Source of the DNA: Bryobacterales bacterium
Lineage (GTDB): Bacteria; Acidobacteriota; Terriglobia; Bryobacterales; Bryobacteraceae
NCBI GenBank assembly: GCA_947446025.1
Contig: CANFEY010000011.1
Span: 1-64,000, forward strand
Direction: 5' to 3'
DNA: 64,000 nt
Numbering within the stretch: the stretch's first letter is position 1; every line of letters begins with the position of its first letter. The position numbers were made by a program, and so were the translations under genes. Positions 1 through 64,000 of the stretch are shown here, in pieces. The notes beneath the pieces were generated by a model that saw nothing but the letters and a program-made list of their open reading frames with translations, was not told the DNA's origin and made no database searches.

Positions 1-622
1 AAATGGGTTCGTTTGCGGGGGCGGAAGTGTCTGGATTCTCATCGGGTTCGGGGCCGGAAATGGGTTCGTTCGGCAATTCACTTCTCAGCGCTTTGAGGCG
101 TTCGAATTCTTCGATGGCGCGGCGGTAGAGACGCTCGGCTTGGGATTGGTAACGGAGGAAGAGGGTCCAGCTGTGGGAGCTTTCGCGGTTCATGCCCTGG
201 AAGCCGAGGGCGAGGCAGTAGTAGCGGTTCTGCACTTTGATGTTCTCGCGGTTCCCCTCAAGCTCGTCGTGGAGGGGGAGGAAGGGTTCCTCGTCGGTGG
301 GGTTGAGGAGCGCGCGGTTGAGGGCGAAGTTGAAGAGGCCGGCTTCGAAGCGGGCCAGGCGGAGCAAGTTGTGCTGGGCGAGGGCGATGCGTTCTACGGC
401 GAAGAGTTCCTGCGAGTTGACGGGCGCGTAGGTGGCGATGAGGTCGGCGCGGAGGCAATCGACGGCGTCGCGCTCTTCGATTTTGATGATGGAGAAGTCG
501 GAGCCGGCGAAGGAGTGCTTGCGGGCGTTTTGGGCTGCTCGGGCCTTGCCGGCGGGGGTGCGGGGGCCGGTGGAGTGAGTGGCGTTGGCGCGGTTGGCGG
601 CGGTTTGTTTTTCGGATGGCAT
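1..622 (-). CDS. NRANA/STGP-motif conserved hypothetical protein (C-terminus off the window)
   Basis: The reverse strand is open from an ATG at 622 to the left edge (207 codons, no stop). The start is supported by AAAAGGAG just upstream. The N-terminus reads MPSEKQTAANRANATHSTGP, followed by RTPAGKA and a basic stretch. This is the hallmark of an uncharacterised family, common in Acidobacteriota and Planctomycetes, whose function is unknown. The rest is mostly helical, with alternating hydrophobic and charged residues and no signal peptide. Near the edge NEPI appears twice, 19 residues apart, so a short tandem repeat may continue outside the window. A paralogue lies at 63209-63760. Family membership is secure; no role can be given. 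Confidence 0.8.
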   Translation of the reverse strand, partial: MPSEKQTAANRANATHSTGPRTPAGKARAAQNARKHSFAGSDFSIIKIEERDAVDCLRADLIATYAPVNSQELFAVERIALAQHNLLRLARFEAGLFNFALNRALLNPTDEEPFLPLHDELEGNRENIKVQNRYYCLALGFQGMNRESSHSWTLFLRYQSQAERLYRRAIEEFERLKALRSELPNEPISGPEPDENPDTSAPANEPI

Positions 623-639
623 GGGGGCTCCTTTTAGGT

Positions 640-647
640 AGGTAGCA
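640..647 (-). promoter_or_regulatory. Possible extended -10 box of the NRANA/STGP-motif gene
   Basis: Read on the reverse strand this is TGCTACCT, upstream of the ATG at 622. Nearly the same box (GTGCTACC) lies 19 nt upstream of the ATG of the paralogue at 63209, inside an otherwise C-rich leader. It fits a TGnTAnnnT extended -10 element, but no -35 box is evident. Assignment rests on the shared position and sequence only. Confidence 0.3.
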
Positions 648-710
648 CGGGGGTGGCGGGAGGACGGTCGGTTGTGGGGGGATGTAGCGGGAAGCGCAAG
701 AGTTTAAGCG

Positions 711-1016
711 GTGCGAATCGAGATAAGCTACTCTGAAAACGAGGACCCATCCATGTGGCACCCGGTCAGAAACCTTTCGCCTGAACAGCGCTTGGCTTTG
801 GAGAGCCTGCTCGGCAGGGGGCTGCGCGATGACGAGGGAGTGAGCATTCAGCCATCCCACATTTTGCAGGAGGCGCCTATTGGCGCGGAACGGTCTCGTG
901 CATACCAGGACTACCTTGCCAGCCTGGATCGGCTCAGCATGCGAGCGGCGGACACCGACGATGACGCTATGGACGCGGCCATCAATGAGGCTTGCAGGCT
1001 GGCTCGGCACTCCTAA
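711..1016 (+). CDS. Probable antitoxin of a PIN-domain toxin-antitoxin pair
   Basis: A 101-residue acidic protein from GTG at 711. An ATG at 753 would give an 87-residue form (MWHPVRNLSPEQRLALESLL). It ends 2 nt before the PIN toxin gene, the usual antitoxin-first arrangement. The middle reads as an amphipathic helix (SPEQRLALESLLGR) and the C-terminal half is rich in D, E and A, as expected for an acidic tail that neutralises a nuclease. No known DNA-binding fold can be named. Function is inferred from position. Confidence 0.6.
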   Translation: MRIEISYSENEDPSMWHPVRNLSPEQRLALESLLGRGLRDDEGVSIQPSHILQEAPIGAERSRAYQDYLASLDRLSMRAADTDDDAMDAAINEACRLARHS

Positions 1017-1018
1017 AC

Positions 1019-1456
1019 ATGGTGGTTACCCTGGATACGGGTATTCTGGTTCGCGCCACCGCGCGCTCGAACGGTCCAGCGCGTCGGCTGGTGGACGGGT
1101 TGGCGGCGAACTCGGCGCATGTGTTGGCACTGTCGCCGTTCATCTTGGGCGAGGTAGGGAAGGCACTCAGCTATCCGCACTTGCAAGAAATCCTGCGCAT
1201 AACGCCTGACGAAGTGCACGAACACGTCGCCTACTTGCGGCGCATTGCACGGATCATTGTTCCGCAGATCGGCATTCCTGTGATTTTGAACGACCCGGAT
1301 GACGACCCAATTCTATATACAGCCGTTGGAGCTGGCGCGGATGTATTGTGTACAAAGGATCGAGCGTTCTATGCGCCTAACGTCGCAAGATTCTGCCTCG
1401 GGCACGGGCTTGAGGTGATGGAAGATGTGGCGCTGCTTTCCCGGCTTCTCATTTGA
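1019..1456 (+). CDS. PIN-domain ribonuclease toxin
   Basis: A 145-residue PIN-domain protein, probably an RNase that cleaves RNA when its antitoxin is lost. The start at ATG 1019 puts the conserved beta strand first (MVVTLDTGILVRA). The acidic metal-binding residues expected of PIN nucleases are visible: D6, E45 (LGEV), D96 in the DPDDDPI motif and D114 in TKDRAF. The DPDDDP and TKDRAF motifs match the COG1569-type putative PIN toxins. It follows the presumed antitoxin by 2 nt, so the two are very likely co-transcribed. Confidence 0.85.
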   Translation: MVVTLDTGILVRATARSNGPARRLVDGLAANSAHVLALSPFILGEVGKALSYPHLQEILRITPDEVHEHVAYLRRIARIIVPQIGIPVILNDPDDDPILYTAVGAGADVLCTKDRAFYAPNVARFCLGHGLEVMEDVALLSRLLI

Positions 1457-1546
1457 GAGGCCCGGATCAGCGAAGAAATGCTTGTCCGTGCGCTGAGGAC
1501 TGCTTTGCTGCTGCGGGGCAGGGTCCGGCGAATGGGCAGCGGGTTC

Positions 1547-2110
1547 TCAATCCGGCTTCGGTGGCCAGAGGCCGTTCTGTGCGGTACTTGCGCCCCCGGC
1601 GTTCGAGGCCTGAAAGCTGATGAGCATTTGCCGACGTTGGATGTCTTTGATGAACTGCTCCTGTTCTTGAATGATCGGACGATAGACGCGGCCAAGATCA
1701 TCGTTGCGTAGGCCGTCCGCCAGTCCGATATTCGTCGAGATTGCCGCCAAGAGCCTGCGTAAGCGCTCGTCTATCACATGCTGTTGGAGCGGTGTCATGT
1801 GAAACGCCAAAAATAGTTCTGACCACGCTTCTCGTACCTCACGCGATTCATTGAAGACTACGTCAATCAGATTGAGTGCACGGACTGAGTCTTCAGAGTA
1901 GATTCGCGCCCTTTCCTGCATCAAGGTTGAAAATATTCTCACTTTTTGTTTTTGGCGCTCATAGTCGCGCTCGGCATCGCGACGAAGTGCTTCAGCCAGT
2001 TTCGCCGCCGCCGTGGGGGCACGCCAAGTCGCGATCACGGCGCATGCTGTGGCTATGGCGCTACAAATCGCGATAGCCAAGGTGAGCTCAGTGGCGAGTT
2101 GTTCAGTCAT
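1547..2110 (-). CDS. DUF6680-like membrane-anchored protein
   Basis: A 187-residue protein with one N-terminal hydrophobic segment (about residues 8-28), then a charged helical region. The motif RALNLIDVVF, preceded by a KVRIFSTLMQERARI stretch, matches what I recall of the DUF6680 family, whose function is unknown. Its ATG overlaps the end of the upstream GrlR-like gene by 8 nt, so the two are probably one transcript. The surrounding toxin-antitoxin genes suggest an accessory or defence-like context, but no activity can be assigned. Confidence 0.65.
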   Translation of the reverse strand: MTEQLATELTLAIAICSAIATACAVIATWRAPTAAAKLAEALRRDAERDYERQKQKVRIFSTLMQERARIYSEDSVRALNLIDVVFNESREVREAWSELFLAFHMTPLQQHVIDERLRRLLAAISTNIGLADGLRNDDLGRVYRPIIQEQEQFIKDIQRRQMLISFQASNAGGASTAQNGLWPPKPD

Positions 2111-2453
2111 CTAACCCTCGAAGCATTACAAGCCTCACATTCGTCGGCCCTGTTTTTGTCTCAATGCGGATGAACGCGCGAGATAAGAAATCATCGGGCA
2201 AGTGAAACTGGAGTTCTGAAATCTCGGTTTCTGGCCCAGTTCGTTCTCCATTAATCTTCTGCGTGTTGGGAGGAAATTGCAGCTTCATTTTTAGGGCAAA
2301 TCCGCCTTCGGAGGCGCTATAAGTCCCATCGAATGAAACCCCACCGGCATCGACTCCGGCGATCTTCCCGTCTCTAAAAACAAGCATGACCAATCCCTGC
2401 CCACCGCTCTCGGTGACAAAAGCAGCATAAAATCCGTTGTCTAGTGAGGTCAT
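2103..2453 (-). CDS. GrlR-like regulatory protein
   Basis: About 116 residues if translation starts at ATG 2453 (MTSLDNGFYAAFV); the frame is open further upstream to 2549. The pattern NGFYAAFVTESGGQGLVMLV, then DGKIAGVDAGG and FDGTYSA, is the small beta-barrel signature of the GrlR family, named after the type III secretion regulator of enteropathogenic E. coli. Many environmental bacteria carry such proteins without type III secretion, and none is seen here. It overlaps the downstream DUF6680-like gene by 8 nt. The fold call is fairly safe; its partner is unknown. Confidence 0.6.
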   Translation of the reverse strand: MTSLDNGFYAAFVTESGGQGLVMLVFRDGKIAGVDAGGVSFDGTYSASEGGFALKMKLQFPPNTQKINGERTGPETEISELQFHLPDDFLSRAFIRIETKTGPTNVRLVMLRGLDD

Positions 2454-2606
2454 ACCATCCGCAGTTTGGACGACTGTACAATTCACTATATCAACCAGCG
2501 AGTGCACCACACAGCGTAGGGCGTCCCACGTTGAGCCAGTCCGACCCATACCGGCGGCTTTCGCCGTGTAGGATCTCCAAAGTATGTTCGATCCGTCTGG
2601 CGGTCA

Positions 2607-2630
2607 AGTCCGGTAGGCAGTCCGGTAGGC
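2607..2630. repeat. Tandem 12-bp direct repeat
   Basis: AGTCCGGTAGGC occurs twice in a row (2607-2618 and 2619-2630). It sits in a short region of broken reading frames between the GrlR-like gene and the HigBA module, and looks like a small replication-slippage duplication. Confidence 0.85.
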
Positions 2631-2784
2631 GGCAAATATCGATGCGTTCATTGACCACAACCGTACCTTGGACCTAGCAATCAAGGATCTTGAGGGATGC
2701 CGGGACTCCCTCGAAGACTCAGCGAGGACAATCATCGCGAACTGGGACGCCGCGGTGGATGGGCGGCGCGGCTTTTTCGAATGA
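2629..2784 (+). pseudogene. Short gene remnant (helical C-terminal fragment)
   Basis: This frame is open after a TAG at 2626-2628 and reads as protein-like sequence (DHNRTLDLAIKDLEGCRD, then RTIIANWDAAVDGRRGFFE) before a TGA at 2782-2784. It has no ATG, only an internal TTG. It overlaps the opposite-strand remnant at 2719-2985. I read it as a decayed 3' end of an unidentified gene. Confidence 0.35.
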
Positions 2785-2985
2785 GGCCGGCCATGCATGT
2801 AGGGCTGCATTGACTTCGCCCGCGCTAGGAAACATGACGGCTACGTCGGGCTTCAGCACGACGACGCTACCTCCCGCAGCATAGCGCGCGGCGAGCTTGT
2901 TGGGTTTGGCGCGCCTGAAGTCGTACTCCGTGAAAATGGCTCTAACAGCCCTACCGATTGCTTGACTATCCGTGTCACATATAAG
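2719..2985 (-). pseudogene. Remnant of a small antitoxin-like protein family
   Basis: The reverse strand is open from just after a TAA at 2986-2988 to a TGA at 2719-2721, with no ATG, GTG or TTG at its beginning. The internal part resembles a widespread small family with the pattern RGKYAxRYAxGxNVVVLDPDVAxxFP: here LAARYAAGGSVVVLKPDVAV and FPSAGEVNAAL are visible. Members are often found near toxin-antitoxin genes. Loss of the start and the shifted tail (AAPPIHRGV) suggest a broken copy. A non-standard start is possible. Confidence 0.5.
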
Positions 2986-2991
2986 TTATTG

Positions 2992-2997
2992 TATAAT
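2992..2997 (+). promoter_or_regulatory. Perfect -10 box (TATAAT) before higB
   Basis: TATAAT ends 6 nt before the GTG at 3004, so a transcript starting at the usual distance would begin at or next to the start codon. No good -35 lies at 16-18 bp; TTGACT at 2962-2967 is 24 bp upstream. A leaderless mRNA is possible. Confidence 0.55.
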
Positions 2998-3003
2998 CCG
3001 GAT

Positions 3004-3333
3004 GTGGATCGGCCTCCTGCAAAGATCATCTGGCACGGCGACAGCCTCAGCCGCATTCGGCACTTTCCAGATGGCGCGCGCCAGGATGCGGGGTTTCAAC
3101 TGGGGCGGGTTCAACAGGGCCTTGAGCCCCGCGACTGGAAACCGATGACTATTGTTGGACCAGGAGTGGTGGAGATTCGGATTCACGTTGGCATCGAGTA
3201 TCGTGTGCTTTACGTCGCGCGCCACGGACATTCGGTTCACGTGTTGCATGCGTTTGTGAAGAAGACGCAAAAGACAAAGATTGCAGACATCGAACTCGCG
3301 AGGACACGTTACCGAGATTTGGAGAAATCATGA
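3004..3333 (+). CDS. HigB/Gp49-like (RelE superfamily) toxin
   Basis: A 109-residue toxin of the phage-derived Gp49-like family, expected to be a ribosome-dependent mRNA interferase. GTG 3004 is chosen because the family begins just before the KxxxWxGDS motif, seen here as KIIWHGDSLSRIRHFP. An upstream TTG at 2962 would add 14 atypical residues. The conserved core continues with GVVEIRI, YRVLYVARHG and VLHAFVKKTQKT. Its stop overlaps the ATG of the antitoxin gene by 4 nt (ATGA), the usual toxin-first order of this group. Confidence 0.85.
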   Translation: MDRPPAKIIWHGDSLSRIRHFPDGARQDAGFQLGRVQQGLEPRDWKPMTIVGPGVVEIRIHVGIEYRVLYVARHGHSVHVLHAFVKKTQKTKIADIELARTRYRDLEKS

Positions 3334-3608
3334 AAGCTTCCAGCCAGAACGTATTTGAAGATCTTGGTTTCAGCCGGGACGAGGCGGCGCATTTGCAGCT
3401 TCGGGCTGCCATGATGAACCGTCTTATTGCTGAGATTGAGCGTCAGGGGCTTACGCAGGCCAGTGCCGCAAAGCGCATGGGGGTCACTCAGCCGCGCGTG
3501 TCGGACTTGATGCGCGGCAAGATGCACTTGTTTTCCATTGACACTTTAGTCTCGCTGATGTGGCTTATGGGGCTTTCGGTGGATTTCAAGGTTCGCAAGG
3601 TCGCTTGA
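3330..3608 (+). CDS. XRE-family antitoxin (HigA-like)
   Basis: A 92-residue helix-turn-helix protein partnering the HigB-like toxin. The N-terminus NVFEDLGFSRDEAAHLQLRA is diagnostic of the COG5606/HTH_37 antitoxins. The HTH is clear: GLTQASAAKRMGVTQPRVSDLMRGK (about residues 38-62), followed by the dimerisation helix. It probably neutralises the toxin and represses the operon. The 4-nt overlap with higB indicates coupled translation. Confidence 0.9.
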   Translation: MKASSQNVFEDLGFSRDEAAHLQLRAAMMNRLIAEIERQGLTQASAAKRMGVTQPRVSDLMRGKMHLFSIDTLVSLMWLMGLSVDFKVRKVA

Positions 3609-3703
3609 GAGGGCTGCACGAACTGGATGTGGCTCGCCGTGAAGACCAGGCGATTCTGCGGATTCCGAAGCGTGGGTAGATGGCGGAGCCGCGGCACACT
3701 CGG

Positions 3704-3739
3704 GCGTGCTATATCGAGAGGAGTCTCGATATAGCACGC
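3704..3739. repeat. Perfect 16-bp inverted repeat with 4-nt loop
   Basis: GCGTGCTATATCGAGA (3704-3719), then GGAG, then its exact reverse complement (3724-3739). The ten bases GGGCGTGCTA at 3702-3711 recur at 3759-3768, in front of the small-protein gene at 3809. Each copy holds a TGCTAnnnT pattern (TGCTATAT, TGCTAAACT) like an extended -10 box. The element may be an operator, a bidirectional promoter or a hairpin ending the higBA transcript (AAAA follows). The symmetry is certain; the role is inferred. Confidence 0.75.
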
Positions 3740-3808
3740 AAAAGTACGTGCGCCACATGGGCGTGCTAAACTCAGGAGTCCGCAGTTCCCACCCCTTAGG
3801 AGATCCCC

Positions 3809-3949
3809 ATGTCAAAGTATTCCGGCGACACCGCGCGCCACAATCGTGTCCGCAAGCAGCGCATCCGGCAGCGGGCGGCTGTGCGCGTGTTGCGCGAGGA
3901 GATCGCGGCACGCAAGGCGGAAGCTCCGGCGGCTAAAGCCAAGGCGTAA
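3809..3949 (+). CDS. Small very basic protein (46 aa), unknown function
   Basis: An ATG with TAGGAG 8 nt upstream opens a 46-residue frame: MSKYSGDTARHNRVRKQRIR at the start, then VRVLREEIAARK and an AxAKAKA tail. About a third of the residues are K or R, with no hydrophobic segment, so it probably binds nucleic acid or ribosomes. The good ribosome-binding site, protein-like composition and promoter-like TGCTAAACT upstream support it as a real gene. No family is recognised. Confidence 0.6.
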   Translation: MSKYSGDTARHNRVRKQRIRQRAAVRVLREEIAARKAEAPAAKAKA

Positions 3950-3953
3950 ACGC

Positions 3954-3983
3954 TTGTGATGAAGCCCGGCGGCCTGCTATGCT
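3954..3983 (+). promoter_or_regulatory. Candidate promoter for the small-protein gene at 4163
   Basis: TTGTGA (3954-3959) and TATGCT (3978-3983) are separated by 18 bp, preceded by a TGC extended element. Transcription would begin near 3990, leaving an untranslated leader of about 170 nt before the ATG at 4163. Confidence 0.45.
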
Positions 3984-4162
3984 GAAGAGGCATTCGCAGC
4001 GAGAGCCGGGCGCACAGACAACTGGGACTTTCTCTTACGGCTGGATGTAGAGAGGCCGTCCCATCTTCCAGCAACCCCTCATCCAGCCCTTGTTGTCCGG
4101 CCAAAGCTTGATTTTTGGCGGTCTCCGCGTCCGCGCGCTACGCGTGAGAAGGGATTTATAGC

Positions 4163-4342
4163 ATGGCGAGTCGAGGACCCACGTCGTTTCAGAAGAAGCA
4201 AAAAGAGGACAAGCGCCGGGAGAAGCAGCGCGATAAGCTGGCTCGGCGGCTGGAGAAGAAGCCCGAGGAGGGCGAGAAGTCGACCGGCATCGAGCATATC
4301 CAGTTGGGTCCGCAAGCGCCACTGTACGACGACGAGTTTTAG
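4163..4342 (+). CDS. Small charged conserved protein (59 aa), unknown function
   Basis: An ATG preceded by GAAGGGA opens a 59-residue protein. It starts MASRGPTSFQKKQKE, continues as an almost uninterrupted K/R/E helix (DKRREKQRDKLARRLEKK) and ends in an acidic tail (APLYDDEF). Proteins of the type M.SRGP.SF.KRQKE are, as I recall, a small widespread family without known function, so this is probably a real conserved gene. It sits behind an unusually long leader. Confidence 0.7.
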   Translation: MASRGPTSFQKKQKEDKRREKQRDKLARRLEKKPEEGEKSTGIEHIQLGPQAPLYDDEF

Positions 4343-4386
4343 TTCACATAGAACGCCAGGCAGGGGCCTCGCGCACGAGGAACCCG

Positions 4387-4710
4387 ATGGAATACGTTCT
4401 TACGCGCTTTCAGCAGCAGCTGAATATCCGGCGGTTCTACTTCAAGGGCACCAACGCGGAGCGGGAGCGCATGGAGTTTATCGTCGGAGTGGATTTATCC
4501 TCGGCACGCGCGCATAACATCCCGGTGCAGGATCTTCCCTTATTGTGTTTGCGGCATTTAGAGGCACGCGTGAGCGACGCCCAGCCCCGCGGCATCACGC
4601 TCAATGAGGAGCATTTGTCGGCCTACGCGGCCCACAGGGATGCGGAGAAGAAGCGCACCGAATCCAAACGCCGGGGATACTTCAAGAGCACCGCAAAAGC
4701 GACGAGTTAA
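4387..4710 (+). CDS. Hypothetical protein (107 aa)
   Basis: ATG 4387 has GAGGA upstream. The protein is soluble, with no signal or membrane segment. The N-terminal half has alternating hydrophobic strands (NIRRFYFKG, MEFIVGVDLS, DLPLLCLRHLEARV) and the C-terminus is a charged helix (HRDAEKKRTESKRR). No family is recognised. Its TAA stop is the first three bases of the palindrome at 4708-4730. It may share a transcript with the small protein 44 nt upstream. Confidence 0.65.
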   Translation: MEYVLTRFQQQLNIRRFYFKGTNAERERMEFIVGVDLSSARAHNIPVQDLPLLCLRHLEARVSDAQPRGITLNEEHLSAYAAHRDAEKKRTESKRRGYFKSTAKATS

Positions 4711-4730
4711 ATGGTGTCTGGCACCATTTA
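4708..4730. repeat. Dispersed palindrome (TAAATGGTG...CACCATTTA), copy 1
   Basis: Perfect 9-bp arms flank TCTGG. The outermost TAA on each strand is the stop codon of the flanking convergent gene: 4708-4710 for the hypothetical protein and 4728-4730 (reverse) for the TPR protein. A near-identical copy lies at 54110-54132 with the same arrangement. As RNA it can form a hairpin from either strand, so it may also act as a bidirectional terminator. Confidence 0.9.
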
Positions 4731-5222
4731 GCGAACGGCGGCCATGGCCACCGAAGCGGCGTGTTTCTTGGCGTTGCGGGCATCCGACGCCGCACCCGCA
4801 ACTTCTCCTACCAGTTTCCTTGTTACCGAACGGTTGTGGTACGCGTTGGCGTAGGTGGGATCGAGCCGGAGGGCTTCGGTGAAATCGGCCATGGCTTGGG
4901 GGTAGTTGGTGAGGCGCAGGTGGACGTAACCGCGGGCGTTGAAGGCACGGGCGTAGCCCGGGTTCAGTTCGATGGCGCGGTTCATCATCGCGAGGGCGGA
5001 CTGGAAATCCTGTTTACCAGCGTGTTCGCGGCCGATTTGGTCGAAGCGGACGGCCTCGAGGGAGGCGTTGGGCTCGAGCTTGACCGTGCTGGGGGTAATC
5101 GGCGGCGCGGGCGTTGGTTCGGGAGCCGCGAGCACCGGGACCGGTGCGGCGAGCAGTTGGGCTACGGTGACAGGAGCGGACACCGGGGGCGGAGGCGCGG
5201 GAGGCGGGGCGGCGGCTTCCAC
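4728..5222 (-). CDS. TPR-repeat protein with proline-rich N-terminus
   Basis: About 164 residues from GTG 5222. Residues 1-45 are a Pro/Ala-rich linker. Residues 57-158 hold about three tetratricopeptide repeats (GKQDFQSALAMMNRAIELNP, then NYPQAMADFTEALRLDP), a scaffold for protein contacts. No signal peptide is visible. The frame is open upstream to 5261, reading RCGACGLPAYAL without an ATG. That could be a lost zinc-ribbon or membrane N-terminus, so the true start is uncertain and a frameshift is possible. Confidence 0.7.
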   Translation of the reverse strand: MEAAAPPPAPPPPVSAPVTVAQLLAAPVPVLAAPEPTPAPPITPSTVKLEPNASLEAVRFDQIGREHAGKQDFQSALAMMNRAIELNPGYARAFNARGYVHLRLTNYPQAMADFTEALRLDPTYANAYHNRSVTRKLVGEVAGAASDARNAKKHAASVAMAAVR

Positions 5223-5319
5223 CAGTGCATACGCTGGAAGGCCGCATGCGCCGCAGCGTGGTCAAGGACGGCCAAATCCTAGACCAGCTCTTGTACGCCG
5301 GATCAAACCGAACTGACCT

Positions 5320-5592
5320 TCAAGCAACCGCTTCCAGCGCGCGATTCGGAATGTCCTCCCAGTCATCCCCAATCGCGCCGCTTGAAGCACGTTTGTACAC
5401 GGCCGCGAAATTTGCGTGCATGCGCGCGCATCCCGGGTCCGGGTACAACTGCACGAACAACTGGGCCACCATCCGGCCGCGAAGGCCCTTGCACGTCCGC
5501 GCCAGCTCTGTGGCTGTTTGCGACGTGCAGCTTTCGCAGCTGAGTCCAGTTTCGTTACACGACACTTGTGTTCTGCTCTCGTACTCCGACAT
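5320..5592 (-). CDS. Possible cysteine-rich hypothetical protein (90 aa)
   Basis: ATG 5592 opens 90 codons with six cysteines, several in a spaced cluster near the N-terminus (VSCNETGLSCESCTSQ), and a helical C-terminal half (MHANFAAVYKRA). There is no clear ribosome-binding site, and the sequence matches nothing I know. It is the best candidate in the 524-nt gap between the TPR gene and the gene at 5747, but may be a chance frame. Confidence 0.35.
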   Translation of the reverse strand: MSEYESRTQVSCNETGLSCESCTSQTATELARTCKGLRGRMVAQLFVQLYPDPGCARMHANFAAVYKRASSGAIGDDWEDIPNRALEAVA

Positions 5593-5746
5593 ACGGTGAT
5601 TCAGTATCGGTCAGATCGTTTCACAATGCCAGAGTTCTGGCGGGGGTTTGCGCTCACTCAAATGCGGGTATCGGTACCTCCCCTGCCCCTCAGCACTCTT
5701 CCCCCGGGCTGGAGCAGGGCGGTATCATGACATAAGCGTTACGAAC

Positions 5747-7279
5747 ATGTTCCGTTGGCTCTTCCTAGCTGTCCCGATGCTGGCATTGGCCGCCACGCCG
5801 GACTTCAGATTGGAGCGCACCCCCGTCATCGGCGGCGCGGAGCTGCTGACTGTCTTCGCGACGGTGCCCGACCAACTCGAGCAGATTCCCCTGTTGAGCG
5901 TGCTGCGCGATACGCTGGGCGACACCGATCCGGCCAATGACCGCCTGCGTTACATCTGGACGCTGACTTCGGCCAGCCCTTCCCTGCTCCAGCGGGCCGC
6001 GGGTGCGGTACCGTTTTTCTACTTCCGGCCCAACTTGGGTAAGAACGAGGACAAAACTCCAAAGCCGGTCATCGACCTGGGAGACACGTCGAGCGGGGTG
6101 TGGAATTCTCTGGCGCAACAGATCATCCAGGTGGCCGCGGTGGATTCCACGGGCGCGCTGATCCGCGCGTCCACCCGCCGCTACCGCGCGAATCTCAAGG
6201 ACCGCCAGCGCGTGCACCTCATGGAAAGCCTGGCCGTAGTCTCGCAGCTCGAAGATGTGCCGGAGATTCTGCAGTCTTTCAGTGAAGCGGAGTTGCTGGA
6301 AATCCAGGCCCGCATGAATCTCGCGGGGCAGACTTTGGGCGGGCTGGTGACCGACCGCAAGCTCTCCGAGGCGTATTTCAAGCAGCGCACCACCATTCAG
6401 GAAACCCGCGGCCACAACTGGGAACTGCTCCGGCAACGGGCCGAGGCCAACGGACTCTACTTTGAGCCGATGGGCCTTGGCACCTCGCCCACGCACGCGA
6501 TGCTGTGGATCGCCCGGGAAGACACCGCCGAGCCTGAACACGCGTTCAACTCCAAATTCCTGGGCATTTCCAACCCCTACAACGATGCGCGAATCCGCGA
6601 CTGGAACGGGATCACCGTCACGCGTGAGGGCCGCGACTTGATCCCGTTGGCGCTTTATGGGCTCGACTATCCAAAGGTGCCTTTGTTGCTGGTCGACTTC
6701 CGCAATACCTATGCGCCCAAGCGCCGCGAAATGCTGGCGCGCGCGACCACGGACGTTGTGACCGGGCTCATCGGGTATTCCAAGTGGGGCAACTGGCCGT
6801 ACATGGCGGGGTCGTTCTTGTGGAACTTCACCATCACGCGGCGCGGGTCGGCCACCAACGGGCAACAACGGCTCCGGGCCTATTCCGAAGTGCGGCGCTG
6901 GCTCGCGCTGGACCACGATCTTTCGCCGGACCTGCGGCGCGATCTGCAGGAACGGCTGGAAGTGCTGGGCGTGAATCCGCTGGAGGAAAGCGTTTCGGAC
7001 GAAATGCGAGTCGCGCAGCGGCAATACGCCGCTCTACTAAAAAATGCCGCCGATCCCGATGGGCTCGCCGCTCAGCTGCGGAATGACCGCGCGGATGAGT
7101 TGACCGTCTACAAACACAAGCCCGCGGCTCGAGTTGGGCTGGCCTTGGCGCGCGTGGCTACGCTGGGTATCTACAAGCACCGGGAGCCTGAGCAGGGTCC
7201 CGCGATGAACGCCGTGTTGGACGTGAACCGGCGAACTGGACGCGAGGCGCGGCCTAATCCCAATGTCGCAGGCAATTAG
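5747..7279 (+). CDS. Secreted hypothetical protein (510 aa)
   Basis: ATG 5747 gives a typical signal peptide (MFRWLFLAVPMLALAAT); a longer frame upstream adds residues that do not look like protein. The mature part is soluble and rich in R, D, L and A, with no recognised domain. Central stretches such as RQRVHLMESLAVVSQLEDVP and SEAELLEIQARMNLAGQTLG look helical. The last 17 nt overlap the phosphodiesterase-family gene, so the two are probably co-transcribed and may act together in the periplasm or outside the cell. Confidence 0.75.
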   Translation: MFRWLFLAVPMLALAATPDFRLERTPVIGGAELLTVFATVPDQLEQIPLLSVLRDTLGDTDPANDRLRYIWTLTSASPSLLQRAAGAVPFFYFRPNLGKNEDKTPKPVIDLGDTSSGVWNSLAQQIIQVAAVDSTGALIRASTRRYRANLKDRQRVHLMESLAVVSQLEDVPEILQSFSEAELLEIQARMNLAGQTLGGLVTDRKLSEAYFKQRTTIQETRGHNWELLRQRAEANGLYFEPMGLGTSPTHAMLWIAREDTAEPEHAFNSKFLGISNPYNDARIRDWNGITVTREGRDLIPLALYGLDYPKVPLLLVDFRNTYAPKRREMLARATTDVVTGLIGYSKWGNWPYMAGSFLWNFTITRRGSATNGQQRLRAYSEVRRWLALDHDLSPDLRRDLQERLEVLGVNPLEESVSDEMRVAQRQYAALLKNAADPDGLAAQLRNDRADELTVYKHKPAARVGLALARVATLGIYKHREPEQGPAMNAVLDVNRRTGREARPNPNVAGN

Positions 7280-9497
7280 GGTTGCGGTTCTGCTGCTGGC
7301 GGCGCTGCCTCTCGCCGCGGAGACTTCGCGCGTAGTCGTTCTCAAGATCGACGGCCTGCCGCCTGCCGCGCTTGCCGCGAACCGGCTGCCCAATATCGAG
7401 CGGATCTTCACGCGCGGCGGGACTACACTCGACAACTTCTACGCGCGCGGCCTCAGCCTCTCCGCGCCGTCTTGGTCGCTGCTGGACACCGGACGCCCGC
7501 TTGAAATCCGGGGCAACGTGGAATACGACCGCTACACCCTGCGGCCCTTCGACTACCTCAACTTCGTACCGTTCTACTTCAGCGCCGGAGCCGGCGGGCG
7601 CGTCGACATGCGCGGCGTGGAACTACTCGACGAGCTGGGCGTGCCGTTGCTGCTGGACCGCTTCGCTATCAAAGAGCGGCACCAAGCCTTCCAGCTGCTG
7701 CAGCGCGGCGTCCGCTGGGATACGCTCAAGTCCGCACTCAAACGCTTCGTAGCCAAGGCTCCCGGCGAACTTCTCGACGAGTGGATCGTCGGCATGTCGC
7801 TGGGCGATTCGCTGAACAAGCAGTACGAGCACGATCTACTCCTCGCACTGAAAGACCCGAAGATCCGCTACCTGGACTACTTCAACGGCGAGTACGACCA
7901 CGTGGCGCATCTGACCAATGACCCGGTGTCCCAACGCCACCAGTTGGAAGAACTCGACGCCTTCATCGGACGCGTGTGGACAGCAATTCAGCAGAGCCCG
8001 CTTGCGTCCACCACGTCGCTGATTCTAGTCTCCGATCACGGCATGAACACCAATGCTGCGGTCATCAGCCAAGGCGACAACTTTGTGGATTGGTTCAACA
8101 GCAAGGCCGGCGGAGCCCATCACGTGCTGACCAACCGGCATCCGCTTTCCGAGTTCAAGGTACGCGGCCTGGATCCGTTTGTCTCCACCGTGATCACACC
8201 GGCCACCCAGCCGGGCTACCTCAACGGCCAGGGTGATCAGTACCCCACGGTCATGCTCGACCTGGACGGCAATGAGCGCGCCAGCATCGGTCTGCGCAAC
8301 AACACGCTCAACACGCTGCACATTTTCCTGGACCAACTCACGCGCCGCACGTTGCCCGGAGCAACGCGGGCAGCGGCCATCGATGCGTTCATGGCGGAGC
8401 TGGAAAACACGCGGGGTCCCTGGATGCAAGACCTGGCCGACCTGGACCGGCAGCTGAAGTCGCTAGAGCCGCAGATCGCCGGCTTGCGGCGGACCGTTGC
8501 CGCACAGCCCAAAAAGTGGACCAAGGAGCAGATCGCCCAGGAGTTGCACCGCTCCGCTAACCGCGACTCGCGTAAGCTCGCCCTGCTGGAAGAAGATCGT
8601 CGCGACTACACCGCCTACGCCGCCACTATCACGCGCTTGCTCAAGCTCACCCCCGCCGACTTCGATCCCGGCAAGTTCAAGCTGACCGAAGTCATTCCCG
8701 CCCGCTCACTGGGCCCCTCAAACACGCTGTGGGATTTGCAGAACTACGTCACCGGCCCCGGCCCGCAAGGCTTCGTGCTGACGCCCGACGGCAAGTTCGA
8801 TTGGGAACGCAGCTTCACGCGCGTCAACTACTTTGAAGCGCTGCACAACATCGCCGTGCGCAACAACGTACAGTCCGCTGTCAGCGCGCGGCCCGTCGAT
8901 TTCGTCGCCGTGAACACGCGTGACGGCATTTGGCTGTATCACGACGAGGAGCACCAGGTCCTGCTGAACGGCACCTATCAGCCAGTCGCGCACTTGCGCG
9001 CCAACCCCGACGGCACGCTCACCTATGAGAAGCGTCCGCTGGGCCCCGGCCTGCCGCTGGCGTATTTCGAGGACCCCAACCTAGCGGTCCCGCCGGACTG
9101 GCTGCTGCAATCGCACACCGACCAGGAGTGGCTCGCCGCCACGCACAAGACTCGTTCCTCCAACGCCATCACCGGCCTCGCGACGCAACTAGGCGAGAAC
9201 ACCTCCGGCACCGAATACCAGCAGCGCCAGCGCGCTCTGCGGCGCACGGATCTGCTCGTAGTCGCCAGCGATCACTGGAACTTCAACGTTCGGGGATTCA
9301 ACCCCGGCGGCAATCACGGCTCATTCTTGCGCAGCTCTACCCACTCGGTCCTCATGTTCGCCGGTGCCGGCATCCCCGAAGGACGGCACATCCCCGAGCC
9401 ATACGACAGCCTCAGTTTCGTCCCCACGGTCCTCAACCTGCTAGGCCGCCCCGAACCGGGCCTCCCCGGTCCCGTTATTATGGGACTGATCCCGTGA
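7263..9497 (+). CDS. Secreted alkaline-phosphatase-superfamily hydrolase (phosphodiesterase/nucleotide pyrophosphatase type)
   Basis: A 744-residue protein with a signal peptide ([13 protein letters not shown]). The phosphodiesterase layout is visible: first metal Asp in [10 protein letters not shown] (D30), the nucleophile region [14 protein letters not shown] (S67 where relatives have T or S), a second metal site in [12 protein letters not shown] near residue 258 (VSDHGMNT) and a late NHGSF near 684. It is much longer than a minimal domain. The insertion around residues 370-460 is helical ([17 protein letters not shown]). The substrate is unknown. It overlaps the upstream gene by 17 nt and larB by 4 nt. 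Confidence 0.85.
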
Positions 9498-10240
9498 ACC
9501 AGAACCAACTCCGCACTCTGCTCGACCAAGTCCGCGCAGGAGCCATCGATACCGACGCCGCAATCGAGCGCCTCCGCCACATGCCGTTCGAAGACCTGGG
9601 CTTCGCCAAGGTGGACCATCATCGGGCGTTGCGACACGGCATCCCCGAGGTAGTCTTCGGCCTCGGCAAGACGCCCGCGCAAGTGTCGGCCATCGTCGCG
9701 GCGCTGCTCACACGTTCGCAAAACGTGTTAGTCACAAGAGCCACCGAAGAAACCGCCGAGCGCATCGTGCGTGAGGTCCCCGACGCCGAACACTTCCCCG
9801 CCAGCGGAGCCATCCGTGTATGGCGCGACCGCACCCTGCAAGGTAAAGGCAAGATCGCGGTAGCCTGCGCCGGCACCAGCGATCTGCCGGTAGCCGAAGA
9901 AGCGCAGGTGACCGCCGAAGTCATGGGCAACGAAGTCGACGGGATCCACGACGTCGGCGTCGCTGGCATCCACCGCTTACTGCACCACCGCGAGCGCTTG
10001 GCCGAGGCCCGCGTGATCATCGTCTGCGCCGGCATGGAAGGCGCGCTCCCCAGCGTCATCGGCGGCCTGGTAGCGGCTCCCGTCATCGCCGTCCCCACCA
10101 GCGTAGGCTACGGCGCCAGCTTCCAAGGTCTGGCCGCATTGCTAGGAATGCTCAACAGCTGCGCCAGCAATGTGACGGTGGTGAACATCGACAACGGCTT
10201 CGGCGCAGGCTACGCCGCGAGTTTGATGAATCGCCTTTAG
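9494..10240 (+). CDS. larB: LarB, pyridinium-3,5-biscarboxylate mononucleotide synthase
   Basis: LarB carboxylates nicotinate adenine dinucleotide in the first step of nickel-pincer cofactor synthesis. The 248-residue length and motifs fit the family: an N-terminal helical part ([18 protein letters not shown]), then the PurE-like core with [22 protein letters not shown] and [17 protein letters not shown], ending [18 protein letters not shown] 9494 overlaps the upstream stop (GTGA). No LarC, LarE or LarA lies nearby, so the rest of the pathway must be elsewhere if it is complete. Confidence 0.93.
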
Positions 10241-10289
10241 GCGGGTTCCTAACACCACGGCTTGATGCCTTTGAAGAAGGAGACTCTGA

Positions 10290-10361
10290 ATGCGAAACCT
10301 AGTAGCCTTTTATCTACGGATAAAGAGCTGGCGACCGGAACGTCGAAGTCCGAGCACCTAA
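10290..10361 (+). CDS. Possible 23-aa leader ORF before the VWA gene
   Basis: A strong AAGGAG stands 8 nt before an ATG at 10290. The frame encodes 23 residues (MRNLVAFYLRIKSW, then RPERRSPST) and ends one base before the ATG of the VWA gene at 10363. That spacing fits translational coupling. It may be a leader peptide or a chance frame that brings ribosomes to the next gene, which has no good site of its own. Confidence 0.45.
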   Translation: MRNLVAFYLRIKSWRPERRSPST

Positions 10362-10362
10362 A

Positions 10363-11934
10363 ATGAGAACCCTGGGCAACCTATCTAGACGAGCGATAGT
10401 CGCGATGATCGCGTTGATCGGGCTCTTAGCGACGCAAGCGCCCGCTGCTACCCAGCAGCCGACGGGTTCGCGTATGATCCTGGTGGATGTCACGGCGGAG
10501 GGCGACACTGGTCCGATCCGCAATTTGAAAGCTGAAGACTTCGTTCTCGAAGATCGCGGGAAGAAGGTCAATCTGGCACTCTTCGACGTTATCGATAGCG
10601 AGAAGCTGAGCAGCAGCGTGGCACTCCCCGAGGGCGTGGTCAATAATCGCTTGAACGCGAAAGGCCAGATGTTGATATCCCCAGTGGTGATGCTCTACGA
10701 CCGCATCAATTGCAATTTCTTCGACCAAGCATCTGTGCGGCCTAAAATCCTGAAGGTGCTCTCCAATTTAAAGGACACCGATCATATTGCCTTTTTCTCC
10801 CTGGGCTTGAACGGTCTTGAAGTAGTGACCGACTTCGATCAGGAAGACGCCCTGATGGCCAAGGCGGCCAAGGCTCTCACGGCAAGTGACGCAGTCCCCG
10901 TCTCCTTTAACCCACAGGAGAAGCTGATGTTCGCGAGGCTGCAACAGGCCCTCACTTCCATCCCGCAGCTTAAAAATAGTAATCAAGAGCGCGCCGACAA
11001 GACCTACCCTGCGTTTGAAGCGATCGCTCGGCACATGGGCGGCGTGCACGGGCGCAAGAGCTTGGTGTGGATTTCGAGCACGGTCCCCTTGACTTGGCGC
11101 AACGAGCCTGAGACACAGTTTGGATTTGACATCCTGTCGAGGTACTTAACAGAACAGAACGTCGTCATTTACCCCGTCGATCCGTCAGGCGCAGGCAACG
11201 CCGTTGAGCAAGGCACAGGCAGATCTCTTTCAGGCACGCAAGGTATGCTGACCCTTGCTAAGGACACCGGCGGCAAAGCTTACCGAAACACCAACGACAT
11301 CAGCCTTTCTCTCGAAGAGGTTGTGGGAGCAGCGACCTTCACGTATACGCTAGGTTTTGTTCCCGACGCCAAGAACCTGGACGGTCGCCAGCATGCCATT
11401 AAGGTCCGCCTGACAAAAACGAACGAGAAAGCCAAGCTGTCTTACCGGATGCACTACTTTGCCTGGAGCCCCGACACTTCCGGCGAAGCCCTAGCCACTC
11501 CCAGCCTCGACACCGTGTTGAATCAGCAGTTGGGGGCTACGAGCATCGGCCTAACGGCGACCACCAACCCCATTGCGGATAGACTCGGCATGTCTTCCGT
11601 GGTGATCAACGTCATCGCCGGCGATTTGTCCTTTGTACCCAAAGGCGACAAATGGGAGGCATCGATTGAGGTCGCGGTTGTGCCCGAGGGAGGAGGGGGA
11701 ATCTCCAAGCACTATACTCCATCGATGCCTATGGCGCAGTTGCAACAGGCGCTCGTGAACGGTCTGTCGCTGAACGAGTCCATTCAGACCGGACCGAATG
11801 GCGGCGTGCTGCACATTGCGGTCATCGATAAACGCTCCGGCCTAGCGGGCAGTCTCGTACTGCCGTATGCCTCGGCGGGCGGCGCAGCAGTCGCGCAACC
11901 CTCGCAGGGGCAGATAGGCATCAAGAGTCAGTAG
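10363..11934 (+). CDS. Secreted VWA-domain protein (acidobacterial TIGR03436-like)
   Basis: A 523-residue protein with an N-terminal signal (MIALIGLLATQAPA). Strand motifs MILVDVTAEGDTGPI, LKAEDFVLEDRGKKVNLALF and VVMLYDRINCNFFD mark the acidobacterial VWA-type family. The metal-ion-dependent adhesion motif is degenerate (DRINCN rather than DxSxS). GRKSLVWISSTVP and LAKDTGGKAYRNTNDIS are also typical. Such proteins are numerous and secreted in Acidobacteriota; their role is not established. It is preceded by a 23-codon leader ORF. Confidence 0.88.
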   Translation: MRTLGNLSRRAIVAMIALIGLLATQAPAATQQPTGSRMILVDVTAEGDTGPIRNLKAEDFVLEDRGKKVNLALFDVIDSEKLSSSVALPEGVVNNRLNAKGQMLISPVVMLYDRINCNFFDQASVRPKILKVLSNLKDTDHIAFFSLGLNGLEVVTDFDQEDALMAKAAKALTASDAVPVSFNPQEKLMFARLQQALTSIPQLKNSNQERADKTYPAFEAIARHMGGVHGRKSLVWISSTVPLTWRNEPETQFGFDILSRYLTEQNVVIYPVDPSGAGNAVEQGTGRSLSGTQGMLTLAKDTGGKAYRNTNDISLSLEEVVGAATFTYTLGFVPDAKNLDGRQHAIKVRLTKTNEKAKLSYRMHYFAWSPDTSGEALATPSLDTVLNQQLGATSIGLTATTNPIADRLGMSSVVINVIAGDLSFVPKGDKWEASIEVAVVPEGGGGISKHYTPSMPMAQLQQALVNGLSLNESIQTGPNGGVLHIAVIDKRSGLAGSLVLPYASAGGAAVAQPSQGQIGIKSQ

Positions 11935-11993
11935 CGACTAGCGCCGCAGTTCATCGGGTGCACGCGCGTCTTTTCTTTGTCCGCGCTCTCGCG

Positions 11994-13472
11994 CTACACA
12001 ACCCCCGGTCGCCGCTTGCCGAATCCAGTGGCCTCTTCGAACGCGTGCGCCAGTTGCAACACGCTGAAGTCGGCGCGATTGCGCCCGACGATCTGCACAC
12101 CCACCGGCAGCCCCTCTGGCGTGAAGCCTCCCGGCACGGATGCAGCGGGGTTGCCGACCGCCGAAATGTACCAGCAGGACTTCATCCAGTCGATGTAGCT
12201 ATCGAACTTCACGCCGACGAGTTCCTTGGGATACGGCGTGTCCACGTCGAACGGAGGCAACTGCGTGGTCGGCAGCACGAAGTATTCGTACTTTTCGAGG
12301 AAAGCCTGGAACCCGCGCCATACATGCGCGTGAGCGGCTTCGGCTCGGGCAACTTCGGGGCCCGTCAGCCGCAGTCCCTCCTCCATCTCCGCCGCGAGCA
12401 CATCTTTGAACGCCGTGGGGTTCGCGCGATACCGAGCCCCGTACTGATTCGCCGTGTTCCACGCCCGCAGCACTCGGAACGAGATTTCGGCGGGCGCGAA
12501 ATCCGGCTCCGCTTGTTCCACAATGCACCCGAGCGATTCGAACGTCTTGCGATGCCCGTCCACAACCTCGCGCACTCGCGGGTCGAACGGCACGCCGCCC
12601 AGGTCCTTGAACCACGCTACGCGCGTGCCCTTGAAGCTGCGCCCCAACGGACGCGCGAACACCGAGCCCGGCTCGTCAATTGACAACGGCGCGCGCGGAT
12701 CGGGACCAGCCACTGCGCTCAACCCGAGCGCCAAGTCCGCAACCGATCGCCCCAAACATCCCGACGTACTCAGCGTGAACCACCCGAACGCCGCCTTCGG
12801 ATTCGGCACGCGCCCCGGCGTCGGCCGGAACCCAACCACATTGCAGAACGCCGCCGGGTTGCGCAATGACCCGCCAGTGTCCGACCCATCCGCCACGGGC
12901 ACAAGCCCGCACGCCAGCGCCACCGCAGCGCCTCCCGAAGAACCGCCGCACGTCTTCGTCACATCGTACGGATTGCGCGTCGCGCCAAACACCGTGTTGA
13001 ACGTCTGCGACCCAGAGCCGAACTCCGGCGTGTTCGTCTTGCCAATGGTGATCGCTCCGGCCGCGTGCAGCCGTTCCACGATGAGATCATCCGCCGTAGG
13101 CACATAGTCCTTGTAAAGCGGCGAGCCAAACGTGGTGCGGATGCCACGCGTCTCCACCAGATCCTTGTGCGCCACCGGCAAGCCATGCAGCGGACCCAGT
13201 TTCTGCTTGCGCGCCTGCGCCTCATCCGCCTTCGCCGCCGCGGCCTGGGCCAACTCCGGCACCAGCGTCACAATCGCGTTGACCTGCGGATTGACGCGCT
13301 CAATTTGCTTCAGGTGCTCGGCCAACACTTCCCGCGCCGATAACTTCTTGGCGCGGATCAGCCGAGCCATCTCTACCGCACTCATGAAACAAACCGAAGT
13401 CGTCTGCGCCTGCATCAGGTTCTCCACCAATGGCGCTGCCGCCATGCCCAACAACACGCCACGTCGAGTCAT
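11994..13472 (-). CDS. Amidase (amidase-signature family)
   Basis: A 492-residue serine amidase hydrolysing a carboxylic amide; the substrate is unknown. The Ser-cisSer-Lys triad is intact by spacing: K103 (VAHKDL), S178 in GGSSGG and S202 in GSDTGGSLRNPA. The N-terminus MTRRGVLLGMAAAPL resembles a short Tat signal, suggesting export. Unlike GatA, it has no GatB or GatC neighbours. It lies 36 nt downstream of the RnfD-like gene on the same strand, possibly as the distal gene of that operon. Confidence 0.9.
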   Translation of the reverse strand: MTRRGVLLGMAAAPLVENLMQAQTTSVCFMSAVEMARLIRAKKLSAREVLAEHLKQIERVNPQVNAIVTLVPELAQAAAAKADEAQARKQKLGPLHGLPVAHKDLVETRGIRTTFGSPLYKDYVPTADDLIVERLHAAGAITIGKTNTPEFGSGSQTFNTVFGATRNPYDVTKTCGGSSGGAAVALACGLVPVADGSDTGGSLRNPAAFCNVVGFRPTPGRVPNPKAAFGWFTLSTSGCLGRSVADLALGLSAVAGPDPRAPLSIDEPGSVFARPLGRSFKGTRVAWFKDLGGVPFDPRVREVVDGHRKTFESLGCIVEQAEPDFAPAEISFRVLRAWNTANQYGARYRANPTAFKDVLAAEMEEGLRLTGPEVARAEAAHAHVWRGFQAFLEKYEYFVLPTTQLPPFDVDTPYPKELVGVKFDSYIDWMKSCWYISAVGNPAASVPGGFTPEGLPVGVQIVGRNRADFSVLQLAHAFEEATGFGKRRPGVV

Positions 13473-13508
13473 GAAAAAAGTATAACCCCGGACGTGGGCG
13501 CGCCTGCT

Positions 13509-14351
13509 TTAGATGGGACTCACCTCGCGCAGGAACACCCCCAACCTTTGCGGAAACGGCGACGTCAACCTCCGCGTAGCTCGCCGCCACGCTTCCCACA
13601 CGTTGCCCACCAACACTCCCGCCAGCAAGAAATAGACCACGCCCAACCACTGGAACACAGCGTAGGCGACAACCGCGACAATCGCGCCCATCACCAATTG
13701 ATCGGGATACTTGGCGGGTGAAGTCGGCGGGTCCGTGAGAATGATGAACGCAAAGTACAGCGCCATCTGTGCGTCCGGCGCGCGGAAGATTTCAGAAACC
13801 CGCTGCGGATCTCCCAGGAACGCGGTGCCGGTATAGAGCAGGAAATGGCACCCCAGAAACGCCAACACCAGCGGCATTTTGTTCACCCGGTCTGTGATGA
13901 ACACACCGGTGAGCAACAGCGCTGCCTGTAGCCACATCGGCTGGACTTCCGGCAGCGCACCCCACCAACTCTGCCCCATGTGGAACACGTAGAACATAAC
14001 GACTATGGCCAGCGCCGCGGGATTGAATACGTTCGCGGTCTTCGTGCGGAACAGATACTTGCTGAGCACCGCCACCACCGAAGTCACCGTGGGCACATAC
14101 CAAGGCTCCTGCGCGCGCACCACCATGGTGACGATCATCGCCGTCAGCACCGCGCCGCTGGGAAACTCCCACACGTTCTTTCGATAGCGAAGAATAAGCA
14201 GGTCCACGATCCCCGCAGCCAGCGCCGCGGTGCCCATGCCTACAACCACCGTCCGCACGCCTTCGCCCGGAGCCGCGATCGCAGCCAGGATCAGCAGGAT
14301 GATGGTCACCAATCCCTTGGGAGTCTTGAAAAAACTCTTCACCTTACGCAT
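13509..14351 (-). CDS. RnfD/NqrB-family membrane protein (short form)
   Basis: A 280-residue polytopic protein of the NQR2/RnfD/RnfE family, which carries electrons from flavins across or along the membrane. Family signs are PSGAVLTAMIVTMVV, NPAALAIVVMF and LTDPPTSP. It is shorter than typical RnfD (about 350 aa). I find no (S/T)GAT-like site for covalent FMN, so the flavinylated loop may be missing. Its ATG overlaps the apbE stop by 8 nt, placing it in one operon with the flavin transferase and an FMN-binding protein. Confidence 0.85.
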   Translation of the reverse strand: MRKVKSFFKTPKGLVTIILLILAAIAAPGEGVRTVVVGMGTAALAAGIVDLLILRYRKNVWEFPSGAVLTAMIVTMVVRAQEPWYVPTVTSVVAVLSKYLFRTKTANVFNPAALAIVVMFYVFHMGQSWWGALPEVQPMWLQAALLLTGVFITDRVNKMPLVLAFLGCHFLLYTGTAFLGDPQRVSEIFRAPDAQMALYFAFIILTDPPTSPAKYPDQLVMGAIVAVVAYAVFQWLGVVYFLLAGVLVGNVWEAWRRATRRLTSPFPQRLGVFLREVSPI

Positions 14352-15192
14352 GACGGAGGCCTCGCGTCTCGAAGCATTCCAACTCCGGCGTCACAATCAA
14401 CCCTTCCACACCCATTCGCGTCAGGAAAGAAACCCCTTCGTCCGGACCCATGACGAACGCCGCGGTGGCCAGCGCGTCGGCCAGCATCGCTCCACTGGCG
14501 ACCACTGTCGCGCTCGCGACGGAGCCTGCCACTCCGCCTGCGCGCGGATTGAGGATGTGCCGCCCGCGCTCGTAGTCGCCCGAAGTACACACCGCCTGAT
14601 TCGAAACCCGCAGGCGCGCGATCAACTCACCATCCATGCGCGGGTGGCGGATACCGATGGCCCACGGCTCACCGTGCGGATTACATCCGCCCAGGTAAAG
14701 ATCCCCGCCCGCGTCAATTGCGAAATCGCCGAACGGCTGCAGTTCCCGCGCGGCGGCGTCGACGGCGAGGCCCTTGGCCACCGCCCCCAGGTCAAGCGTC
14801 AGCGGGCGGCGCAGGCGAATGGTGTGCATCGCCGCATCCAGATCGACGTCATGGTAACTGACATCGTCGTCGGCGTCCGGAGAATCAGCGACCGTCCCCG
14901 TTCGATGCTCCCGGTTGAAACCACGCGCTGCCATTCGATGACCCACCGTCGGATCAAACGCCCCACCGCTCTCCTCCGCCACCATCAGCGCGAAACGCAC
15001 CGCCTCGAACAGCATAGGCGTAGCAGGCTTGGCGTCCCCAGGAGCAAGCCGCATCAATTCGCTTGCAGGGTCAAAGCGGGAGCAGCAAGACTCCACCTCA
15101 TGGAACCACGCGAAGGACCGGGCGAGCACTTCCTCGGGCGCTGACACTTCAATGGTGATGCGCGTTCCCATGACCACTTCCGTGCGCGTCAC
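14344..15192 (-). CDS. apbE: ApbE, FAD:protein FMN transferase
   Basis: ApbE attaches FMN covalently to Thr/Ser of extracytoplasmic electron-transfer proteins. The start is GTG 15192, overlapping the upstream stop (GTGA), giving 282 residues. Motifs: VVMGTRITIEV, FHEVESCCSRFDPASEL, DPTVG, LDLGAVAKGLAVD, DAGGDLYLGG and the metal-binding end region ASGAMLADALATAAFVMG. There is no obvious signal peptide from this start, although most ApbE act outside the membrane. The likely substrate is the FMN-binding protein encoded immediately upstream. Confidence 0.92.
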   Translation of the reverse strand: MTRTEVVMGTRITIEVSAPEEVLARSFAWFHEVESCCSRFDPASELMRLAPGDAKPATPMLFEAVRFALMVAEESGGAFDPTVGHRMAARGFNREHRTGTVADSPDADDDVSYHDVDLDAAMHTIRLRRPLTLDLGAVAKGLAVDAAARELQPFGDFAIDAGGDLYLGGCNPHGEPWAIGIRHPRMDGELIARLRVSNQAVCTSGDYERGRHILNPRAGGVAGSVASATVVASGAMLADALATAAFVMGPDEGVSFLTRMGVEGLIVTPELECFETRGLRHA

Positions 15193-15875
15193 TTGGGAAG
15201 GGCAGCCTTGTTGAGCGCATCCACCACGGCGTAGTAGAACGCGTTGGCGCTCTCGGTGGCGCGCGATACGTAGTCCACGTCCGCGTTCTGGCGCGCCGCA
15301 ACCTGGGGTGGCAGCATGTCGATCACGTCGCAGGAATAGCGCGTCAGGCACTGCGCGATGGTCGCGCCCTGGATGCGGCCTCCGTCGATCACCACCGCAG
15401 CTTGAATATCGCCATGCCGGGAGGTGCCCCATCCGGTGTAGGTGCCATCCTTCCATTTGGGTGCTGGCGGAGGCGGCGGAGGAGGAGGCGGCGGCGGGGG
15501 CGGAGCCGGGGTAACAGATGGCACTGGAGCAACCGGCGTCTCGACTGGAGTCTCAACCGGCACCACAACTTCCTGAATTGGAGCCCCGGCGTCTTCCCCT
15601 GAAGGCGGCGTTACAGCGGCCTGCTCCTGCTCAATCATTCGGGCAGTTGCCGGGGCGGCCACGCGCGAACTCGTCTGCACCGCCTCAACTTCAACCGGCG
15701 CACTTTGCCGCGCCTGACCCGGAGCCGCCGGACGACGCTCCGCCGACTGCGCCTCAAACTGGCTCGCCGCCGCCCGCGTACGGGAATACCCCGCGGAGTA
15801 CACCGCGAGCACCGCCGCGCAGCTTACCGCAACCAGGCCATTGGCGACTTTCTTATCCGACCCGCCTTTGCTCAT
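15189..15875 (-). CDS. FMN-binding domain protein with proline-rich stalk
   Basis: A 228-residue protein with a membrane anchor near the N-terminus (VANGLVAVSCAAVLAVYSAGY region). A long Pro/Ala/Val linker including about 15 consecutive prolines (residues 124-138) precedes the FMN_bind domain. That domain shows WKDGTYTGWGTSRHGDIQAA, SCDVIDMLP and the flavin-attachment region VDYVSRATESANAF, where the Thr in SRAT is the likely FMN site (consensus SGAT). The stalk would hold the flavin domain in the periplasm. It is first in an overlapping operon with apbE and the RnfD-like gene. Confidence 0.9.
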   Translation of the reverse strand: MSKGGSDKKVANGLVAVSCAAVLAVYSAGYSRTRAAASQFEAQSAERRPAAPGQARQSAPVEVEAVQTSSRVAAPATARMIEQEQAAVTPPSGEDAGAPIQEVVVPVETPVETPVAPVPSVTPAPPPPPPPPPPPPPAPKWKDGTYTGWGTSRHGDIQAAVVIDGGRIQGATIAQCLTRYSCDVIDMLPPQVAARQNADVDYVSRATESANAFYYAVVDALNKAALPK

Positions 15876-16037
15876 GTCTTATCAATTGTAAGCGCAGAAG
15901 CTGCACCCTTGCTGGACCGAATGTACGGAATAGTGCCAACCAGCGTACCCACCCGGTAGTTCCAGAGAATTGGGTACTGAATGCCCATTCCTCCTATCCA
16001 GGCGCAGCTTTAAGATCGCCTTGGAGGCAGTACGAGT

Positions 16038-16214
16038 ATGAAAAAACTTCTGTTCGGAACGCTGTTCTTAGGTCTGAGCACGATGACGTTCGCGCGGGGT
16101 ACGCGCCACGGGTACGGAGACAAGCCAGTGTATTCGATGCCGGAACCGGGTGGGATCATCGAGCTAGGGGCATGCGCGGTGGGACTTACCGTTTGGGCAC
16201 GGCGCAGCCGGTAG
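16038..16214 (+). CDS. Miniature PEP-CTERM protein (58 aa), likely exosortase target
   Basis: ATG 16038 has GGAGG 10 nt upstream. A signal peptide (KKLLFGTLFLGLSTMTFA) is followed by only about 15 residues (RGTRHGYGDKPVYSM). Then come a PEP motif (MPEPGG), a hydrophobic segment (IIELGACAVGLTVWA) and a basic tail (RRSR). This is the complete tripartite PEP-CTERM sorting signal with almost no protein in front of it. The exosortase gene begins 30 nt downstream, so this is probably its dedicated substrate. After both cleavages a peptide of roughly 15-18 residues would remain. Confidence 0.8.
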   Translation: MKKLLFGTLFLGLSTMTFARGTRHGYGDKPVYSMPEPGGIIELGACAVGLTVWARRSR

Positions 16215-16244
16215 AAACACGCGGCCCGTAGAGACACGAGGAAG

Positions 16245-17099
16245 ATGAACCGCCGCCACCAAATCGCGCTTGGACTCTGGGTCGCCTCCCTGGCGGTCTT
16301 CGGAGGGGCCCTATCGCGGCTGGTGGCGTTGGCCTTACAGGACACGCGTTACGCGCACATCCTGCTGGTTCCCTTCATCAGTGCGTTTCTGGTGCGATTG
16401 CGCAAGCAGGAGATTCTGAGCCAAGCCCGCTATGATCCCCGCGCAGGAGCGCTAGTGGCAGTTGCCGGGCTAGGAGGCCTCGCGGCAGGGTTCCCCAACG
16501 CGGGCATGCTCACGGCGTGGATTGGAACCGCTGTTGCATGCTACGGCCTGCGGACCCTAAAGGCAGCAGCGTTTCCGGCAGCGTTTCTCGCGCTCTGCAT
16601 CCCGCCGCCGAGTGGCGCAATGGATCAACTGGTCGTCTTCCTGCAAAAGGCATCCGCCGACACCACCGCCGGTCTGCTTGACCTTACCGGCATCGCTTTC
16701 CAGCGCGAAGAATTCCGCTTTTCGCTGAATACTGTTGTGATTGAAGTAGCAGAGGAGTGTAGCGGAGTCCGCTCCTTCATGTCGATGCTGATAAGCGCCA
16801 TCCTCGCCGCCCACCTGCTCCTGCGCAACGGCTGGAACCAGGTTGGATTCGCCTTGCTGGCCATCCCCGTGGTGATCTTGAAGAATGCGGTGCGCATCAC
16901 CGGCATCACCTGGCTGGGCGTAAACGTCGACCAGGGATTCTTCACCGGCGAGTTGCACCGCTACAGCGGCATACCGTTTTCGCTTGTGGCGGTGGGTATC
17001 CTTGTACCCGTGCTCCTGGCCCTGCGCAAACTGGAACGCGCCCCGCTAAAAATCGACGCCCTGGGCGTCCGCCACGATCAGGTCGTGGTAAACCGGTAA
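16245..17099 (+). CDS. Exosortase (EpsH/Xrt family)
   Basis: A 284-residue polytopic transpeptidase-like enzyme that processes PEP-CTERM proteins at the membrane. The catalytic triad is in place: C172 in AEECSGVRSFMS, R217 in NAVRITG and H238 in ELHRYSG. It is close to the size of the core domain alone; no EpsI-like domain is fused. GAGGAAG precedes ATG 16245. The only PEP-CTERM protein seen in the window is the 58-residue gene immediately upstream. The last 54 nt overlap the 3' end of the opposite-strand hydrolase gene. Subtype not assigned. Confidence 0.93.
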   Translation: MNRRHQIALGLWVASLAVFGGALSRLVALALQDTRYAHILLVPFISAFLVRLRKQEILSQARYDPRAGALVAVAGLGGLAAGFPNAGMLTAWIGTAVACYGLRTLKAAAFPAAFLALCIPPPSGAMDQLVVFLQKASADTTAGLLDLTGIAFQREEFRFSLNTVVIEVAEECSGVRSFMSMLISAILAAHLLLRNGWNQVGFALLAIPVVILKNAVRITGITWLGVNVDQGFFTGELHRYSGIPFSLVAVGILVPVLLALRKLERAPLKIDALGVRHDQVVVNR

Positions 17100-18452
17100 G
17101 GACCAGCCCGTCTTTTCCAGCTCCTTGAGCCGCGCATCCACCTTCTTGACGTAGTTCGCCTTGCTCCCGTGCAGCTTCTTCATTTCTGCCTTCGGGATCG
17201 CGGTGGTGTACACGCTGAGGTTGCACAGCTGCTGGTTCGTCCCACCGGGCACCGCCGTATTGCGCGCCGTGTACTTGGCCACCGGCAGGTCCACATAGGG
17301 ATTGCGGATGCCGCCCTTGGCGTTGCCGTGTTCATCCAGCACCATCAGCGAACCGTCGTTGTTGGTGTTGCGGTCGATCAAAATACGATCCGCTCTGGGC
17401 GGCACGATGCCCTGATCCACCCAGCGCAGCAGGTGATGCAGCGCCACGGACATGTAGGCTTCCAAGGGATAGTTGCTCAGTGGGTTCACGCAGTCGCTCT
17501 GCTTCAAGCGCGGCTGATTGTTGCGGGCATCCAGGTGCCCCATGCCGGCGAATTCGTAGTTGCGGTACTGGTCGCCCGGAGCGTCGCCGTCCTGCCGGTT
17601 GGTGGCGATGTTCTCCTGCTCATGCTGCGTCGGCACCTGAATCAGTGGCACGTCCACCTTCATGATCACGGAGCCGTTCGAGGTCGGCATGAAGCCATCG
17701 TAGATGTGCTGCATGTCCGGCGTCCGGAACACCATGTGCGCGGGCAGGTAGTTGGTCAGAACCGCCGAACTGGCCGAGGTCCCGAACAGCACCATCTTGC
17801 GCACTGGCAACCCGGCCAGCGGACCGGTCTTGCTGCGCACCAGCGAACCCACCTGCGCCAGAATCTCATTCACCTGGTCATTGGACATCGTCAGATCCGC
17901 GTAACGCTCACGATTCACGCCTAGCGGCATGGACGGGCCGCTGGTCAGAATCTCCGCCGCGATGTGCCCCGACGTCATCAGGTAAATCGAGTTGTACTCA
18001 AACCCGTGCGCATTGCCCGCCGGATGCATCGATTCGGCCAGGACCAAGCCGGAGAACTTCGCGTTGTCCGACGGCCGGCGGATCACCAGCCGCGTCTTGT
18101 ACGGCTTGCTGTTCGCCGTGCCGGTGACGAAATACTCGTCGGTGTCGTATTTGTAGAACTTGGTGTCACGCCCCGGCCACTGGCCCACCGAGGAGTCGTA
18201 CATCACGCCCGGCCCCGTGATCTTCGCCGAAAGCGCCGGCATGGGAACAGCGGTCGGCTGCGTAGGCAGCGGCGCCGCGGGAACGCCCTTGGGCCCGCCG
18301 CCCTTCCCGGCTCCGCCGCCGAATTCGCCTCCACCCGGCGCGCCACCCTTGCCCTGCGGCGCTTGCGCACTCATTGGCTCTTGCAGGGAGAAAATCGCGG
18401 CAGCCGCCGTGAGCAACACGATCCCGAACATCGACGAATTCTTCTTCAACAT
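17046..18452 (-). CDS. Secreted alpha/beta-hydrolase-domain protein (PF20091-like)
   Basis: A 468-residue protein with an N-terminal signal (MFGIVLLTAAAAIFSL) and a Gly-rich low-complexity segment (about residues 33-55). The core resembles the large uncharacterised alpha/beta hydrolase family of the gene at 58089. Shared traits are KPYKTRLVIRRPSDNAKFSG, VLAESMHPAGNAHGFEYN and a nucleophile-elbow-like VLFGTSASSAVLTNYL, with a late GMGHLDAR His. Substrate unknown. It lies 33 nt downstream of the amidohydrolase gene on the same strand and overlaps the exosortase gene tail-to-tail by 54 nt. Confidence 0.8.
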   Translation of the reverse strand: MLKKNSSMFGIVLLTAAAAIFSLQEPMSAQAPQGKGGAPGGGEFGGGAGKGGGPKGVPAAPLPTQPTAVPMPALSAKITGPGVMYDSSVGQWPGRDTKFYKYDTDEYFVTGTANSKPYKTRLVIRRPSDNAKFSGLVLAESMHPAGNAHGFEYNSIYLMTSGHIAAEILTSGPSMPLGVNRERYADLTMSNDQVNEILAQVGSLVRSKTGPLAGLPVRKMVLFGTSASSAVLTNYLPAHMVFRTPDMQHIYDGFMPTSNGSVIMKVDVPLIQVPTQHEQENIATNRQDGDAPGDQYRNYEFAGMGHLDARNNQPRLKQSDCVNPLSNYPLEAYMSVALHHLLRWVDQGIVPPRADRILIDRNTNNDGSLMVLDEHGNAKGGIRNPYVDLPVAKYTARNTAVPGGTNQQLCNLSVYTTAIPKAEMKKLHGSKANYVKKVDARLKELEKTGWSLPVYHDLIVADAQGVDF

Positions 18453-18485
18453 GGTTCCTCTTTCAGTCGCTGCTTATGATCCGCG

Positions 18486-19646
18486 CTAAAGCTTCTCCAC
18501 CACTACCTTGCCGCCTTTGACCACCAACTTGGTCCGCAGCCAATTCCAGTAGCCTTCCATCGGGTTCCCGTCCAGCAGAATGATGTCGGCGAGCTTCCCC
18601 GGCTCCAGCGTCCCCAGTTGGTCGCCCATCTGAATGTAGGATGCCGTGTTCGGACCCATCATCTTCACCAGGTCCTGCATGGAGAACATCGCGTTGAGAA
18701 TCTTCAACTCATGATCGAGTCCGGCCAGCGGATCGTACGTCGTATCCGTGCAGTAACCCAGCACCGCGCCCGCGTCCCAGATAGTGCGCGCGTTCACGGG
18801 CATGTAACCGGCTTCTTCACCCAACCGCACGCCGTCCACGATTCCTTGCGGCCACTGCTTGCCGTCGCGAAAACGAGCCTGGTTGTCGGTGGCGAACACA
18901 CCAAACACCGGCGTCCCGAAGCCCACCGTGCCCAGCACCTTCGTGCCGGCAGCCGCCACCTTCGCCGCGGCTTCCTTACTCACCCAATCTTTGTTTGGAA
19001 GGTGGACCAGCAGGGGCACACCCGCGTCCACCGCCGCGAGCATCGCGCTGGAGCTGACGGCGTGGACCTGGATCACGACACCGGCCTTCTTGCCTTCATC
19101 GACGATGGCTTTGAGGGTTTCGATTTCTTTTTCGCTGGGGCCGGGAATGGGGGTGAGGGAGATTTCGCCCGTGAACTTGACGCCTTGAGCAGCCAGCTTG
19201 CGGATCTCGGCGCGGGCGGCGTCGGGGGTGAGGTTGAGAGCGACTCTGCCGCTCGGGATGATGCGGGGTCCGTTGATCACGCCCTGCTCGATGTGGTCGC
19301 GCAGAGTGATATTGCCCTCCGCCGGACCACCGCCGGAGAGGATCGTCGTATAACCCGCCTCCAGCAACGCCTGCATCTGGGCCTTTTCGTTGGGCCCGGT
19401 GTTGATGTGCCGGTGACCGTCGATAAACCCAGGCATGGCGGACATGCCCTTGGCGTCAATCACACGCCCGGCAGTGGACGCCGGAGCGCCCGCCGCCACC
19501 GACGCGATTTTCCCGCCCCGCACTACGATCGATCCGCGCTCAATCACCGTGCCGTTGCCAGCCACAATACGCGCGTTGGTGATCGTAAGGTCTTGGGCAA
19601 TGGCCGGCATCAAGCCCGCCAGCAGTGCGAACGCGAGTTGTCTCAT
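18486..19646 (-). CDS. Secreted amidohydrolase-family protein
   Basis: From ATG 19646 (MRQLAFALLAGLMPAIAQ, a clear signal peptide) this is a 386-residue metal-dependent amidohydrolase. Metal ligands are in GFIDGHRHIN (HxH), the His of IQVHAVSSS and the late Asp of YCTDTTYDP. The N-terminal beta sandwich (ITNARIVAGNGTVIERGSIVV) and the end (LEPGKLADIILLDGNP, then VKGGKVV) are typical of imidazolonepropionase-like enzymes. Substrate unknown. It lies 13 nt downstream of the DUF6152 gene, so the two are probably co-transcribed. Confidence 0.88.
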   Translation of the reverse strand: MRQLAFALLAGLMPAIAQDLTITNARIVAGNGTVIERGSIVVRGGKIASVAAGAPASTAGRVIDAKGMSAMPGFIDGHRHINTGPNEKAQMQALLEAGYTTILSGGGPAEGNITLRDHIEQGVINGPRIIPSGRVALNLTPDAARAEIRKLAAQGVKFTGEISLTPIPGPSEKEIETLKAIVDEGKKAGVVIQVHAVSSSAMLAAVDAGVPLLVHLPNKDWVSKEAAAKVAAAGTKVLGTVGFGTPVFGVFATDNQARFRDGKQWPQGIVDGVRLGEEAGYMPVNARTIWDAGAVLGYCTDTTYDPLAGLDHELKILNAMFSMQDLVKMMGPNTASYIQMGDQLGTLEPGKLADIILLDGNPMEGYWNWLRTKLVVKGGKVVVEKL

Positions 19647-19659
19647 TTCGTGCTTGGCC

Positions 19660-20061
19660 TTACTTGGCCTTAGCGTCGCCTTCCGACGACCCTGCAAAAA
19701 GACGCTTGCCGTCCGCGGTGGAGACAGTACGGGCGTTGACAGTCTTCGACCCGTCCTTGGACATGGTGCCGTCAACCGTGATCATGGCACCCTTCTGCAC
19801 GGAGTTAACCGACCAGCCGTTGCGGCGCAACGCGTTCGGAGCTCCGCCTTCGATCTGCCATGCGGTTGTTACGCCCTTTTCATCCTTGACGTCCATATAG
19901 ATCCACATATGCGGATTCATGAACTCTACCTTCGTCACCGTGCCTTTGAGCGTGATCGGCTTGTTGCGGTCGAACTCGGCGTCAAAAGAATGGTGCGCGA
20001 ACGTGGCGGCGGCGCTCGAAAGCAGCAGGGCGGCAAGCGGGAGGATGCGATTCAGTTTCAT
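19660..20061 (-). CDS. DUF6152-family secreted protein
   Basis: ATG 20061 gives a 133-residue protein with a signal peptide (MKLNRILPLAALLLSSAAATFA) followed directly by HHSFDAEFD. The HHSF start, ITLKGTVTKVEFMNPHMWIY and GAPNALRRNGW mark the DUF6152 family, which is abundant in soil bacteria and has an OB-like beta structure. Function unknown. It lies divergent from the gene at 20155 across 93 nt that should hold both promoters. Confidence 0.85.
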   Translation of the reverse strand: MKLNRILPLAALLLSSAAATFAHHSFDAEFDRNKPITLKGTVTKVEFMNPHMWIYMDVKDEKGVTTAWQIEGGAPNALRRNGWSVNSVQKGAMITVDGTMSKDGSKTVNARTVSTADGKRLFAGSSEGDAKAK

Positions 20062-20154
20062 GGGGCGTCTCCTGTAATAAGGACTAGCGATCAGCAAAAG
20101 TATACGCCACAACCCATTTCTGGGGCAAGGGCCATTGTGGTAGCATTTACTCCG

Positions 20155-20958
20155 ATGCGGTCCAGAATCCTCCAACCCACGATGGCACTTTGCGCCGGAT
20201 TCGCGGCGTTCGCCCTGCTGATTGCCGCCCCTCTTCCGGGCCGGGCCCAGACGAAAGGGAAAGCCTCCACCAAGGCCGTCCCCCGCCTGCCCAACGGCAA
20301 GCCGGACCTGACCGGCGTGTGGGATCACCCGCGCGTCGGCGACTTCTCTAAAAACTTTCAGGGATGCGTCGCGAACACGCCGGGGTGTACCGCCACCGCC
20401 GAGACCACCGAGTTCCCCTGGACCCCCGCCGGTAAGGCCGCTTTTGATGTGAAGGAAAAGTTCGATTACGGCGTCCACTGCCTGCCCTGGGGTTACGTGC
20501 GCAGCTGGGGCACGCCGTATCCGCTGGAACTCATCCAAAAAGACCACCGTCTGGCCGTTTTGTTCGAGCAGAACAAGTGGTTCCACGTCATCCCCACCGA
20601 CGGGCGAAAGCTGGTGGTGGAAGTGCCCACCTGGATGGGAACTTCGGTGGGCCACTGGGAAGGCGACACCTTAGTAGTTGAAACCGAGGGCACCAACGGC
20701 AAGACCTGGATCGACACCGCCGAACATCCGCACAGCGACGCGTTGCGCATCGTGGAACGCTTTGACCGCGTCGACTACGACCATATCCGCCACCAGGTGA
20801 CCATCACGGATTCCAAGTTCCTCACCAAGTCCATGACCAACACTTCCATCCTGGTGCTGGCCCCGCCCGGACTGGAGCTTTACGAATACTCCTGCGAAGA
20901 GAACAACAAGGAAATCATGGACGGCCACATCAAGGACGAATTTACGTCCCGCAAGTAA
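20155..20958 (+). CDS. Secreted hypothetical protein with PNGKPDLTGVW motif
   Basis: A 267-residue exported protein (signal LCAGFAAFALLIAAPLPGRA). RLPNGKPDLTGVWDHP opens a large uncharacterised family common in Acidobacteriota and often found with DUF6152 genes, as here. Further conserved pieces are YPLELIQKDHRLAVLFE, GHWEGDTLVVET and LRIVERFDRVDYDHIRHQVT, suggesting a mostly beta fold. It ends 3 nt from the stop of the opposite-strand haem protein gene. No activity can be given. Confidence 0.85.
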   Translation: MRSRILQPTMALCAGFAAFALLIAAPLPGRAQTKGKASTKAVPRLPNGKPDLTGVWDHPRVGDFSKNFQGCVANTPGCTATAETTEFPWTPAGKAAFDVKEKFDYGVHCLPWGYVRSWGTPYPLELIQKDHRLAVLFEQNKWFHVIPTDGRKLVVEVPTWMGTSVGHWEGDTLVVETEGTNGKTWIDTAEHPHSDALRIVERFDRVDYDHIRHQVTITDSKFLTKSMTNTSILVLAPPGLELYEYSCEENNKEIMDGHIKDEFTSRK

Positions 20959-20961
20959 CCG

Positions 20962-21411
20962 TCACTGGAACATCTTCTGCTTTTCCTCACCCACGGACTG
21001 CGGTCCCAGGGTTTTCTCCGCGCCGTCAATCAGCGCCTTGATTTCAGCATCGCTGAGCTTGGCCTCCGGGTGCATCGGCAAGTAGACTCCGGGAGGCATG
21101 TCCCCGTGGCTCACCTCATCGGCGACGTCCTTGGCGTGGCGCGAAGGCCGGTCCCACTGGGAAAAGTTCAAGTGTTCGCGCCCCCCGTCCACATCGTTCT
21201 GGACCAGCCAGGACACCGGCGCTACATTCGAATACCAGGGCCACACGGTTTCATTGCTGTGGCAATCAAAGCAAGCCCGCTTGAACAGCCCCCGCGTCTC
21301 CGGCGAATTCCAAGTCGGCTCCGCCGTCACCGGGGAATTTTCGTGACTGCGACCGTAAGGAATGACCTGGATCGCAACCGCGGCCAGCAGGACCCACTTG
21401 AGACGTTTCAT
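20962..21411 (-). CDS. Cytochrome-c-type haem-binding domain protein
   Basis: From ATG 21411 (MKRLKWVLLAAVAIQVIPYG, signal or anchor) this is a 149-residue protein. One c-type haem site is visible (RACFDCHSNET), followed by WPWYSNVAPVSWLVQNDVDG and HGDMPPGVYLPMHPEAKLSD, the pattern of the Haem_bd family (PF14376). Met in DMPPG or PMHP could be the axial ligand. It probably carries electrons in the periplasm. It sits alone, tail-to-tail with the preceding gene. Confidence 0.88.
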   Translation of the reverse strand: MKRLKWVLLAAVAIQVIPYGRSHENSPVTAEPTWNSPETRGLFKRACFDCHSNETVWPWYSNVAPVSWLVQNDVDGGREHLNFSQWDRPSRHAKDVADEVSHGDMPPGVYLPMHPEAKLSDAEIKALIDGAEKTLGPQSVGEEKQKMFQ

Positions 21412-21433
21412 TGTCCTCCAGCATATCAGTGGG

Positions 21434-21450
21434 GCGGGATGCCATCCCGC
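21434..21450. repeat. Short perfect hairpin in a divergent intergenic region
   Basis: GCGGGAT-GCC-ATCCCGC, 7-bp arms with a 3-nt loop, in the 178-nt gap between the haem protein and tolQ genes. It lies within GTGGGGCGGGATGCCATC, which looks like a fragment of the short dispersed GC-rich repeats seen in Solibacter-type genomes. Confidence 0.55.
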
Positions 21451-21532
21451 AAGCAGGTTGGCAACCGGCTCTTGCCCGAGTGGATCGCAGAACGCCACCC
21501 CGCTGCGAATCCGTCCTCTAAACATTTTTCCC

Positions 21533-21563
21533 TTGCATGTTTCAGGGCCTCCCAGCGTACAAT
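21533..21563 (+). promoter_or_regulatory. Candidate promoter of the tol-pal operon
   Basis: TTGCAT (21533-21538) and TACAAT (21558-21563) are separated by 19 bp, placing the start near 21570, about 20 nt before the tolQ start codon. Confidence 0.45.
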
Positions 21564-21589
21564 GAGGGAATGGGAGTAGCCGAATCTCT

Positions 21590-22264
21590 TTGACACCCGT
21601 GCTCGCGCAAGTGGACTTCTGGGGGATGATCGCCGGCTCCGGCCCCGTCCCCCTCGCCGTAATGGCTACCCTCCTCGGCTTCTCCATCCTTTCCTTCACC
21701 ATCTTCTTCTCCAAATTCGGAGCCTTCCGCAAAGCCGCCGAAGCCAACGCCCGCTTCCTCCGCGCCTTCCGCAAAACCCCGCGCATGGACGCCATCGCCG
21801 CCGCCACGGAGCAATACAAGGCCGCCCCCCTCGCCGCCGTGTTTGACTCCGGCTACACCGAAGTCTGCCGCCAGGTGAACGCTCGCTCCACTGTCACCAA
21901 CCTGCTCTCGCTCGAGCGCAGCCTCCAACTCGGCATTAGCGAAGAAATTGGCCGCCTCGAAAAAAACATGTCCTGGCTCGCCACCACCGCCGCCGTCGCC
22001 CCCTTCATCGGCCTGCTGGGAACCGTGGTCGGCATCATCGACGCCTTCCAAGTCCTCGGAGCCGGCGGCGCGGGCGGCATCTCACAGGTCGGACCCGGCC
22101 TCAGCGAAGCCCTCTTCACCACCGCGCTGGGCCTCTTCGCCGCCATCCCCGCCGCCATCATGTATAACTACTTCGGCAACTCCATCAAGGAAATGGGCCA
22201 GCGCATGGACGACTTTTCCCTCGAATTCCTCAACCTCACCGAACGGAATTTCGGCGAGCAGTAA
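21590..22264 (+). CDS. tolQ: TolQ, Tol-Pal proton-channel subunit
   Basis: A 224-residue MotA/TolQ/ExbB protein with three membrane segments (about residues 13-35, 133-155 and 170-190). With TolR it uses proton flow to energise the Tol-Pal system for outer-membrane constriction at division. GTVVGIIDAFQVLG, GGISQVGPGLSEALFTTALGL and AIPAAIMYNYF are family signatures. The start is TTG 21590, since no in-frame ATG precedes the conserved AQVDFWGMI. First gene of the operon tolQ-tolR-tolA-tolB-pal-cpoB. Confidence 0.92.
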   Translation: MTPVLAQVDFWGMIAGSGPVPLAVMATLLGFSILSFTIFFSKFGAFRKAAEANARFLRAFRKTPRMDAIAAATEQYKAAPLAAVFDSGYTEVCRQVNARSTVTNLLSLERSLQLGISEEIGRLEKNMSWLATTAAVAPFIGLLGTVVGIIDAFQVLGAGGAGGISQVGPGLSEALFTTALGLFAAIPAAIMYNYFGNSIKEMGQRMDDFSLEFLNLTERNFGEQ

Positions 22265-22277
22265 TATATAGGTAACG

Positions 22278-22715
22278 ATGGCCTTCTCCGGCATGAGTTC
22301 GAACAGCGCGCGCGGGCGAGGACGCTGGCGCGGCGGCTCCAGCATGTCCGAAATGAACGTCGTGCCTCTTGTCGACGTGGTGCTGGTGCTGCTCATCATC
22401 TTCATGGTCACCGCCAGCGCCATGGAGTTCGGCCACGATATCCAGGTCCCCAACGTCAAACAATCATCCAGCTCCCTCGAAGACGCCCCCATCATCGAAA
22501 TCGGCAAGAGCGGTGACATCTACATCAAGACCCAAAAGGTCAACATCAACTCGCTGGCCTCGGAAATCCAGAGCCAGTACAAAAACGCGAAAAACGTCTA
22601 CGTCCGCGCCGACAAGAGCGTCCGCTGGGACGCCGTGGCCCAGGTGCTTTCCGCATTGGGCCCTTCTAAACTGGGCGTAAAGATGGTAACCAAGTCAGAG
22701 AACATCGGGAAGTGA
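22278..22715 (+). CDS. tolR: TolR/ExbD-family protein
   Basis: A 145-residue protein with one membrane segment. MNVVPLVDVVLVLLIIFMV includes D33, the proton-carrying aspartate of TolR/ExbD. The periplasmic domain (VRADKSVRWDAVAQVLSAL) follows. The N-terminus has an R/G-rich stretch (SARGRGRWRGG) before the usual MSEMNVVPL start, so the second Met (MSEM) may be the real start. It lies 13 nt after tolQ and overlaps the next gene by 4 nt. Confidence 0.9.
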   Translation: MAFSGMSSNSARGRGRWRGGSSMSEMNVVPLVDVVLVLLIIFMVTASAMEFGHDIQVPNVKQSSSSLEDAPIIEIGKSGDIYIKTQKVNINSLASEIQSQYKNAKNVYVRADKSVRWDAVAQVLSALGPSKLGVKMVTKSENIGK

Positions 22716-23482
22716 CGATGACAGCGGACGCGGCCATGCTCGACCAACCGGACAACGTGCGCGGAGCATTTACCCAGTCCGTCGCCTTTCACGTCGCGAT
22801 CATCGGCGGCCTAACGCTCTACGCCTATCTCCATCGCTCCGTCATCCTGGGCGACCCCGACGCCGGCGCCAAAGCAGTCGGCGTGACGGCAGTCGACAAA
22901 ATCCCAGTGCCCACCCGAGGCCCCAAGAACCCCGTCGCCAACGACTCTAACTCCGAACTCCCGCAGGAGATTGCCAAGCCCACACCCAAAGAAGCCCGTG
23001 AGCCGGAACCCGAAAAAGCCGAAGCCCTCCTTCCCCCGGATCGCAAGCAGCCCCTCGTACCCAAAGCCCGGCTGAAAAGCTTCACCGATATCGAAAAGAA
23101 CCAACTCACCTCCCGGTCTCCGCAAGCCGCCTCCAGCCCCCTCTTTTCTCCGCCCGCCGGCAGCAACCTCATCAACTCCGGCGACAACGGAGCACTCGGA
23201 ACCCGCTTCGGAGCCTACGCCGCCCGCATCAAGGAACTGACCACCCAAAACTGGCACCGTGAGGACATCGACAGCTCCGTCGCAAACGCCCCGCCCGTCA
23301 CCATCCGCTTCGACATCCTGCGCGACGGCCGCGCAACCAACGTCCAGTTGATCCGCCGCAGCAATATATCCACCCTGGACCTTTCTGTGCAGAACGCCAT
23401 ACTGGCCCGCTACCCTGCCCTGCCCGCTGAATACGAAGGCGGTTCGGTCACCATCACCTACACATTCGAGTACAAACGATGA
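22712..23482 (+). CDS. TolA/TonB-type periplasmic linker protein
   Basis: A 256-residue protein from GTG 22712 (ATG 22718 also possible). It has one N-terminal membrane anchor (FTQSVAFHVAIIGGLTLYAY), a Pro/Lys/Glu-rich spacer (about residues 60-140) and a C-terminal TonB-C-like domain (VTIRFDILRDGRATNVQLIR, then TLDLSVQNAILARYPALP). In this operon it should act as TolA, linking TolQR to TolB and Pal. The long helical domain of E. coli TolA is missing. GTGA overlap with tolR and ATGA overlap with tolB. Confidence 0.85.
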   Translation: MTMTADAAMLDQPDNVRGAFTQSVAFHVAIIGGLTLYAYLHRSVILGDPDAGAKAVGVTAVDKIPVPTRGPKNPVANDSNSELPQEIAKPTPKEAREPEPEKAEALLPPDRKQPLVPKARLKSFTDIEKNQLTSRSPQAASSPLFSPPAGSNLINSGDNGALGTRFGAYAARIKELTTQNWHREDIDSSVANAPPVTIRFDILRDGRATNVQLIRRSNISTLDLSVQNAILARYPALPAEYEGGSVTITYTFEYKR

Positions 23483-24846
23483 AACCAAGCTACATCCTAT
23501 TGGTCACGGCGCTCGCGGCGCTCAGCCTGCCCTTCCTCACCGCGCAGCAGCAGGGCCGCATCGAAGACAAAATCGTCGGCTACGGCACAACCCGCATCGC
23601 CCTCCCCGACTTCCGCGCCAAGGGAGCCGCTCAGCCGCTCATGGCTACCTTCAACGAAACAGTTTGGAACGATTTGGCCGACTCCGGCATCTTGGAGATA
23701 TTGCCTAAAACCAGTTATCCGCTCGAGGTCCCCCAATCCCCCGCAGACTTCCGCCCGCCCGTCAACGGACAGAAGTCCGGGATGTGGCTCACCGACTGGT
23801 CGAATGCGCCCGTCAACACCAACTACCTCGGCATCGGCTACATCGACGTGAACGGCACCGACATGGTCCTGCGCGGCTCGCTCCTCAACGTCGGCCTTGC
23901 TGACGTCAAGACCGCCTCGATGTTCGCCAACAATCCCTACTTCGGCCCCGTCACCGAGGACGGAGCCCGTAAAATCGCCCACGAATACGCTGCGGACATT
24001 CTTAAGAACTTGAACGCAACCAGCCTCGCGGGCACGAAAATTTACTTCGTCTCCAACCGTACCGGCCAAACCGAAATCTGGTCCATGGACTTCGACGGCC
24101 AAAACCAACAGCAAATGACCCGCCACGGCAGCATCACCAAGATGCCCACCATCTCCCCCGATGGCCGCCTCGCCGCCTACGCCACCATGCAGAACTCGCG
24201 CTGGGAAATCCGCGTCATCGACACGGAAACCCGCCGCCAGCAGGCCTTCGTCACGCCCGCCACCTCCACCATTACCACCCCCGAGTTCTCGCCCGACGGC
24301 AAGAAGCTTTGGTTCAGCATGGTGATCAACGATTCCCCCCTGCAAATCGTCCGCACCAATGTGAACGGCGGCGGCCTCGAACGCGTCTCCCAAGCCCGGG
24401 CCATCGAACTCTCCGCCCGCGTCAACCCGAAGACCGGCACCGAGGTCGTCTTCATCTCTGACCGCAACCGCCACCAACAGCTTTACAAGATGAACCTCGA
24501 CGGCACCGGCATCGAAATGCTCACCGCCGGCGATGGCGACGTCTCCAACCCCGCCTGGAGCCCCGATGGCCGCCAAGTCACCTTCGCCTGGAACCGCGGC
24601 TTTGATCCCGGCAACTTCAACATCTTTGTGATGAACGTGGCCAAGCGTGAACTGGTTCAATTGACGCACGGGAACGGCACCAACGAAAACCCCTACTGGG
24701 CCCCCGACGGCGTCCACATCGTATACTCCAACAGGCACGGCAACAGTACCCAGATTTACAGCATGCTGGCGAACGGGCAGAGGGTGAAGCAGTTAACATC
24801 AACGGGCAACAACGTTCAGCCCGTGTGGGCAGCAAAGATTAACTAG
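23479..24846 (+). CDS. tolB: TolB, periplasmic beta-propeller
   Basis: A 455-residue exported protein (signal MKPSYILLVTALAALSLPFLTA). The N-terminal TolB_N domain (residues about 35-180: IALPDFRAKG, DLADSGILEIL) precedes a six-bladed propeller of PD40/WD40-like repeats. Blade motifs recur: KIYFVSNRTGQTEIWSMDFD, PTISPDGRLAAYA, PEFSPDGKKLWF, PAWSPDGRQVTFA and PYWAPDGVHIVYS. It binds Pal and the linker protein. The ATG overlaps the previous stop by 4 nt. Confidence 0.95.
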   Translation: MKPSYILLVTALAALSLPFLTAQQQGRIEDKIVGYGTTRIALPDFRAKGAAQPLMATFNETVWNDLADSGILEILPKTSYPLEVPQSPADFRPPVNGQKSGMWLTDWSNAPVNTNYLGIGYIDVNGTDMVLRGSLLNVGLADVKTASMFANNPYFGPVTEDGARKIAHEYAADILKNLNATSLAGTKIYFVSNRTGQTEIWSMDFDGQNQQQMTRHGSITKMPTISPDGRLAAYATMQNSRWEIRVIDTETRRQQAFVTPATSTITTPEFSPDGKKLWFSMVINDSPLQIVRTNVNGGGLERVSQARAIELSARVNPKTGTEVVFISDRNRHQQLYKMNLDGTGIEMLTAGDGDVSNPAWSPDGRQVTFAWNRGFDPGNFNIFVMNVAKRELVQLTHGNGTNENPYWAPDGVHIVYSNRHGNSTQIYSMLANGQRVKQLTSTGNNVQPVWAAKIN

Positions 24847-24867
24847 GATCGAGACAAAGGACAAATT

Positions 24868-25671
24868 ATGAAACGGGCAGCACTGGTCGTACTGATGAGC
24901 GCGCTGGTATTCACGGCCGCATGCAAGAAGAAGGTTCCGGTCGCGGTCGCGGCACCGGTCGTGAACAATGACCCCGGGCCGGTCAAGACGACCGTTCAGC
25001 CCCCAGTACTCATCAGCGTTCCCCGCATCGACAGCTTCACCGCCGAGCCCGCCCGCGTGGAGCGCGGCCAGTCCATCACGCTCCGCTGGGCCACCACCAA
25101 CGCCGAGACCGTAACCCTTGACCAAGGCGTCGGCACGGTCGCCGCCAACGGCACCCGCCAGCTCTTCCCCACCGGCAGCACCACCTATGTGTTGATCGCC
25201 CGCAACGGCACCATGTCCGACACCCGCACGGTGACGGTGGATGTGACCGCGCCGCCGCCGATCACCAATACTCCGCCGCCCGTCAGCGAAGACACCGCGG
25301 CCACGATCAAGCGTTTGACCGATGAGTTGCAGAAGCAAGACATCTACTTCGACTACGACATGGCCGAATTCCGCGAGGACGCACGCCGCGCCCTCAACAC
25401 CGACGCCGACCTGCTCAAGCGCATCTTCGCCCTCGACCAACGCGTCAACTTCGTCATCGAAGGCCACGCCGACGAACGCGGCTCCGCCGAATACAACCTC
25501 GGTCTAGCCGACCGCCGCGCCATCGTCACCCGCGACGCCCTCGTCCAACTCGGCGTCCCCGCCAACCGCCTCCGCACCATCAGCTTCGGCGAAGAAGCCC
25601 CCGTCTGCCAGGACGCTAACGAAGCCTGTTGGCAACGCAACCGCCGTGCACACTTGAGTCAGGCGCAGTAG
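24868..25671 (+). CDS. pal: Pal, peptidoglycan-associated lipoprotein with an extra Ig-like domain
   Basis: A 267-residue lipoprotein (lipid site C19 in LVFTAACKKK). The C-terminal OmpA domain (about residues 155-262) binds peptidoglycan, with YFDYDMAEF, GHADERG and RDALVQLGVPANRLRTISFG. Between lipid anchor and OmpA domain lies an additional beta-sandwich of about 75 residues (IDSFTAEPARVERGQSITLR, then GSTTYVLIARNG). It resembles Ig-like/PKD-type domains and is absent from the roughly 170-residue proteobacterial Pal. Confidence 0.92.
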   Translation: MKRAALVVLMSALVFTAACKKKVPVAVAAPVVNNDPGPVKTTVQPPVLISVPRIDSFTAEPARVERGQSITLRWATTNAETVTLDQGVGTVAANGTRQLFPTGSTTYVLIARNGTMSDTRTVTVDVTAPPPITNTPPPVSEDTAATIKRLTDELQKQDIYFDYDMAEFREDARRALNTDADLLKRIFALDQRVNFVIEGHADERGSAEYNLGLADRRAIVTRDALVQLGVPANRLRTISFGEEAPVCQDANEACWQRNRRAHLSQAQ

Positions 25672-25680
25672 GATAAAAAC

Positions 25681-26589
25681 ATGAAGTCCACACTGCCAAC
25701 ATTGCTCGCCGTCGCGGTGCTCGCGGGTCTGCTTCACAACCCCGAGCCCGCCTTCGGCCAAAGCAACGAACTCAAAGCGATACAAACTCTACAGCGCGAC
25801 TTCTACGACCTGGTCCGCAAGATCGACGAGTTGAAGACCGGTCAAGGCGAGCGCGCCGCGCAGACCGAGACGCTCATCAAGCAGTTGATGGACGCCAACG
25901 CCACCCTCACCGCCGAACTGAAAACACTCCAGGAATCCGTCCGCAAGAACCAAACCGACCAGCAGACCAAGGTGATCGAGCCGATGTCCGCCGTCAAGAT
26001 CGGCATGGAGGACGTCTCCCGCGACGTGTCCGTCCTGCAAACCGGCCTCAACAGCATGAACACCCGGCAAGCAAAAACGGAGACCACGCTCACGGACCTC
26101 AAGACCGCCGTCAGCATCATCTTGAAGCAGACGGAAAATGTCCCGCAAGCCACCCCCGTATCCGCCGCCCCCTCCGCCGCTGACGCCGCCGCGCTGCTCT
26201 TCGCCTCCGCCCAACGCGACAAGCTCGCCGGCAAAGCCAACTTCGCCTTGCAAACGTTCTTCGACCTTTCGCAGAAGTTCCCCGACTCGCCCGAAGCCCC
26301 CATGGCCGTATACGAAATGGGCTCCATGTATGCCGCCAACGGTGAATATGAGCAGGCGCTGAAAGCCTTCGACCGCGTGCTGGAACAGTTCCCCGACAAC
26401 CCCATGCGCAAGGACGCGCAATTCCACAAAGCCGAGCAGCTAGCCAGCCTGGGCCGCCGCGCCGAAGCCGTCAAGGAATACAACGCCTTCGCCAAGCAAT
26501 ACCCCGGCGATGACAAAGCGCAGGAAGCCATCGGCCGCGCCGCTGCCCCGGCGCCCGCGAAACCAAAGGTCAAGGGAAAAGGTAAGTGA
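25681..26589 (+). CDS. cpoB: CpoB/YbgF, Tol-Pal associated TPR protein
   Basis: A 302-residue periplasmic protein with signal peptide (LLAVAVLAGLLHNPEPAFG). It has an N-terminal coiled coil (about 30-150: LQRDFYDLVRKIDELKTGQ) and a C-terminal TPR region (FASAQRDKLAGKANFALQTF, GEYEQALKAFDRVLEQFPDN). In E. coli CpoB coordinates peptidoglycan synthesis with Tol-driven constriction. It ends in a K/G-rich tail (KPKVKGKGK). Last gene of the operon, 9 nt after pal. Confidence 0.9.
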   Translation: MKSTLPTLLAVAVLAGLLHNPEPAFGQSNELKAIQTLQRDFYDLVRKIDELKTGQGERAAQTETLIKQLMDANATLTAELKTLQESVRKNQTDQQTKVIEPMSAVKIGMEDVSRDVSVLQTGLNSMNTRQAKTETTLTDLKTAVSIILKQTENVPQATPVSAAPSAADAAALLFASAQRDKLAGKANFALQTFFDLSQKFPDSPEAPMAVYEMGSMYAANGEYEQALKAFDRVLEQFPDNPMRKDAQFHKAEQLASLGRRAEAVKEYNAFAKQYPGDDKAQEAIGRAAAPAPAKPKVKGKGK

Positions 26590-27026
26590 ACAAGACCGCC
26601 GCCATCCGCCTCACCGGTTCGGCACTGCATAAACATTGAGGCTCCCGTTAGCAGACTGGTGCCGCAGGCGCTATTCATTTAGCGTCTATACTGCGTTAAA
26701 ATGCGCAGTAAAACGGTGCGGGAAAAGACGCGAAAATTATTTCGAAATCTATTCTCGCCCTATGAGTCCTGACAGCATGCCTACAACTTCCCGTAATCCA
26801 TAGTGCCCACTATGTTTTCTCTCCGCCCGCCGCAACGCTGACCTTAGAGTGGCGTAGGGGATGTCTCCCATTGTTGGGAAACGAAAGCTCCAGTACACTC
26901 CTCTCTGTAGTAACCGGCGCGCAGCCTCCAAACCCTCCGCCACCGGTAGACACAGGACCACCTCGTTTTTTCGAATGAGTTTTCATCGCATGGCCGAAGT
27001 GTGTCCACACGAGAAAGGGAACAAAC
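26590..27026. other. Intergenic region before the molybdenum hydroxylase genes
   Basis: No convincing gene is seen in these 437 nt; short frames on both strands lack protein-like composition. It contains a promoter-like TATACT and a small inverted repeat (26687-26710), and ends with GAGAAAGGG as the ribosome-binding site of the gene at 27027. It should hold the terminator of the Tol-Pal operon, but no strong hairpin with a T-run was found. Confidence 0.6.
26687..26710 (+). promoter_or_regulatory. -10-like TATACT overlapped by an inverted repeat
   Basis: TATACT (26687-26692) is partly covered by TACTGCG (26689-26695), which is repeated inverted as CGCAGTA (26704-26710) after 8 nt. This would be a fitting place for a repressor. 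The -35 is unclear, and the next gene starts more than 300 nt downstream. Confidence 0.35.
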
Positions 27027-27467
27027 ATGGCGACTCTACAACTAAACGTCAACGGCCAGAACTACGCCGTCAACGTGAGCAATCCCGACATGCCGCTTCT
27101 ATGGGTCATTCGGGATTTGATAGGACTTACCGGGACCAAGTACGGATGCGGCATCGAAGTCTGCGGGGCCTGTACCGTGCTCATCGACGGACAACGCGAA
27201 CATGCGTGCGTGTTCGACGCATCCTCCGCCGTCGGCAAGAAGGTGGTGACCATCGAAGGGCTCTCGGCGGATAGTTCGCATCCCGCGCAGAAAGCCTGGG
27301 TGGCGAATCAAGTCCCGCAATGCGGCTACTGCCAGTCCGGAGTGATCATGACCGTGGCGGGCGCCATGAAGGCGGGCCATCACGGAAGTGAGATTCTTTC
27401 CGAAGTGAAAAACCTGTGCGTCTGCGGCACCTATCAGCGCATCCGCCAAGCCGCCGCCATGCTCTAA
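27027..27467 (+). CDS. [2Fe-2S] small subunit of a molybdenum hydroxylase (IorA-like)
   Basis: A 146-residue iron-sulfur protein with two clusters. The plant-ferredoxin-like site is CGIEVCGACTV plus a later Cys (HACVFD). The second site is CGYCQSG with CVCGTYQRIR. It passes electrons from the Mo centre of the large subunit encoded 13 nt downstream. The two-subunit set without an FAD subunit matches isoquinoline-1-oxidoreductase-type enzymes. No signal peptide; it probably crosses the membrane with the Tat-exported large subunit. Confidence 0.93.
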   Translation: MATLQLNVNGQNYAVNVSNPDMPLLWVIRDLIGLTGTKYGCGIEVCGACTVLIDGQREHACVFDASSAVGKKVVTIEGLSADSSHPAQKAWVANQVPQCGYCQSGVIMTVAGAMKAGHHGSEILSEVKNLCVCGTYQRIRQAAAML

Positions 27468-27480
27468 AGGAGACACGAAC

Positions 27481-29718
27481 ATGACAACTCAAACTCAACC
27501 CTCCCGTCGCGGATTCATCACAGCAGCCACCGGTGGACTCACCCTCAGCTTCCTACTCCCTGAAATCAATCGTCTTGGCGAACTACAGGCAGCGGTTCCC
27601 GGAACCGTGAACACCTGGCTGCAGATCGCCACAGACAACACCATCACCCTCACTATCGGAGCCTCGGAGATGGGCCAGGGCTCGTTCTCCGCACTCGCGC
27701 AAATCCTGGCCGAAGACCTGATGGTGGACTACGCGAAGATCAGGACCGTCCAAGCCCAACCATCGGTCACCTCGACCAGACCCGTCGGGGCATCCATCAA
27801 TACCGTTGGCAGCAGCGTCACCCGCACCAACTTCTGGAAGATGCGCGACGCAGGAGCCATCGCCCGCGAACTGCTTGTCCAGGCCGCCATGAACCTGAAA
27901 GGCGACCAAACGCGCGCCAACTTCATCGCCAGCAACGCCACTGTCAAGCATGTCCCCAGCAACACGCTGCTGGCCTACGGCTCCCTGGCTGCCGCGGCCG
28001 CCGCGCTGGCTCCGCCCTCCAGCGCGCCGTTGGTGCCGGACAGCCAGTTCCGCCTCATAGGAAAAACGCAAACCCGCATCGACATTCCGGAGAAGGTGAA
28101 CGGCAAGGCCAAGTACGGCATCGACATTCGCATCCCCGGAATGGTTTACGCAGTGATTAAGCACTGCCCCTCCTTCGGCGGCACGTTAGCTTCGCAGCCC
28201 ACGACGCCACGCGGAATGTTGGCGGTGGTGCCCACGCAAGTCATCGCCGGCACGGGCCGCGGTACCGAAGTCACTGGCGCCGTGAACGCTGTCGCCGTTG
28301 TCGGCCCCAACACTTGGGACACCTGGCAGGCCGTCAAGAGCCTCAACGTCTCCTGGAACCTTCCCGCCAACGCCGCCAACCTGAACAACGCAAAATTCAT
28401 GGCCGATGCCGATGCGCTCCTCGCATCCGCCACCCCGTACGTCGCCGGCGGCGCGAACCCTCCCGGCACCCTCTACACTGTCGAGTCCATGGGCACGCCG
28501 GGCACAGCGATTGCCGCGTCGCCCAAGAAGCTCGATGCCACCTACACGCTTCCCTACGTCGCGCACGCCTGCATGGAAGTGCTCAACTGCACCGTTAACT
28601 ACGTTCCCGGCATCAGTTGCGAAGTGTGGGCTCCCACTCAATCCGCGAGAGCAGTGCTGCAACTGGCGATGCTTATCACCGGCATGGCTGCGAATCAGAT
28701 TGTAGTCCGCACCACCTACCTGGGCGGCGGCCTGGGCCGCAAAGCGGAAACCGACTTCGTCAGCCAGGCAATCCAGGTCGCCATGGCCGTGCGAAAACCC
28801 GTGATGCTGATGTGGCCCCGCGAGCAGGACTTCACCCGCGACCAATACCGGCCCATGGCCAAAGTTCACGTCACCGCCGGCCTCGACGCATCCGCCAACA
28901 TAACCGGCTGGTCGTACCGCAATGTGTCGCCGTCCATCCTGGGCCAACGGGGCTCGGTTCTCGGACCCAAGGGCGACAGCCAGGGCATCGAGGCCGCCAA
29001 CGCGCTGCCCTACAACTTCGGCGCGCGCCTAACCGAATGGGTCTCGCATCCCTCGCCCATTCCCGTGGGCTTCTGGCGTTCGGTGGGCGCGTCCATCAAC
29101 ACCTTCGCGGTGGAGTGCATGATCGACGAACTCGCCGCTGCGGCAGGCATGGACGGCTACAATTTCCGCCGCGCCAAACTGACCGACCCGCGCTGGATTC
29201 GCGTCCTGGATGAAGCCGCCAAGCTTGGCAACTGGACCAGTCCTGTTTCCTCGGGCCGCGCACGCGGCATCGCCATCGGCACCGCCTTCAACAGCATCGT
29301 GGCCGAAGTCGTCGAAATCTCCGCCGCCACAGCCACTGGCGTGAAGATCAACCGCGTCTCCTGCGCCATCGATTGCTACGTAGCCGTGAACCCCGGCGGC
29401 ATCCAAGCCCAGTTGCAAGGCGGCATCGTCCACGCCATCAACGCCGCACTCTATGGACAGCAGACCTTCGTGAACGGCGCGGCACAAGCGTCGAATTTCA
29501 ACAAGAGCCGCATGATCCGCTTGCAGGAGATGCCGCAGATCGACACCTTCATCATCCCCAACCCAGGCGCGGCGGATCGCGCGCTGAACATCGGCGGAGC
29601 CGGCGAACTCGGCGTGCCCACCTTTGCTCCAGCGCTCGCCAACGCCTATTTCAAACTCACCGGAAACCGACTGCGCGGCCTGCCCCTGTTCCCGGGCGCA
29701 ACCATGGGCGGACTCTAG
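27481..29718 (+). CDS. Molybdopterin-binding large subunit (IorB-like)
   Basis: A 745-residue catalytic subunit of the xanthine dehydrogenase family, IorB branch. It begins with a twin-Arg signal (SRRGFITAATGG), implying Tat export. Mo-cofactor motifs are visible: GASEMGQGSF, TYLGGGLGRKAETDF and, near the end, GGAGELGVP with the presumed catalytic Glu. The substrate (an N-heterocycle or an aldehyde) cannot be told. It is followed by the maturation genes xdhC and mocA, forming a self-contained unit. Confidence 0.92.
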   Translation: MTTQTQPSRRGFITAATGGLTLSFLLPEINRLGELQAAVPGTVNTWLQIATDNTITLTIGASEMGQGSFSALAQILAEDLMVDYAKIRTVQAQPSVTSTRPVGASINTVGSSVTRTNFWKMRDAGAIARELLVQAAMNLKGDQTRANFIASNATVKHVPSNTLLAYGSLAAAAAALAPPSSAPLVPDSQFRLIGKTQTRIDIPEKVNGKAKYGIDIRIPGMVYAVIKHCPSFGGTLASQPTTPRGMLAVVPTQVIAGTGRGTEVTGAVNAVAVVGPNTWDTWQAVKSLNVSWNLPANAANLNNAKFMADADALLASATPYVAGGANPPGTLYTVESMGTPGTAIAASPKKLDATYTLPYVAHACMEVLNCTVNYVPGISCEVWAPTQSARAVLQLAMLITGMAANQIVVRTTYLGGGLGRKAETDFVSQAIQVAMAVRKPVMLMWPREQDFTRDQYRPMAKVHVTAGLDASANITGWSYRNVSPSILGQRGSVLGPKGDSQGIEAANALPYNFGARLTEWVSHPSPIPVGFWRSVGASINTFAVECMIDELAAAAGMDGYNFRRAKLTDPRWIRVLDEAAKLGNWTSPVSSGRARGIAIGTAFNSIVAEVVEISAATATGVKINRVSCAIDCYVAVNPGGIQAQLQGGIVHAINAALYGQQTFVNGAAQASNFNKSRMIRLQEMPQIDTFIIPNPGAADRALNIGGAGELGVPTFAPALANAYFKLTGNRLRGLPLFPGATMGGL

Positions 29719-29727
29719 GGCGCAGTC

Positions 29728-30819
29728 ATGAACGAACTGCACGCTATTCTCGACACGTGGCGGACACTCGACGCGGGCAACCGCGACGCGGTGCTCGCCA
29801 CCGTGGTTCATGTGACAGGCTCGGCCTACCGCCGGCCCGGAGCCCGCATGCTGATCCGGCCTGACGGCCGACGCATCGGCTCCATCAGCGGCGGTTGCCT
29901 CGAAGGCGACGTCTCACGAAAAGCTTGGTGGTTCACCGAAGGCGGCAAGCCCTCCGTGCGCGTCTACGACACATCGTCTGACGAAGACGCCGTGTGGGAA
30001 TTCGGCCTCGGCTGCAACGGCGTGATCCACGTCCTGCTGGAGCGCGTCGAAAGCCCGTCCTGCCGCCAGATGCTCGCCTCACTCGATGAGCGCAAGGAAG
30101 CCGTGATCGCCACCGTCGTCCGCACGCACGGCCCGTGCCCCTTCGGCACCGGAGACCGGATCACCACCGAAGAGCTGCAGCCCCATATCGAACTCACGCA
30201 GCGCGAACGCAAAAGCCGCTTCGTCTTCCTCGAAGACTGCGAGGTCTTCGTCGAATACATCGCGCCACCGCCTTCGCTGGTGATCTTCGGTGCGGGCCAC
30301 GACGCGATTCCCGTCGCCGCCTTCGCGAAACAACTCGGCTGGCAAGTCACCGTAGCCGACGGCCGTCCCGCCTACGCCACCACCGCCCGCTTCCCGCAAG
30401 CCGACCGCGTGGTCGTGATGCGCCCCGGCGAGCTACCTCCAATCGACGAAGAGACTCTGGTGGTCATGATGACCCACAACTATCCACAAGACGGAAAGCT
30501 GCTGCCCGGCATCTTGAAGGCGCGCCCCCGTTATCTGGGAATGCTGGGCCCCAAGAAACGCGCCGAGCGCCTGTTCGCCGAAATCGGCGTCGCGATGAGT
30601 TCGGTTAACGTCCACGCTCCCGCCGGACTCGACATCGGATCGGAGTCCGCCGAAGGCATCGCGCTGTCGATCATCAGTGAAATCCAAGCCGAACTCGCCG
30701 GCCGCCCCGGCATGAAGCTGCGCCATCGCCGCGCACCCATTCACGAACCTGCTCTGGAAGCCGGAGTATCGCGCGAACGCACACTGGAGTCAGAATATGC
30801 AAGCTGCGACCACGCCTAA
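29728..30819 (+). CDS. XdhC-family Mo-cofactor insertion protein
   Basis: A 363-residue protein that handles sulfurated molybdenum cofactor for xanthine-dehydrogenase-type enzymes. The N-terminal XdhC/CoxI domain has VVHVTGSAYRRPGARMLI and GSISGGCLEGDV. The C-terminal Rossmann part has LVIFGAGHDAIPVAAFAKQL and MMTHNYPQD. GMLGPKKRAERLFAE and SAEGIALSIISEI are also typical. It is 9 nt downstream of the large subunit and overlaps the next gene by 23 nt. Confidence 0.92.
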   Translation: MNELHAILDTWRTLDAGNRDAVLATVVHVTGSAYRRPGARMLIRPDGRRIGSISGGCLEGDVSRKAWWFTEGGKPSVRVYDTSSDEDAVWEFGLGCNGVIHVLLERVESPSCRQMLASLDERKEAVIATVVRTHGPCPFGTGDRITTEELQPHIELTQRERKSRFVFLEDCEVFVEYIAPPPSLVIFGAGHDAIPVAAFAKQLGWQVTVADGRPAYATTARFPQADRVVVMRPGELPPIDEETLVVMMTHNYPQDGKLLPGILKARPRYLGMLGPKKRAERLFAEIGVAMSSVNVHAPAGLDIGSESAEGIALSIISEIQAELAGRPGMKLRHRRAPIHEPALEAGVSRERTLESEYASCDHA

Positions 30820-31387
30820 CTTTGGCATCGTAATCCTCGCCGCGGGCGCGTCCACACGCATGGGTGAGCCCAAGCAATTGCTCGAATACCGAGGCAAACC
30901 TCTGCTGCGCCACGCCGCCGAAATTGCGTTGAAAGCCTGCGAGCGAGTGATCGTAGTGTTGGGCGCCCGCGCCGCCGAACTTCGCTCCGCACTCGCCGGT
31001 CTTCCCGTCACCGTCGCAGAGAACCCGGATTGGGCAGGCGGCATGGGCACCTCCATCCGCGCCGGCATCGCCGCCGCGGCTCATCTGGACGGCGTCATCC
31101 TCACCCTGGCCGACCAGCCCTTGATCACCGCTGAGTTCTTTCTCACCCTAGTGCGGTCACACCTGGACTCAGCGCAACCCATCGTCACCTCACAATATGC
31201 CGGCACCGTCGGAGTCCCTGTGTTCTTCGCCCGCGAGTACTTTCCGCACCTGCTCGCCCTCGAACCATCGCAAGGCTGCAAGGGCGTGATCCTGAAGCAC
31301 TCCGATCACTCGCTGCGCCTCGACTGTCCAGAAGCCGAGATGGACGTCGACACGCCGGCAGACTACGCCCGCATGCAGACTGTCTGA
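30797..31387 (+). CDS. mocA: MocA-like molybdenum cofactor cytidylyltransferase
   Basis: A 196-residue nucleotidyltransferase that would convert Mo-molybdopterin to the cytosine dinucleotide form used by this enzyme class. The NTP-binding loop is LAAGASTRMGEPKQLLEY, and the metal site is in LTLADQPLI. The end (VDTPADYARM) is standard. It overlaps xdhC by 23 nt. MobA (guanylyl) is less likely given the xdhC and hydroxylase context. Confidence 0.88.
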   Translation: MQAATTPNFGIVILAAGASTRMGEPKQLLEYRGKPLLRHAAEIALKACERVIVVLGARAAELRSALAGLPVTVAENPDWAGGMGTSIRAGIAAAAHLDGVILTLADQPLITAEFFLTLVRSHLDSAQPIVTSQYAGTVGVPVFFAREYFPHLLALEPSQGCKGVILKHSDHSLRLDCPEAEMDVDTPADYARMQTV

Positions 31388-31429
31388 CCCCGTAGCGCTC
31401 TGGCGTCCGTTGTGATTCAATGAGACTCC

Positions 31430-33139
31430 ATGAAGCGCACTGCTGCATTTCTCATTGCCTTGTCTGCGTGGGCGCAATCGCCGCGCACGGTTACGCCCGT
31501 CACCAGCGCCATGCTGGCCAAGCCTGATCCCGCCGACTGGCTGATGTGGCGCGGCACTCTCAATGGCTGGGGCTACAGCCCGCTGAACCAGATCAACCGC
31601 GGCAACGTGGGTAACCTCAAACTCGTGTGGACGCGCGGCATGAACGCGGGGACTCAAGAGGGAACCCCGTTGGTTCACGATGGCGTGATGTTCCTGCCGA
31701 ATCCGGGCGACTTGATTCAGTCGCTCGATGCAGCCACCGGCGACCTGCTGTGGGAGTTCAAGCGCGAGTTCCCCGAAGGCTTCCGCGGCGGCACGGCCAA
31801 CACCACCCGCACGCTGGCGCTGTGGGGCAAAACCGTCATCGACCTCTCGGCGGACGACTTCGTTTACGGCGTGGATGTGGAGACCGGCAAGATGGCGTGG
31901 GAAACCCGCGTGCTGGACTATCGCGAAGACTCCGGCACGCAATCCGGCGGGCCCATCGTGGCGGGCGGAAAGATTTTCTCGACGCGAGCGTGCCGCTTCA
32001 ACAACGCCAGCCCCAACGGCTGCGTCATCACGGCGCATGATGCGACCACTGGCAAAGAACTGTGGCGCCGCCGCACGATTCCCCGCCCCGGCGAACCGGG
32101 CGATGACACATGGGGCAACGTCGCCGAAAAAGACCGCCGCCACGTAGGAGCATGGATGACGCCGAGCTATGACGCGGAGCTGAACCTGCTCTACGTCGGC
32201 ACGTCGGTGACCTCGCCGGCTCCGAAATATATGCTCGACGGCAATGACAAGCAGTACCTGTATCACAACTCGACGCTGGCGCTCGACGGCAACACGGGCG
32301 AGATTAAGTGGCATTACCAGCACGTGGTCGATCACTGGGATCTGGATCATCCCTTCGAGCGGCTGCTGCTCGACACGGCCGTTGCGCCGGATGCCTCCCA
32401 GGTGGCGTGGATCAATCCGAAGATCCGGCCGGGGGAGATGCGCAAGGTGATCACCGGCATTCCCGGCAAGACCGGCATCGTCTACACACTGGACCGCGCG
32501 ACGGGCGAGTTCCTGTGGGCGCGGCCGACGGTGATGCAGAACGTGATCTCAAAGATCGACGGGGCCACCGGCAAAGTCACCGTCAATCCTGACTCCGTGT
32601 TCACCGCCGACGGACAAACGCACCTCATCTGCCCGAGCGCGAATGGTGGCAAGGATTTTCCGGCGGGAGCGTACAGTCCGCAGAGCAACGTGATGTACTA
32701 CGGCCTGCAGAACCTGTGCTTTGACGTGACCACAAGTGAAAACCACACGACGGCCTACGCGTTCAGCTCCAAAGGACGCATCAGTCCGGGCACGGAGAAC
32801 GCGGGCAGCCTGTTCGCGATTTCGGCGGAGACGGGGAAAACGCTTTGGAAATATGACCAGCGCGCCGGCATGATGTCGAGCGTGGCCACGGGCGGCGGAC
32901 TGATTTTCACCGGCGATACGGTGGGCCACTTCCGCGCGTTCGACGCGCAGAATGGCAAGATCCTGTGGGATGTGAACCTGGGCGCGGAAATCTCGGGCTA
33001 CCCGGTTTCGTTCGCTGTGAAGGGCAAGCAGTATGTGGCGGTAAGCACGGGCACTTCGTTGGTGAGCAACGCGGTGAACGGTCTGATCGGCGCGAAGCCG
33101 CCCAAGGTGAATGCCGTGTACGTCTTCGCGTTGCCTTAG
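31430..33139 (+). CDS. PQQ-dependent dehydrogenase-like beta-propeller enzyme
   Basis: A 569-residue exported protein (signal MKRTAAFLIALSAWAQS) of the quinoprotein alcohol dehydrogenase fold. Propeller W-motifs recur: SLDAATGDLLWEFKREF, DVETGKMAWE, DATTGKELWR, ALDGNTGEIKWHYQ, LDRATGEFLWA and DAQNGKILWD. HVVDHWDLDHPFE lies where family members place active-site residues. There is no haem c motif, so electrons must leave through a partner. It lies 42 nt after mocA; a link with the Mo enzyme is possible but unproven. Confidence 0.88.
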   Translation: MKRTAAFLIALSAWAQSPRTVTPVTSAMLAKPDPADWLMWRGTLNGWGYSPLNQINRGNVGNLKLVWTRGMNAGTQEGTPLVHDGVMFLPNPGDLIQSLDAATGDLLWEFKREFPEGFRGGTANTTRTLALWGKTVIDLSADDFVYGVDVETGKMAWETRVLDYREDSGTQSGGPIVAGGKIFSTRACRFNNASPNGCVITAHDATTGKELWRRRTIPRPGEPGDDTWGNVAEKDRRHVGAWMTPSYDAELNLLYVGTSVTSPAPKYMLDGNDKQYLYHNSTLALDGNTGEIKWHYQHVVDHWDLDHPFERLLLDTAVAPDASQVAWINPKIRPGEMRKVITGIPGKTGIVYTLDRATGEFLWARPTVMQNVISKIDGATGKVTVNPDSVFTADGQTHLICPSANGGKDFPAGAYSPQSNVMYYGLQNLCFDVTTSENHTTAYAFSSKGRISPGTENAGSLFAISAETGKTLWKYDQRAGMMSSVATGGGLIFTGDTVGHFRAFDAQNGKILWDVNLGAEISGYPVSFAVKGKQYVAVSTGTSLVSNAVNGLIGAKPPKVNAVYVFALP

Positions 33140-33183
33140 GGTCGGCAGCTTGTCGCCGATTCGCGCTACCTTAGTCGGAAGTG

Positions 33184-33855
33184 ATGAGACTCCGCTACTG
33201 CGCTGTGATCGTTTTCTCGGCGACGCTGTTCGCGCAGCCGCAGTTCCAATACCCGGTGACGCGGAAGATCGCGGACATTCTGCGCTCCGACGACGCGTTC
33301 CGGCCGCTGGCGGCGCAGCTGCGGAGCAACATCGAGGGTACCCTGCGCGGAAAGATCGACGACAATTCCGTACGGCGGGAGCTGCTTTCGACGGTGATGA
33401 TGCTCGATCTGCTCGAACGGAAGAACGACGCGGCGCGCGGGCGGATGGATGAGATTCAGGCGCTGGAAACAACGCCTGCGGCGAGAGCACTGAGTAATTT
33501 GACGGCGCGCGCGATGGTGGATGCTTCGCGGGTGCCTCGGGACTCGGCGGCATATCGCGCGGCAATTCTCGCGAGCATACGGGGGACGCTGGACGCGCTG
33601 CCGTTTGATGCGATTCAGAAAGATGTAAGGGCGCTGAAAGAGAAGCTGGAGTTGCCGGTACATGAGATTCAGCTGGTCGGCCAGCTGAGCGCGGCGCTGG
33701 ATCCATTGATTGAGAAGAATGGGTCGCTGCCGTCGGGCGTGGTGCATGGGCTGCCGGGCTTGCGGTTTGGTCTGACGCAGGAACTACCGGTGAGGGCGGT
33801 GCTGAGTGAGGCTCTGGGAGCGTATCTGGCTGGCCGGGCGGGTCCGGCGCGGTGA
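33184..33855 (+). CDS. Secreted hypothetical protein (223 aa)
   Basis: ATG 33184 (a GTG lies directly before it) starts a signal peptide (MRLRYCAVIVFSATLFAQ). The rest is helical and charged: VRRELLSTVMMLDLLERKND, then IQKDVRALKEKLELPVHEIQ. The end (LPGLRFGLTQELPVRAVLSE ALGAYL) recalls longer acidobacterial proteins of unknown function that I cannot name. It is 44 nt after the PQQ-type gene and convergent with the chlorite-dismutase-like gene. Confidence 0.65.
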   Translation: MRLRYCAVIVFSATLFAQPQFQYPVTRKIADILRSDDAFRPLAAQLRSNIEGTLRGKIDDNSVRRELLSTVMMLDLLERKNDAARGRMDEIQALETTPAARALSNLTARAMVDASRVPRDSAAYRAAILASIRGTLDALPFDAIQKDVRALKEKLELPVHEIQLVGQLSAALDPLIEKNGSLPSGVVHGLPGLRFGLTQELPVRAVLSEALGAYLAGRAGPAR

Positions 33856-33880
33856 CGCAAGCAATCGGCGCGCAGCCGGG

Positions 33881-34432
33881 CTAAGTCAGCTTGGTCATCC
33901 AGACTTCCGGTTCCGCCTCCACGTAGGCCCACTCCGGCGTCGCACGCAGCGCCGCCAGCAATTCGCGGAAGGTGCCTTCGGATGCGCGGGCGAATTCGAA
34001 GTAAGTCAGGAAGTCGTACGGCGACCCAAGATACCGCGCGTGATACAACTTGCGGAAGATGGTCTCCACGTAGGGCGCTCCGGTGGGCGTGTGGGCAGCG
34101 TGGAAGTGCGCCCCGCGCTGGTCCTGCGCCAGCTGCCACCATTCGGCGGTTTTGCGCATTGGAATTAGAACCGCCGTGGTATCAGCGGAAGGGGGAAGCT
34201 CGGTGCGGGAACGGGCCGTCAGATCGGTCCGTTCCTCAAGCGTGGTGTAGTGCAGGTGCTGGACCACGCCGCGCAATCCGGCGTCCAGCAATGCGCCGCT
34301 CTCCACGCGCTGCATCGTGGTTCCGGGCCGGCACAGGTCGCTGCCCACCACGGCGTCCACCTTGTAGCGGTTCACGCGCGCGTCTGGCGGAAGCGGCGGC
34401 ACTTCTCCGGCGATGAAGTTAACGTAGAGCAT
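33881..34432 (-). CDS. Chlorite-dismutase-family haem protein (clade 2, short)
   Basis: A 183-residue protein matching the single-domain clade 2 chlorite dismutases in length and pattern. Seen: PMRKTAEWWQLAQDQRGAHF, then FRKLYHARYLGSPYDFLTYFEFA with the proximal haem His in LYHAR, then LRATPEWAYVEAEPEVW. Such enzymes split chlorite into chloride and O2. Some relatives lack activity, and I could not place the distal arginine by eye. It is the last gene of the nitrate-type ABC transporter operon (its ATG lies next to the ATPase stop). Nitrate uptake systems also admit chlorate, whose reduction yields chlorite. Confidence 0.85.
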   Translation of the reverse strand: MLYVNFIAGEVPPLPPDARVNRYKVDAVVGSDLCRPGTTMQRVESGALLDAGLRGVVQHLHYTTLEERTDLTARSRTELPPSADTTAVLIPMRKTAEWWQLAQDQRGAHFHAAHTPTGAPYVETIFRKLYHARYLGSPYDFLTYFEFARASEGTFRELLAALRATPEWAYVEAEPEVWMTKLT

Positions 34433-35194
34433 TTAGTGTACGAACTGCTTGCTGTGATGTTCCAGGAAGCCGATAATTTCCTTGCGGATGCGGAAGTATT
34501 CCGGATTCTCCATGGCCCAGCGGCGGGAGCGCGGACGCGGAAGATTCACCGGAATGTTGAGCCCAACGCGCGATTCCGGCCCATCCGTCATCAAAATAAT
34601 GCGGTCGCACATGTAGATGGCTTCGTCGACGTCGTGCGTGACCATCAGCACCGTCTTCGGCTCAGTTTCCCACAGATCGAGGACCAGGTCCTGAAGCTCA
34701 CAGCGGGTGATGGAATCGAGCGCGCCGAAAGGCTCGTCCAGCAACAGGAAGCGCGGCTCCAGCGATAGCGCCCGTGCAATCGCGACGCGTTGCTGGGTGC
34801 CTTGTGATAGCTCCGGCGGATACTGCGCGGCATACTCGCCGACGCCGACCAGTTCCAGATACTTGAGAGCCCGCCGCTCTTCGCGGCAAGCCAGCGTGAC
34901 GTTTGCTAGCGCGGTCATCCACGGCAGCAGGCAGGGCGATTGGAATACAAACGCGCGGTCCAGGCCCGGCCCGTCGATTTCTTTGCCGTCCACAATCACG
35001 CCGCCTTCGGTGCGTTCCTGCAATCCCGCGACGATGGAGAGCACGGTCGATTTGCCGCAGCCGGAGTGGCCCAGTAGCGCGACAAACTCGCCCGGCTGAA
35101 ACTCCGCTTGAAAGTCCTTGACTGCGACGTAGGGACCGGTGGGCGTATCGAACACCTTGGTCAGGGACGAAATCTGCATGACGTTCTGCGGCAT
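34433..35194 (-). CDS. Nitrate-type ABC transporter ATPase (NrtD-like)
   Basis: A 253-residue ATPase: Walker A GHSGCGKST, Q-loop FQSPCLLPW, signature LSQGTQQR (a variant of LSGGQ), Walker B FLLLDEPFGALD and switch His in VTHDVDEA. Sequence type and operon context place it with NrtC/NrtD/CmpD/SsuB ATPases. It is encoded back-to-back with a second ATPase, so the importer probably uses a heterodimer as in NrtCD, but neither carries the solute-binding domain of cyanobacterial NrtC. ATG 35179 is an alternative start. Confidence 0.88.
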   Translation of the reverse strand: MPQNVMQISSLTKVFDTPTGPYVAVKDFQAEFQPGEFVALLGHSGCGKSTVLSIVAGLQERTEGGVIVDGKEIDGPGLDRAFVFQSPCLLPWMTALANVTLACREERRALKYLELVGVGEYAAQYPPELSQGTQQRVAIARALSLEPRFLLLDEPFGALDSITRCELQDLVLDLWETEPKTVLMVTHDVDEAIYMCDRIILMTDGPESRVGLNIPVNLPRPRSRRWAMENPEYFRIRKEIIGFLEHHSKQFVH

Positions 35195-36016
35195 TTAGGC
35201 CTCCACCGGGACAATCGATTCTCTACGCGGTGCCTTTATCTTGTTGCCCGCGCGGGCATTCTCTGTGAGGAATTCAGTCACCTGCACGCGGACGCGGACG
35301 GCCTCTTCATCGTGCAGCATCAGGTCCGTACTGCGCGGCTTGGGAAGCTTCACCGGGAACGCGGAACTGAGGCTGGCTGCCGGACCGCGGCCGAGCGCCA
35401 GAATCCGGTCTGAGAGCAGAACGGCTTCGTCCACCGAGTTGGTGATCATCAGCACGGTGGCGCGGGGCTGCTGGGCTTCGCAGAGTTTGATGAGTTCGCC
35501 TTGCAGAGTCGCGCGGGTCAAGGCATCCAGCGCGCCGAAGGGTTCGTCGAGAAAGAGCACGCTGGGCTCCACGGCGAAGGCCCGGGCGATGGCGACACGT
35601 TGGCGCATGCCGCCGGAGAGTTGGCTGGGCCGCTTGGCTCCCGCGGCACCCAGCCCCACCAGTCCCAGATAGCGCTGCGCTTGTTCAGCGACGCGCTGCT
35701 TGGGCCATTCCGGGAAGGCGCTTTCCACGGCGAGTTCGACGTTCGCCGCGGCGCTGAGCCAGGGGAGCAAGGAGTAGTTCTGGAAAACAATGGCGGCTCC
35801 GCGGGCGAAGCCTTCCACCGGTTGCCCGCCGATGCGGACTTCACCCTCGCTGCCCGAGATCAACCCGGAGGCGATCTTGAGCAGCGTAGTTTTGCCGGAG
35901 CCAGAGGTGCCGACGATGGAGACGAATTCACCTTCTTCGATGGAGAGATTGACGTTGCGCAACACTTCGCGCGCGGCGTAGGTTTTGCCGACGCCGCTGA
36001 GTTCGATGAAGGACAT
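35195..36016 (-). CDS. Nitrate-type ABC transporter ATPase (second subunit)
   Basis: From ATG 36016 this is a 273-residue ATPase. Walker A GTSGSGKTTLLK, Q-loop FQNYSLLPWLS, signature LSGGMRQR and Walker B LFLDEPFGALD are present. At the switch position it reads ITNSVDEA, where most relatives have THDVDEA, so the catalytic His is replaced. Pairing with the adjacent ATPase, which keeps the His, suggests an asymmetric heterodimer. The start overlaps the permease stop by 1 nt (TAATG). Confidence 0.88.
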   Translation of the reverse strand: MSFIELSGVGKTYAAREVLRNVNLSIEEGEFVSIVGTSGSGKTTLLKIASGLISGSEGEVRIGGQPVEGFARGAAIVFQNYSLLPWLSAAANVELAVESAFPEWPKQRVAEQAQRYLGLVGLGAAGAKRPSQLSGGMRQRVAIARAFAVEPSVLFLDEPFGALDALTRATLQGELIKLCEAQQPRATVLMITNSVDEAVLLSDRILALGRGPAASLSSAFPVKLPKPRSTDLMLHDEEAVRVRVQVTEFLTENARAGNKIKAPRRESIVPVEA

Positions 36017-36780
36017 TAGGTCGCCTTGAGCCTCGCTTCCGCCATTCCCATCAGGCGGTCCAGAAGGAAGCCGACGAGTCCGATGGTCAAAATGCTCAAC
36101 AGAATGTGCGAATAGATCAAACTGTTGTACTCCTGCCACAGGAAGCCGCCCACGCCAGGGGTGCCCGTCAACATCTCCGCCGCGACAATAACCAACCACG
36201 CCAAGCCCAAGCTGAGCCGGTAGCCCGTGAAAATGTAAGGCAAGGTAGACGGCAGAAGCACCTTGGTAAGCGTCTTCCAGCGAGACAACCGCAGGACTTT
36301 CGCGACGTTCAAGAAATCCTGCGGGACCGATTGTACTCCCTGCTTCGTGTTGACCACCGTCGGCCACATGGAACAGAGTGCAATCGCGAAGAGCGCCGCC
36401 GGTTCCGATTTCTGAAACAGCACCAGCCCCAGCGGCAGCCAAGCCAGCGGCGAGATCGGACGCAGCACCTGGATGACCGGATCAAACATGTTCTGCAGTG
36501 CCTTCGAGGTACCCAGCAGGAACCCCAGAGGCGTGCCGATCAGCAGCGCCAGGAAATAGCCCTTGGCCACGCGCCACAGCGAGTACGAAGCCATGCGCAG
36601 GATACCCTGGTCCATTTCACCGCGCTTGGCCCACGGCTCCAAGATGTAGACTTTGCTCTCTTGCCACGTGCGGATAGGGGAGGGAAGGTCCGTGGCGACG
36701 GTGCTCACCGCCGTCCACAGACCAAGCATCAGCGCGACCCCCACAAGGGGGAGTAGTATCGCATCCGTGATTTTTTTCAT
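36016..36780 (-). CDS. Nitrate-type ABC transporter permease (NrtB-like)
   Basis: A 254-residue BPD-type permease from ATG 36780. It has about six membrane segments. The EAA loop contacting the ATPases is seen around VAKVLRLSRWKTLTKVLLPS and LPYIFTGYRLSLGLAWLVIV. The core (GTPLGFLLGTS, LRPISPLAWLPLGLVLFQ) is typical of NrtB/SsuC/TauC permeases. It is two bases downstream of the binding-protein gene and overlaps the ATPase gene. Confidence 0.9.
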   Translation of the reverse strand: MKKITDAILLPLVGVALMLGLWTAVSTVATDLPSPIRTWQESKVYILEPWAKRGEMDQGILRMASYSLWRVAKGYFLALLIGTPLGFLLGTSKALQNMFDPVIQVLRPISPLAWLPLGLVLFQKSEPAALFAIALCSMWPTVVNTKQGVQSVPQDFLNVAKVLRLSRWKTLTKVLLPSTLPYIFTGYRLSLGLAWLVIVAAEMLTGTPGVGGFLWQEYNSLIYSHILLSILTIGLVGFLLDRLMGMAEARLKAT

Positions 36781-36782
36781 GG

Positions 36783-38030
36783 CTAGCTCTGTAGGCTGTT
36801 GATCGCGAAGCTGGTGGCGTACTTCTCCGCGTCCTCGGGCTTGAATGTGCCGTCGGCCAACTTTGTGGGCTGCATGTCCTTGGCCTTGACCGCGACGCCG
36901 ATTTCCTTCATTGCGCTGGCATAGATGTCGGGACGCATCACCTTTTCGGCGACCTGCTTGTACGCCGGCGCGCCCTTCACCATGCCCCAGCGGCGGAACT
37001 GCGCCAGCCACCAGTAGCCGTATGTCCGCGAGGGGAAGTTGCAATCGCGGTTGTTGAAGATCATGTAGTTGGGATCTTGCTCCGTGCGGCCGTCGCCGTA
37101 ATCGTACTTGCCCATCATGCGGCCCAGAATCACGTCGGCACTGGTGTTGATGTAGGAGGGCTTGGAGATCGCCTCGGCCACCTTGGGACGGTTTTCCATC
37201 TTGTCGATGTATTCGCTGGAAAGATGCAACGCCTTGAGCGTGGCAGCCACCGCCTTGGGATTCTTGTTGGCAAACTCTTCGGTGAAGGCCAGGGCTTTTT
37301 CCGGGTGGTCGGGCCACATCTTCTGCGTCGTGATCACGGTGTAACCGATGTTGTCGGCAATAGCGCGAGCGTTCCACGGTTCGCCGACGCAGTAGCCGTC
37401 CATTTTGTCGACCTTCATGTTGGCCACCATCTGCGGCGGCGGAATGGTGATCAAACTGACATCCTTGTCCGGATGAATGCCGCCCGAAGCCAGCCAGAAG
37501 CGAATCCACATCGCGTGCGTCCCCGGAGGAAACGTCATGGCGAAGGTGAGCGGATCGCCAGCGGCCTTGGCCTTGTCCACCGCCGGCTTCAGGTCTTTCG
37601 CAACCTTGACCGTTCCCTTGAACTTGTTTGACAGCGTAATCGCCTGGCCGTTGCGGTTAAGCAGCCACGGGATCACCATCGGCTTCACGGGCGATCCGCC
37701 CAAGCCCATGGTGGAAGCAAACGGCATACCCAGCAACATGTGGGTGGCGTGATTTTCGCCGAGGCTCAGCTTGTCGCGGATCGCGGCCCAGGAGGCTTCT
37801 TTGGAAATAATGGAGTTGATGCCGAACTGTTTGAAGTAGCCCAGCTCATGGGCCATCACGATGGAAGCGCAATCGGTCAGCGCAATCATTCCGAAGCGCA
37901 TTTCCTTCACTTCGGGGGAGTCGTCGGCATAAGCAGTGCCGGTCCAGCCGGAAGGGAGGCCCGCCAGCAGCGCGGCAATCGGAGTCGCGGTGGCGGTCGT
38001 CTTAAGAAAAGATCTACGGGTAGCGTGCAT
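36783..38030 (-). CDS. Nitrate/bicarbonate-type ABC solute-binding protein (NrtA/CmpA family)
   Basis: A 415-residue binding protein with a Tat-like signal (MHATRRSFLKTTATATP). Family motifs: RFGMIALTDCASIVMAHELG, NRNGQAITLS, FPPGTHAMWIRFWLASGGI, VGEPWNARA and MWPDHPEKALAF. The His of PGTHAMW, Gly of VGEPW and Lys of PEKAL lie where, as I recall, NrtA contacts nitrate (CmpA has Glu at the last place), favouring nitrate or nitrite over bicarbonate. First gene of the operon; no nitrate reductase is in the window. Confidence 0.88.
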   Translation of the reverse strand: MHATRRSFLKTTATATPIAALLAGLPSGWTGTAYADDSPEVKEMRFGMIALTDCASIVMAHELGYFKQFGINSIISKEASWAAIRDKLSLGENHATHMLLGMPFASTMGLGGSPVKPMVIPWLLNRNGQAITLSNKFKGTVKVAKDLKPAVDKAKAAGDPLTFAMTFPPGTHAMWIRFWLASGGIHPDKDVSLITIPPPQMVANMKVDKMDGYCVGEPWNARAIADNIGYTVITTQKMWPDHPEKALAFTEEFANKNPKAVAATLKALHLSSEYIDKMENRPKVAEAISKPSYINTSADVILGRMMGKYDYGDGRTEQDPNYMIFNNRDCNFPSRTYGYWWLAQFRRWGMVKGAPAYKQVAEKVMRPDIYASAMKEIGVAVKAKDMQPTKLADGTFKPEDAEKYATSFAINSLQS

Positions 38031-38323
38031 GGGTCTCCTTGGTAATCGATAGGCGCCGGACGGGGCGGGCAGTGCGACGGGGGTGGAAGGAGGCTCAACG
38101 CTGAGCTGCTCTACGACTTCAAACTAGCATGAGGGCGGCGAGATTGCCTAGAGAATCTTTTGGATAAGGTCCATAAAAACTTCTTGCTGTACGCATGAGC
38201 GGTGCGCCGCTATACTCGGAACTGTTGACGGGGCCACAGTGCGGCCCTCCTGCCCGTGCTCTCCGCTAGAGCGTCTTCCCTGTAGAAAACAAAAGACTAG
38301 TTCCCAACGCTACAGGAGATTTC
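38031..38323. other. Divergent regulatory region between the ABC operon and the porin
   Basis: 293 nt without a gene. A good -10 (TATACT, 38211-38216) points toward the porin gene and leaves a leader of about 100 nt. TTGCTG at 38184 is 21 bp away, too far for a standard -35, so activator control is possible. In the other direction TGCTAGTTT (reverse, near 38125) is a weak -10 candidate. A CAGGAG site precedes the porin ATG. Confidence 0.5.
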
Positions 38324-39658
38324 ATGACAGTTCGCTTTTTCGCCGCCGCAGCGTTGCTGACGGCCCCGTTATTTTCACAGACCCCGCCAGCGAAGGCAGT
38401 TCCGGCTGTGAACTACCAGATCCCCTCAGGGGAATTCAACAAGGGGCTACCCAAGTGGCTCAAGTTCAGCGGCGTCTATCAAGGCCGCGTGGAGGGCTTC
38501 GCCGGGGGAGCGTTCAAGAACAACAACAGCGACGCGTACTACCTGAACCGCTACCGCCTGAACATGAACGTGAATCCCACACCGTGGCTGCGCTTCAGCT
38601 TCCAGATGCAGGATGCGCGCGTATTCGGCAAGAACACGGTGGCCGCACCGCCGTTCCAGGATACAGTGGACCTGCGAATCGCCTACGCGGAGGTGGGAGA
38701 TTCGGAGAACAAAAAATGGGGCATCCGCGCTGGCCGCCAGGAATTCGCCTTCGGAGACATGCGTCTTGTTGGCCACCTGAACTGGATGAACACGGCCCGC
38801 AGCTTCGACGCTGTGCGCGCTACCCACCGGGTCAAGAGCGCGCGCATTGACGCGTTCGCATCCACCGTTGTGGCGCAGGTGGACGGCCAGTTCAATCGAG
38901 GCATTCGTCAAAAGGCTGACAATCTGCACGGCATCTGGGTGAACGCCCCCAAACTTGTCAAGAACATGGTGATCGAACCGTACGTGTTCTGGCGCACCAC
39001 TCGCGGGCTGCGCACTGAAGGCGGCGTGTTGGGCAAGCGCGACTTCAAGAACTACGGCATCCGGTTTGTAGGCAAGATCGGCAAGAGCGCCTTCGACTAC
39101 AACACGGAGATGAACCGCCAGTGGGGTTCGCTGGCCACCGATAACATCAGCGCCTGGGCGGGTCACTGGATGCTGGGCTACACCACCCCGAAGATCAAGT
39201 GGGCACCGAAGTGGATGGCGGAGTACAACTACGCCTCCGGCGATAAGACGCCTACCGACGGCAAGCGTGGCACGTTTGATCAGCTCTATCCGACGGGACA
39301 TGACAAGCTCGGCTTCGCGGATCAGGTGGGCTGGAAGAACGCGCACAACTTGCAGGTGGCGGCCACCATGAAGCCGACGTCGAAGCTGACGTTCACGCCC
39401 CGCTATCACTGGCTGTGGCTGGCCAGCGCGAAGGATGCGCTGTATGCAGCCAACGGCACGGCGGTGGTGCGCGACGTGACCGGCGCGGCGGGGAGCTACA
39501 TCGGCACGGAAATCGATCTAACGGCGACATATGCGGCGACCAAGCAGATGTCGATTGCCTTCGGCTACGCGCACTTGTTCCCGGGCACCTTCCTCAAGAA
39601 GACCACCCAGGGCAACGGCTACGATTTCCCGTTCGCGATGGTCGGGTATAACTTCTAG
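38324..39658 (+). CDS. Outer-membrane channel of the alginate-export/porin type
   Basis: A 444-residue beta-barrel protein with signal peptide (MTVRFFAAAALLTAPLFSQ) and C-terminal Phe (FPFAMVGYNF), the outer-membrane insertion signal. The alternating pattern fits PF13372-like alginate-export family barrels: LNRYRLNMNVNPTPWLRFSF, GIRAGRQEFAFGDMRLVGHL and FTPRYHWLWLA. Many members carry other solutes. Divergent placement from the nitrate-type importer suggests it could admit the same anion, but this is inference. Confidence 0.82.
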   Translation: MTVRFFAAAALLTAPLFSQTPPAKAVPAVNYQIPSGEFNKGLPKWLKFSGVYQGRVEGFAGGAFKNNNSDAYYLNRYRLNMNVNPTPWLRFSFQMQDARVFGKNTVAAPPFQDTVDLRIAYAEVGDSENKKWGIRAGRQEFAFGDMRLVGHLNWMNTARSFDAVRATHRVKSARIDAFASTVVAQVDGQFNRGIRQKADNLHGIWVNAPKLVKNMVIEPYVFWRTTRGLRTEGGVLGKRDFKNYGIRFVGKIGKSAFDYNTEMNRQWGSLATDNISAWAGHWMLGYTTPKIKWAPKWMAEYNYASGDKTPTDGKRGTFDQLYPTGHDKLGFADQVGWKNAHNLQVAATMKPTSKLTFTPRYHWLWLASAKDALYAANGTAVVRDVTGAAGSYIGTEIDLTATYAATKQMSIAFGYAHLFPGTFLKKTTQGNGYDFPFAMVGYNF

Positions 39659-39667
39659 GAGTCAGCG

Positions 39668-39691
39668 TGCGCCGCGGGCAACTGCGGCGCA
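39668..39691. terminator. Candidate bidirectional terminator hairpin
   Basis: TGCGCCGC (39668-39675) and GCGGCGCA (39684-39691) form a perfect 8-bp stem with an 8-nt loop. It lies between the converging porin and STAS genes, and TCTCTTCGTTT follows on the + side. Confidence 0.6.
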
Positions 39692-39706
39692 TCTCTTCGT
39701 TTGCGG

Positions 39707-40063
39707 TCAGGCGGAGGGCTGGAGACTAGGGCTTTCCAACGCCTCGGAGCGTGTGGGGAACACCTCAAAGATGCCGAAGAAGCCCACCATTTCAAAGACC
39801 GAGCGGACGTGTTGGGTTAGGCCGGCAAAGTAGAGTCCGCCGCCTGAGGCGGTCAGGGATTGTGCGGAGGCAACAAAAACTCCAAGCCCGACGCTGCTGA
39901 CATAGCGTAGGTCCGCGCAGTCGATCAAGATGCGTTTTTCCCCTGCCTCGATCAGCAATTTCATGGACGTTTCAAAGGCCGGCGTCCCGGCGGAATCCAG
40001 GCGCCCCCGCAGGCTCACGATTTGCAGGTGCGGGTGCTTTTCAACTTCGATTTCAAGCGGCAT
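39707..40063 (-). CDS. STAS-domain protein (anti-sigma-factor antagonist type)
   Basis: A 118-residue single STAS domain (LEIEVEKHPHLQIVSLRGRL, ILIDCADLRYVSSVGLGVFV). The serine pair S56/S57 in YVSSVGLG is where RsbV/SpoIIAA-type proteins are phosphorylated by their partner kinase. It probably switches between partners according to phosphorylation. A permease gene and an RsbW-like kinase gene follow within 2.3 kb, although the STAS gene points the other way. Divergent from the permease across 109 nt. Confidence 0.9.
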   Translation of the reverse strand: MPLEIEVEKHPHLQIVSLRGRLDSAGTPAFETSMKLLIEAGEKRILIDCADLRYVSSVGLGVFVASAQSLTASGGGLYFAGLTQHVRSVFEMVGFFGIFEVFPTRSEALESPSLQPSA

Positions 40064-40172
40064 GAAGATCCATTATGTGCACGCTTCGTCCTCATCCCCT
40101 AGATCCTGGAGTGCAACGCGATTGTAACGATAGGCCGCTATACTGGCGCAAGCCGTCAGGCAGATTCGCCGC

Positions 40173-41942
40173 ATGTTACGCTCCCTCATCGGTCGCTTTG
40201 AAGCGCTAGAGGTCCGCAAGAAAACGGGCCGTCCTCCACGCAAGCCAGCGAACATCATCTACGCCACCGATGACACCCCGCCCACCGGAACGTTGCTGGT
40301 GCTGGGGTTGCAGCACGCGGTTGAGTCGGCCAGCAAGGTCACACTTCCCATCGCCGTTCTAGCTGCGGTAGGGGCCAGCGGAGAGCAACTGGAAACGATG
40401 ATCGTGGCCACGCTGGTCGTGTCTGGTCTGGCGTCGATCCTGGTGGCAAGCCGGCTGCCGTATGTCGGATTCGGCCATCTGCTTCCCTCGGCCATTTTCA
40501 GTTCGTTTGTGGCGCCGGCCGTGATGGCGACCCGTATCGGCGGCATGGCTTTGTTGAGCGGGATGACGGTGGTCACCGCAGTTTCCGTGGCCCTGTTTTC
40601 CCGCATGCTTCCCCGGTGGCGCTTCTTGTTTCCGCCGGAAGTCGTGGGACTGATCGCATTCATGGTGGGAGCGTCGCAGGCATCGCTGGCGGTGCAGCGG
40701 TTCCTGGGAATGGAGAAGTTCGATCAGATTCCCGGTCTGGCGCACATCATGGTCGCTTCGGGGTCACTTGCGTTGCTGGCGGCGTTGACGGTGTGGGGCA
40801 AGGGTTGGCTGCGCCTGTTCAGCACCCTGATCACACTAGGTTTGGGCTACGCCGTGTGCGTGCAAATGGGGCTGGTAACGCCGGAGCTGTGGGCACGTGT
40901 GGGAACCGCGCCATGGATCGGACTGCCGCACCTGACACATCCGGGATTCGCGTTTGATCCGCAACTCATTGTGCCGTTCGTTGTGCTGGGATTGAGTTCG
41001 GCGTTGAAGACCTCGGGAGATCTCACGATTAGCGAAAAAATCAGCGACGCGGATTGGAAGCGCACGGACATCAAGGCGGGTAGCGCGGCGGTTCTGTGCT
41101 TCGGACTGGGATCACTGGCATCGGGGATGCTGGGCGGGTTCGCGCTGGGCAGCTCCAGCAGCAACGTGGGTCTTTCGGCGGCCACCGGCGCGGTCAGCCG
41201 CAAAATCGGCTACGCCTGCGGCGCGCTGCTCATCCTCTTGGCGTTCTTCCCCAAACTGGTGGCGTTGATCCAGGCCGCGCCGCCGCCAGTGGTGGGCGCA
41301 ATGTTCCTGTTGGTGGTCTCCTACAACCTGATCGCAGGAATGCAGATCATTATGACGCGTATGATGGAGGCCCGCCACACCTATATCATCGGGATGTCCT
41401 TGCTCTTCGGATTGACGGCGGACGCCATTCCGGGCGCGTTTCGCGGGCTGCCGGAGTGGCTGGGCACGCTGCTGTCCTCCGGCCTGACGCTGGCGACCTT
41501 AATGGTGGTGGTGCTGAACGTCTTATTCCGCATAGGTTCCGCGAAGAAACACTCCATCACCGTGCAGCCGGCCAGTGACGACGTGGAAAAACTCTACTCC
41601 TTTATGGAGGAATCCGGCGGAGACTGGGGAGCGCGCCGTGAGGTGGAAGAGCGGGCTGTGAGTGCGCTGGTGGAAGCCTACGAACTAGTCTCCGGCGAGG
41701 AATTGGCGAACGGCCCGTTGATGGTTGAGGCGAGTTTCGACGAGTTCAATCTGGATCTGGTGGTGCGCTATCAGGGCCGCCTACCGGAGCGGGAAGCTCC
41801 CCGCACCATCGGCGCAGCGGTGGCCGTGGCCGAGCGCAGCACCTCTTCCATGGCAACCATGTTGCTATACCGTATGGCGGATCGCGTCCGCATGAAAAAC
41901 TCCGGCGCGAACTGCGAAATCGAGCTGCACTTTGATCACTAG
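40173..41942 (+). CDS. NCS2-family nucleobase permease with C-terminal regulatory-like domain
   Basis: A 589-residue protein. Residues about 30-450 form the NCS2 (xanthine/uracil permease) transporter with many membrane segments: LGLQHAVESASKVTLPIAVL, PPEVVGLIAFMVG, LSSALKTSGDLTISEKISD and GLSAATGAVSRKIGYACG. Residues about 455-589 are a soluble tail. VEERAVSALVEAYELVSGEE resembles the helix of RsbW-type ATPases that carries the N-box, but lacks the Asn. The end (ADRVRMKNSGANCEIELHF) reads like the last strands of that fold. A degenerate HATPase domain is my inference. Confidence 0.87.
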   Translation: MLRSLIGRFEALEVRKKTGRPPRKPANIIYATDDTPPTGTLLVLGLQHAVESASKVTLPIAVLAAVGASGEQLETMIVATLVVSGLASILVASRLPYVGFGHLLPSAIFSSFVAPAVMATRIGGMALLSGMTVVTAVSVALFSRMLPRWRFLFPPEVVGLIAFMVGASQASLAVQRFLGMEKFDQIPGLAHIMVASGSLALLAALTVWGKGWLRLFSTLITLGLGYAVCVQMGLVTPELWARVGTAPWIGLPHLTHPGFAFDPQLIVPFVVLGLSSALKTSGDLTISEKISDADWKRTDIKAGSAAVLCFGLGSLASGMLGGFALGSSSSNVGLSAATGAVSRKIGYACGALLILLAFFPKLVALIQAAPPPVVGAMFLLVVSYNLIAGMQIIMTRMMEARHTYIIGMSLLFGLTADAIPGAFRGLPEWLGTLLSSGLTLATLMVVVLNVLFRIGSAKKHSITVQPASDDVEKLYSFMEESGGDWGARREVEERAVSALVEAYELVSGEELANGPLMVEASFDEFNLDLVVRYQGRLPEREAPRTIGAAVAVAERSTSSMATMLLYRMADRVRMKNSGANCEIELHFDH

Positions 41943-41950
41943 TGGGATCA

Positions 41951-42364
41951 CTAGCGGCTCAGGATCATGGTGAACGAATTCCGGTCTTCCACGCGTTGGT
42001 AGCGGACCTCATCCATCATCTTCGTCACCATCAGGATTCCCAGCCCCCCTGCGCGGCGTTGTTCGAGTGATGCGCCGGGGTCCGGCAAGGGGTGCGCAAG
42101 CGGATCGAAGGCGCAGCCGGAGTCCTGCACCTCCACGCTCACGCGCCCGGCACTCAAGCCGACATGAACGCGGATCGGTAGCGCGGTCCCAGCGTGGCGA
42201 ATCACATTGCTCACGATTTCTTCAACGGCGATGTTCAGATCCGCCTGCTTGTCTTCGTCCAGACTGTGCGCCTGCCAGAATTCGTCGAGGACCTGCGTGA
42301 GCCGGCCGAGTTCGGCCATGTCGGGGCGAATTTCCAGAGAGAGTTTGTGCTCCGAGAAATTCAC
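41951..42364 (-). CDS. RsbW-like ATP-binding anti-sigma/serine kinase
   Basis: A 137-residue HATPase_c_2 protein. The N-box EEIVSNVIRHA (residues 47-57), G1 box VEVQDSGCAFDP and G2 box AGGLGILMVTKMMDEV are intact, so it should bind ATP and phosphorylate a STAS partner such as that at 39707. It converges on the permease gene, whose C-terminal domain it resembles, with stops 8 nt apart (GATCACTAG occurs twice across the junction). Confidence 0.9.
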   Translation of the reverse strand: MNFSEHKLSLEIRPDMAELGRLTQVLDEFWQAHSLDEDKQADLNIAVEEIVSNVIRHAGTALPIRVHVGLSAGRVSVEVQDSGCAFDPLAHPLPDPGASLEQRRAGGLGILMVTKMMDEVRYQRVEDRNSFTMILSR

Positions 42365-42406
42365 ATCCTCAGTCTAACAAGGGACCGCTGTGAAATACTG
42401 GAAAGA

Positions 42407-43057
42407 GTGACTGAACATACGATTGTGGCCATCGATGGGCCGGGTGGATCCGGGAAAAGCACCGTTGCCCGAGCCGTCGCCCGCCGCCTGGGCTATACCT
42501 ACATCGACACCGGCGCGATGTACCGGTCCGTGGCCTGCTGGGCGCTGCGCGCGGGTATCGACCTCAACGACATGCACCGCATGGAGCAGCTGGCGCGCGA
42601 GGCGCACGTCACGTTCCTCAACGGCGGCGTGCTGCTGAATGGCGAGGACGTCACCGCAGAGATCCGGGAACCGCACGTGAGCGAAGCGGCGTCGAAAGTC
42701 GCGGCCTACCCGGGCGTCCGCCGGGCCATGCGCGAAGAGCAGCGGCGCATCGGAGCCAGCGGTCCAGCCGTCATGGAAGGGCGCGACATCGGCACCGTGG
42801 TGTTCCCGGACGCCCGCGTAAAGGTGTTCCTCGACGCCAGCGCCGAAGCTCGCGCGCAGCGCCGCGCCGTGGAACTGGGCGCGCCGGTCGAGCAAGTGGC
42901 CCGCGACCTCGCCGGGCGTGACACTCGCGACCGCACGCGTGCCGAAGCGCCGCTCATGCAAGCGCCGGACGCCGAATACGTGGACACAAGCGGGCTCACG
43001 CCGGAACAAGTAGAAGAAGCAGTATTAAAGATTGTGCGGGGACGGACTTCGAATTGA
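42407..43057 (+). CDS. cmk: Cytidylate kinase
   Basis: A 216-residue (d)CMP kinase, cytosolic, making CDP for nucleotide supply. The P-loop IDGPGGSGKSTVARAVA lies at residues 9-25, followed by YIDTGAMYRSVACWAL, EGRDIGTVVFPDA and the lid DLAGRDTRDRTRAEAPL. The start at GTG 42407 puts the first strand directly before the P-loop. Overlaps lysC by 4 nt. Confidence 0.94.
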   Translation: MTEHTIVAIDGPGGSGKSTVARAVARRLGYTYIDTGAMYRSVACWALRAGIDLNDMHRMEQLAREAHVTFLNGGVLLNGEDVTAEIREPHVSEAASKVAAYPGVRRAMREEQRRIGASGPAVMEGRDIGTVVFPDARVKVFLDASAEARAQRRAVELGAPVEQVARDLAGRDTRDRTRAEAPLMQAPDAEYVDTSGLTPEQVEEAVLKIVRGRTSN

Positions 43058-44469
43058 GCAACGAATTACTGGTGATGAAATTTGGCGGCACGAGTATGGG
43101 CTCGGCGGACCGCATCAAGATCGCGGCGAAGTTGACGGCGGAGCAGCACGCCACCCGGCCGGTGGCCATCATCGTTTCGGCCATGTCGAAGGTGACGGAC
43201 CTGCTGCTCGACACCCTGAAGAAGGCCGAAGCCTCGGACTCCGAAGGACTGGAGGCGAACCTGGCCGCACTGACCGCACGCCACCTGGAGTGCGCCAAGG
43301 ATCTGCTCCCGGCGGACCGGCAAGATGCGGCGTGCAGGGGCATCGAAGCACTTACCGCGGAATTTACCCGCATCGCGCGAGGCATGCTGCTGCTGCGCGA
43401 ACGCCCGCCCAAGTCCGTCGACGAAGCGATCGCCATTGGCGAGCGCCTCAGTGCGTTCCTGCTGGCTGAGTACTTCAACTCTGAGGGCATCGCCGCCCAG
43501 GCCGTGAACGCCGCAACCGTGATCGCCACCGACGCGGTCTTCGGCAACGCAACCCCGATTCTGGACGCAACACGCGAGCGCGCCGCCAAGGTGCTGCGTC
43601 CGCTGCTCGACAAGCGCGTGCTGCCCGTTGTGACCGGCTTCAACGCGTCCACGCTCGACGGCCGCCCCACCACGCTCGGCCGCGGCGGGTCGGACTTTTC
43701 GGCCTCCATCATCGCAGCCGTGCTCGACGCCGCCGAACTCTGGATCTGGACCGACGTCGACGGCATCATGAGTGCCGATCCACGCCTGGTCAAGAACGCC
43801 CGCGTGCTGCCCGAAGTCACCTACGCCGAAGCAGCCGAACTCGCCTACAACGGCGCCAAGGTGCTGCACCCCCGCACGCTGGCCCCGCTCGCCGAACGAA
43901 AGATTCCCGTGTGGAGCAAGAACAGCTTCGCTCCCCACGTCCCCGGCACGCGCATCGTACCGGTGATCGAAACGGGCCTAGGGCCGCGCGCCGTGACCTC
44001 GATGACCGGCATCGCCATGGTCTCCATCGAACCCGCCAGCGCCGAAATCAGCGGCACAAAGGTGATGGCCGAGGCCATCGAAGCTCTCTCGCGCTCCGGC
44101 GTGGAATTGATGCTGATCACCAGTTCCAGTTACACGCAGAGTTTCTGCTTCCTGATCCGCCAGAGTGAACTCGATCGTGCCCAGGAATTCCTCCAGCAGA
44201 GCCTGGCCCTGGAAATCGCGCACGGCTACCTGAAGCCCATCCTCATCGACAAAGAAGTGGGCCTGCTAGCCGTCGTCGGCGAAGGCATGCGCGGCACCCC
44301 CGGCCTGGCCGGCCGCATCTTCACCGCCATGTCGCGCCAGAACATCAACATCGTGGTCATCGCCCAAGGCTCCAGTGAGCTGACCATCGCGGTCGTGGTA
44401 CACCGCAAGGACTTAGAGCTAGCCGTGCAATCCATCCACGAAGAGTGCGGCATGGGCCGCAAGGACTGA
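43054..44469 (+). CDS. lysC: Aspartate kinase
   Basis: A 471-residue aspartokinase, first step of Lys/Thr/Met synthesis. The start is TTG 43054, overlapping the cmk stop; ATG 43075 would begin at MKFGGTSMGS. Motifs: VMKFGGTSMGSADRIKIAA, LPVVTGFNAST, LGRGGSDFSASIIAAVLDA and WIWTDVDGIMSADPR. Two ACT domains for feedback control follow (VSIEPASAEISG, LAVVGEGMRGTPGLAGRIF). The length matches monofunctional ThrA-type aspartokinases. Confidence 0.93.
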   Translation: MSNELLVMKFGGTSMGSADRIKIAAKLTAEQHATRPVAIIVSAMSKVTDLLLDTLKKAEASDSEGLEANLAALTARHLECAKDLLPADRQDAACRGIEALTAEFTRIARGMLLLRERPPKSVDEAIAIGERLSAFLLAEYFNSEGIAAQAVNAATVIATDAVFGNATPILDATRERAAKVLRPLLDKRVLPVVTGFNASTLDGRPTTLGRGGSDFSASIIAAVLDAAELWIWTDVDGIMSADPRLVKNARVLPEVTYAEAAELAYNGAKVLHPRTLAPLAERKIPVWSKNSFAPHVPGTRIVPVIETGLGPRAVTSMTGIAMVSIEPASAEISGTKVMAEAIEALSRSGVELMLITSSSYTQSFCFLIRQSELDRAQEFLQQSLALEIAHGYLKPILIDKEVGLLAVVGEGMRGTPGLAGRIFTAMSRQNINIVVIAQGSSELTIAVVVHRKDLELAVQSIHEECGMGRKD

Positions 44470-44621
44470 CAGCAACGGGTCTGTGAATAGCCTCGTTCGT
44501 GAGAGCGGGGCTTCCTAATGATGGGCCGAAAGGACTAGCTCTCAGGCGAACCACTTAGAACGCACTTAGTACAGTAGAGCGATTGTCCGCTCGCGGAATA
44601 CTCCCCATACTCGCTTTAGGC

Positions 44622-44753
44622 ATGAGTCTCAGCGCACAAGCTTGGGTAGCGATTGTGTTGTCCCTGGGGGGCGGCGCGCTGATGCTGTATTGGGTCTGGT
44701 GGACGCTGAAGCTACTGCGCGGTCACGAACCGGGCGATCAAAAGCAGCCTTAA
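44622..44753 (+). CDS. Possible small membrane protein (43 aa)
   Basis: ATG 44622 opens 43 codons with one membrane helix (WVAIVLSLGGGALMLYWVWW), a short basic segment (TLKLLRGH) and a polar end (EPGDQKQP). It ends 22 nt before hrcA. The composition is that of a real single-pass small protein, but the ribosome-binding site is weak and no family is known. Confidence 0.5.
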   Translation: MSLSAQAWVAIVLSLGGGALMLYWVWWTLKLLRGHEPGDQKQP

Positions 44754-44775
44754 GTTTGCGATAATAGCGGAAGAC

Positions 44776-45801
44776 GTGGAAATTCCGTTAACAGCTCGCG
44801 GCCAGGAAGTGCTACACAACATCGTCGAGGCGTACATCGCCTCGGGCGAACCCGTCGCCTCCCGCACCATCGCGCGCAGTCGCGCCGATCAGCTGAGCGC
44901 CGCCTCCATCCGCAACGTGATGGCGGACCTCGACGAAGAAGGCTACCTCAGCCAGCCCCACACCTCGGCCGGACGCGTGCCTACCGAAAAGGCCTTCCGC
45001 AGTTACGTCGAATCGCTGGGAATGCGCCGCTTGGTCACCGCCGAAATCGACCGCCTGCGCTTTGAGCTGGGCAAGCTGGATTCGGTGGACCAGCGCATCG
45101 AATTCACCTCCCGCATGCTGACCGAGCGCACGCGCGGCGTCGGCATCGCTGCGGCCATTCCGCGCTCGAACCCCGCGCTGGAGCGGCTGGAACTTGTTTC
45201 GCTTTCCGACAATCGCGTGTTGATGGTGGTGATGACACGCGATCATCAGGTGCGCAATCGCGTCGTGCTGCTGGACCGCGCCCTCAGCACAAGCGACCTT
45301 GAATCAATCAAGAATTACGTCAACCGCAACTTCGAAGGCTGGGCCCTGGAACACGTCCGCCGCGAACTGGCCACCCGCCTTTCGCACGCCGAGGCCACCT
45401 ACGACGAAGTGCTGAGCAAGCTCACGCTGCTGTACGCCAAGGGACTTCTCGACGTCGGCCCCATGCCGGAGATCCATATGGACGGCGCGAGCAACCTGGT
45501 GGTGCTGGACCTGCACCTGACCAAGGAAAAACTCCGCGAGCTGTTCCGCGCGCTGGAAGAGAAGAAGCGCGTGCTCGACCTGCTGGACCGTTTTCTGGAG
45601 CAGCCGCTCGGGGAAGTGGGTGTCCACGTGGGCTTGGCGGAAATTCACCCGGCGATGCGTGAGCTCAGCCTGATCGGCCTGCCTGTGAAGCTCGACGGCG
45701 GCCTGTCAGCGGTGATCGCCGTACTGGGCCCCATCCGTATGGATTACGCACGCGTGATGTCGACGGTGCGGCACATCGGGCAAGCGTTCTTGGACGCGTA
45801 G
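44776..45801 (+). CDS. hrcA: HrcA, heat-shock repressor
   Basis: A 341-residue repressor that normally binds CIRCE operators before groE or dnaK. The winged-helix N-terminus (LTARGQEVLHNIVEAYIASG, SAASIRNVMADLDEEGYLSQ, HTSAGRVPTEKAFRSYV) and the GAF-like C-terminal domain are complete. The start is GTG 44776. It is not followed by grpE or dnaK, and I see no CIRCE element upstream, so it probably acts in trans. Confidence 0.95.
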   Translation: MEIPLTARGQEVLHNIVEAYIASGEPVASRTIARSRADQLSAASIRNVMADLDEEGYLSQPHTSAGRVPTEKAFRSYVESLGMRRLVTAEIDRLRFELGKLDSVDQRIEFTSRMLTERTRGVGIAAAIPRSNPALERLELVSLSDNRVLMVVMTRDHQVRNRVVLLDRALSTSDLESIKNYVNRNFEGWALEHVRRELATRLSHAEATYDEVLSKLTLLYAKGLLDVGPMPEIHMDGASNLVVLDLHLTKEKLRELFRALEEKKRVLDLLDRFLEQPLGEVGVHVGLAEIHPAMRELSLIGLPVKLDGGLSAVIAVLGPIRMDYARVMSTVRHIGQAFLDA

Positions 45802-45877
45802 GGCGCGCGACGGCGAACTGCGACATCGTCTTCAAGCTTCCTTAGGCAACGCCATTTCCAGCGGGCTACCTTTCCAC

Positions 45878-45906
45878 TTGACATACTATTTCTTTCATAC
45901 TAACGT
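45878..45906 (+). promoter_or_regulatory. Promoter of blaI (TTGACA, 17 bp, TAACGT)
   Basis: A consensus -35 TTGACA (45878-45883) lies 17 bp from TAACGT (45901-45906). The expected start, about 7 nt after the -10, coincides with the A of the blaI ATG at 45913, so the mRNA would be leaderless. No ribosome-binding site is visible. Confidence 0.6.
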
Positions 45907-45917
45907 TTTAGTATGAA
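45894..45917. promoter_or_regulatory. BlaI operator: perfect inverted repeat over the -10 and start codon
   Basis: TTCATACTAA (45894-45903), CGTT, then TTAGTATGAA (45908-45917), a perfect 10-bp inverted repeat. The TACTA/TAGTA half-sites match the known BlaI/MecI operator core. A third half-site CATACTA lies at 45882-45888, 14 nt before the same heptamer of the left arm. The repressor would cover the -10 region and the ATG, giving tight autoregulation. Confidence 0.8.
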
Positions 45918-46278
45918 GAGCGGAAAGTACACTCTCACCGGTCAGGAACTCGAGATCATGAAGGTGGTCTGGCGGCTGGGACCCTGCAACGTGCGCCACG
46001 TCTACGAGGCCCTGCTGGAGCAGCGCAAGATCGCCTACACCACCGTCTCCACCATGATGAATATTCTGGAAACCAAGGGGTTTCTCAAGAAAAAAGCCGG
46101 TGATAAAGCCTTCGTCTACGCCCCCAGCAAGCCGCAGAAAACCGTCATCCGTGCCATGGTGCGCGAGTTCGTGGACCGGGTCTTCAACGGCGCGGCGGAA
46201 CCGTTGCTGCTGCACCTGGTGGAAGACGAGCAGCTTTCCAAAGCCGAGCTGGATGAGATCCGCAGGAGCATCAAATGA
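45913..46278 (+). CDS. BlaI/MecI-family transcriptional repressor
   Basis: A 121-residue winged-helix repressor (LTGQELEIMKVVWRLGPCNV, then KIAYTTVSTMMNILETKGFL) with a C-terminal dimerisation part (LVEDEQLSKAELDEIRRSI). It is expected to be inactivated by proteolysis when the adjacent M56 sensor is triggered. The ATG lies inside its own operator. It overlaps the M56 gene by 4 nt. No beta-lactamase is nearby, so the regulated target is unknown. Confidence 0.92.
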   Translation: MKSGKYTLTGQELEIMKVVWRLGPCNVRHVYEALLEQRKIAYTTVSTMMNILETKGFLKKKAGDKAFVYAPSKPQKTVIRAMVREFVDRVFNGAAEPLLLHLVEDEQLSKAELDEIRRSIK

Positions 46279-48137
46279 GCAACCTTCTCATGTGGTCCTT
46301 GCAGGTAACGCTATTGGTGGCGGTGGGAGCCGCCGTGGCGCGAATGCTGGGGAACGCGCGGGCGCGCCTGTGGTTTTGGCAGGGGCTGCTCGCACTGGCG
46401 ATGTTGCTTCCGGTGATCGAGCCATGGACTCAGGCGTTGCCCATCGCCATTGAAAACGCGGCACCGGTGGCCGTGATCGTGGACCGCGCGGGGGCTCCGG
46501 CCCCCCTCCCATCGGACTGGGCATTGGGATGGCGGGAAGTGCTGGTGGCGGGAGCGGGAGTGCGCTTCGCTTGGCTCGCGCTGGGACTGTTGCGTTTGTT
46601 GCGATTGCGCCGAAGGGCAACGCCGATCACAGCCCCGATTGCCACCTATGACACGCACGCCTACTGGTTCGTATCCGACGCCATCACGGGGCCGGTGACG
46701 TTCGGGTGCACCGTTCTGCTGCCCGCGCGCGTGCTCGAAATGCCGCCGCCAATGCGTGATCCCATTGCCCGCCACGAACTGCTCCACGTGGAGCGGCACG
46801 ACTGGTGGTTCGTGCTGGGCGAGGAAATCGTCCGCGGCGTATTGTGGTTTCATCCAGCGGTGTGGTTCGCGCTGAGCCAGATACAGCTCGCGCGGGAGCA
46901 AGTGGTGGACCGGGAAGTAGTCGAAGGGACAGGCGACCAGACCGGGTACTTGGAAGCGCTGGTCGCGGTGGCCTCACAGAACATGCGCGCGGACTTGGCC
47001 CCGGCACCCTTATTTTTGAAGAAACGCCAACTCGCGGTGCGGGTAACGGCGATGTTGCGGGAGGTTCCCATGTCGAATGCGAAGTTGATGATTCGGGGCG
47101 CGGCGGCCGTGGGCGTCGTGGCGCTCACCGTTGCAAGCGCGATGTGGCTGCTGCCGCTTCAGTTGGCCGCGCAGTCCCTGCCCGATGGCCAGGGCGTGAC
47201 CGTGAATGCAGGCGCTCCGCTGCTGCATCGCACGCCTATCTACCATCCGGGTGGAACGGTTACAGGCACCGTCACTCTGGACGCGAGCTTGAGCGCCAAG
47301 GGCGAAGTCACCGATGCCCGCGTCATCAACGGTCCTGAAGAGTTGAGGAAAGCCGTCCTGGCGAACGTCCTGAACTGGCACTACGCCTCACAACCCGCGC
47401 CACCCACCAGCACGCGCGTGATCGTAACCTTTGCGCAACCGGCTGCCGGCACCGCCCTCACAGCCGCACGCGTCCCCGTGGCCGTCCCGGCTCCTCCTCC
47501 TCCCCCGGCACCCAGTGCAGCAGGCCGCGGAGGGCGTGGGGGACCAGCCGCGCCCGCGCCACAGGGCCCTGGCGTCATCTTTGCAATCCGCACAGACGGT
47601 CTGTCACCGGAACTGGCCCGCCTCGCCACCGATGCGCTCGGCGTGAGAGTGGGCGACACGTTGCCCACTCCCTGGGACCCAACCGAGAAACTGCGCGCAG
47701 TGGATGTGCACTTGCACGCTGTTAGACTTCAGAATGGTAACGGAAGCTTCACGATCCTCCTCGCGCTGGATCAAGCCGCCGTCGCCAACCCGCCCGGGGC
47801 ACAGGCCCCAGTTACCACGGTCGGACAAACCGTGCAGCGAGTGTCCTCAGGCGTCGCCCGCGGCCTCCTGATCAAGCAGGTCGCGCCCGCATACCCGCCC
47901 ATCGCCCGGCAAGCCCGCGTCCAGGGAGCTGTCCTACTCAGCGTCATCATCGGCAAAGAAGGCAACGTGAAGAACATCAGCGTAGTCAGCGGACCAGCCA
48001 TGCTCCGCCAAGCCGCCCTCGACGCCGTCAGCCAATGGGTCTACAAACCGATGCTCTTGAACGGCCAGCCCGCCGAAGTGTTGACCGAAGTCGAAGTCAA
48101 CTTCGCACTCGCCGATCTGCCGAGGGAAGCGCAGTAA
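46275..48137 (+). CDS. BlaR1-like M56 metallopeptidase fused to two TonB-C domains
   Basis: A 620-residue membrane protein. The N-terminal half has several membrane segments and the zinc motif HELLHVERHDWW (H167, E168, H171) of M56 peptidases. A fourth membrane segment lies near 280 (AAAVGVVALTVASAMWLLP). Outside the membrane, instead of a penicillin-binding domain, come two TonB-C-like domains: about 310-385 (GEVTDARVINGPEELRKAVL) and about 525-610 (IKQVAPAYPPIARQARVQGA). A Pro/Gly-rich linker separates them. The signal it senses is unknown. Its stop abuts that of rnhA. Confidence 0.88.
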   Translation: MSNLLMWSLQVTLLVAVGAAVARMLGNARARLWFWQGLLALAMLLPVIEPWTQALPIAIENAAPVAVIVDRAGAPAPLPSDWALGWREVLVAGAGVRFAWLALGLLRLLRLRRRATPITAPIATYDTHAYWFVSDAITGPVTFGCTVLLPARVLEMPPPMRDPIARHELLHVERHDWWFVLGEEIVRGVLWFHPAVWFALSQIQLAREQVVDREVVEGTGDQTGYLEALVAVASQNMRADLAPAPLFLKKRQLAVRVTAMLREVPMSNAKLMIRGAAAVGVVALTVASAMWLLPLQLAAQSLPDGQGVTVNAGAPLLHRTPIYHPGGTVTGTVTLDASLSAKGEVTDARVINGPEELRKAVLANVLNWHYASQPAPPTSTRVIVTFAQPAAGTALTAARVPVAVPAPPPPPAPSAAGRGGRGGPAAPAPQGPGVIFAIRTDGLSPELARLATDALGVRVGDTLPTPWDPTEKLRAVDVHLHAVRLQNGNGSFTILLALDQAAVANPPGAQAPVTTVGQTVQRVSSGVARGLLIKQVAPAYPPIARQARVQGAVLLSVIIGKEGNVKNISVVSGPAMLRQAALDAVSQWVYKPMLLNGQPAEVLTEVEVNFALADLPREAQ

Positions 48138-48761
48138 TCACTTGCGCCCGTAGTCGGCGGGAATTTCTCCCCACTCCGCCGTCTCCCATTTGCACAGCGG
48201 GTTCACCAGCGAATGCGCGGCAAGCCAAGCGTCCGCACGGGCGATCAATTCAAAGATGCGGCCGTTCCGGTCAGAACGCTCCAACTTGGTGCGGCACTTT
48301 CCCTTGCGCACCCAGCTGAGCGCGGTCTTGGAATCGGAGTAAATGGTCACGTCCGTCTTGCCTTGCTTGGCCAGCAACGCCAACGCATGCACCAGCGCGA
48401 GAAATTCACCCACGTTGTTGGTGCCGTCTTCGAAGGGGCCGGCCTGGAATAGAAGATCGCCGCTGGCGATATGCACACCCCGGTATTCCATGGGACCCGG
48501 AACACCGGCGCAAGCCGCATCCACCGCCACCGCATCGGGCTCAAGCTCGGGCAGGGCGGGTCTCACGGCCTCCGCATGTTTGCCCCAGTGCTTGGAGTAG
48601 GGTTCCCGAAACGCTGCCTGGGCCTCCGCGAGCGAGGCGAAGCCTTTGAAGATCGCCCCCGAATACCCCGCCACTTGCCGCGAAGTTTCGCCCCAATCAC
48701 TGTAGACGCCGGGAGCGTGCCCCTTCCAGACGGCGTAAAATTTTGGACGCGCCTTAGCCAC
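48138..48761 (-). CDS. rnhA: Ribonuclease HI with N-terminal viroplasmin-type domain
   Basis: A 207-residue RNase H removing RNA from RNA:DNA hybrids. The N-terminal hybrid-binding domain (FYAVWKGHAPGVYSDWGET, then VAGYSGAIFKGFASLAEAQA) is of the kind found in eukaryotic RNase H1 and caulimovirus proteins. The catalytic acids are visible: D in VAVDAACAG, E in NVGEFLALV, D in YSDSKTALSW and D in IPADYGRK. It converges on the M56 gene with no gap. Confidence 0.92.
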   Translation of the reverse strand: MAKARPKFYAVWKGHAPGVYSDWGETSRQVAGYSGAIFKGFASLAEAQAAFREPYSKHWGKHAEAVRPALPELEPDAVAVDAACAGVPGPMEYRGVHIASGDLLFQAGPFEDGTNNVGEFLALVHALALLAKQGKTDVTIYSDSKTALSWVRKGKCRTKLERSDRNGRIFELIARADAWLAAHSLVNPLCKWETAEWGEIPADYGRK

Positions 48762-48832
48762 GTTCCCAATCTAGCGCACGCCTCCTTGGCCTTGCAGACG
48801 TGCTACCGCCACTTGCGATAGAGTAGCGGCAG

Positions 48833-49303
48833 ATGACCCGTTTCCTCTCTGCGCTGCCCCTGCTGCTGGCCCTCTCCTCCGCCCATGCCGCCGTCGTGCC
48901 CCGCCTTGCCTTCGAACAGTTGGTTGCCGATTCCCCGCGGATCGTGCATGCCCTGGTCGTGGATTCACAAGTGGCCAGCTCCGGCGAATTCCTGTGGACA
49001 CACTACCGGCTGCAAGTGCTGGACGAAGTGAAAGGCGTGGTCCCGGCTGTAATCACCGTGAGCGAACCCGGCGCCACGCTGAACGGCATCTCCATGCAAG
49101 TCTCCGGTGCCATCGTGTTTCGCGCCGGAGAAGAGGTGGTTCTCTTCCTGTATCAGACACCGCTCGGCTACTGGCGGCTCCGCGGTTCCTCGCAAGGCAA
49201 GGTCGACGTGGCTGACTCCCCTTCCGGCAAACGCATCCGCACGGCGTCGAACCAGACTTTGACGGATTTCCTGGCGGCAATCCGGCGCGAGGCATCCAAG
49301 TGA
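48833..49303 (+). CDS. Secreted hypothetical protein (156 aa)
   Basis: An exported protein (signal MTRFLSALPLLLALSSAHA) with a beta-rich body: DSPRIVHALVVDSQVA, THYRLQVLDEVKGV, ITVSEPGATLNG and GEEVVLFLYQTPLGYWRLRG. The pattern resembles small OB-like or Ig-like exported domains found next to metalloproteases, but no family is named. It overlaps the metalloprotease gene by 4 nt (GTGA), so the two are co-translated and possibly act as a pair. Confidence 0.75.
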   Translation: MTRFLSALPLLLALSSAHAAVVPRLAFEQLVADSPRIVHALVVDSQVASSGEFLWTHYRLQVLDEVKGVVPAVITVSEPGATLNGISMQVSGAIVFRAGEEVVLFLYQTPLGYWRLRGSSQGKVDVADSPSGKRIRTASNQTLTDFLAAIRREASK

Positions 49304-51354
49304 GACTCGCCGCGCTTTTGTGCGCCCTCTGCCAATCTTTATCCGCACACACCCGCTTTGTAAGCGAACAGGGTGTCCCGGCCTTCCTGCCGGATTACAC
49401 CGACGTCTCCATGCAATTCAACGAGGGTATTCGAGCGGACGCAACTAATTCATCCGGTCGCCAATTGTTCAACCCAGGCAGCAATCCCATCGGAGCCTTG
49501 CAAGCCGCCGCCAGCACGTGGAGCAGCGTAGAGAACTCCCGCATGCGCTTCGCCGCGCTGCAATCCACGCCCTTCCTCAACGACTCTAAGGACAACCGCA
49601 ACACCATTTCGATACGGGACACCCCGGAAATCCGCTCCCTGGTGGGGGATGCTCTGGCGGTCACTGTGGTGATCACCGTTCCGGGCACTGGAGAGGTGCT
49701 CGACTCCGACATCCTGTTTTCCCCAAGTTATGCCGACAGAGGATTTCCCTTCAGCACCAACGGCGCGCCCAATACGTTCGATTTTCAGGCTGTGGCCACA
49801 CACGAAATGGGCCACGTATTGGGAGCCGGGCATACGCACCTATTGGCATCCACCCTGTACCCATTCGGGGGCTCGGTCGCGGGCCGCATACTAAGTCCTG
49901 ACGAAACCGCTTTCGCCCGCGAGGTAGCTCCGTTCGCGGGCACTACCGCGCGCTACGGAGAGCTTCGCGGCACGCTGACGCTCTCAACGGGTCAACCCGC
50001 CAGAAGGATGACCGTGACCGCGACGGACGCTTCCAGCGGCGTGACCGTGGGCGCGCTGACGGACGCCACCGGAGCCTTTGCTATCCGCAGCGTGCCCGCC
50101 GGAAACTATGTTGTGTACGCCGAGCCAATGCTGAGCCTTGCCTCTCCCAGCTCATTCCAGCTCCTCGCAACCGACGTAGACGTAAATGCCGAGGCGTCCT
50201 TCTTCTCCGCGAGAAGACCCGTCCTGATCGCGGCCGGACAATCCTCAAGCCTAAGTTTCCTGCTCCCCGCCCGCACCGGCAGCGTCCGTATCGACTCCTT
50301 TCGGCAAGGGGCAACGGGAGGCTCAGGCGACTTCTCGCTGTCATCCTTCGTCTCCACCACAGGCGGCAACTCTTTCGACATCTTGATCTTCGGGCCGGGT
50401 ATCGATACCACTCTATCCCCCCAGGACCTCGAAATTCTGGGCGCAAACGCCACCATTCGCCAAGGCTCCGTGAGGATTGATCCGCGTCTGGTCTCCGCCA
50501 ACGGTACTCAGCCCCTGCGGTTCACTGTGGATGTGGCCGATACCTCCCAGCGTTCCTATGCCAGCCTGCTTGTCCGCCGTGGCTCAGGTCTGAGCACCGC
50601 TCCAGGTTCGATTTTGGTGGAACCGACCCAGGGCCAGTTCCTGAGTCTGACCAGCGGCTCCATCGTCAACGCCGCCACGGCCACAGCAGGAGCAGTCGCC
50701 GCCAACTCGTGGGTTTCCATTTTCGGCAAGAACTTGGCCCGCGAGTTCATTCTGGGTTCGGCTTCGCTACCCACCGAAATCGACGGCACCAGAGTTTTAA
50801 TCACGGACAGCCGCGGCGGCATCCAACTGGGCCGGCTACAGTTCATCTCCCCGGAGCAGATCAACTTTCTGATGCCCGCCTCCGCGCCCGGCACGGCACG
50901 TATCACGGTGACCAGCCTCCTCGGCCAGGGCGTGGCAGAGGTCACTGTCGCCGCTGTAGCTCCCGGCATCTTCGCGGCGAACTCCAACGGACGCGGCCCC
51001 GCCGCAGCGGCCTTCGTGACCGTATTGCCCGGCGGCGCTCAGCAATCGGGCCTGACGTTCCTCGCCGACCGGACTCCGCGCGAAAACCTGCCCGTGGTCC
51101 TCGGCGCGCCTGGCACCCAGGTATACCTAACCTTCTACGGAACCGGCCTCCGAGCCCACGCCAGCCCCGTCACCGCCACCATCGGTGGCCTCGACGTCCC
51201 AGTCCTCGCGGCCGTGGCCCAAGGCCAGTTCGCCGGTCTCGACCAAATCAACGTTGGCCCACTCCCGGCTGCGCTTGCCGGCCGCGGCGAGGTCAACGTC
51301 AACTTCCTGGTCGATGGCCGCGCCACCAATCCAGTCACGGTGAGTATCCGGTAG
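49300..51354 (+). CDS. Secreted zinc metalloprotease with Solibacter-type C-terminal domain
   Basis: A 684-residue exported protein from GTG 49300. The catalytic domain (about 1-215) has HEMGHVLGAGH (H168, E169, H172, H178), the matrixin/M10-like zinc site. Next is a carboxypeptidase-regulatory-like beta domain (about 225-320: RGTLTLSTGQPARRMTVTAT, GAFAIRSVPAGNYVVYAE). The last 240 residues form the lineage-specific C-terminal domain (GSIVNAATATAGAVAANSWV, QLGRLQFISPEQINFLMP, VYLTFYGTGLR), as in TIGR03437. It probably degrades external protein. Confidence 0.88.
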   Translation: MRLAALLCALCQSLSAHTRFVSEQGVPAFLPDYTDVSMQFNEGIRADATNSSGRQLFNPGSNPIGALQAAASTWSSVENSRMRFAALQSTPFLNDSKDNRNTISIRDTPEIRSLVGDALAVTVVITVPGTGEVLDSDILFSPSYADRGFPFSTNGAPNTFDFQAVATHEMGHVLGAGHTHLLASTLYPFGGSVAGRILSPDETAFAREVAPFAGTTARYGELRGTLTLSTGQPARRMTVTATDASSGVTVGALTDATGAFAIRSVPAGNYVVYAEPMLSLASPSSFQLLATDVDVNAEASFFSARRPVLIAAGQSSSLSFLLPARTGSVRIDSFRQGATGGSGDFSLSSFVSTTGGNSFDILIFGPGIDTTLSPQDLEILGANATIRQGSVRIDPRLVSANGTQPLRFTVDVADTSQRSYASLLVRRGSGLSTAPGSILVEPTQGQFLSLTSGSIVNAATATAGAVAANSWVSIFGKNLAREFILGSASLPTEIDGTRVLITDSRGGIQLGRLQFISPEQINFLMPASAPGTARITVTSLLGQGVAEVTVAAVAPGIFAANSNGRGPAAAAFVTVLPGGAQQSGLTFLADRTPRENLPVVLGAPGTQVYLTFYGTGLRAHASPVTATIGGLDVPVLAAVAQGQFAGLDQINVGPLPAALAGRGEVNVNFLVDGRATNPVTVSIR

Positions 51355-51366
51355 CATGGAAGAGCC

Positions 51367-51732
51367 ATGCCGCTCAACTGGATTCGCATCGCCCTTTTCT
51401 GCCTAGTCGCCGCATTCTGCTCCGCGCAAAGCACTCCAACGGCGGACGTCCCCGTCATCCCCGCCAAGGACGCTACGAAGATGGTCTGCAACAAGGTGCG
51501 CCCCAGCTATCCCGCCGAGGCCAAACGCAACCGTGTCCAAGGCTCCGTATGGATCAAGGTCCTGGTCGGCATCGACGGCCGCGTGCAAAATCTCAGAGTC
51601 ACCAGCGGACCGCAGGAACTACGGCAGGTCTCCGCGGAGGCCGTCGCCCAATGGACCTATCAACCCCTCATCAAGGACGGCCAACCCACGCCCTTCATCA
51701 CCGACGTCGAAATGAACTTCGCCATCTTCTGA
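51367..51732 (+). CDS. Small exported TonB-C-domain protein
   Basis: A 121-residue protein with signal peptide (LFCLVAAFCSAQS) and a single TonB-C-like domain (CNKVRPSYPAEAKRNRVQGS, GRVQNLRVTSGPQELRQVSA, WTYQPLIKDGQPTPFITDVE). It closely resembles the last domain of the M56 protein at 46275. There is no membrane anchor or spacer, so it is not a classical TonB. It lies 12 nt after the metalloprotease gene; role unknown. Confidence 0.82.
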   Translation: MPLNWIRIALFCLVAAFCSAQSTPTADVPVIPAKDATKMVCNKVRPSYPAEAKRNRVQGSVWIKVLVGIDGRVQNLRVTSGPQELRQVSAEAVAQWTYQPLIKDGQPTPFITDVEMNFAIF

Positions 51733-51739
51733 GGCCCCG

Positions 51740-51745
51740 TATACT
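51740..51745 (+). promoter_or_regulatory. -10-like TATACT before uvrB
   Basis: TATACT lies 14 nt before the uvrB ATG, with GAGAGGAAGG between as ribosome-binding site. No clear -35 and no recognisable LexA box were seen. Confidence 0.35.
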
Positions 51746-51759
51746 GAGAGGAAGGCCCC

Positions 51760-53743
<1,984 letters not shown>

Positions 53744-53751
<8 letters not shown>

Positions 53752-54112
53752 GCTGCTCGCCGTCATGCTCGGTGCAGCGCTCGGCGGCCTGGCACGCTAT
53801 CTCACCGTCTCCATGCTCACCGAACGCTTCGCCAGCCGATTCCCTTGGGGCACATTCACGGTCAACGTCACGGGATGCTTCCTCATCGGACTCATCTCCA
53901 CGTTCCTGGCCGAGCGCTCCGCGTCGCCAGTGTGGGGCCTGTTCCTAGTAACGGGAATCCTCGGCGGCTACACCACCTTCTCCGCCTTCGGATGGGAAAC
54001 CGTGCAGCTCAGCCGCCAAGGCGAGCATTGGCTCGCGTTGGGAAACGTACTCGCCAGCGCAACAGCGGGGTACGCCTCGGTCTGGCTCGGCGTGTGGATC
54101 GCCCGCCGCTAA
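53744..54112 (+). CDS. crcB: CrcB/FluC fluoride channel
   Basis: A 122-residue four-helix membrane protein that exports fluoride as a dual-topology dimer. Motifs: [31 protein letters not shown] (the conserved Asn) and [15 protein letters not shown] (the Phe pair region and sodium site). It overlaps uvrB by 8 nt. No fluoride riboswitch can precede it, because it sits inside the uvrB transcript. Its TAA is part of the palindrome at 54110-54132. Confidence 0.93.
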
Positions 54113-54132
54113 ATGGTGTCAGACACCATTTA
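54110..54132. repeat. Dispersed palindrome (TAAATGGTGTC-A-GACACCATTTA), copy 2
   Basis: Perfect 11-bp arms around one A. The outer TAA on each strand is the stop codon of crcB (54110-54112) and tsaB (54130-54132, reverse). Compared with copy 1 at 4708-4730 only two central bases differ. Both copies sit exactly at convergent gene ends. It is probably a mobile REP-like element that also serves as bidirectional terminator. Confidence 0.92.
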
Positions 54133-54726
54133 CTTATCCACCCACATCATCTCGGCGTCCGCGCGGCGCACGTAGTTGGCGTCGAGCGCCGCGGGATCTT
54201 CCGCCAGCCCCGCCTGCATCCGCTTCCACGCGATCGCCGCGATGGCGCGCGCCAGCGGCTGTTCCTGCATCATCAGGACCGCCCCCGCAGGCAGCGCCGC
54301 TGACCACACGTCCAGCTTCGTCACTACTTCTTCCTGCACCGTCCGCAGGTGCGCATCGAACACGCCCGCGTACACCTCGCCCCGATGCGCGTTGCGGTAC
54401 GGAGCGCGCAGTTCTCCGCTCCCGAACCATGCCGTCGCCTGCAAGTTCGATACGCCCACCACCTTGCACCCCGCAGCCTCCGCGAATCCCTTCGCCGCTG
54501 AGAGCGCCGCGCGCACCCCGGTGAAGGTTCCCGGACCCGACCCCGCCGCGAAACACGCAATCTCCGTCAGCCGGACCGAATGCCGCGCCAGCAGCCTCTC
54601 AATCTCCACAAACAGCACGTCCCCGTAGCCATCCGGCGCAGTGAGCACAACTTCTTCCAGCAACCGCCCGCCATCCGCAAGCGCAATGCTCCCTGGATCG
54701 GTCGAAGTATCCATCGCCAGAATCAT
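54130..54726 (-). CDS. tsaB: TsaB, tRNA threonylcarbamoyladenosine synthesis protein
   Basis: A 198-residue TsaB from ATG 54726, partner of TsaD in making t6A37 on tRNA. MILAMDTSTDPGSIALADGG, the CFAAGSGPGTFTGVRAALSA loop and AYRNAHRGEVYAG-like YRNAHRGEVYAGVFD fit the ASKHA fold. The start overlaps the upstream stop by 1 nt (TGATG). Its stop lies in the palindrome. Confidence 0.93.
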   Translation of the reverse strand: MILAMDTSTDPGSIALADGGRLLEEVVLTAPDGYGDVLFVEIERLLARHSVRLTEIACFAAGSGPGTFTGVRAALSAAKGFAEAAGCKVVGVSNLQATAWFGSGELRAPYRNAHRGEVYAGVFDAHLRTVQEEVVTKLDVWSAALPAGAVLMMQEQPLARAIAAIAWKRMQAGLAEDPAALDANYVRRADAEMMWVDK

Positions 54727-56369
54727 CAAGGCACAAGCCGGATCGCGTGGTCGATCACGTACGCCTTTCCATTTGCGTTGATCAACGATACGCGCAGACT
54801 CATCACCGCCGGCAGCTTTTCCCCAAACGACGGCGGCAGATTCAGCGTGCCCTCTTTGCCGATGCCCACCACCCGGCCGCTCTCCGTTCCGTTCGCTACC
54901 TCCGCCGTCCACACCACCAACAGGTCCCGCGTCGCCCGAGTCGCCCGCAGAATCTTCAACGCGTAAAACGACGGCGTCCGCACCGAAATCTCTCCCGCCG
55001 GCTTCTCCATCTCAAACGGAACCTTGGTCGGATCCGTCTCCGCCGTCTGCCGGATATTGCGCCGCGATTCAAACTTGTACTTGTTGAGCCCCTGCTTGTG
55101 ACCCTCGCGCGAAACATGCAGCAGCCAGTCGTGCGACTTATCCGGCGGCTCTCCCGCGAAGCTCTTGCCCTTGTAATCTTTCGCCAGCACGCGCTCCCCC
55201 GTCGCCGGATTGATCCACGCCACATCGTAGCCGTGATTCTCCACCGTCAACTCCACCGGACCTGGCTTCTCCACGTAGACCAAATACTCCACCGCGTCTT
55301 CCGGATCGCCGAATAACCCAGGAGCATCACGCACCGCAATCGCCCGCCCGCCACTGACGTCAAAGTAGGGCTCCATCTCCCAATAGCGTGTGCGGGCCAT
55401 CAACTCAATCCACACCGTGAACTCGCGCCCCGCGCCCGCCGCCGGATATTGCCCGTTCATCGTCGCATTCCACAAGTCCGCCCGCGACCGGATGCCCGCG
55501 TTGATCCCCGGCAGCGCCATCAACTGATGTTCCACCGCGCCCACATTGGGGTCCGCCGTGCCGTAACTCAGCAAGCTCATCCATTTGTCTGCCAGCAGCG
55601 GAGACGAAGTCACCTCCGCCCCCGAAGTGCGCGGATGCTTATAAGGATCGAGTCGCGCCAGCAACTCCGCCGTGTCCGTCAACACGGCCCGCGCATTGCG
55701 TACGCGCTCAAACGCCGGCAAGCCCGCCCACATTAGGTTGAACGCCGAAAACCGAGCCGCGATCTCCGTGATGTAACGCTCCCGCTCCGCGCGCCCCTCA
55801 GGAATCGAGGCCAACACCAGGTCCGTTACCATCCCGCGATTGTGGATCACCCGGACGCGCGCCGCCGCCTCACGCAGATCCGCGCCCGCTTCAATCGTGA
55901 CCCGCAAGTGCGTGAACTTCTCCGCCGCCCGCGCCGCCACCGTCGTCTCAAACTCCGTCCGCGGCATCGCAACAAAATTCTCCACCGCCGACCCCATCCA
56001 CAAGTGCGGCTGCAAGTTAGCCGTCTGGAAGTGATGCACGTTTGCCGTCCGCACAAACCCCGGCGCCTCCGACGCCACGCCCGTGGCCTTGCCCAGTTGC
56101 GCATCGAGCCTTCGCAGCGAACTGGTCACCCGGTAATCCCACTCGCCCGCCTCGTCTGGCGTAAACCGCAGCACCAATGTGTTGCCTTCCCGGAACGCGC
56201 GAATGGTTTTCGTATCCTTATGCGGCGAGCGGAAATCCCCGCGCAATTCCCCCGCTTCCCCGGCCTGTAACTCAAAGACGATGTCGCACGGACTCCACAC
56301 CGGAGCCGAACAAGTAGGCACCTGCGCCAGGCACGGAAGCGTCGCGGCAATAAGCAAAAAGACCCGCAT
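54726..56369 (-). CDS. Secreted glycoside-hydrolase-like protein with DUF5060-type N-terminus
   Basis: ATG 56369 gives a 547-residue exported protein (signal MRVFLLIAATLPCLAQ). Residues about 20-110 form an Ig-like domain (DIVFELQAGEAGELRGDFRS, FTPDEAGEWDYRVTSSL) of the DUF5060 type that precedes GH barrels. The middle could be a barrel (ITEIAARFSAFNLMWAGLPA) but lacks obvious catalytic motifs. The C-terminal beta domain (VEYLVYVEKPGPVELTVENH, VAWINPATGE) is a collagen-binding-like domain of such enzymes. Coupled to tsaB by TGATG. Confidence 0.75.
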   Translation of the reverse strand: MRVFLLIAATLPCLAQVPTCSAPVWSPCDIVFELQAGEAGELRGDFRSPHKDTKTIRAFREGNTLVLRFTPDEAGEWDYRVTSSLRRLDAQLGKATGVASEAPGFVRTANVHHFQTANLQPHLWMGSAVENFVAMPRTEFETTVAARAAEKFTHLRVTIEAGADLREAAARVRVIHNRGMVTDLVLASIPEGRAERERYITEIAARFSAFNLMWAGLPAFERVRNARAVLTDTAELLARLDPYKHPRTSGAEVTSSPLLADKWMSLLSYGTADPNVGAVEHQLMALPGINAGIRSRADLWNATMNGQYPAAGAGREFTVWIELMARTRYWEMEPYFDVSGGRAIAVRDAPGLFGDPEDAVEYLVYVEKPGPVELTVENHGYDVAWINPATGERVLAKDYKGKSFAGEPPDKSHDWLLHVSREGHKQGLNKYKFESRRNIRQTAETDPTKVPFEMEKPAGEISVRTPSFYALKILRATRATRDLLVVWTAEVANGTESGRVVGIGKEGTLNLPPSFGEKLPAVMSLRVSLINANGKAYVIDHAIRLVP

Positions 56370-56649
56370 GGCTTCTCTCAGGATCACACAAAAGCCGACC
56401 GTCTACTTGAGTGCTTCGTTATTCCGCACACCTTTGCTGAAGGCCACATCCGCGGGCAACGGTTCGCCAGCTCACAAGCGGAACGCATCCGCTGCCACGG
56501 TAGGGCAGGCGGTTTCGCCTGCCACGTACCCGCGTGCTCCATCGGCAGACTTGCCGGTAATTAGGAGACAGCGAAAACGCCGGGATATGCACGGTCGGGT
56601 TCGTGCTCCCTCTGAACAGCGATCCCACACATCAGCTATCATGTGCTAC
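56370..56649. other. Divergent intergenic region
   Basis: 280 nt between two divergent genes. The only structure seen is the hairpin at 56504-56523. No protein-like frame was found. It should hold promoters for both sides, but none stands out. Confidence 0.5.
56504..56523. repeat. Short perfect hairpin GGCAGGCG-GTTT-CGCCTGCC
   Basis: Perfect 8-bp stem with a 4-nt loop in a divergent intergenic region, inside GGTAGGGCAGGCGG. It looks like one of the short GC-rich dispersed repeats of Solibacter-type genomes, of the same general kind as 21434-21450. Confidence 0.6.
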
Positions 56650-57744
56650 ATGAAAGCAGCAGCCCTTTTCACCCTGGCCTCCGGCTTGGCCGTCGTCGCG
56701 CTCGTCTCCGGCGTCCGCGCGCAACAACCCGCCGTCCCGCAAATTCCCTTCGATTCCAACGTCGACTTCTTCAAGCTCCCCGATGACATCCACTTCGGCG
56801 AAACCTCCGGCGTGGCCGTCAACTCCAAAGGACACGTCTTCGTCTTCTCGCGCGGCTCCACCGTGGGACCCGCCTTCGGCGCAGCCGCCGCCCAGGTCCT
56901 CGAGTTCGACGCCAACGGAAAGTACCTCAAGGAAGTCGGCAAGGGCCTCTACGCCTGGTCCTACGCGCACACCGTCCGCGTCGACAAGAACGACAACCTG
57001 TGGGCCATCGACAAAGGTTCCGACATGGTCGTCCGCTTCAACACCAAAGGCCGCGTGGACTTAGTCTTCGGCCGCAAGAAAGAAGCCAGCGACGAAGCCG
57101 AGCCGTGGACCCGCGTCACTCCGCCCCGCCCCCCCACCGACGGCCAATTCCGCCAACCCACCGACGTCACCTGGGACCCCGCCGGCAACATCTTCATTAG
57201 TGACGGCTACATCAACGCGCGCGTCGCCAAGTATGACGCCAACGGCGATTGGGTGAAATCCTTCGGTGAACCCGGCGCAGGCCCCGGCCAACTCAACACG
57301 CCCCACAGCATCGCCTCCGACGCCAAGGGCGATATCTACGTAGCCGACCGCGGCAATCGCCGCATCCAGGTCTTCAACGGCGACGGCGTTCTGCAACGCC
57401 AGATCACCATCGACATTCCCGTACCTGCCGACGCCAAGCCGTGGATGGGAGCCACCCCCACCGCCTCCGCCGCCACCTCGCAAGCCGGCTCCCCGTGGGC
57501 CATCTGCATCACTCCCGCCACCAACGGCGCAACGCAGTATCTCTACAGCTCCGACGCTTTCCCCGGCCGCATTTACAAGCTGACGCTCGACGGCAAAGTG
57601 GTCGGCATGCTCGGCAAGTCCGGCCGCCAGCCCAAACAGTTCGGCTGGATCCACGAAATCGCGTGCCCCTCTGAGAACGAACTCTACGTGGCGGAAATCC
57701 TAAACTGGCGCGTCCAGAAGCTGACGCTGCGCCCAGCGAAGTAA
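56650..57744 (+). CDS. Exported NHL-repeat beta-propeller protein
   Basis: A 364-residue protein with signal peptide (ALFTLASGLAVVALVSGVRA); ATG 56641 is an alternative start. NHL repeats are clear: GVAVNSKGHVFVFSRGS, TVRVDKNDNLWAIDKGSDMV, DVTWDPAGNIFISDGYINAR, SIASDAKGDIYVADRGNRRI and EIACPSENELYVAEILNWRV. It resembles the lyase domain of peptidyl-glycine alpha-amidating enzymes. Activity unproven; binding of a peptide or carbohydrate is equally possible. Confidence 0.87.
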   Translation: MKAAALFTLASGLAVVALVSGVRAQQPAVPQIPFDSNVDFFKLPDDIHFGETSGVAVNSKGHVFVFSRGSTVGPAFGAAAAQVLEFDANGKYLKEVGKGLYAWSYAHTVRVDKNDNLWAIDKGSDMVVRFNTKGRVDLVFGRKKEASDEAEPWTRVTPPRPPTDGQFRQPTDVTWDPAGNIFISDGYINARVAKYDANGDWVKSFGEPGAGPGQLNTPHSIASDAKGDIYVADRGNRRIQVFNGDGVLQRQITIDIPVPADAKPWMGATPTASAATSQAGSPWAICITPATNGATQYLYSSDAFPGRIYKLTLDGKVVGMLGKSGRQPKQFGWIHEIACPSENELYVAEILNWRVQKLTLRPAK

Positions 57745-57784
57745 CCTCACTGCGTCACCAAAATACGATGCTAGAGTAAAGAAT

Positions 57785-57892
57785 ATGGAAGTCCAATTCA
57801 CGCCGCGCGAAGGGATCTCTCAGGCCAGCACAGGCCAATTTGTCGAAGAGCCGCAGATGGACGCCCTCTTTAAACAAACGCTGCGCGCCTGA
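57785..57892 (+). pseudogene. Shortened antitoxin gene of a ParDE-type module
   Basis: A 35-codon frame (MEVQFTPREGIS..., ending FKQTLRA) directly before the ParE-like gene, with stop and start overlapping (TGATG). It begins like CopG/ParD-type antitoxins (MEVxFTP) but is half the usual length, so a deletion is likely. Confidence 0.5.
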
Positions 57893-58203
57893 TGCGCATC
57901 CGTTGGACGCTTGCCGCAGCGCAAGACTTGCGTTCCATTAGCGACTACCTCCGGGAGCATCATCCGCACTATCGTCTGCCCACTTTGCGGAAGCTCTACG
58001 AGACGATCCGTTCGCTGAAGGATTCGCCGCACCGTGGATGGCCAGGAACTGAGGCAGATACGAGAGAACTCATCTTCGCTCCCCTGAGCTACCGCAACAC
58101 CGAACTCTGTTCCGCCTGCGCCACCAACCGAGCCGCATCGTCCGCCAACAAAAACCGCTCCCCCACCAACCGCTCCGCCGCCGCCTTCACCCGAGCCACG
58201 TAA
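57892..58203 (+). pseudogene. Truncated ParE/RelE-family toxin
   Basis: The first ~65 residues match ParE toxins: IRWTLAAAQDLRSISDYLRE, YETIRSLKDSPHRGWPG and TRELIFAPLSYR. After about 58089 the family-typical end (a VVYRV..., then LRIWHGA-like strand) is missing. The frame instead reads through the antisense of the hydrolase gene's 3' end (rich in A, S, T, N). The toxin has lost the C-terminal strand carrying key residues and is probably inactive. A deletion joined it to the neighbouring gene. Confidence 0.75.
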
Positions 58204-60050
58204 TTCTCGTGCGTCCCGTACCGCTCTTCTAACGACAGCCGCGGGTCCCCCGACGCCACACGCGCCGCCTTCGTCTTAGCGAACGGAATGTACCCGCCGC
58301 CCAGCGCCTGAATCTGCCCCTTGAAGAACCCACTGGCAATCGGACTCCACCCCGTGTACGTCCCCAGCGGAGCCTCCAGCAACACGCTCCGCACGCCCGC
58401 CATCTCATTGCCGTCCGCATCCACGCGCGGCACCAGCATCGGCAACGTCTGCCGGATCACCGGCGGCTGCATCGAAACCACGCCCGACACATCCGCCTTG
58501 CGGAATCCAGAACCAAAGTCGTAATCGTAGAACGGCACCAGCACGCCGTCCGGCATCGGCTGCCCCGGAATCTCAGGGAACCCCAACGCGGCCTGCGCTG
58601 GCGCGACCAACTCCCCGCGATCCAAACGAGGATACCGGCTCGGCGGAGGCAGCTCATCCCTCACCACCCAATCCACCAGCGCCGCCATCAGCGCCCGATT
58701 CGTCTCCGCCGACGAGTTCGGATTCGAGGCCAGCAGACAGCAGTTCGCCGCCCTGCCCGCCACTTCAAATCCACCCGCACCGCCGCCATGCTGCACGCCC
58801 GGCGAATAGTAGCGCCGCACATTCGGCGGCAACGGAATGTCCGCATCCGCCCGCGTGCCCACCAGATTCGGCGACATGCGCAACGAATAAAACTCAGCCG
58901 AGCCGAACGTCTCCACAATCTTCGGACACGTCTCCGTCGCATTGCACCGCGAAAGCAACCCTCCCACCTTGCGCCCGCGAACATCATCCGCCCAATCGCT
59001 CCACCACAACACGCCGTCGCTACCCGGCTCATACATCTCCGCCGCCCCACTGGGAGCCGCGAACCGAATGTTCATCGCCAACTGCCGAGGCGCAATATTC
59101 GGATTCATCCCATCAAACACCCGCGCGCCGCGTTCATCCTGATTGAACCCCAAATTCAAAAAGCTCCGCAGATAATTCCCCGACTGCGAATTCCCCTGCG
59201 CGATCAAGTGATGAATCGCCGCCCCCAGCGGATTCCCTGCCCCCGCCCGCCGCAGGAACGCATTCAAATCCCGCGTCGCCGCAAACCCGATCCCGTGTAC
59301 CGGCGGATCCTTCGCAATGTAGGTCACCTCATACAAGTACGCAGGATCAAACCCGCCCTTCATGCAAATCTTAGTCCCGTCCGCCTTGCCCGGAAACGGC
59401 GTCTGCGCGCAATCCGCGAAAGCCCAATCGCTCGACCGCACCGCAATCCGCGCCCCCTCTTCAGACAACCGCTTCGTCATCGCCGCCTTCGACGTATCGA
59501 AACTCGCCGGCGTAGCCGTCCCCGTCACGCGCCCCCGGATAATCGATTGCGTGCTAGACCCCGCCGCCGCATTCGCAATCCGCGCCATCACCGGACCCGT
59601 AATGCTGGACCCATCCGCATTCTTCGCCACCGGCACCGTCATCGTCTCTACCCGCGGCCCCGGAGCAATATCCGCCTGCCACCCGCTCGCCACCAACACA
59701 TGCCCACGCGTGCGGAAATCCGCAAAAAAACCCGCGCCCTCAATCCCAGCCGTGCCGCGATTCGGCACCTGATAAGCCAGCACTCCGCTCGCCTTGCTCA
59801 TATCCTTCGGCTTCAGAATCGTGAACGTAGCCGAATACTCCACCATCCCCCGCGCGTTCCGAGGCGCCAACTCGATGTCCGTAATCACCGCGTTCAGCGG
59901 ATGCCTCGGGTCCAACTCCCCAAAGAACCGCCCCGCCAGCTTTTCGTACCCCGGCGTGCTCGCCAATGCCTCAGTCTTCTCCACCGTGAGCTTCACGACG
60001 CCAGCCTGAAGACTCGAGGCAACCAACAGAATGCGTAGGATTGTAGCCAT
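58089..60050 (-). CDS. Large secreted alpha/beta-hydrolase-domain protein (PF20091-like)
   Basis: From ATG 60050 (or 60059) this is a 653-residue exported protein (signal ILRILLVASSLQA). It belongs to the same family as the 468-residue protein at 17046 but is full length. LAYQVPNRGTAGIEGAGFF, VLVASGWQADIAPGP, the elbow IAQGNSQSGNYLRSFLNLGF and YSPGVQHGGG with a likely catalytic His are visible. Substrate unknown. Its 3' end runs into the broken ParE gene, so the deletion that truncated the toxin may have ended here. Confidence 0.85.
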   Translation of the reverse strand: MATILRILLVASSLQAGVVKLTVEKTEALASTPGYEKLAGRFFGELDPRHPLNAVITDIELAPRNARGMVEYSATFTILKPKDMSKASGVLAYQVPNRGTAGIEGAGFFADFRTRGHVLVASGWQADIAPGPRVETMTVPVAKNADGSSITGPVMARIANAAAGSSTQSIIRGRVTGTATPASFDTSKAAMTKRLSEEGARIAVRSSDWAFADCAQTPFPGKADGTKICMKGGFDPAYLYEVTYIAKDPPVHGIGFAATRDLNAFLRRAGAGNPLGAAIHHLIAQGNSQSGNYLRSFLNLGFNQDERGARVFDGMNPNIAPRQLAMNIRFAAPSGAAEMYEPGSDGVLWWSDWADDVRGRKVGGLLSRCNATETCPKIVETFGSAEFYSLRMSPNLVGTRADADIPLPPNVRRYYSPGVQHGGGAGGFEVAGRAANCCLLASNPNSSAETNRALMAALVDWVVRDELPPPSRYPRLDRGELVAPAQAALGFPEIPGQPMPDGVLVPFYDYDFGSGFRKADVSGVVSMQPPVIRQTLPMLVPRVDADGNEMAGVRSVLLEAPLGTYTGWSPIASGFFKGQIQALGGGYIPFAKTKAARVASGDPRLSLEERYGTHENYVARVKAAAERLVGERFLLADDAARLVAQAEQSSVLR

Positions 60051-60092
60051 GTCAGCCATCCTATAACAATCCGGCGCGCTACGATAGGATCT

Positions 60093-60413
60093 GTGACCGA
60101 GCAGGAATTCCAAAACCAAGCCGACGAAGCAATTGACGACCTCTATCAACGCCTCGTCCGCGCCGTCGAAACCCACGACTTCGAAGTCGACTTCAACTCC
60201 GGCGCGCTCGCCATCGAATTCGAAGACCCGCCCGCGAAATTCATCGTCAGCCCCAACTCGCCCGTGAAGCAAATCTGGGTCTCCGCCCACTCCCGCAGCT
60301 TCAAGTTCGATTGGGACCCCGCCCGCGCCGCCTTCGTCCTCAACGGCCAATCCCTCGCCGAAATGATGTCCGCCGCCGTCACCCAACAAATCGGCGAGCC
60401 CGTCACGCTGTAA
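60093..60413 (+). CDS. cyaY: CyaY, frataxin-like iron donor
   Basis: A 106-residue frataxin. It starts with the acidic helix (EFQNQADEAIDDLYQRLVRA), then VDFNSGALAIEFED, the strand KQIWVSAHSRSFKFDWD and a C-terminal helix. Frataxins bind iron through the acidic ridge and tune Fe-S cluster assembly. GTG 60093 start. It overlaps hemW by 1 nt (TAATG), suggesting iron supply and haem handling are expressed together. Confidence 0.88.
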   Translation: MTEQEFQNQADEAIDDLYQRLVRAVETHDFEVDFNSGALAIEFEDPPAKFIVSPNSPVKQIWVSAHSRSFKFDWDPARAAFVLNGQSLAEMMSAAVTQQIGEPVTL

Positions 60414-61474
60414 TGCCCGGCGTCTACATCTCCTATCCATTCTGCGCGCAAAAATGTACCTACTGTAACTTCGCGTCCGGCGTGCTCCCACGCCAACTCG
60501 AAGTGCAATACCTCGCCGCGCTCCATCACGAAATCCGCGCCACGCAATGGCAGTGGACTCCCGAAACCCTGTACTTCGGCGGCGGCACGCCCAGCAACAT
60601 GGAGCCTTCCGCCCTCGCGTCCCTCATCGGCGCCATCCCCGGCAATCCCACGGAGTCCACGCTCGAAGCCGCCCCCGGCAACATCACGCTCCACCGAGCC
60701 ACCGCATGGCATCAAGCCGGCATCAACCGCGTCAGCCTCGGCGTGCAATCCTTCATCACTCACGAGCTTACCCGCACCGGCCGCAAACACACCGCGCAAA
60801 TCGTCGAACAGGAAATCGCCAACCTCCGCGCCGCCGGCATCACCAACTTCAACATCGACTTGATCGCCGGCCTCTCCGGACAAACCCCCGCCAGTTGGTC
60901 CGAATCCCTCCACTGGATCGAACGCCTCAACGCACCGCACGTCTCCGTCTACATGCTGGAGATCGACGAAGACAGCCGCCTCGGCTCCGAGGCCCTCTCC
61001 CTAGGCCAACGCTACGGAGCTCGCGACATCCCCACCGACGACGCCATTGCCGACTTCTACGAATCCGCCGTCGAACGCCTCGCGCGGCTAGGCATCGCCC
61101 GATACGAAATCTCCAACTTCGCCCGCCCCGGCTTCGAATCGCGCCACAACCTCAAATACTGGCTGCGCGAACCCTACCTCGGCTTCGGCTCCGACGCGCA
61201 TTCCTTCGACGGCGCCGACCGCATCCAGAACACTGAGCTCGCCCAAGACTACGTAATCGACCCGGCGCCCCAGCGCACCCCCGCCGACCCCGTCGCCGAA
61301 AGATTCTTCCTCGGCCTCCGTCTCTCCCGCGGTATCGAACCGCCCTTCACGCCCTTCGAGGCAGAAATCGAAAAGCACCTGGCAAGCGGCCTCCTCCAAC
61401 AAACCGGCACCCGACTTCACCTCAGCCCCCGAGGTGTCCTACTATCAAACGAAGTGTTCTCCGAATTCGTATGA
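60413..61474 (+). CDS. hemW: HemW-like radical SAM haem chaperone
   Basis: A 353-residue radical SAM protein of the HemN/HemW group. The 4Fe-4S site is [10 protein letters not shown] (C11, C15, C18), then [33 protein letters not shown] and [20 protein letters not shown]. The CxxxCxxCxF form (not CxC) and the length indicate HemW, which inserts haem, rather than coproporphyrinogen dehydrogenase. It overlaps its neighbours by 1 and 4 nt. Confidence 0.92.
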
Positions 61475-62472
61475 TCGATCTCCGTAGCGATACCGTCACC
61501 AAACCCACAGCATCCATGCGCCGAGCCATGGCCGAAGCCGAAGTCGGCGACGACGTCTACCGCGAAGACCCCACTGTCAACGCGCTGGAAGCCCGAGCCG
61601 CCGAAATCCTCGGCAAGCCCGCCGCCCTCTTCGTTCCCACCGGCAGCATGGGCAACGCCATCGCCATCAAGCTCCACACCCACCACGGCCAGGAAGTCAT
61701 CTGCGATGACAAGGCCCACATCCTCGATTGGGAACTCGCCATGACCGCCTGGTTCTCCGGCTGCCTGGCCCGCCCCGTGCCCACGCGCGACGGCATCCTC
61801 AGTTGGTCCGCCATCGAACCTGTCATCAAGAATCCCGGCGGCTTCAACGCCCCCACCGCGATGGTGAACCTGGAACACCCCCACAACATGGGCGGCGGAA
61901 CGCTCTACGCCATCGCAGCCATCGATGAAATCTGCCAGCGAGCCCACGCGCGCAATCTAAACGTCCACATGGACGGAGCGAGGCTCTTCAACGCAGTCGC
62001 CCGCAGCGGCCTGGCACCGGCCCGCATCGTAGCGAACGTAGACACCGTGATGACCTGCCTATCGAAAGGCCTCGGTGCCCCCGTCGGATCACTCCTGGCC
62101 GGCCCCGCCGACCTCATCACCCGCGCGCGCATCCACCGTAAACAACTCGGCGGAGGCATGCGCCAAGCCGGTATCCTCGCCGCCGCAGGCCTGGTGGCGC
62201 TAGCCGAATCCCCCCAGCGCATGCACGACGATCACGCCAACGCCCGCCTCTTAGCCGAAGCTGTAGGCGTCGACCCCGCCACAATCCAAACCAACATCGT
62301 CATCTTCGAGATCCAATCGAACCCCGCCGAATTCATCGCGCACCTACAATCCGAAGCCATCCGAGCCAGCGCCATCGGCGGCCAACGCATCCGCCTCGTC
62401 ACCCACTACGACGTCTCCCGCCAGGACTGCGAACGCGCCGCCAGCGTGCTTTCGGGCCTTCTTCATTCGTAA
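61471..62472 (+). CDS. Low-specificity threonine aldolase
   Basis: A 333-residue PLP enzyme splitting threonine or allo-threonine to glycine and acetaldehyde. [48 protein letters not shown] and the PLP lysine in [16 protein letters not shown] define it. Start overlaps hemW (ATGA), stop overlaps the next gene (TAATG). Glycine supply could serve haem synthesis only in organisms with the ALA-synthase route, so the link to hemW may be fortuitous. Confidence 0.92.
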
Positions 62473-62975
62473 TGCAGCACTCGACCCTAGTCTCGCTAGG
62501 AGCCCGCTGGCTCACCCGGAAGTGCTCCGTAGTCCTGTGCGAATTCGCCACCGCCGCCGACGAAAACCCCGACGTCATCGGCTGGGCCCCCGAAGCCGGC
62601 TCGGTGCTCATCGAATGCAAAGTGACCCGCGCGGACTTCCTGAGTGACGCAGCCAAACCCGTCCGCAAAGATCTCCGCACCGGCATGGGCCACCGCCGCT
62701 ACTACCTCTGCCCTGCCGAAGTCATCCAGGTGAAGGACCTCCCCCCGAAATGGGGACTCCTCTGGGCCACCAAACACTCCATCACCGTCCAACGCGAAGC
62801 CCGAGGCAACCCAGATCGCAATCTGCTGGCTGAAGTCCGCTTCCTCAGCGCCATGCTCCGCCGAGCCCAAATCCGCATCGGCTCCCGCCCCCTCTCCGAA
62901 TGGCTCCGCGGCGAAAATCGCTTCGAGGCCAAACGCGGTACGCCCCCCAACACCCGCGCCGCAGCCGCACCGTAG
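62472..62975 (+). CDS. PD-(D/E)XK nuclease-like protein
   Basis: A 167-residue protein. D34 in NPDVIGW, E48 and K50 in VLIECKVTRADF form a PD-(D/E)XK-type catalytic set. KPVRKDLRTGMGHRRYYLCP and LPPKWGLLWA continue a pattern I associate with small predicted nucleases found in phages and bacterial chromosomes. The target (DNA repair, restriction or phage related) is unknown. It is last in the cyaY operon, coupled by TAATG. Confidence 0.7.
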   Translation: MQHSTLVSLGARWLTRKCSVVLCEFATAADENPDVIGWAPEAGSVLIECKVTRADFLSDAAKPVRKDLRTGMGHRRYYLCPAEVIQVKDLPPKWGLLWATKHSITVQREARGNPDRNLLAEVRFLSAMLRRAQIRIGSRPLSEWLRGENRFEAKRGTPPNTRAAAAP

Positions 62976-63002
62976 CCAAAAGTTCAGGTAACGCTCACCG
63001 CG

Positions 63003-63063
63003 CAAAAAGGGGACTGGCTCGAATTTCGCCGCCTTTGCGAAATTTGTGCCTGTACCCTTTTTG
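63003..63063. repeat. 61-bp imperfect palindrome, REP-like element
   Basis: Outer arms CAAAAAGGG (63003-63011) and CCCTTTTTG (63055-63063) enclose inner arms AATTTCGC (63022-63029) and GCGAAATT (63037-63044). The stretch between the arms also pairs partly (GGACTGGC with GCCTGTACC). Elements with AAAAAGGGGAC ends are known to me from many genomes near REP-associated transposases. It could also terminate the cyaY operon. Confidence 0.75.
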
Positions 63064-63185
63064 CCCCGTCCGAATTCCTACGATCTAGAGTTGCGCCTTC
63101 AATAGGAAGGCGTCCTCTCCCGACTCCTGACTCCTTCCTTTCCAACAACATCCCCCCGCAACCGACCACCATCCCCGCCCTCCAG

Positions 63186-63194
63186 TGCTACCCT
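63186..63194 (+). promoter_or_regulatory. Possible extended -10 box of the second NRANA/STGP gene
   Basis: TGCTACCCT, 14 nt before the ATG at 63209, counterpart of the box upstream of the paralogue at 622. No -35 is evident. Confidence 0.3.
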
Positions 63195-63208
63195 CCGCGC
63201 GAGGACCC

Positions 63209-63760
63209 ATGAGCGAAGCAAAAACCAACGCCAACCGAGCCAACGACGCCAAATCCACCGGCCCCATCACCCCCGCCGGCAAATCCATCGTCGCCAGGAA
63301 CGGCCTCAAACACGGCCTCTCCGCCAGCCAAATCGTCCTCCCCGAAGAATCGCAAGCCGCCTACAAACGCCTCCTCAACGGCTACCTCGACCGTTTCCAG
63401 CCGCAAGACCCCGTCGAATTCGAACTCGTCTCCGTCATGGCCGCCGCCCGCTGGCGTCTTCGCCGCATCACCGCCATGGAAACCAGCCTTTTCTTCAACG
63501 AACTCGCCCTCCGCGAAGCGGCAATCGTAGACGCGCTCACCAAAAACGCCACTCCCGATGATCGTCTCGCCTACGTGTTCAAGAAGCTAACCGACCAAAG
63601 CCACGCCGTCTCCATGAGCGTTCGTTACGAAGGCACCCTCACCCGAGCACATGACCGCGCCTTCCGCCAACTCGAAGCCCTCCGCAAATCGCCCACGACA
63701 AAGCAAAGCCAAATTTCCGCCCTTCCCGAGCTGCCAACTCCCGAAGGATCAATCGCATGA
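63209..63760 (+). CDS. NRANA/STGP-motif conserved hypothetical protein (paralogue)
   Basis: A 183-residue protein starting at ATG 63209 with GAGGA upstream. The N-terminus has NANRANDAKSTGPITPAGK and NGLKHGLSA, the family signature also seen at 622. The body (LLNGYLDRFQPQDPVEFELV, MAAARWRLRRITAMETSLFF) aligns by eye with the same region of the left-edge protein. No known domain, signal or membrane segment. Members are often present in many copies per genome. Overlaps the frame of trpE by 4 nt. Confidence 0.8.
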   Translation: MSEAKTNANRANDAKSTGPITPAGKSIVARNGLKHGLSASQIVLPEESQAAYKRLLNGYLDRFQPQDPVEFELVSVMAAARWRLRRITAMETSLFFNELALREAAIVDALTKNATPDDRLAYVFKKLTDQSHAVSMSVRYEGTLTRAHDRAFRQLEALRKSPTTKQSQISALPELPTPEGSIA

Positions 63761-63828
63761 ATGTTGCAGCCGCAAAATCGCGCCTTTCCGGATCACGCTA
63801 CAATGAGTCTTATTCCCAGCGGTTTTCC

Positions 63829-64000
63829 ATGCGCCCCGAACAGTTCACCACACCCAGCGGCATTGTAGTCAGCCGCACCATCTCCAAGATCCCCTTCCAC
63901 AAGGGCCTCAAACCCCTGCTGCGCAAGCTCGACACCCAACGCGGCATCTACCTGTCCTCCGGCTACGAATACCCGGACCGCTACCGCCGCTTCGACATCG
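63829..64000 (+). CDS. trpE: Anthranilate synthase component I (start only)
   Basis: The last 172 nt encode MRPEQFTTPSGIVVSRTISK, then a KLDTQRGIYLSSGYEYPDRY region, the N-terminus of TrpE of the kind often fused to TrpG. The gene runs off the right edge. ATG 63829 fits the family start. The frame is open to an ATG at 63757 that overlaps the previous stop, but those 24 extra residues do not resemble TrpE. Confidence 0.85.
   Translation, partial: MRPEQFTTPSGIVVSRTISKIPFHKGLKPLLRKLDTQRGIYLSSGYEYPDRYRRFDI

Follow-up and report, generated by a model that had tools for sequence, protein, structure and literature searches.

What could an exosortase be doing next to a gene whose product seems to consist of little else than sorting signals? 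This question is raised by a gene pair in a 64,000-nucleotide stretch of a Bryobacterales genome (positions 1 to 64,000 of contig CANFEY010000011.1, here called the window). The genome assembly (G000; 120 contigs with a total of 4.43 Mb, completeness 99.88%) was compared with related genomes, which are drafts and probably metagenome assemblies. The initial annotation had described the small gene directly 5' of the exosortase as encoding signals and about 15 residues only, and had proposed that its product is a dedicated target of the enzyme, from which an exported peptide could be made, or alternatively a chaperone or decoy for it.

A microprotein built from sorting signals

The open reading frame and its layout are as claimed (Table 1). 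By inspection and a hydropathy filter, the 58-aa product has the PEP-CTERM layout, in which a signal peptide is followed by PEP, a hydrophobic segment, and a basic C-terminal end. Signal peptides and helices were assigned throughout by simple rules (a cleavage rule and the hydropathy filter). The gene ends 30 bp before the exosortase start, and GGAGGCAGTAC at its ribosome-binding-site-like region is common to the window and G014, a genome of the same genus. Over the whole microprotein, codon positions 1, 2, and 3 are identical between the window and G014 in 35, 41, and 24 of the 58 aligned codons. In the C-terminal part 16 of 26 residues are identical (codon positions 20, 21, and 10 of 26) and the signal peptide gives 9, 16, and 8 of 19, while the middle shares only 3 of 13 residues (codon positions 6, 4, and 6 of 13). 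This pattern, taken from one species pair, indicates a translated protein whose ends, but not its middle, are under selection.

A filter for short open reading frames that begin like a signal peptide and end in a PEP-type tail delivered 26 distinct candidates, two of which are doubtful, and 0, 0, and 0 candidates on three simulated first-order Markov sets (1.29 Mb). The doubtful two are an 84-aa frame without other support (L214) and a start inside a longer PEP-CTERM protein (L120). According to the simple cleavage rule, the six microproteins compared carry 15, 20, 22, 15, 6, and 3 residues before PEP, the shortest of these stubs (3 and 6 residues) being those of G081 and G020; for G344 the true length is probably nearer 17 than the rule-derived 22. 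The stubs of the window and G014 are both basic, with net charges of +2 and +3. In the microproteins of G344 (L209, C114) and G020 (L178, C49, 11658-11846), which belong to two genera, PCAT-x-x-C stands directly before PEP and perhaps forms a disulfide. Two sub-threshold matches of the microprotein, to quorum_NprX (12.4 bits against a cut-off of 75) and to a colicin S4 translocation domain (13.5 against 27), were regarded as chance.

Table 1. Features of the gene pair, in window coordinates
Feature	Position	Strand	Evidence
Ribosome-binding-site-like GGAGG, 5' of the microprotein	16023..16027	+	sequence
PEP-tailed microprotein, 58 aa	16038..16214	+	G014 homolog, 52% identity, E 2.1e-7
Signal peptide, residues 1-19, predicted cleavage after TFA	16038..16094	+	simple rule
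Middle segment RGTRHGYGDKPVYSM, unconserved	16095..16139	+	window vs G014 comparison, cleavage rule
PEP motif, residues 35-37	16140..16148	+	sequence
Glu42, +5 after PEP, inside the hydrophobic segment	16161..16163	+	sequence
Basic end RRSR	16200..16211	+	sequence
Exosortase, 284 aa	16245..17099	+	PF09721, generic TIGR02602
Cys172, expected nucleophile	16758..16760	+	33/33 clade members, 6/6 housekeeping-type
Lys213-Asn214-x-x-Arg217	16881..16895	+	Lys213 clade-typical; Asn214, Arg217 invariant
His238 (invariant) and Arg239 (basic in 32/33 clade members)	16956..16961	+	alignment

The paired exosortase and its surroundings

The enzyme matches PF09721 with 141.9 bits (cut-off 25.7, E 3e-41) and the generic exosortase model TIGR02602 with 109.4 bits (cut-off 105.55). 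For EpsH, the motifs C-x-G, N-x-x-R, and H-x-x-x-G have been published (PMC1569441). All three are intact in the window enzyme as C172-S-G174, N214-A-V-R217, and H238-R-Y-S-G242, which bears out the earlier statement that Cys172, Arg217, and His238 are kept. In a tree of 39 exosortases, 33 that include the window enzyme (here called the clade) are split from six housekeeping-type enzymes (100/100), and the window enzyme groups with G014a and G014b (98/100); G020 and G344a remain unplaced. Two positions that adjoin the invariant residues differ between these lineages. Position 213, next to Asn214, is Lys in 28, Arg in one, and Thr in four of the 33 clade members and Ala in 6/6 housekeeping-type enzymes, and position 239, next to His238, is Arg, Lys, or His in 32/33 of the clade and Glu or Ser in 6/6 of the others. 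Lys213 and the basic residue 239 may perhaps read an acidic residue of the substrate helix (see below), a suggestion drawn from a contrast between two lineages and not from a covariation test; the difference may reflect mere ancestry. No relative in the PDB was found by a sequence search at E<=1.

Left of the pair, genes for FMN_bind, ApbE, and RnfD-like proteins run divergently (13509-15875, minus strand) and look like an extracytoplasmic flavin-transfer unit. To the right, a convergent alpha/beta hydrolase gene overlaps the exosortase gene by 54 bp. No exopolysaccharide-type gene was found among the six window genes searched against protein families (the pair and four other neighbors).

Elsewhere in G000, one further match to the window exosortase was detected (C23:44042-44770), giving two in total, and at least one exosortase match occurs in 21 of the 22 other genomes of the genus that were searched, mostly low-scoring like that on C23. 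The C23 gene contains an in-frame TAG (L097, 10141-10143) where its G014 counterpart has Tyr, and it is followed 3' by an open reading frame of 215 aa that we read as EpsI-like. PF07589 gave 18 matches above its cut-off in G000; these ordinary PEP-CTERM proteins are probably substrates of the second exosortase. Many other full-length targets would, according to the initial annotation, count against its proposal, and the 18 do so in part, though the genome has the second exosortase for them, if in a TAG-interrupted frame. On contig C58 (L099), a longer Gly/Ser-rich protein carries the same acidic tail as the microprotein and has an in-frame TAG shortly after its signal peptide. Amber recoding was considered for these two TAG codons and set aside because TAG is a common stop here, ending 14 of the 36 long open reading frames taken as genes in the window; each may be either a nonsense change or an assembly error.

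Occurrence of the pair in related genomes

An exosortase search of 237 genomes of the family gave 24 genomes with a match at E<=1e-30. In total 33 loci were inspected, 30 from the family listing and three from other families of the class, with flanks of about 10 kb per side at most and much less at contig ends, since several contigs end within 2 kb. A same-tail microprotein immediately precedes the exosortase, on its strand, in 3/33 loci, namely in the window (58 aa, gap of 30 bp), in G014 (C59; 66 aa, 30 bp), and in G344 of another genus of the family (C114; 68 aa, 24 bp). The operon-like gene pair thus recurs in G014 and G344, 30 of the 33 related exosortases have no such frame directly upstream, and the conservation looked for by the initial annotation holds to this extent only. 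In G020 and G081, the microproteins are encoded about 50 kb from the exosortase and on another contig, respectively.

Searches with the microprotein itself gave a similarly narrow distribution. A search with one sequence at E<=0.01 picked up 10 of the 399 genomes of the class, and besides G000 only G014 reached better than 1e-3. A six-row HMM matched three of 396 genomes of the phylum at E<=1e-5 (G000, G014, and one 272-aa frame with a stop), and a scan of the GTDB contig collection matched only the two contigs of G014. The number of candidates scored per genome was capped at 26 for the family and at 16 for the phylum, which means that HMM matches may have been missed. Because the HMMs A2 and A3 necessarily pick up the rows they were trained on, their informative part is the gap to the next match (1.7e-18 or better against 4.7e-5 for A2, and 8.0e-21 or better against 1.3e-8 for A3). 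Any statistics on the co-occurrence of microprotein and exosortase would be biased, because G020, G081, and G344 came from genomes picked for their exosortase. The arrangement is rare, though it does recur. That two relatives carry a comparable pair suggests a private, small-scale system of delivery with hardly more cargo than a short peptide stub.

The microprotein and the exosortase start share one reading frame in all three pairs (window, 16212-16245; L184, 444-477; L209), and a fusion by read-through of the TAG in the window was considered. It was dropped, as the corresponding stops are TAA TAG in G014 and TAA in G344, and the in-frame spacing is no strong evidence for read-through. AlphaFold2 on the read-through fusion, with three alignment rows, gave an uninformative model (mean pLDDT 41).

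An acidic residue in the sorting helix

Neither the Pfam nor the NCBIfam search of the microprotein gave a PEP-CTERM family, the only matches being unrelated and below threshold (NCBIfam up to E 10), and its tail was absent from the 24 matches of PF07589 at E<=10 over the whole G000 genome. The tail differs from recognized PEP-CTERM tails by a Glu or Asp inside the hydrophobic segment. It stands exactly at +5 after PEP in seven tails, namely those of the window, G014, and G344, two of G020, and those of G081 and the G000 protein on C58; a 60-aa protein of G470 has Asp at +4. Furthermore, the +5 acidic tail is found on a 164-aa protein 3' of the second clade exosortase of G014, which shows the same tail in use on larger proteins, as would be expected of a sorting signal. 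The pattern [YF]x[M/T]PEPx4EL, searched in 10 genomes, occurred twice in G000, once in G014, once in G098, and not in the other seven, and its backward control gave 0. The G098 match was dismissed as chance, having no hydrophobic segment 3' of it, and the pattern misses the 164-aa protein of G014 because some Thr codons were not covered.

Ordinary tails were collected from six genomes of the genus, where 48 PF07589 loci (the 18 of G000 above the cut-off and the 30 best-scoring of the five others) yielded 44 readable tails after four loci without one had been removed. Asp or Glu between +2 and +16 was found in 0/44; two tails had been flagged, of which one was a register error (PTPEP) and the other has Asp at +17. 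For comparison, there are 15 larger PEP-type proteins with a link to a clade exosortase, either close by (thirteen, within about 10 kb) or, for two of G020, about 50 kb away on the same contig. Their helix contains Asp or Glu in 9/15 and Asp, Glu, or Asn in 12/15 (exactly at +9 in nine), and none of these residues in 3/15. As Asn was not counted in the 44 ordinary tails, like is compared with like only for Asp and Glu, for which Fisher's test of 9/15 against 0/44 gives 4e-7, a figure not to be taken at face value because the proteins are related. Positions +5 and +9 would share one helix face. A microprotein tail unlike the ordinary PEP-CTERM tails of its genome fits a dedicated pairing with the exosortase. 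Together with an operon-like gene pair that is real and recurs in G014 and G344, it upholds this part of the initial annotation.

Relation to known systems

Several known systems resemble the pair in part. No specific NCBIfam exosortase type was reached by the window enzyme; the best specific model is XrtA (TIGR03109), for which it scores 141.1 bits and thus remains below the 208 bits of that subtype. The clade relatives in G020 and G036 adjoin genes like that of PrsT (TIGR02917), as in the XrtA system, and G020 also adjoins XrtA-system chain-length and tyrosine-kinase-like genes. The window substrate differs in being only 58 aa long and in the acidic residue of its helix. Its tail has the PEP, hydrophobic segment, and basic end of the PEP-CTERM domain, yet with Glu at +5 it is recognized by neither TIGR02595 nor PF07589.

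VPEID-CTERM proteins (TIGR04161) pair with XrtE. A short, near-empty, exosortase-adjacent protein reminiscent of them is encoded in G344 (C74, L223; 57 aa) about 150 bp after the second clade exosortase and reaches 26.4 bits with TIGR04161 (cut-off 33). The window protein, on the other hand, carries PEP and has no match to TIGR04161 at E<=10. VPEID-CTERM had 0 occurrences in the 40 listed of 122 matching papers in the PMC literature. Among the PMC titles and abstract openings listed, none concerned cargo-free PEP-CTERM microproteins or an acidic residue in the sorting helix; Haft 2012 may treat short targets.

A likeness in architecture is found within the family itself, where eight genomes gave HMM matches to short proteins whose PEP tails are of the ordinary kind. 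They are 51-64 aa long with 6 to about 17 residues before PEP, and they share with the window protein the signal peptide, PEP, helix, and basic end. The earlier statement that normal PEP-CTERM targets are large is therefore too strong. Unlike the window protein, they have no acidic residue in the helix and occur in three genomes as tandem arrays of six (G487 C31, L257, 9708-10887), four (G393 C92, L258, from 7357), and three (G537 C63, L265); single copies are found in G540 (C389, L263), G515, G516, G519, and G459. A further difference is that in four of the eight genomes (the three arrays and G540) the next same-strand gene is PMT_2-like and encodes a membrane protein with the motif NE(A/G)WFxSPAxN, which is absent from the available stretches of G515, G516, G519, and G459. 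The PMT_2 cut-off was narrowly passed by two of the three such proteins searched (26.9 and 26.2 against 26.1), and the third had no Pfam match; the product is a putative membrane glycosyltransferase. In G393, this gene is cut by the contig end.

A proposed function and its alternatives

We propose, with slightly better than even confidence, that the pair consists of an orphan exosortase and a dedicated, nearly cargo-free substrate with its own sorting code. The signal peptide would export the 58-aa protein, which the C-terminal helix would hold in the membrane, and signal peptidase and the paired exosortase would trim its two ends. By analogy with the published EpsH model (PMC1569441), whose general steps are those proposed here, the exosortase would act through Cys172 at the PEP motif, and the stub of about 15 residues would be released or transferred to an acceptor in the envelope. 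Judged from the contrast on both sides, the substrate may be recognized through its +5 acidic residue, perhaps by Lys213 and the basic residue 239. The codon pattern of the one species pair and the varying length of the segment indicate that selection preserves the signal for delivery rather than any particular peptide.

The same observations leave some room for other functions. The microprotein might be a small membrane partner of the exosortase (an assembly factor, placeholder, or inhibitor) whose helix and PEP fill the active site, which would account for the conserved ends around an unconstrained middle and for tightly coupled genes in three loci. Stubs as short as those of G081 and G020 likewise give room for a partner or decoy, and there is a precedent for an exosortase-linked partner in the shared phenotype of xrtF and FJOH_RS07530 in Flavobacterium johnsoniae (PMC10936215). 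A partner would hardly be expected, however, to lend its tail to a 164-aa protein adjoining an exosortase, nor to occur twice in G020 far from the enzyme, and such a gene is missing immediately before most clade exosortases; we consider this role rather unlikely. Less probable still is the release of a specific bioactive peptide (a signal, an antimicrobial, or a matrix peptide). The basic charge of the window and G014 stubs and the PCAT-x-x-C common to G344 and G020 would suit such a product, but an unconserved middle between the two closest species and a pre-PEP length from 3 to about 20 in the six microproteins argue against any one specific peptide, and no receptor, immunity, or transporter gene was recognized among the four other neighboring genes searched. 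The exported signal or antimicrobial peptide of the initial annotation is accordingly not borne out. As for a decaying ordinary PEP-CTERM target that has lost its ectodomain, the 164-aa protein at the second clade exosortase of G014 shows that larger targets with this tail exist, and the other same-tail target of G000, on C58, is itself interrupted; the similarly small forms in G014 and G344 and the coding constraint on both ends nevertheless make decay very improbable.

It is also conceivable, if only as a long shot, that the stubs are linkers and not cargo. The exosortase would join the new C-terminus to a lipid and the residues would carry a glycan, resulting in a glycan-peptide-lipid anchor for an envelope polymer, of which the arrays next to the PMT_2-like gene would be the common version and the window pair a private version with an acidic code. 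In two species, PEP-CTERM proteins help to hold exopolysaccharide to the cells, as summarized in PMC12188702, which may or may not bear on a near-empty substrate.

Implications

Exosortase chemistry and substrate choice have been little tested, and one enzyme with one substrate of 58 aa is about the smallest possible exosortase test system. The charge pattern moreover suggests a way in which a cell with two exosortases could keep their substrates apart. Finally, near-empty substrates raise the question of whether what matters is in some cases the product of sorting rather than a protein attached to it.
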